The position numbers and the translations under genes are program-made. A stretch of 21,602 nt of DNA from Pigoraptor vietnamica (lineage: Eukaryota; Opisthokonta; Filasterea). Location of the stretch: the NCBI GenBank assembly GCA_943704525.1, contig CALSCQ010001025.1:1-21602 (forward strand), given 5' to 3'. Under the pieces are notes generated by a model. It searched no databases, was not told the origin of the DNA, and worked only from the letters and a program-made list of their open reading frames with translations. Shown piece by piece: positions 1 to 21,602 of the stretch (position 1 is the first letter of the stretch; each line of letters opens with the position of its first letter).

Positions 1-28
1 GGGGGGGGGGGGGGGGGGGGGGGGGGGG
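1..28. repeat. Poly-G run at window start
   Basis: The first 28 bases are an uninterrupted run of G and the next base starts ordinary sequence. Nothing else like it occurs at this length in the window. A terminal homopolymer of this kind is more likely a contig-end or sequencing artefact than a biological element. It does not match a G-rich telomere repeat, because no T or A interrupts it. Confidence 0.9.
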
Positions 29-238
29 TAACGCACGCGCCCAAGGCACACAAGGGCCACGCTCAGGGCACCTTCCCATGGATGAAATAAGCCGCCGACA
101 TAACGACTTTGTATCTCGAAGATGGCTGCAGTACGAGCCGTTCATTGTGGCCAGCACATTAAACGAATTCCGCATGGGACGGCATGCACGCTCGTCGTGT
201 CGCATTCTCTCAGACGACAACGGTAGATGCTAAGCACT
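29..238. other. 3' flank of the Rolling stone-like gene; no gene seen
   Basis: These 210 bases follow the TGA stop (minus strand, 241-239) of the first gene. I see no coding exon with family resemblance and no AATAAA-type signal that I would defend. Frames open here are shadows or run through the neighbouring coding exon. Confidence 0.5.
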
Positions 239-1587
239 TCACGTGACGTCGTCGTCGTCCTCGCACCCGCCGTCCTGAATGAGAAGGCGGTGCTCGGCAA
301 CGCGCGCGGCCTCTCGCGCGGCCTCACGGCGTCCGAGACAGAGTCCCTTGGCGCGATCGCAGCCGCACACAAAGAGAAAGAAGAGGACGTGAAGGAGGGA
401 CACGCCGCCGTACCACGCAGCGGCAATGGCATCCTTCGTGTCAAGGAAAAAATAGGGCCACCTGCAAGACCAAAAACAAAACATTGTGAATGGGCAACGA
501 GCGCAGCACAACTGTTCCGTCCAGCCCAACCCACGTTCCACTGTGGATGTAGCGCGCCCATGAAAACGCGCCGTACGACAGGCCCCACAGCACCGCAAAC
601 ACGGCGTGCGCGGGGACGACTGGTAGAGCGTTGAGGGCCAGCTCAACGGCCATGTAGGCAGCGTTCACCCCGTGCATGTGGTAGCTCACGACATTGAGCA
701 CGACATCGGCGTATCCGTCGCTCTTCAGCTGAGGGTAGAGAACCGTCCACAATACAACGTCGACCAGAAGCACCATGGCCGCGTTCAGCTCGAATAGGAC
801 CCACAGCGTGCGCTCGACAATCACGTGGGACCGACCGACCCATCGCATCCACGCCCCAAAGCCGAGGATACACTGGCGTGCAGGGAATGGAGAGTCACAA
901 ACATGTGAGTATCTGTTGATGGAGGGATGCAGAGGAGACAACCAGGCGCAACAACAATGTGTGTGTGAGTCACACTAAATAGCGGTGCATGCACCCACTG
1001 CAAAGTAGCCCGCGAGTAGAATGAAATTCCAGAGGGTGAAGAACACGAGCTGCGTTGGGCCGTTGGGCACGCTCAGTGCGTAAACGAGAATGGCCAGCGC
1101 ATACGTCATGATGGCGAGGCGCGCCGCCAACAGCAGCCGAGGATAGCCCACACGCGACCCGACGAGCGCATTCGCGTCCACGGCGTGCCAGTAAAACCAA
1201 CCTGTTAAGTGCATACATCCATATGAGTCAAGGTGTGTGTGTGTGTGTGTGTGTGTGCGTGTGTGTGTGTGTGTGCGTGTGTGTGTGTGTGTGCGTGTGT
1301 GTGTGTGTGTGGGTTGTGTGTGTGCGTGTGTGTACGCATAATGCGTCAATGGTCTATGTGTATGTGCTCATGTGTCCGTGGATGTGACGAACGTACGAAC
1401 AAGGGATTCGGCGTCTTTCGCAGTATGCCGGGCGCAACAAGGTCACGTGCGAGCATGAGCGATGATCCCAAAAAACGTAGTTATGCCACCCACCCCGTCG
1501 ACCCGCGATGAAAGAGAAGGCGAAGATGGCCACAAAGAGAATGCCAAGGACGACTGCAAGTGCGGGGTGCACGACGAGGACCTCCAT
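239..1587 (-). CDS. Rolling stone-like multi-pass membrane protein, 4 exons
   Basis: Exons on the minus strand are 1587-1494, 1201-999, 872-535 and 461-239. They join in phase to 858 bases (285 residues plus stop). The ATG at 1587 is the first in an open exon; the frame above it has no other ATG. All three donors read GTGGGT and all acceptors CAG. The protein is mostly hydrophobic: helices near residues 9-28, 60-76, 83-105, 122-145, 166-183 and 187-205, plus a last one after residue 225. Features of the Rolling stone (Drosophila rost, myoblast fusion) family as I know it are a central HG(V/L)N motif (here residues 166-169, start of a helix), a following PV..H segment, and a GT-aromatic-..LD motif after the next helix (residues 211-219). 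The tail is polar and ends in a run of four Asp. In protists the role is unknown; it should sit in a cellular membrane. Family assignment is by motif memory, not a search. Confidence 0.75.
1202..1493 (-). repeat. (GT)n/(CA)n microsatellite filling intron 1 of the Rolling stone-like gene
   Basis: The intron spans 292 bases and its middle (about 1232-1333) is almost pure alternating GT on the plus strand. C interruptions fall at 1258, 1276 and 1294, a strict 18-base higher-order period, with another at 1325. The remaining intron sequence is unremarkable. The long HTHT... or CVCV... reading frames across it are products of the repeat and not genes. Confidence 0.9.
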
Positions 1588-2208
1588 CTTCCCACGGACC
1601 AAACCGCTGCGCCACTATTCGAAAACCATTCCCGCTTGTCCCGCACGCTATGCGAGTGCCATAGAGATGACTTCCCTTGCGCACTTTGAACTGACAGGGT
1701 CGAAAGAAAGTTATGTTCGCTGGTACCAAACCCACACTGACCATCAAGGTGTTGACTCGATCCGGACAATCATCCTGACGAGTCCGGACTGACTGAGCGC
1801 CCCAAACCATGCATTCTCACACTTCTCGATGTCAGTGAACGACCACTTTCGATGTCTACACTTCACACAGACGCGCTTCCTCGATACCATAACACTGCAT
1901 ATACGTGCGACTTTTGACTTCCCAGTGAACCTTTTTCTTTGGGTTGTCGTTCGCCCTGCGACGTCGCGAGCGGCCTTTGCAAAGTGGATGTGACTGAATT
2001 CGGCCCATCGCACACTCGCGCTTGTTGTCCCACTTCTTTACGAGTAAACGACCTCTTCGTTTTGGCGCATCCCAAACATATTCGGCCTTTACTTCGCATG
2101 AATGCTATTCTGCGACTCCCGGGTTTGATCGCGTCAGGTGGATTCAGTTTATTGTGCTGTTTTTGCGCATCCCTTGCGCTTACCTTCCCTCTGCAGCCGT
2201 CGCCGAGG
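1588..2208. promoter_or_regulatory. Divergent 5' region between Rolling stone-like gene and HFM1
   Basis: These 621 bases separate two genes transcribed away from each other, so they should hold both promoters. A perfect 7-base inverted repeat, TCCGGAC (1761-1767) and GTCCGGA (1782-1788), lies in the middle. I see no convincing TATA box. A pyrimidine-rich stretch ending in CTGCAG at 2191-2196 just upstream of the helicase ATG looks like a 3' splice site, so a 5'-UTR intron is possible. Confidence 0.45.
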
Positions 2209-5200
2209 ATGGCGCACTACGCGGGCATGTTCGACGACACGTTCCTTGACGATGGAGGTCCCTCCGGGCACGTCGATATCAACGACCTCCAATTTGGCGC
2301 TCACCTTCTGCCGGACGACGGAGTTGCGCCGATGGAGTACGAGTGGGTGTGGATGCACTCTTTGGACACGACGGGTGTTTGACCGACTGCATGTTGCCCT
2401 TTTATCCTTCTCTACGGACAGCGAGTATGTGTACGGATACGACGACGATGCTGCGCCACCTCATGCAGCGCACGACTACCCGAATACAATGAACGACTAT
2501 CCCAAAGGTACTGATCCTCAGTGCACGAAGCCCTGTTTCGCCACTAACCATGCTCTCAAAGCGGACGAGATCGAAGACTTTGAGGGGCCAGCGTTCGCAC
2601 ACGGCGCGCCTGCGTATGGTCAGGGAATGTACGACGATCATGACGCGCCTATGCTTCGAGAGCCGGCGTACGACGAGCCCGAGTACGCGCCTCCTCGTCG
2701 CCAAGCCGCGCTCGGGACCGGCCGAGGCGTCGTGCCGAGTGGGCGCCCCATGTCTGCGCCGGGAGGCGTGAACCTTCGTAGCGTCATGGAGCTTGGTAAG
2801 TAATGGACGAGCAATTGTATTGTGGGCGCAGTTGGCTGAGGCTTGACACACGGTGCGCAGAGAGCGAATTCCGCGGCGTCTTCTCGTTCCCCTACTTCAA
2901 TAGGGTCCAGTCCGACTGCTTTGACGACGTATGTAGCTTTCTTTCGCTCCCACAGCCAGAGCTAGATGGGATCACACTGACTTTTTTGCGAATAACCACT
3001 TTTTACAGCTCATGCACTCGGACGCTCCGATTGTCGTCTCTGCGCCGACGGGTTCCGGCAAGACGGCTCTCTTCGAGCTTGCGCTTATCCGCATGATAAT
3101 GCGCGCGAGAGACACCCCGGGCGGAGTGGCAAAGGCGAAGGCTGTCTACATGGCGCCGATCAAGGCCCTCTGCTTCGAACGTTTCGAAGACTGGAAGGCC
3201 AAGTTTGAGCCGCTTGGTCTGAACTGCAGGGAGCTCACGGGCGACAGCGACATCGAGGACTATTACGAGTTGCGCGGAGCGAACCTCATCCTCACGACCC
3301 CCGTGAGTGTGCCAACTTGCGTTTCGCTGCAGTGTGCACTTGCATTACCTCACACGTGCATTTGTTTCACAGGAGAAGTGGGACAGCATGACGCGCAAGT
3401 GGCGCGACAACCAGTCGCTCGTACAGGAAGTCCGCCTCTTCATGGTAGGTCCCATTCTTTTGAGTGCGCCTGTTTTTTGCATTGACACAGTACTTTGCCC
3501 GCTGCAGATTGACGAGATTCACACCCTCAACGACGCCACCCGCGGGGCCACCATCGAGGCCGTCATCAGCCGCATGAAGACGGTGCAGTCGCACACGGAC
3601 GCCGCCATGCGCCTCCGCGGGGAACTGCCCGAGAACTCGAGCGATTCATCGGTGCGATTTGTTGCCGTGTCCGCGACGATCCCCAACATTGAAGATGTAA
3701 GTATAATGGCGCCGTTTTGCTGCTCTCGATCAATGTTGCAACTTACATTCTGCTGTGTGAAGCTGGCGGAGTGGCTCGGACGCCCGAATGCCCACGCGCT
3801 GTACCGCAAGGTGGACGCGTCGCTGCGCCCCGTGCCCCTCACCGTGGAGGTGGTCGCGTATCCGGACTCGAACAACGCCTTCAAGTTCGACATGAATCTG
3901 AACTTCAAGCTCTACGATCTCGTCAAGTCGCGCGGCAACAACAAGCCCGCCCTTATTGTAAGTGCGCATTCCTGATTGTACTGCTACGATTGATTTGCTC
4001 TGACGTCGCAACAGTTCTGTAGCACGCGGAAGAGCGTCCAGCAGGCTGCCGCGCAGCTTCTCAAGCAGGCGGGCGAGGCGCGTCGGATGGAGGATCGCTT
4101 CGTCAAGTCTCCGGAGATGCGGCAGAAGTATGTCGTGTTGCGCGAAGGAGGGTTGTACGTGTAATGTGTGCTCACACCTGCGTTGCACTTTGCTGCAGGC
4201 TCCAGAAGGCGTGCGCGTCTATCAAGGACAAGGCCCTGAGGGGTGAGAGTTGTCACCGAAGCGTATTCTGTCCCAACGTTCGTTTACCTGCCCATTCGTT
4301 GCCCAGACTTGATGATGGCCGGCATTGGGTACCATCACGCCGGCCTCGACGTGTCGGACCGCAAGTGTGTCGAGAGGGTTTTCATCGACGGCGACCTGCC
4401 CGTGCTGTGTGAGTTGTGATTGTGCCGCTCGTGTTCAGGATAGCGCACGAGTCTTATATATGTTATGTTTCGTTCGCAATCTGCAGGCGCTACAAGCACG
4501 CTTGCGATGGGGGTAAGAATTCCCGAGCACCAACAATCGGCGCTATGCATAGCCTCACCTGTTCCGTTGTCCGCAGGTCAACCTCCCCGCCCACTTGGTC
4601 ATAATCAAGTCCACCGAGCACTACGAGGGCGGCATGGTGTGCGAGTACTCCGAGTCGCAAATTCTTCAGATGATGGGGCGCGCCGGTCGTCCGCAGGTGT
4701 GTGTGCGATCTCTCCTCCCGCGCTTTTGCATGCGTGTCTCGGCACTTCAACTGCTCGTGCATGCGTAGAAGTCTAAGTGCTTATGTGAAATTTTGCAGTT
4801 TGACACGAGCGCGACGGCGATCATCATGACAAAGTACTCGTCCAAGCGCAAGTACGAATCGCTCGCGTCGGGCAGCGAGGTCATCGAGAGCAGGTGGGCA
4901 CTTTGTGGATGTCGCGTCTTTTCACGTGCAGCGAAGTGTGTGACTAAACTATTGACATGCTCATCGTACGTTACAGTCTTCATCTGAATCTCATTGAGGT
5001 AAGTACGACGATGGGTTGAGCCTTGTTTTCCCTATGCATTAGACCCTGTAAACTTGTACCCGCACACCTCGCAGCACATCAACGCGGAAGTGGTTCTGAA
5101 GACCATCACCGACGTGTCCGTTGCCCTTGACTGGATCAAGTCGACCTTTCTCTTCGTGCGAATTGGCAAGAATCCCGTCCGCTACGACCTCCCTCGCGAG

Positions 5201-8200
5201 TTCACCCGCGAGCAGATGGAAGACCGCTTGCAGGCGCTGTGTTTGGACAGCCTCAAGCAGCTCGCGCAGTACGAGCTCGTCGTCATGGACGATGACATGG
5301 GCCTCACTCCGACCGGTGCGTGTTTTGTGTGCTTAATCACATCGCAGTCCCTATTTGCTGCCTAACAGATTGTATCCTCTGACTGACTAGTGCATTTGGC
5401 AACTCGTACTGCCTTGATTTTAGACACGGGCAAGCTGCTTGCGCGCTACTGCATCGCCTTCTCGACCATGAAGGGGTTCATCACAAACCTTCCGGCGCAC
5501 CCGACGATGCAGGAGCTGGTGTGTGAGAGGGAAATCTTCTTGTGCTAGAGCGCAAAGAGAGGCACCTGCTCCGTACACTGCGCGATGCGTACCCTGATAG
5601 ATCGACTGCCCCTTTGCAGCTGGACGTCTTCGCCAGCGCGAGCGAGTTCCATGAGATGCGGCTGCGAGTGACTGAGAAGAAGGCGTTGAACGGCTTCAAC
5701 ACTTCGAAGGACAAGCCTCTGCGGTACGAAGCTATGGTCACACTCGGCCTCTTCGACCTGATCGTCTGATCATGACCATGCCGTCTGCAGCTATCCGATC
5801 AAGGGAAAGATCAAGACGACCGAGCAGAAGGTCTCGTGCCTAATCCAGGTGCGCCTGCATTGGTGACGTGTCTGTTGGAACGATGCAAATTTACAGAAAA
5901 GTCGTGATACCCTTGCATTTGCAGGCGACCCTCGGCGGGGCTGCTATTGCCGACTTCTCCCTCAGTCAGGATCGCGAGGTGGGGTTCGCGTTGAATGGCA
6001 TCGTCCCAATTGCACGCGACTCATTCGGCCCTTCCTTACGTGCAGCGCATCTTCCGCGCGGGGACGCGCATTGCGAAGTGTACGTCGCGGGTTGATTGGA
6101 CGTTTGTTTGGAACCCAATTTCCTTTTTGCGGCACTTACTATCAGTTTCTTTGCTGCAAATGCAGGCCTGGCCGAGTACATTAGCACAAAGAGCGACTTT
6201 GATGCGCTGGTTCAAGCCTGCACGCTGTGGGTGGCAGGGAGTCCGGCCCTATGCGCTTATCCCTGGTCATACTGAGTCCCTGTGCGCCTATACCTGGTCA
6301 TACTGAAGCGCTGCTTGATTGTTCCTTCCAGTGCGCGCAGCATGAGGGTGCGTCTGTGGGAAAACTCCCCCCTTGTCGCAAAGCAGATCGACAAGATCGG
6401 TGAGTGGGCCCCTATGTCGAAGAGCGTCCCGCATACCAAAATTGTGCTTATGACTCGATTGATGAGCGCAGGCGAGAAGATGGCGGGACTGCTTGCGACT
6501 GCCGGGTTGACCTCGTTCGAGAAACTCGAAGAGGCGTCGTCCACGACGATTGAACTGGTGGGCGCCGCTCTCAATAGAATGACCGTCAAAGGTTTATTCT
6601 GACAGTCCTTCGTTGTCTGCAGGTCGTCGGGCGAAACCCGCCCTTTGGCGCACAGGTACCTGCGGCGTTGCATTGTCTGTAGGCAATATGTTTCTGACAT
6701 ATGAATTGCGATTCCGGCATTCGTTGGTTACTTCAGGTTAAGGATGCAGTTAGCCGCATTCCTCGCTTCAACGTCGATGTCGAGCAGGTGAGCGCAAAGC
6801 GGACACCATATTTCAAGTGCAATATTGTCTTCGCTTTGAGTCGCGCCCAGCCAGCTGGGATTCCGCTCACCAACTCTGAAACCGCTCTGTTTTGCATTAC
6901 AGGTCGGCGCGCGCGCCATCAAATCCGCTGAGATAGAAGTTCGCGTGTCCCTGGCGAACCACGCCCGCATCTTCGGGGAGGGTGCGACCCGATCGACCGT
7001 CGGGCACGGGTCCATCATCGTGGCTGTCGGCGACAAGGGAACGGGCGTCCTCTTCTTCCACAAGCGCGTTATGTATGCCTTTGTTTGCGATCCGATACGC
7101 AGACATGGTGCAAAAACGGCTTGGTTGACTCTGCGAGCACTTTTTTTCAGGGAGTCGATGTTCGCTCAGTCGCCAGTGTGGTCGCGCAAGGTCACGATCG
7201 ACCGGCCCGACGATATGGACGACGAGTTTGTGGTCAGCATCCGCGTCATCCACGAGAGCCTCGGTGAGTCGCAGGAGGGCCGCTTTACACCTTGAATCCG
7301 TGGCGAATGAAATCGTTGCGCACCGTTTTCACTCACACACACATACTCTCTCTCTCTCTCTCTCACTGTTACTTCGTTTTGCAGTGGGCGTTGATCGGGA
7401 CGTTAAGATGGCTCCCGAGTTCCTCCCGAACCCACAGCGCAAAGTTAAGAAGGTGACGAAGAGCAAGAAGGCCGTAGCTGCTGCTGCGGAACATCTTGTG
7501 CCGGACCAGGTGCGTGATAGCAAGGGTGCGGCTACCTGTTGTTCTCAGTGTCTGACACGTTATTGTCGTAGGACGATCTGGCCGAAGTCGACGATGACGA
7601 CGCTCTTAACGACGCGATACTCGTCGCCATGAGTGGTGTGGAGGAATACGCGTCGGTTACGCGCGGAGTTACGTACACTCGCGACGAGGGCGAGGTCGGC
7701 AACTTCGAGATCACGTGGGAGATGCGCGACGACAGTGGCGATGACGGTACGTTTGAACACATTCTCCAATTTCGCGTTGCATGTCTTACGCCGTACCTGT
7801 GCGCAGGTCCCATAAAGTGCGGACACAAGTGCGCCAACAAGACGACGTAAGTCTCAAGACATTCCATTTTGCGACAGTCTTACTTCTGCTGTTCTAACCG
7901 CGAATTGCCTCTTGTTTTAGCTGCATCCATGCGTACTGCAATGCCATTTTCTCAAGTCTTCCGTTGTTCTAATGCGAATTGCCTTTTGCTTTAGCTGCAT
8001 CCACTCGTGCTGCAATGCCGAGGCGCGTGCGAAGGCTCAGCGCAAGCGCAAGGCCGCCGTTGCGAGCGAGGAGGTGTGTTCGCAATGCGCCAAAGTTCTC
8101 CCCCTCGGCACAGCATTGGCAGGGCAACCCCTAACGCCTTGTGGCTTGCTTGTCCATTCAGTCGGCGGATACGTCCGCCAAAAAAAAGCGCAAGCCACGG

Positions 8201-9133
8201 TCCAAGGTTGAGAGAGTGCCCAAGAAGCCTGCGCGTGAGTCCAGTGATTCCTCGTACCACCGCAGGTGCGTGCTGGTGTTGTGCACCACCTTGAAGCTGA
8301 GAGTTTGCGCACGTTGCCTGGCAGAGACGTCCGAGAGCGAGAGTGCGTTTGCGCTACAGCGCGCGAAGCAGGTGGCCGCAAACCAGCGGCAGGAACATGC
8401 AGTGTCGGGCCGCATGAAGCTCGATGGCTCGTCTAAGGTGAGCGGCTACGTCGTTGTTGTAAACGGCTTTGGGCTCGTAGCAAGAGGGACTTACTAGCAG
8501 CGCCGAATAATGCAGTCGCAAGGAGCAGCCGAAATGGCGCGTGTCGCCCAGCACTTTGCGTACGAGCCGCACAATGTCCGCGGGGCGCCGTCGGCCGTAA
8601 CGGCGCACGCGACGCCGGGGATCGGGGCTCAACGCGCATCTTCCTCGACAGTGCCGGGAGTTGCCAACTCGGGGGCATCGCGCATGCCGCATCAAGGGAC
8701 GCACCCGGCCACGCAGTCGGCGCGCTTCGCCGCTGCGCAGCGGAATTACCCGACGTCGGCCGCTGTCTCTGCCTACGGTCCAAGCGGCACTTCTGCTCCC
8801 ATCGCGGCCAGCGCCCACCCGCATCCCTACGGACGCAATTTCCGCCACGAGCCCCAGACGTTGGCCTCCACGGCAGTCCCTGGCCACGCGCAGCTGGGTC
8901 GTCACGTGTACCCTTATCCGCGGCCCACAGTGCGTCCACACGGTGACTCTGGCTTCGGGGACGGTTACAGCATAGGAGGCGCGAATGGGATGCCGCGCGC
9001 TGTCCCGATCATGCGAGTGCAGCCTGCGTGGGCGCCTCAGCCGCCGTACGGGGCTCTTTCGGGATGTGACGGCGGCGTGCGCCCCGTGGCCAGCCGCAAC
9101 TGCGACGAGCTCTTTGCAGGCATACTCAACTAA
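2209..9133 (+). CDS. HFM1: Meiotic DNA helicase HFM1/MER3, 34 exons
   Basis: Exons: 2209-2342, 2422-2795, 2861-2928, 3009-3302, 3373-3444, 3508-3696, 3763-3957, 4015-4127, 4199-4242, 4307-4408, 4487-4512, 4577-4696, 4799-4893, 4977-4998, 5075-5315, 5424-5518, 5620-5723, 5791-5848, 5925-5978, 6046-6079, 6166-6226, 6332-6399, 6472-6557, 6623-6655, 6737-6787, 6903-7072, 7151-7263, 7385-7509, 7572-7746, 7807-7846, 7995-8073, 8162-8234, 8325-8437, 8498-9133. All phases agree, giving 1418 residues, close to human HFM1. Seen: an acidic N-terminus; FPYFNRVQS upstream of Walker A APTGSGKT (204-211); YMAPIKALC (motif Ia); [17 protein letters not shown] (316-319); SATIPN (motif III); STLAMGVNLPAH and QMMGRAGRP (568-576, motif VI); then the LTSFEKLEE helix-hairpin region and Sec63 part; a CxHxC...CxHxCC zinc finger (1110-1125); KKKRKPR (1152-1158), a likely nuclear signal; and a His/Ala/Pro-rich tail. 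The family is a 3'-to-5' Ski2-like helicase that stabilises recombination intermediates for meiotic crossovers, which implies a sexual cycle. The ATG at 2098 is in frame but would add a hydrophobic leader, so I chose 2209. Confidence 0.95.
2508..2561 (+). other. Possible 54-base in-frame intron inside HFM1 exon 2
   Basis: The stretch begins GTACTG, ends CTCAAAG, and carries ACTAAC about 15 bases before its end, a good branch-site match. It is 54 bases long with no stop, so it can be kept or removed without changing frame. The 18 residues it would encode are Cys- and Thr-rich, unlike the Asp/Tyr/Pro-rich sequence on both sides. The AAG acceptor is not the usual one, but the intron ending at 3762 in the same gene also ends in AAG. 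Removing it gives a 1400-residue protein. Confidence 0.5.
6247..6308 (+). repeat. 31-base direct tandem duplication inside an HFM1 intron
   Basis: Two abutting 31-base units (6247-6277 and 6278-6308) match at 26 of 31 positions by eye, including a shared 14-base core CCTGGTCATACTGA. They lie wholly within the intron 6227-6331 and add most of its length. Confidence 0.8.
7345..7364 (+). repeat. Short (CT)n tract in an HFM1 intron
   Basis: A run of about ten CT dinucleotides in the intron 7264-7384, upstream of its CAG acceptor, acts as part of a long polypyrimidine stretch. Nothing more can be said. Confidence 0.75.
7861..8014 (+). repeat. Tandem duplication of splice acceptor plus zinc-finger half-exon
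   Basis: Copy 1 (7861-7940) and copy 2 (7941-8014) are diverged direct repeats. Each contains the same intron end (TTCTAA... GCGAATTGCC ... TTTAG) followed by CTGCATCCA and CTGCAATGCC. Copy 2 is the real exon start: after its TTTAG (7991-7994) the frame reads C-I-H-S-C-C, completing the CxHxCC half of the zinc finger. Copy 1 reads C-I-H-A-Y-C, loses the paired cysteine, and reaches TAA at 7970-7972. Copy 1 therefore sits inside the intron as a decoy or decayed exon fragment with an intact-looking acceptor at 7917-7920. Confidence 0.85.
8495..8500 (+). other. TAGCAG tandem (NAGNAG) acceptor at last HFM1 exon
   Basis: The last intron can end at TAG (8497) or CAG (8500). Either choice keeps the frame, adding or dropping one Gln at the start of the 3' exon. 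I used the first for the length given. Confidence 0.6.
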
Positions 9134-9228
9134 GAAGAACAGTGCGATGGAAAGGCGTGGGATAGATAAAGTGCAAAGCAAGCGCCCCTCTAATGTGCGA
9201 CAAATTCACGCCTTCATTCAATGCACGC
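9134..9228. other. Short convergent intergenic spacer
   Basis: Ninety-five bases lie between the helicase stop (TAA, 9131-9133) and the F-box/LRR stop on the other strand (TAA, 9231-9229). The two genes converge, so 3' ends must lie in or overlap this spacer. I see no clear poly(A) signal. Confidence 0.6.
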
Positions 9229-11016
9229 TTAATCAATGAGTTTGCGCACGCGACTTAGCAATTTGCGATCAATACAGTAAGCCCGCATCACGCTCAGGAC
9301 GCATACGCGCTCAAGGCACGCCGCCCCTCGATTGATGTTGTTGCACTCGTTCAGTATCAGCGTGTGCACGCCGCCCAGCGCAGACACGTCCTTCACGTTG
9401 TTACAGCGAGTGAGGTTCAAGCGGTGCACGCCGCCAAGCATCGACACGTTGCGAACTTTCGTGTCCGTGAGGCAGAGGTCGTATACGCCGCCGAGCCGTG
9501 ACGATCGATTCCGGAGGCTGAGCCTGTGCACGCGCCCCAACGCAGACACATTCTTCACTTTGGTCCCCCTGAGCCGCAGCGTGTGCACGCGCCCGAGCAT
9601 GGAGACGTCGGAGATGTTGTTGAAACTAACGACCAGGACGCGAACATTGCCGAGTGCGGACACGTCCGTCACACACCCGTTGTGAAGAATGAGAGTGTGA
9701 ACCCGTCCCAGGCCGCTCGCGTCTTTGACGTTCGATTCGTAAAAATCCAGCGTGTGGCAGTTCGCGAGTGCAGAGACGCTGCTCTGCGGGGCGATATTCA
9801 GCCAACTCACACGCAGCGTGTGGATGCGGCCGAACGGCGTCACGTCCACCTTCGCGCTCTTGACGTCCGAACCTGTCAACCACAGCGTATGGCACCCACC
9901 GAACGCGCGGTACGCCGCGTCAGAGAACGTGGAATGAGGCGCGATGGTAAGCTCGTTCACGCTGTTCAGAGCCTCTACACCGGTCAGATTCATGGACTCG
10001 TTATCAATCGCAAGCGTGTGCCAAGGGACGACACGTCGAGAGTATCGACGCCACCGAGCGGATACGTCCGCCGCGCGCACACAGCCGATGAGGATGAGCG
10101 AGTGGACGCGCCCGGCAGCCACAACGTCGCAGAGATTGGGCGATTGGGCGAGGTTGAGAAAGTGGAGGGCGCCGAATTCGGGGGGGGGATCGAAACAAGG
10201 GACGAATTGCGCCACGACAGCGATCGGAGGTGCGTCGTAGACGGCAGCCCCCGAATGTCGCCGCAACCCGTGATCGACAGATTTCGCACGCTGACGAGGG
10301 CGCTGACGTCCACGCCCCGCATGCTCCCGAGTGCGACGGTGGTCGCGTCCTTAAGCGCAGACAGGTCGTGCGGCTGTCCGCCCGGCCGCGTACAATTGTG
10401 GAGTGTGACGCGCGGCACTCCCGCGACGCAGTTTAGGTCCGTCGTCACCATGCTCTGAAGCAAAACAGATCGCGCGTTGCGAAAGGCAGGCAGGCTAACC
10501 GGCGCCTTCGCCGTGCTGCCCAGACGGAGCACGCGCGCGCCGGCAAGGAGCGGCGCGTCCGCAGTGGTGGAATGTTACCGTGTGCACGTTGCGCAGACTG
10601 TCGAGAGAGGCATAGACCGCAGAGACGTCGTCGTCGGCCGGCCCAGTGCCTCCAAAGCTGTCACTCAAGTCCCAGGGCCAATACAGCTCTGAGTCATCGG
10701 ACCTGTAACTATCGAACATATCGCTCTTGGTCCTCACAATCGTCGCCGTGTGCACGGCCCGCGAACGCCTCGAGGCAAGCTTCTCGGTCGCATACGCGCG
10801 ATACGACGACAGCACGAGCCGATCGACGGGGATCCACCGCTTCAGTTCCTCCCGAAAGGCCGAGTCCTCGATGAACTGCTTGTTGTAGAGCGGCCACAGG
10901 CGGTACAGGCGCACGCGCGGCGTCGTCTTCGCAAGGGAGGCGACGTCGGCGTTCGACAGGTACGACGCAATGTGGCACAGCACGATCTCCGATGGGAGAT
11001 CGCCAAAGGACGCCAT
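9229..11016 (-). CDS. F-box leucine-rich-repeat protein, intronless, frame broken twice
   Basis: The ATG at 11016 opens a frame whose first 45 residues fit an F-box: LPSEIV at 7-12, then CHIASYLSNADVASLAKT. A spacer and then leucine-rich repeats follow. The frame runs to about 10557, where TGC-GGA is followed by one extra base; the next frame (10556 to about 10180) continues the repeats (APLLAGARVLRLG). At the run of nine G (10180-10188) it shifts again into the frame that ends at TAA 9231-9229. Read across the breaks the protein is about 594 residues. Late repeats are 20-22 residues with the consensus VHTLxLxxTxVxDVSALGR. Known F-box proteins bind SKP1 in SCF ubiquitin ligases and use repeats to hold substrate; that role is inferred here. 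No introns are needed, unlike HFM1. The breaks mean either a decaying gene or sequencing errors; the second is in a homopolymer, the first is not. Confidence 0.75.
9350..9720 (-). repeat. DNA-level repeats of the LRR array
   Basis: Read on the plus strand, GTGTGCACGC followed by CGCC and a GACAC or GAGAC block recurs about every 63 bases, matching the 21-residue protein unit VHTL...DVS. Similarity at the nucleotide level as well as the protein level suggests recent unit duplication or conversion. One unit near 9480-9530 lacks about seven residues (NRSS joined directly to RLGGVY), a partial unit loss. Confidence 0.7.
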
Positions 11017-11645
11017 TATAACACGCGCGTAAGGGCTGCAACGAGTGGAAGAACACACAGTAGTCACAGACGCAAAAAGGAGAAAACGGCGGGAAAAGGG
11101 CGGGAGCAGGGAAAGTATCACGTGATCGGCTAAGGTGCGGCTGTCCGGACACCACTCCGATATCCTAAAAAGGCGCGAGCAAAATATAAAAACGGTGGCT
11201 TCGCTCAAACGGCGCAAGCACACGCCCTGGCCTGTTCGGGCATTGTCGCGTGGCATTTCAGTTTCAGTGAGCATTCCGAAAGCGCGGGAGGCTGTGGGAG
11301 GGGGTGTGCCGAGTGCTGGATGAGGCGTCTGGCGGCCGACCCGACTGGTGCCCAGGCCATCCCACTGAGGCGGCGCCGGCTCGGCCGAGTGCAACTGAGA
11401 GGCCGGCACGGTTCAGTTCGCCAGCAACCGGACGGTCGCAGCGGTAGCAATAAGGCACGGAGCGTCGACCGAGATGGGTTCAGCGGGGGTTGCGTCAGTG
11501 CATAGTACTCTGATCGGCTCCGCTCGGCCACGCCAGCCGGCGAACTGAGCACCCGATCGCGAGTCCGGGTCCATCTCAGTGTCCGTACTCACAGAGGGTC
11601 TCCGCGGAAGACTTGCGCCGACCCAAGCGGATCGGCGGTGGCATA
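11017..11645. promoter_or_regulatory. Divergent 5' region between F-box/LRR gene and receptor gene
   Basis: These 629 bases should carry the promoters of two divergent genes. A 10-base palindrome ATCACGTGAT (11117-11126), an E-box/CACGTG type site, lies about 100 bases above the F-box ATG. The only TATA-like sequence, TATAAAAA, begins at 11185; it faces the receptor gene but could also serve the other strand in its AT-rich reverse form. No coding exon is evident. Confidence 0.4.
11117..11126. promoter_or_regulatory. CACGTG palindrome upstream of F-box/LRR gene
   Basis: ATCACGTGAT is a perfect 10-base palindrome with the bHLH/bZIP-type core CACGTG. Similar CACGTG cores occur elsewhere in the window inside coding sequence (for example 18757 and 21222), so the promoter position is what gives this copy any weight. 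Confidence 0.3.
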
Positions 11646-14600
11646 ATGCGGTGGCGTGCACACAGCCCCTCTTCCGCACGTGGTGCGCCTCTTTCCCTCC
11701 TTTTTTATGAATGTTCGCTCGTGTTGTGCGTCGTCGGACTCGTTGACGCGCATCAACTGCCCAATCGCGCGTCTGAAGGCACGCACGCCAGCGAACCACA
11801 AGCGCCCTCCATTCGAACGCTTGTGGAAAACGAAGTCGTCCGTCGTGCACGTGATGTGGACCTGGACCTCGCGGGAGAAATCGAGAGGCGATTGAACTCG
11901 AGCGCAGCGGCTTCTTCCGTGCTCATCAACCTCTCCACATGGGCCGGCGCGAGTGGCGCCGTTGAACTTTCGCATCCCGTGGCGGTGCGCGGCGAGGGAT
12001 TGACGCTCTCACTCGTTGGCGGAGAAGGAGAGATACGCTTGCAATTGCGGTGCGCGCTCGACTCGGATGCGGCCTCGGCGTTCACCGTATCGCAAGGCGC
12101 GCGACTAGAGGCACGCGGCGTCGCGTTCGAAGGGTGCGCGGTGCGCGTGGACGCAACTGGCGGAGGGGTGGATCTGTCACGGTGCGATTTTGCGACCTCT
12201 GCGTTTGCATTTGTGTGCGAGGGCGGCCACTCTGTCTTTGAGGCCGTTGTGTTTCGCCATTTCTCGAACGACACCGACGTCGGCGCCGAAATTTTCGGCG
12301 GGTCCCTTCTAGTCAATGGGACGGCGACGCTTTCGCTCAACGCCACTGTTTTCGAGAAAACGCGTGCGGTGCAGGGGGGCGCCGTCCGCGTCTTGGGCAA
12401 TGCGTCCGTGCGCGCCGTTAACACTTTGTTTTCAGAGTGTGCCGCGTGTGCGGGTGGCGCCGTTTACGTGGGCGACCATGCGTCGTTCCAGTGCACGGGA
12501 TGTGTGTTCAACGCAACGCGCGCGCGTGCAGAAAGCGAATGGAGAGAGTGCGAAGACCCCGCACTTACAGCGGGCGCCGGTTTCGGCGGTGCTCTTCATG
12601 CGGCAGAAAGCGCGTCCGTGAACATGTCGGACTCGACGCTGACACTCTGCGACGGGAAGTACGGCGCTGCCGTGTACGCCGAAGGTCGCGCGTCGCTTTC
12701 GCTCGCCAGTGTTCGCATCGCAGGAGGAGACGACACTGCCACGTGCGAGTACGGCTGCGCGTTTTACGTGACGCACTCCGCCGACCTCAACGCCTCGCAA
12801 TGTGAGTTCACGAGCCTTCGCGCACGCGTGTCGGCGGCCGTGGTGTTCGTCGGCGAATCTGCGTCCGTGTCTCTCTCCGACAGTACCTTATACGAAGCGA
12901 CCTCCATCCTCGGTGGAGGGGCCTTTGCGCTCCGGAACGCGGCATCCCTCTCCCTGTCGCGCGTGGTCGTGGGCGCAGTGACGGTCGGCTTCGGCTCTTC
13001 CGCCACTGCTGCGCTGCCCGCGCCCTGCCCACTTTCGGACGAAGCCGGTGATGGGGTCTTCGTGCGTGCGGAGGGCACTTCCACGGTGTCCCTGTCGCAC
13101 TGCTCCGTGGGCGTGCTCCTGAGCAGGTGTGGAAGTGGCGGCCTTGTGGCGGTGTTGGAGGGGGCGACGGTGCGTGTGTTCAACGCAAGCGTCGCCTCTT
13201 CATCCGCTCTACGCGGTGGCCTTCTCTCTGCGCGCGGCAATGCGACGGCGTGGCTGTCGGGCGTGTCGTGCGGACAGTGCCACGCGGGCCTCAGCGGCGG
13301 CCTGGCATATGTCACCGGCAGCGCGAACGTCTTGCTTGACAATGTCTCTGCCGACGGTGCCGTGGCGCGACTCGGCGGCGGCGCTTTCTGTTCGGACGGC
13401 CCCTCTTCGTTGCTCCGTGTCACTGGTGCCCGTGTGGCCTCGGCGATCGTCGATCCCTCCAAGTACGGTTCCTGGAATTCGTATCCCTCGAACGCGCCCG
13501 CGGACTTGCTCGGCGGCGGCGGCATTCTCTGCGCTTCTGGCGGCGCACGCGCGGACATTCGCGATGCCATTTCAGACTCCGTGTATTCGGCCGGCGATGC
13601 CGGCGCGGTGGTTGTGTCTGGACGCGCGTCTGTTACCGTCGCCCGCGTGCGCCTCTCCTATGCGATTGCTGCGCGCTCAGGAGGGTTTGCGAGCGTGCGC
13701 GGACGCGGCAAACTCGACGTGGAAGACATGGAGGGAGTGTCGTTCGCGGCAGTGGACCGCGGCGGTTTTGCCGAGATATCGGAAGAGGGCGCGCTGCGGG
13801 CGCGCAATGTGTCGCTAACGGCGTCTTCTTCGAACAGGTCGCTGGGCGGTTTCCTCCATGCCGCGGGTTCGAGCGCCGCTGCACTCGAGGCGATCGTCGT
13901 GGGATTCTGTGCCGCGCACGGCGGCGGCGGCTTTGTGAGTGCGGCGGACGGTGCACGCGTGGACATTTACGACGTGCGCCTGGACACCGCCGAAGTGATG
14001 GCACTGCAGCCCGCGGGCGTCGAGCTCGGGGGAGGGTTCGCGGCCGTTGTTGGCTCCGCGTCACTCAGTGCGATCGCCATCAGCGTCGGGGCGTCGCGCA
14101 GCAATTCGAATGGAGGGTTCTTCAGCACGCACGACAGCTCGACAGTCCGTGCGTCGGCGTGCAATGCAGTCGCAGCAACAGCCGCGGTCGACGGCGGATT
14201 CGCGTGTGCTGTGGGGCAATCGGTTGTTGTGCTAGATGGTGTGGGCGCGACGACTACAAGCGCGGCCCAAGGATCTGGCGGTGCGGTGTTTGCGGGCGAC
14301 TCTGCTCGTGTGGATGCGGCCAATATCACCTTCGCGCACTCTGGCGCGTGGATGGACGGCGGGGTGGCGGCGGTGCGAGGGTCCGCTAGCGTCTCGTTTA
14401 CGACTTGTTACGTTGCAGATGCGCAAGCGGGTCAGCGTGACGGCTTCGTTTCTGCGGTTGGCGGTGTCAATGTCACGTTGAGCGAGGTCAACGTCACGTC
14501 CTGCTCTTCGCTTTCCGACTGGGGCGGTTTCGCGGAGGCTGCGGGGGACGCCACGTTACTTGCCGTCGGGGTTACCGCGGGACGGACGGTGAGCGCCCTC

Positions 14601-17600
14601 AGCGGTGCCGTCGTGGCGGCACGTGACCGGGCGGTCGTGAACGTCGCGCGCGTGTCAGTGTCGAGCGCCTCTGCAGCGCGCGGATGCAGCGGATTTGTTG
14701 TGCGTGGGCGTGCAAGGCTGTCCATCGCGGGCCTCTCCATTGCCGACGTCGCGACCGGCAGCATGGACGGTTGGCTGTCTGCACCAAAGTATGCGACCGA
14801 CACATCGGACGTTAGAGTTGCCGTCGCACTCGCACGTGATGCGAGCATCGGTGCCTTCTGTGCGCGATTAGGCCTCGGGACGAGCGCGAGTGCACCTGCG
14901 CACTTCATTGTCGATTCGCCGCACGTGTGCTACAGCGTGCCACCCGCGGACGTGACATCCCTGCACATATCTGTGGACGATGACATCCCATTTGCTATGC
15001 CGCTGGGGGAGGCGCCCATAGGAGCGCCGTTTCTGCACCTCAGCGGGCCGACGTACTTTTTCCAAGGCGTGCTCGTGAACGGTGTGGTCGAAGTTACGTC
15101 CGCCGCGCGCGTTACGTTCCAGGGCACCGTCTTCCGCGACACTCCTACGGCGGTATCGGGCGAGGCGCTCTTCGACGGCTGCCTATTTCTCGGCAATTCG
15201 CTCGTGTCGCTCACTGGCTTGGGCCGCGCACTCTTCATCAACTGCACGTTTGACGGTGCAACGGTGGCGGGTTTTCTGTCGGCACGGGAAGCGACACTCG
15301 TGTCTCTCTTTGGGGGGTCCGTCACAGCCACTGCGTCAGCCACCGACGGCGGCTTTGCGCGCGTGGAAGGCATTGCATCGGTAGAGCTTGAGGGCGTGCA
15401 TGTGGCGGCGACTGAAGCTCTCGGAAGCGGCGGGTTCGTCCGCATGGGCAGCGGCGCGGCGGACGAATCGTCGCTGCTCTCCCTGCGAGAGTGTGTTGTG
15501 GAGCGTGGCGTGGCCGCGATGATGGGCGGTATTGTGCACGTCGCTCCCGGCAGCCACTTTGTCGACGTGTCCTCGATACGCGTGTTCAATGCCTCCGCGA
15601 AATATGGGGGGTTTGCGTCCCTGTCTCTCGGCGCATCGATCGCTGTGCTGAACGCGTCTATGGACAACTGCGCCGCGTCGGGCGATGGCGGTGTCTTTCA
15701 CTTTGACGGTGCGACCCGCGCCGTGATCACCTCTGTAACATCGACATCTCCCAGCGCTCGTGGAAGCGGCGGGTTCGTGTATTCTAGCGGTGCGCGTGGC
15801 ACCGAACTGCGTGTCACGGCCGCCGTGTTGAGGAATGCGCGCGCAGGTGGCGATGGTGGCGTTCTTGCAGCGAGTGGCCGTGACGATGTGCGCGTGACAC
15901 ATTCGCTCGTAGCAAATGCGTCGGCCGGAGGGTCAGGTGGCGTCGCGTACGTCGCGCCAGGGGAAGGAGGCCGCTTCTCTTTCGTCGGTTGCGACATTCA
16001 AACGGCCTCCGCGCTCGCTTCGGGCGGTGTTGCGCGTGTGTCTGGGCGCGCGCCGCTCTCCTTCGACGACTGCAGAATCCGTGACACCGCAGCCCTGGCG
16101 GATGGTGGCGTCGCTGCCATCGATGAGGGGACCTTGGCCGTGGTCACGTGCTCCATACGCTCCCCCGCCGCCGTGCAGGGCAGTGGCGGCGCATTCCACG
16201 CAAGGGGCGGTGAGATCGTGTTCAACGACACGTATGTCGCGGGCGCGCATGCGGCCCTCGGCGGTGGCGTGCTGTATCTCTCTGGGGCGTCTCGTGCCGT
16301 GTCGCGCAACGTAAGCGTCGACGCGGCCTCCTCCTCTCTCGACGGCGGTGCCGTCCTCCTCCTCTCCGGAACTTCGTCGCTCACTACCATTGACTGGCGC
16401 GTGCGTGGGGCGGTCGGAGAGACGTACGGCGCCGTGGCCGCGAGCGCTTTTGCGGTGGCCGTTGTTGTTGGAGCGCAGTTGTCCGACTGTGCCTGTGTCG
16501 GGGGACCGGGCGGCGCTGTGTCACTGCGTGGGAGTGCGCACGTGACGCTGACGGGCGTCCGCATTACGAATGCGTCGGCGGCGGCGGCGGGTGGGGGCAT
16601 CGCAGTCTCTGCGAAGGCACACTTGGATGCGTCGGACCTTTTTATCGACACGGCGCGCACGGACGGTGACGGCGGAGCGATTGCGCTGGAGAGGGACGCG
16701 ACCGTGTGCCTGAATAGCTCTGAAATTCGGTCGTCGGTTGCGAGCGGATCGGGCGGTGCTGTGGCTCTGAGGGGTTCCAGCGCGCTTATCGCTACCGGTA
16801 TGCTTGTTGTGCGTGCTCAGGCGAATACGGGCGGCGCGTTTTCTGTCGCGGACGGCTGCTCCCTTTCGCTTCGCGCCGGGCGTGTTGTCGATGCAACGTC
16901 CCTTGGCGATGGCGGCGGCTTGTATGCTCGCCGCGCCAACATCACTGTAGAGGACTCCGTGTTTGTCGAAAGCGTCGCCGGTGTGCTGCCATCCCTCGTG
17001 GGCGGCGGCGGATTCGCATACGTGGATGACCCGCTCTCCCTCCGCATGAGGAACGTGACTGTGGACGGCGCGACGGCGGCCCTCGGCCCGGTCGTGTACA
17101 CCGCCTCTGCAGTGTCCGCGAGCGCGAGCGCGCCGACGGAGGACGATGCCGTGCGTGGCGTTGTCGCGACGCGCTTTTCGGCGGCTTATTACACGGGAAG
17201 TGGCCCGCGCATGCTCGTTTCTCCGCCGGCGCGGCTCGCGACGACGGTAACGGGAGTGTCCGGACCGACCGGACTCGGGACGCTCGAAAGCGGCGGCCGC
17301 CTGCTTTCTGTCTTCGTTGAGGCCAGGGACGCGTACGGCAACGCCGCAATTTTCCCGCCATCCCATCCCTTTGGCGCGCGCCTGTTTGTTATGTCCGGAG
17401 ATTGTCTGCTTTCCGGAGACCTCTCGCGTGAGTTTCGACTTGGGTCGAATGTGTCGTTCACCGACGTGCGCGTGTCGGTGCGGACGGCGCTGTCCGGCCT
17501 TCGCAACACGCACTGTGAGGTGGGCTTCGCACCCACCGGTCCCCTCACCGCACTGGACGACCCCGTTCTCAAATCTTCCTTCGTCGTGGATGTCGCGCCG

Positions 17601-18356
17601 TGTGGGAGCGGCCGCACGCTCTCCGTCGAAACTGCCACGGGCCTGCTCGTCTGCGCACAGGGGCCCAGCAGCAGTAACGCGAACGCTGGGATAGTCGCGA
17701 CTGCGGTGGTCGTTCCGGTCGTTGTCGTTGCTTGCATTGCCGTCGTGGCCGTGTTCGTCGTGCGGCGTGAGCGCCAGAAGCGCACGCGCGAGTACCTCGA
17801 AGCATTTTCCAAGACACACCTGAGTACGCGACCGGCGCTCATGATGCTGGACATACCACGTGACCAGCTGGAGCTCGGAGAGACGCTGGGCGAGGGGCAG
17901 TTTGGCGTCGTGTACAGGGCGCAGGTACGTCGGTGTAATCGTATTCGTCTCGGTTAAGTGAGAACATGTATCTGCGTCGCGTGCGTATGTGCGTGTATCG
18001 CGCGAACGTATGGTGTGGAAGTGTGAGTTACCTGCGCGTGGATGCTCGTGTGTGTGCTGTATCCATTGGACGCCGACGGGGATCTCGCTGCGACTGCTCG
18101 GCAGGTGTTCGTCGACGGCCGCTTCCGAGTGTGCGCCGTCAAATCGCTCAAGGGAAACGCGAACGTCCAGGCGCGCGCCGAATTCCGTGGGTGTCGCCAG
18201 GCGTCAGAGCGGAGTCAGCCCAATGCGCGCGCTGAACGAACAATTCGCGTGTCTCAGTCTAGACTCGTCTATTTTGTCTACGGTATTCAGTTAGCTGACT
18301 CGTTTCTCCTTCCTCACACATACTACCGACACTATGACCCAGTCGCTGAAGCGGAG
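11646..18356 (+). CDS. Giant beta-helix receptor with truncated kinase domain
   Basis: Exon 1 (11646-17924) encodes 2093 residues without interruption. The ATG at 11646 starts a signal peptide: basic start, hydrophobic core LSLLFYECSLVLCVVGL, likely cut after VDA. The ectodomain is two solenoids of about 27 and 21 units, each about 34 residues with GGx(F/V/L) and an A/S-V-x-V strand, typical of pectin-lyase-like right-handed beta-helices. They are separated at about residues 1045-1200 by a non-repeat stretch resembling the N-terminal cap. N-x-S/T sites are frequent. A segment with DAYGN near residue 1897 looks Ig/filamin-like. One membrane helix spans 2015-2039, then RRERQKR. The kinase begins LGETLGEGQFGVVYRAQ (glycine loop 2082-2087). 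Exon 2 (18105-18186) carries VCAVKSLKG with the beta3 lysine. A likely exon 3 from 18343 adds LAEAE (helix C Glu). No HRD or DFG motif follows in the window. Known relatives are receptor kinases of the TK/TKL groups; the ligand is unknown. As it stands the kinase cannot be active. Confidence 0.8.
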
Positions 18357-18498
18357 GTGCGTACATGCCATGGCTGCCGTTCGCAGCCTCTTCAATGCAC
18401 CTGTGGTCAGCCTCGCATTGCGCATTCCCAATATCGGTGCGCTTGCCGAACCCCCCCCCCCCCCACCCCCCCTCCCCTCTCTCTCTCATCCACCACAC
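18357..18498 (+). other. Break zone after the partial kinase, with C14 tract
   Basis: After the helix C start, a kinase-like fragment (MAAVRSLFNAPVVSLAL, 18370-18420) appears in a different frame with no AG to splice to it in phase. It resembles the end of helix C and strand beta4. A run of 14 C (18451-18464), a C7 run and a CT tract follow. The remaining 200 or so residues of a kinase domain are not found on either strand. This is either a real truncation or a wrong join at the homopolymer. Confidence 0.55.
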
Positions 18499-21400
18499 AT
18501 GCCAGACAACGAAGTGATGTCTCCGCAGTCTCGCTCGCATTTCTTCTCGGCGGATGCCCCCCTCTCGTTTGCCGATCTCGGCCCGTCGGCATCGTCGTCT
18601 TCCGCTTCGTCCCTCTACGAACAGAGCGTGCTGCCGGACCTCTTCGACGACCCCTTTGGCTTCACGGAGTCAAACTACAAGTCTTTTGCGGGTCTTGAGA
18701 GCGGAGTGTCGCGCCGCGGAGGCGTCCTGGAGGCGCCTTCTTCGGCGTCGTCGTCACGTGACGCGACGGGTGGCGGTGTCGACCGCGACGATGGTCCCGT
18801 TGGCGTATTTGCAAACAGTGCCGCGCATTCATCCGCTTCACGCAGCGAGACGGTTGCGCAGCGCCTCTTGCGCCTTGAGCGCGACGAGCTGGCGGAGCTT
18901 CTTCACTGGCGGCCGTCGTTTTCAATGGGCGAGGCCGTGCAAGCGCCCGTCGCGACCCTGGGCGCATCTCCCCCGCAGGAGGCATTCGTCGTCGGCGCGT
19001 TTGCCGATCGCGTGCAGCTCGAAGGCCCGCCCGTCGCTCGCCCCGCTTTCGCCCAGCCGCCCGTTGTTGTGCGCGCGGCCGCGCTGTCGGACACGGCTTC
19101 GAACGCCAGCCGTCTTGCGGAGCAGCGCTTCCTCGAGCTGACGCAGCGCCACCTGTTGCGCGGGTCGCGTGGGCCTGCGCAACCCGTCGAGCGAGAGCCG
19201 TCTTCGGGCCGCGTCCGCCCATCGCCCGCCGCCGCTTCCGACCCCACTGCAGCCCCGGATGCATCGACGGTGTTCCCGTGGCTTGCGCGGTGGCGGCGCC
19301 CTATTGAGTATGACGAAGAGGATGATCCGGAGGAGGTCCAGGGGGGCACCGAAGGAGGAGGCGGCGGCGGCGGCGGCGGCGGCGGCGACGGGTGGACGCA
19401 CTGGCGGAGCGCTGCCCCGGCGCTCGTCTCTGCCGTCAACGAGGCTGCGACGGCAGCCACGGAGCCACGCGAGCGAGCCAGCGGAACGGCTGCTGATGAT
19501 GAGAGCGCGGAATACGACAGCGATTGGGAGACAGCGAGTGACGAGGAGCACGGTTCCGCCGGGGTTGTCGAGAGGACGCGCCGCGCGGCGGAGGAAGAGG
19601 GACTGAGCGCAGTCCACGCGCAACTGGAGGCCATTGATCGCCAGCTGTCGGCTTACGCAGCCGCGCGGGCTGCCGAAGCGGCGCCGACAGCGCAGCAGGC
19701 ACCTTCGTCGCCGTCACGTGCCAGAGACCACTCGTCCCATCGCACGGTGCGCTCGCCGTCACCCTCGCGTGATCGAGAGGGACTTCACCACGGTTCCCCG
19801 CGGGCGCAGAGGGCGCGCACTGATGAGGTCGCGCCGCCTTCCGTGCCGCTGCTGGCAGAGTCGTCGTCTGCGCACGTAGGTCGCGGGGAGTGGTGGCGCC
19901 AGGATCGACCTCGGCGCGAGGCCGCCCACGCGAGCCAGCAGGCGACGCAGAGCCGTATCGGTGAACAGGTGCGCCGCGTGGAGGAGGGCTACGGATTGCT
20001 GGCGCAGCTCGAGGCCATCGACGCGGAGGTGGAGGGTATGACGCGCGAGCTGGAAGCGGCTGCGGCCGGTGCGCCCACGCGCGCGAGCCGCACGCTCGTG
20101 GCGGACTTTGTCGACTTGCAGGATCGCCTGTCGTCGATACGCACCCGCTTATCAGCGTCTGGCCTGGAGGGCGGAGGGGAGGCTGCGGCAGTGCCAGCGC
20201 CACAGCGCGCACATTCGACGTCGCCGTCGCGTGCCGATGCGGGCGCGTCGAACGGCGTGCCGCACGCTGACGACCGTGCCGCCGGTGACGGTGACGGGGA
20301 GAGCGACGAAGACGACTTGCCGCTCCTCATGACGAGCGAAGACGATTCCATGCCGGAACTCACGTACGACTCGGACACTTCTGACGGCGATTGGGCTTCG
20401 CTCGCGGCAGAGCTTTCCAGCGCGCACGCGCGTGCCAACGCCGCCCGCGCCGCTGCGTCCCGCGTTCCGCACGTGGCGCCTTCGGCCGCGCGCATTTGGA
20501 GCGACGGCGAGACCTCGGACGAGAGCGATTCGGACACCGAAGGGAGCGACGTGCCTGATCTCGTGACGTCGAGTGACGACGACGCAGGGGCCGATGTGCT
20601 GCCCGCGCAGGCGTCGCCGCGCGCGAGGGCTTCGCGGGGGTTGTACACGGTGTGGAGCCGCGCCTATCTCGAGCGGCAGATGGACCTGGAGGTGGACGAG
20701 GTGCCCGAGCTGGTGACGTCATCAGAAGAGGATTCCGAGGGCGAGAACATGATACAGGAACTCGTGCGGCAGCTGCGCCCATCGCGACACGCGCGGGTGA
20801 CGCCGTTCAGTGCGCTGTCGGACGACGGGTCGGAATCGGAAGGCATGTCGGAAAACAGCGAGGATTACGAGACGGACAATGATGGCGACGATGACGATGG
20901 TGAAGAGAGCGGCGAAGAGAACCCTCCCAGAATGCGTCACCGTGACGACACGAACGATGCGCACTCCCCCTTTGGCCCGGTGATGTCCCTGCGCGAACTG
21001 TTGGACGTCATTGACTCGATACGGGCGCACCATTGGACGGACCCGCTGGCGCCGCGGCCGAGAGAGGCGGCGAGTCGGCGTCGCGCGGTTCCCCAGCGTC
21101 GAAGCGAGCCGGACGCGGAAACGCTCGCGAGGTGTCGCCGCACGCGCGACCGGTGCGACCACCGCCGGCGCGAGTTTTTGCAGGGCGTTCGCGCGCGCAA
21201 TTTCCCGGGAGGGGCGCACGGTCACGTGACGAAGACGGCCGAAGCGCCGGTCGAGTTTTTCGTGTCTGCGCGTCCGCCGTCGCCTGCGAAGGCGCGGCAC
21301 ACGGTTCCTCCGCGCGCAGTGTGTGCCGACAGTGACGATGAGACGAGCGGCGGCGTCGTTGCATCTGCCTCAACTGCGGGCGCTGTGGCCGATGGTGCTC

Positions 21401-21602
21401 TTGAAGCCAGCGCCTGCGGGATCGATGGGCAGAACGAGGCTTGCGTGGACGCCGTAGAGTATGTGCGGTGCATTTCGGCCGAGGGCGAGGAATTCTTTGT
21501 GCCCCGGCGGGTGATGTGCCACTCGCAGCTGGCGCGGCGAATGCTAGACGGAGGTAAGTATGGTCAGCTCACAACCTACCCACCACCACCACCCCAGATC
21601 GG
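18499..21602 (+). CDS. Acidic disordered protein with C-terminal Elongin-C-like domain (partial, 3' end outside window)
   Basis: The frame is open from ATG 18499 to a GTAAGT donor at 21554 (1018 codons plus one base). An alternative is that CTCCGCAG (18521-18528) is an acceptor and the true start lies upstream. Most of the protein is low complexity: Ser/Ala/Arg/Pro-rich at first, a poly-Gly run coded by (GGC)n near 19351-19389, two related coiled-coil segments both containing QLEAID (about 19610-19670 and 19990-20060), then acidic blocks with four copies of a P-x-L motif followed by Ser/Asp/Glu. The last 32 residues (987-1018), YVRCISAEGEEFFVPRR onward to LARRMLDG, match the start of Elongin C (human YVKLISSDGHEFIVKRE...) strand for strand. 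Elongin C links Elongin B, VHL/SOCS-box substrate receptors and cullin in ubiquitin ligases, and is normally a free protein of about 112 residues. A possible 44-base intron would end at CCCCAG 21597. The rest of the domain lies beyond the window. Confidence 0.65.
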   Translation, partial: MPDNEVMSPQSRSHFFSADAPLSFADLGPSASSSSASSLYEQSVLPDLFDDPFGFTESNYKSFAGLESGVSRRGGVLEAPSSASSSRDATGGGVDRDDGPVGVFANSAAHSSASRSETVAQRLLRLERDELAELLHWRPSFSMGEAVQAPVATLGASPPQEAFVVGAFADRVQLEGPPVARPAFAQPPVVVRAAALSDTASNASRLAEQRFLELTQRHLLRGSRGPAQPVEREPSSGRVRPSPAAASDPTAAPDASTVFPWLARWRRPIEYDEEDDPEEVQGGTEGGGGGGGGGGGDGWTHWRSAAPALVSAVNEAATAATEPRERASGTAADDESAEYDSDWETASDEEHGSAGVVERTRRAAEEEGLSAVHAQLEAIDRQLSAYAAARAAEAAPTAQQAPSSPSRARDHSSHRTVRSPSPSRDREGLHHGSPRAQRARTDEVAPPSVPLLAESSSAHVGRGEWWRQDRPRREAAHASQQATQSRIGEQVRRVEEGYGLLAQLEAIDAEVEGMTRELEAAAAGAPTRASRTLVADFVDLQDRLSSIRTRLSASGLEGGGEAAAVPAPQRAHSTSPSRADAGASNGVPHADDRAAGDGDGESDEDDLPLLMTSEDDSMPELTYDSDTSDGDWASLAAELSSAHARANAARAAASRVPHVAPSAARIWSDGETSDESDSDTEGSDVPDLVTSSDDDAGADVLPAQASPRARASRGLYTVWSRAYLERQMDLEVDEVPELVTSSEEDSEGENMIQELVRQLRPSRHARVTPFSALSDDGSESEGMSENSEDYETDNDGDDDDGEESGEENPPRMRHRDDTNDAHSPFGPVMSLRELLDVIDSIRAHHWTDPLAPRPREAASRRRAVPQRRSEPDAETLARCRRTRDRCDHRRREFLQGVRARNFPGGAHGHVTKTAEAPVEFFVSARPPSPAKARHTVPPRAVCADSDDETSGGVVASASTAGAVADGALEASACGIDGQNEACVDAVEYVRCISAEGEEFFVPRRVMCHSQLARRMLDGGKYGQLTTYPPPPPQI
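19351..19389 (+). repeat. (GGC)n trinucleotide repeat coding poly-Gly
   Basis: GGA GGA followed by an unbroken series of GGC codons gives about twelve glycines in the acidic protein. Such a tract is prone to length change. Confidence 0.85.
20314..20739 (+). repeat. Four copies of an acidic P-x-L short motif
   Basis: Copies read DLPLLMTSEDDS and SMPELTYDSDTS (20314-20379), DVPDLVTSSDDD (20548-20583) and EVPELVTSSEED (20698-20733). The shared form is a small hydrophobic patch P-(D/E/L)-L-(V/M)-T followed at once by Ser and acidic residues. This resembles SUMO-interacting or CK2-phosphorylated motifs, but that reading is inference. Confidence 0.65.

Follow-up and report, generated by a model that had tools for sequence, protein, structure and literature searches.

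A long, lysine-poor exon of Pigoraptor vietnamica that ends in an Elongin-C-like segment

A single long exon near the end of a Pigoraptor vietnamica contig reads from a lysine-poor chain of about 1000 residues into the first part of a domain resembling Elongin C. The exon lies on the forward strand at 18499..21553 and comprises 1018 codons and a single further base (phase 1). The window that was analyzed is a complete contig (C409, 21602 bases), and the genome searched was the 32.5 Mb assembly of 1395 contigs to which it belongs. The contig runs out 49 bases into the following intron, ahead of the complete fold, and only about a third of the Elongin-C-type domain is visible. With the remainder of the fold out of view, the fusion is likely, not proven. 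The fuller reading that we favor, in which one gene encodes a mostly disordered, lysine-depleted chain of roughly 1000 residues spliced into an Elongin-C-type domain and would supply a hub linked to a ubiquitin ligase, is offered tentatively, at somewhat less than even probability.

The exon was delimited by its open frame, codon bias and splice donor. No stop occurs in the 1019 codons from 18499, compared to a mean of 22.7 and a minimum of 11 when the bases of this DNA were shuffled 500 times, and GC content by codon position in the exon frame is 0.735, 0.571 and 0.749. A codon log-odds model was built from the 16216 codons of 25 long mechanical ORFs, sampled from 200 kb of this genome, and was applied to 13 blocks of 240 bases with starts from 18496 to 21376, the last of which extends beyond the donor. 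The exon frame was positive in 12 of the 13 blocks, and the two remaining forward frames were negative in all 13. The reverse frames were positive in four blocks, where they always scored lower than the ORF frame. The sole negative block for the ORF frame was that at 19696 (-0.11), in which two reverse frames were marginally above it (-0.10 and -0.04). The block preceding 18496 also scored below zero (-0.10), in support of a start close to 18499. The ATG at 18499 is the likeliest start codon; a second in-frame ATG lies further upstream, at 18334. A sequence-only reading of this DNA had described a frame that stays open up to 21602. The frame is indeed uninterrupted, with coding bias and a GTAAGT donor at its end, but the exon stops at 21553 instead. 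Rfam and tRNA scans gave no match, and 18300-18700 was likewise negative in a scan for bacterial promoters and terminators, a method unsuited to a eukaryote.

The Elongin-C-like part covers residues 987-1018 and a split Gly codon (21457..21553, forward strand) and was delineated as a strand-turn-strand-helix unit from alignment, AlphaFold prediction and the intron. Residues 987-1018 align without a gap to the free Elongin C encoded in this genome, with 12 of 32 positions identical. By shuffling, the score of 60 has a p value of 4e-7 with the 36-residue fragment and 2e-6 with a 55-residue fragment, and it was equalled by none of 20000 shuffles. The proposed match to the first strand, turn and helix of Elongin C is supported by these values. 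Human Elongin C scored 57 against the window fragment and a provisional sequence of yeast Elc1 scored 38; seven columns are invariant across the window and the own, human and provisional yeast Elongin C sequences. The genome's own Skp1 scored 39 (p 2.5e-4 with 36 residues; with the 55-residue fragment, 13 of 20000 shuffles reached the score). Four of its own BTB domains, out of 13 BTB matches, scored 21-30, with a lowest p value of 0.02 from a 7-residue match. A BTB or Skp1 identity was rejected because these scores are lower than that of Elongin C, with Skp1 possible as a more distant cousin.

The fragment alone is not significant in whole-library searches. In Pfam, the 36 residues searched at E up to 10 matched only Skp1_POZ (E 0.11, below its cut-off), and there was no match with the 55-residue piece at E 0.1 or with the final 235 residues at E 10. 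A phmmer search of the PDB ranked human Elongin C last of four matches (E 0.96); the three above it, two designed repeat proteins and a cytochrome oxidase subunit, were taken as chance or repeat sums. Used as a protein query at E 10, the fragment did not retrieve the genome's own Elongin C, and a Skp1_POZ search of the assembly matched on C340, C123 and C135 only, the window not being among the matches. A chance match was rejected on the strength of the shuffles, the descending order from Elongin C through Skp1 to BTB, and the intron, and not on these library results.

Gene structure strengthens the assignment to Elongin C. The match ends at the donor at 21554, where GTAAGT opens a phase-1 intron of which 49 bases (21554..21602, forward strand) precede the contig end; the hexamer itself is common enough, with six copies in the window. 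A phase-1 intron is common to the own Elongin C, the own Skp1 and the window. Counted by eye, 5, 3 and 4 codons, respectively, separate the same conserved Met from this intron, and its place in the window is one codon off from that in Elongin C and likewise from that in Skp1. We consider it highly probable that the exon end is homologous to the Elongin-C type.

Whether the two parts belong to one gene was judged from the stretch that joins them. The short free-standing form is usual for Elongin C, though not for the wider Skp1_POZ family, and here 986 open codons precede the match. One open frame could span two neighboring genes, or exons of different transcripts, by coincidence; the Elongin-C-like exon would then be part of a separate short gene with its first exon or an acceptor a little way upstream. 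This arrangement would agree with the usual small, free form of Elongin C and with the weak coding signal over 21301-21456, which is 0.10 bits per codon. The frame stays open across the join, however, where neither of the other forward frames scores above zero (-0.02 and -0.60); in the exon frame, the codon score of the Elongin-C-like part is 0.29. In addition, the last in-frame Met ahead of the domain is residue 829 (20983), and the next 157 codons up to the match are free of Met, so a free-standing Elongin-C-like protein would need a splice acceptor in that interval. The AGs within 21300-21457 have, by eye, no clear pyrimidine tract before them. We find separate genes improbable and a single fused gene reasonably probable. 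Two further searches of the assembly bear on the missing exons: the third exon of the own Elongin C, used as a protein query, revealed no further copy, and the DNA of the contig end matched nothing else.

The integrity of the contig was considered from the gene that lies upstream of the exon. This receptor-kinase-like gene halts in its N-lobe near 18356, an end that was read by eye, and on neither strand do its catalytic exons follow before the contig ends. With queries from a paralogue (L010), catalytic-loop exons were found within about 1.4 kb in both of the further paralogues tested and not in the window; L010 too holds such exons within about 1.4 kb. A PK_Tyr_Ser-Thr exon, whose catalytic loop we take to be of the tyrosine-kinase-like type, was found in the same genome. 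Because the upstream kinase gene is cut short, there is room for a truncation or a misjoin. The piece could be broken or misassembled, with unrelated sequence joined near 18357-18498, or the region could be decaying and the fusion unexpressed; such a join might correspond to the run of poly-C and pyrimidines around 18450-18489. The suspect place nevertheless lies upstream of the exon, and 18499-21553 is free of stops, with codon bias in all but one of the blocks. We regard this explanation as very unlikely.

In a single-sequence AlphaFold model of the fused chain, pLDDT was below 50 in 814 of 1019 residues, and the mean was 42. Low pLDDT in a prediction made from one sequence is only weak evidence for disorder; the long chain ahead of the domain is probably mostly disordered on this model. 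Helices were predicted at residues 352-394 (19552..19680, forward strand) and across residues 465-553, as two helices of residues 465-524 and 528-553 (19891..20157, forward strand), with a block mean pLDDT of 53-85. The two QLEAID segments picked out in the sequence-only reading both fall inside these predicted helices, the first at residue 375 (19621-19638) and the second at residue 503 (20005-20022). Its four P-x-L acidic motifs were likewise found. Two of them, LPLLM at residue 607 and MPELT at residue 618, lie at 20317..20364; the third, VPDLV followed by TSSDDD, is at residue 685 (20551..20565), and the fourth, VPELV followed by TSSEED, is at residue 735 (20701..20715), all on the forward strand. 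Three of the motifs are followed by TS or DS plus an acid and one by TSEDD. The pattern [VLM]P[DEL]L[VMT], which was defined post hoc, occurs four times in the chain, compared to 0.02 times per shuffle and a maximum of two in 5000 shuffles. The chain as a whole contains 176 D+E and 104 K+R; the description of it as acidic suits mainly residues 560-800 or so, and residues of about 820-930 are net basic. A search of the ORF for the BC-box pattern found none, and SUMO-interaction, LIR, CK2-type and basic-run patterns in the ORF were within 1.5 standard deviations of shuffles. A weak Pfam match of residues 335-784 to DUF6384 (E 0.5) was taken as chance.

At the end of the same model, strands were predicted at residues 988-992 and 998-1002 and helices at residues 1003-1008 and 1010-1017, with a block pLDDT of 46-61. 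In a run on 85 residues, the same hairpin reached a pLDDT of 76-80 and was accompanied by a four-residue helix. From residue 980 onward, where an Elongin C fold had been anticipated, single-sequence AlphaFold gives a strand-strand-helix arrangement at low confidence. When the fold of the whole model was compared, 116 matches were returned with an E limit of 10 and none at E 0.001; they carry no weight, given the low mean pLDDT stated above.

The chain is poor in lysine. Lysine occupies only 3 of 1019 positions (residues 61, 912 and 931; 0.29%), compared to an expectation of 15.7 under an independent-position model of this DNA, and arginines number 101. Residues 62-911 form a lysine-free stretch of 850 residues (18682..21231, forward strand). 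The longest lysine-free run was at most 375 residues in a background of 66 mechanical ORFs of at least 250 residues, drawn from 200 kb of the genome, and 358 residues in the upstream receptor ORF, which has 11 lysines in 2111 residues. One of the 66 background ORFs (335 residues, perhaps no gene) is without lysine and four others (266-470 residues) have 0.34-0.43%. Part of the scarcity is therefore due to the composition of a GC-rich genome. The lysines that human Elongin C carries in the matched stretch (YVK, IVK and TIK) are replaced in the window by R, P and R. In the portion of the source available, a lysine desert is defined as a lysine-free stretch that spans 150 or more residues or no less than half of a sequence (PMC10665810); the 850-residue run is 83% of the 1019 residues and falls within this definition.

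The genome contains other parts of the ubiquitin pathway. A complete free Elongin C gene with 3 exons and 107 residues is present on C123, which answers the question of whether a separate, normal copy exists beside the fused one. The own Skp1 gene is on C340, cullin matches are on C100 and C1316, the C100 copy being nearest to Cullin-1 in the PDB, and the BTB matches are spread over 11 contigs. No SOCS box was found in a search of the genome in which the controls were equally silent. At E 1, a search of the genome for paralogues of the fusion returned only the window itself, with the 10 best candidates scored, and nine pattern matches to possible relatives in viral contigs yielded none that was confirmed. 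As a separate observation, a T-box domain (E 1.9e-43) is encoded in a sampled part of this genome (L021). Together with the PK_Tyr_Ser-Thr exon, it would suggest an opisthokont protist, perhaps a filasterean.

A role can be sketched for the single fused gene. Further exons would complete an Elongin-C-type Skp1/BTB/POZ domain, which would dock on a partner of the Elongin-C type, such as a cullin, Elongin B or a BC-box protein. Clients or other copies would be brought to this domain by the disordered chain through its helices and the four acidic P-x-L motifs, and the lack of lysine would protect the hub against ubiquitylation by its host machinery. The cullin-adaptor role is a plausible proposal; there is no direct sign of ligase function. 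The stronger version, an adaptor with its own client-recruiting arm in which one protein would combine adaptor, receptor and scaffold and would be shielded from its own ligase by the loss of lysine, which would extend into the Elongin C domain itself, is rather unlikely in our estimate. BTB proteins are single-chain hubs for Cul3. If the proposal is true, the coexistence of a fused and an intact free Elongin C would mean that the adaptor can be converted to a dedicated single-chain hub, and the loss of lysine in both the fold and the long arm would offer a clean natural test of whether ubiquitin-system proteins lose lysines to escape their own modification.

The fused domain could also be real and serve something other than ubiquitin ligases. 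By analogy with SPARKEL, an Elongin-C-like protein of Toxoplasma gondii (TGGT1_291010), it might bind and stabilize a signaling partner, e.g., a kinase. SPARKEL complexes with the kinase SPARK, and its pull-down and proximity experiments, as far as the available part of the report describes them, recovered no obvious stable ubiquitin-ligase components (PMC11321763). The free Elongin C in the genome would already do the usual job, and receptor-kinase-like genes are abundant, with 59 matches in the genome, the window's own included. The near lack of lysine is better suited to a ubiquitin-system protein, however, and the sequence names no kinase partner. We rate such a signaling role as possible, though somewhat unlikely.

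Elongin C is normally the joint between a cullin and many separate receptors. Compared to free Elongin C (ELOC; Skp1_POZ, PF03931), the window shares the same first two strands and helix, the 12 of 32 identities and the intron phase. It differs in length, as the free protein has 107 residues in this genome and 112 in a human PDB chain and the match in the window is preceded by 986 residues, and in the Arg or Pro that stands where human Elongin C has lysines in the matched stretch.

A second comparison is with lysine-desert proteins. According to the accessible parts of the two sources, lysine deserts are prevalent among disordered proteins of the ubiquitin system and evolutionarily conserved (PMC10169902), and they have been studied in VHL and SOCS1 (PMC10665810). 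The window protein resembles BAG6, UBQLN1 and RAD23A (PMC10169902) and VHL and SOCS1 (PMC10665810) in its long lysine-poor stretch, which in those proteins goes with a tie to ubiquitin machinery. These named proteins, as the sources present them, are UBL shuttles or cullin-RING receptors, whereas the window protein is Elongin-C-like.

The sequence-only reading knew of no described Elongin C with so long an N-terminal extension. In searches of the literature for Elongin C fusions, paralogues and extensions, we noticed SPARKEL as the sole precedent and no fusion so long and lysine-poor beside an intact free copy. SPARKEL, which occurs in apicomplexans and their relatives, has a size of 23 kDa according to the available text and carries at its C terminus a SKP1/BTB/POZ domain that resembles Elongin C (PMC11321763). 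The frame in the window exceeds 1000 residues, and the two are likened by description, not by sequence. Both are protist proteins in which an Elongin-C-like domain follows an N-terminal extension, and SPARKEL, as there described, already shows a longer chain with an Elongin-C-like domain at its C terminus (PMC11321763).

A large gene at 11613-18356 on the plus strand encodes a beta-helix region (Pfam Beta_helix), a transmembrane segment and the start of a kinase, and it has 59 matches in the genome, itself counted. The kinase domain breaks off within its N-lobe, and no catalytic exons were found from the end of the gene through the end of the contig; such exons were present in both of the paralogues tested. 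It is possible that the gene is truncated or that the contig is misjoined. On the minus strand, open frames at 9229-11409 contain a recurring VHTLxL motif. Their Pfam matches are to leucine-rich repeats, at E = 1.5e-5, and to an F-box-like domain, at E = 0.013; neither reaches the cut-off.

Directly ahead of ATG 18499 lies a poly-C and pyrimidine run (~18450-18489). It may belong to a promoter, serve as the tract of a splice acceptor, or mark a join made in assembly.

The T-box protein of L021 (2583-5171, minus strand; within C123:20001-30000) has a long, Pro/Ala/Tyr-rich N-terminal part, and its start, like the candidate fusion frame, is lysine-poor, with a lysine-free run of 375 residues.

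A Skp1-like protein is encoded at L004 1195-1683, on contig C135. The adjoining open frame looks by eye like a phosphoesterase, and this stretch may be viral or foreign DNA. The Skp1-like gene is a single exon, whereas the Skp1 gene on C340 bears introns.
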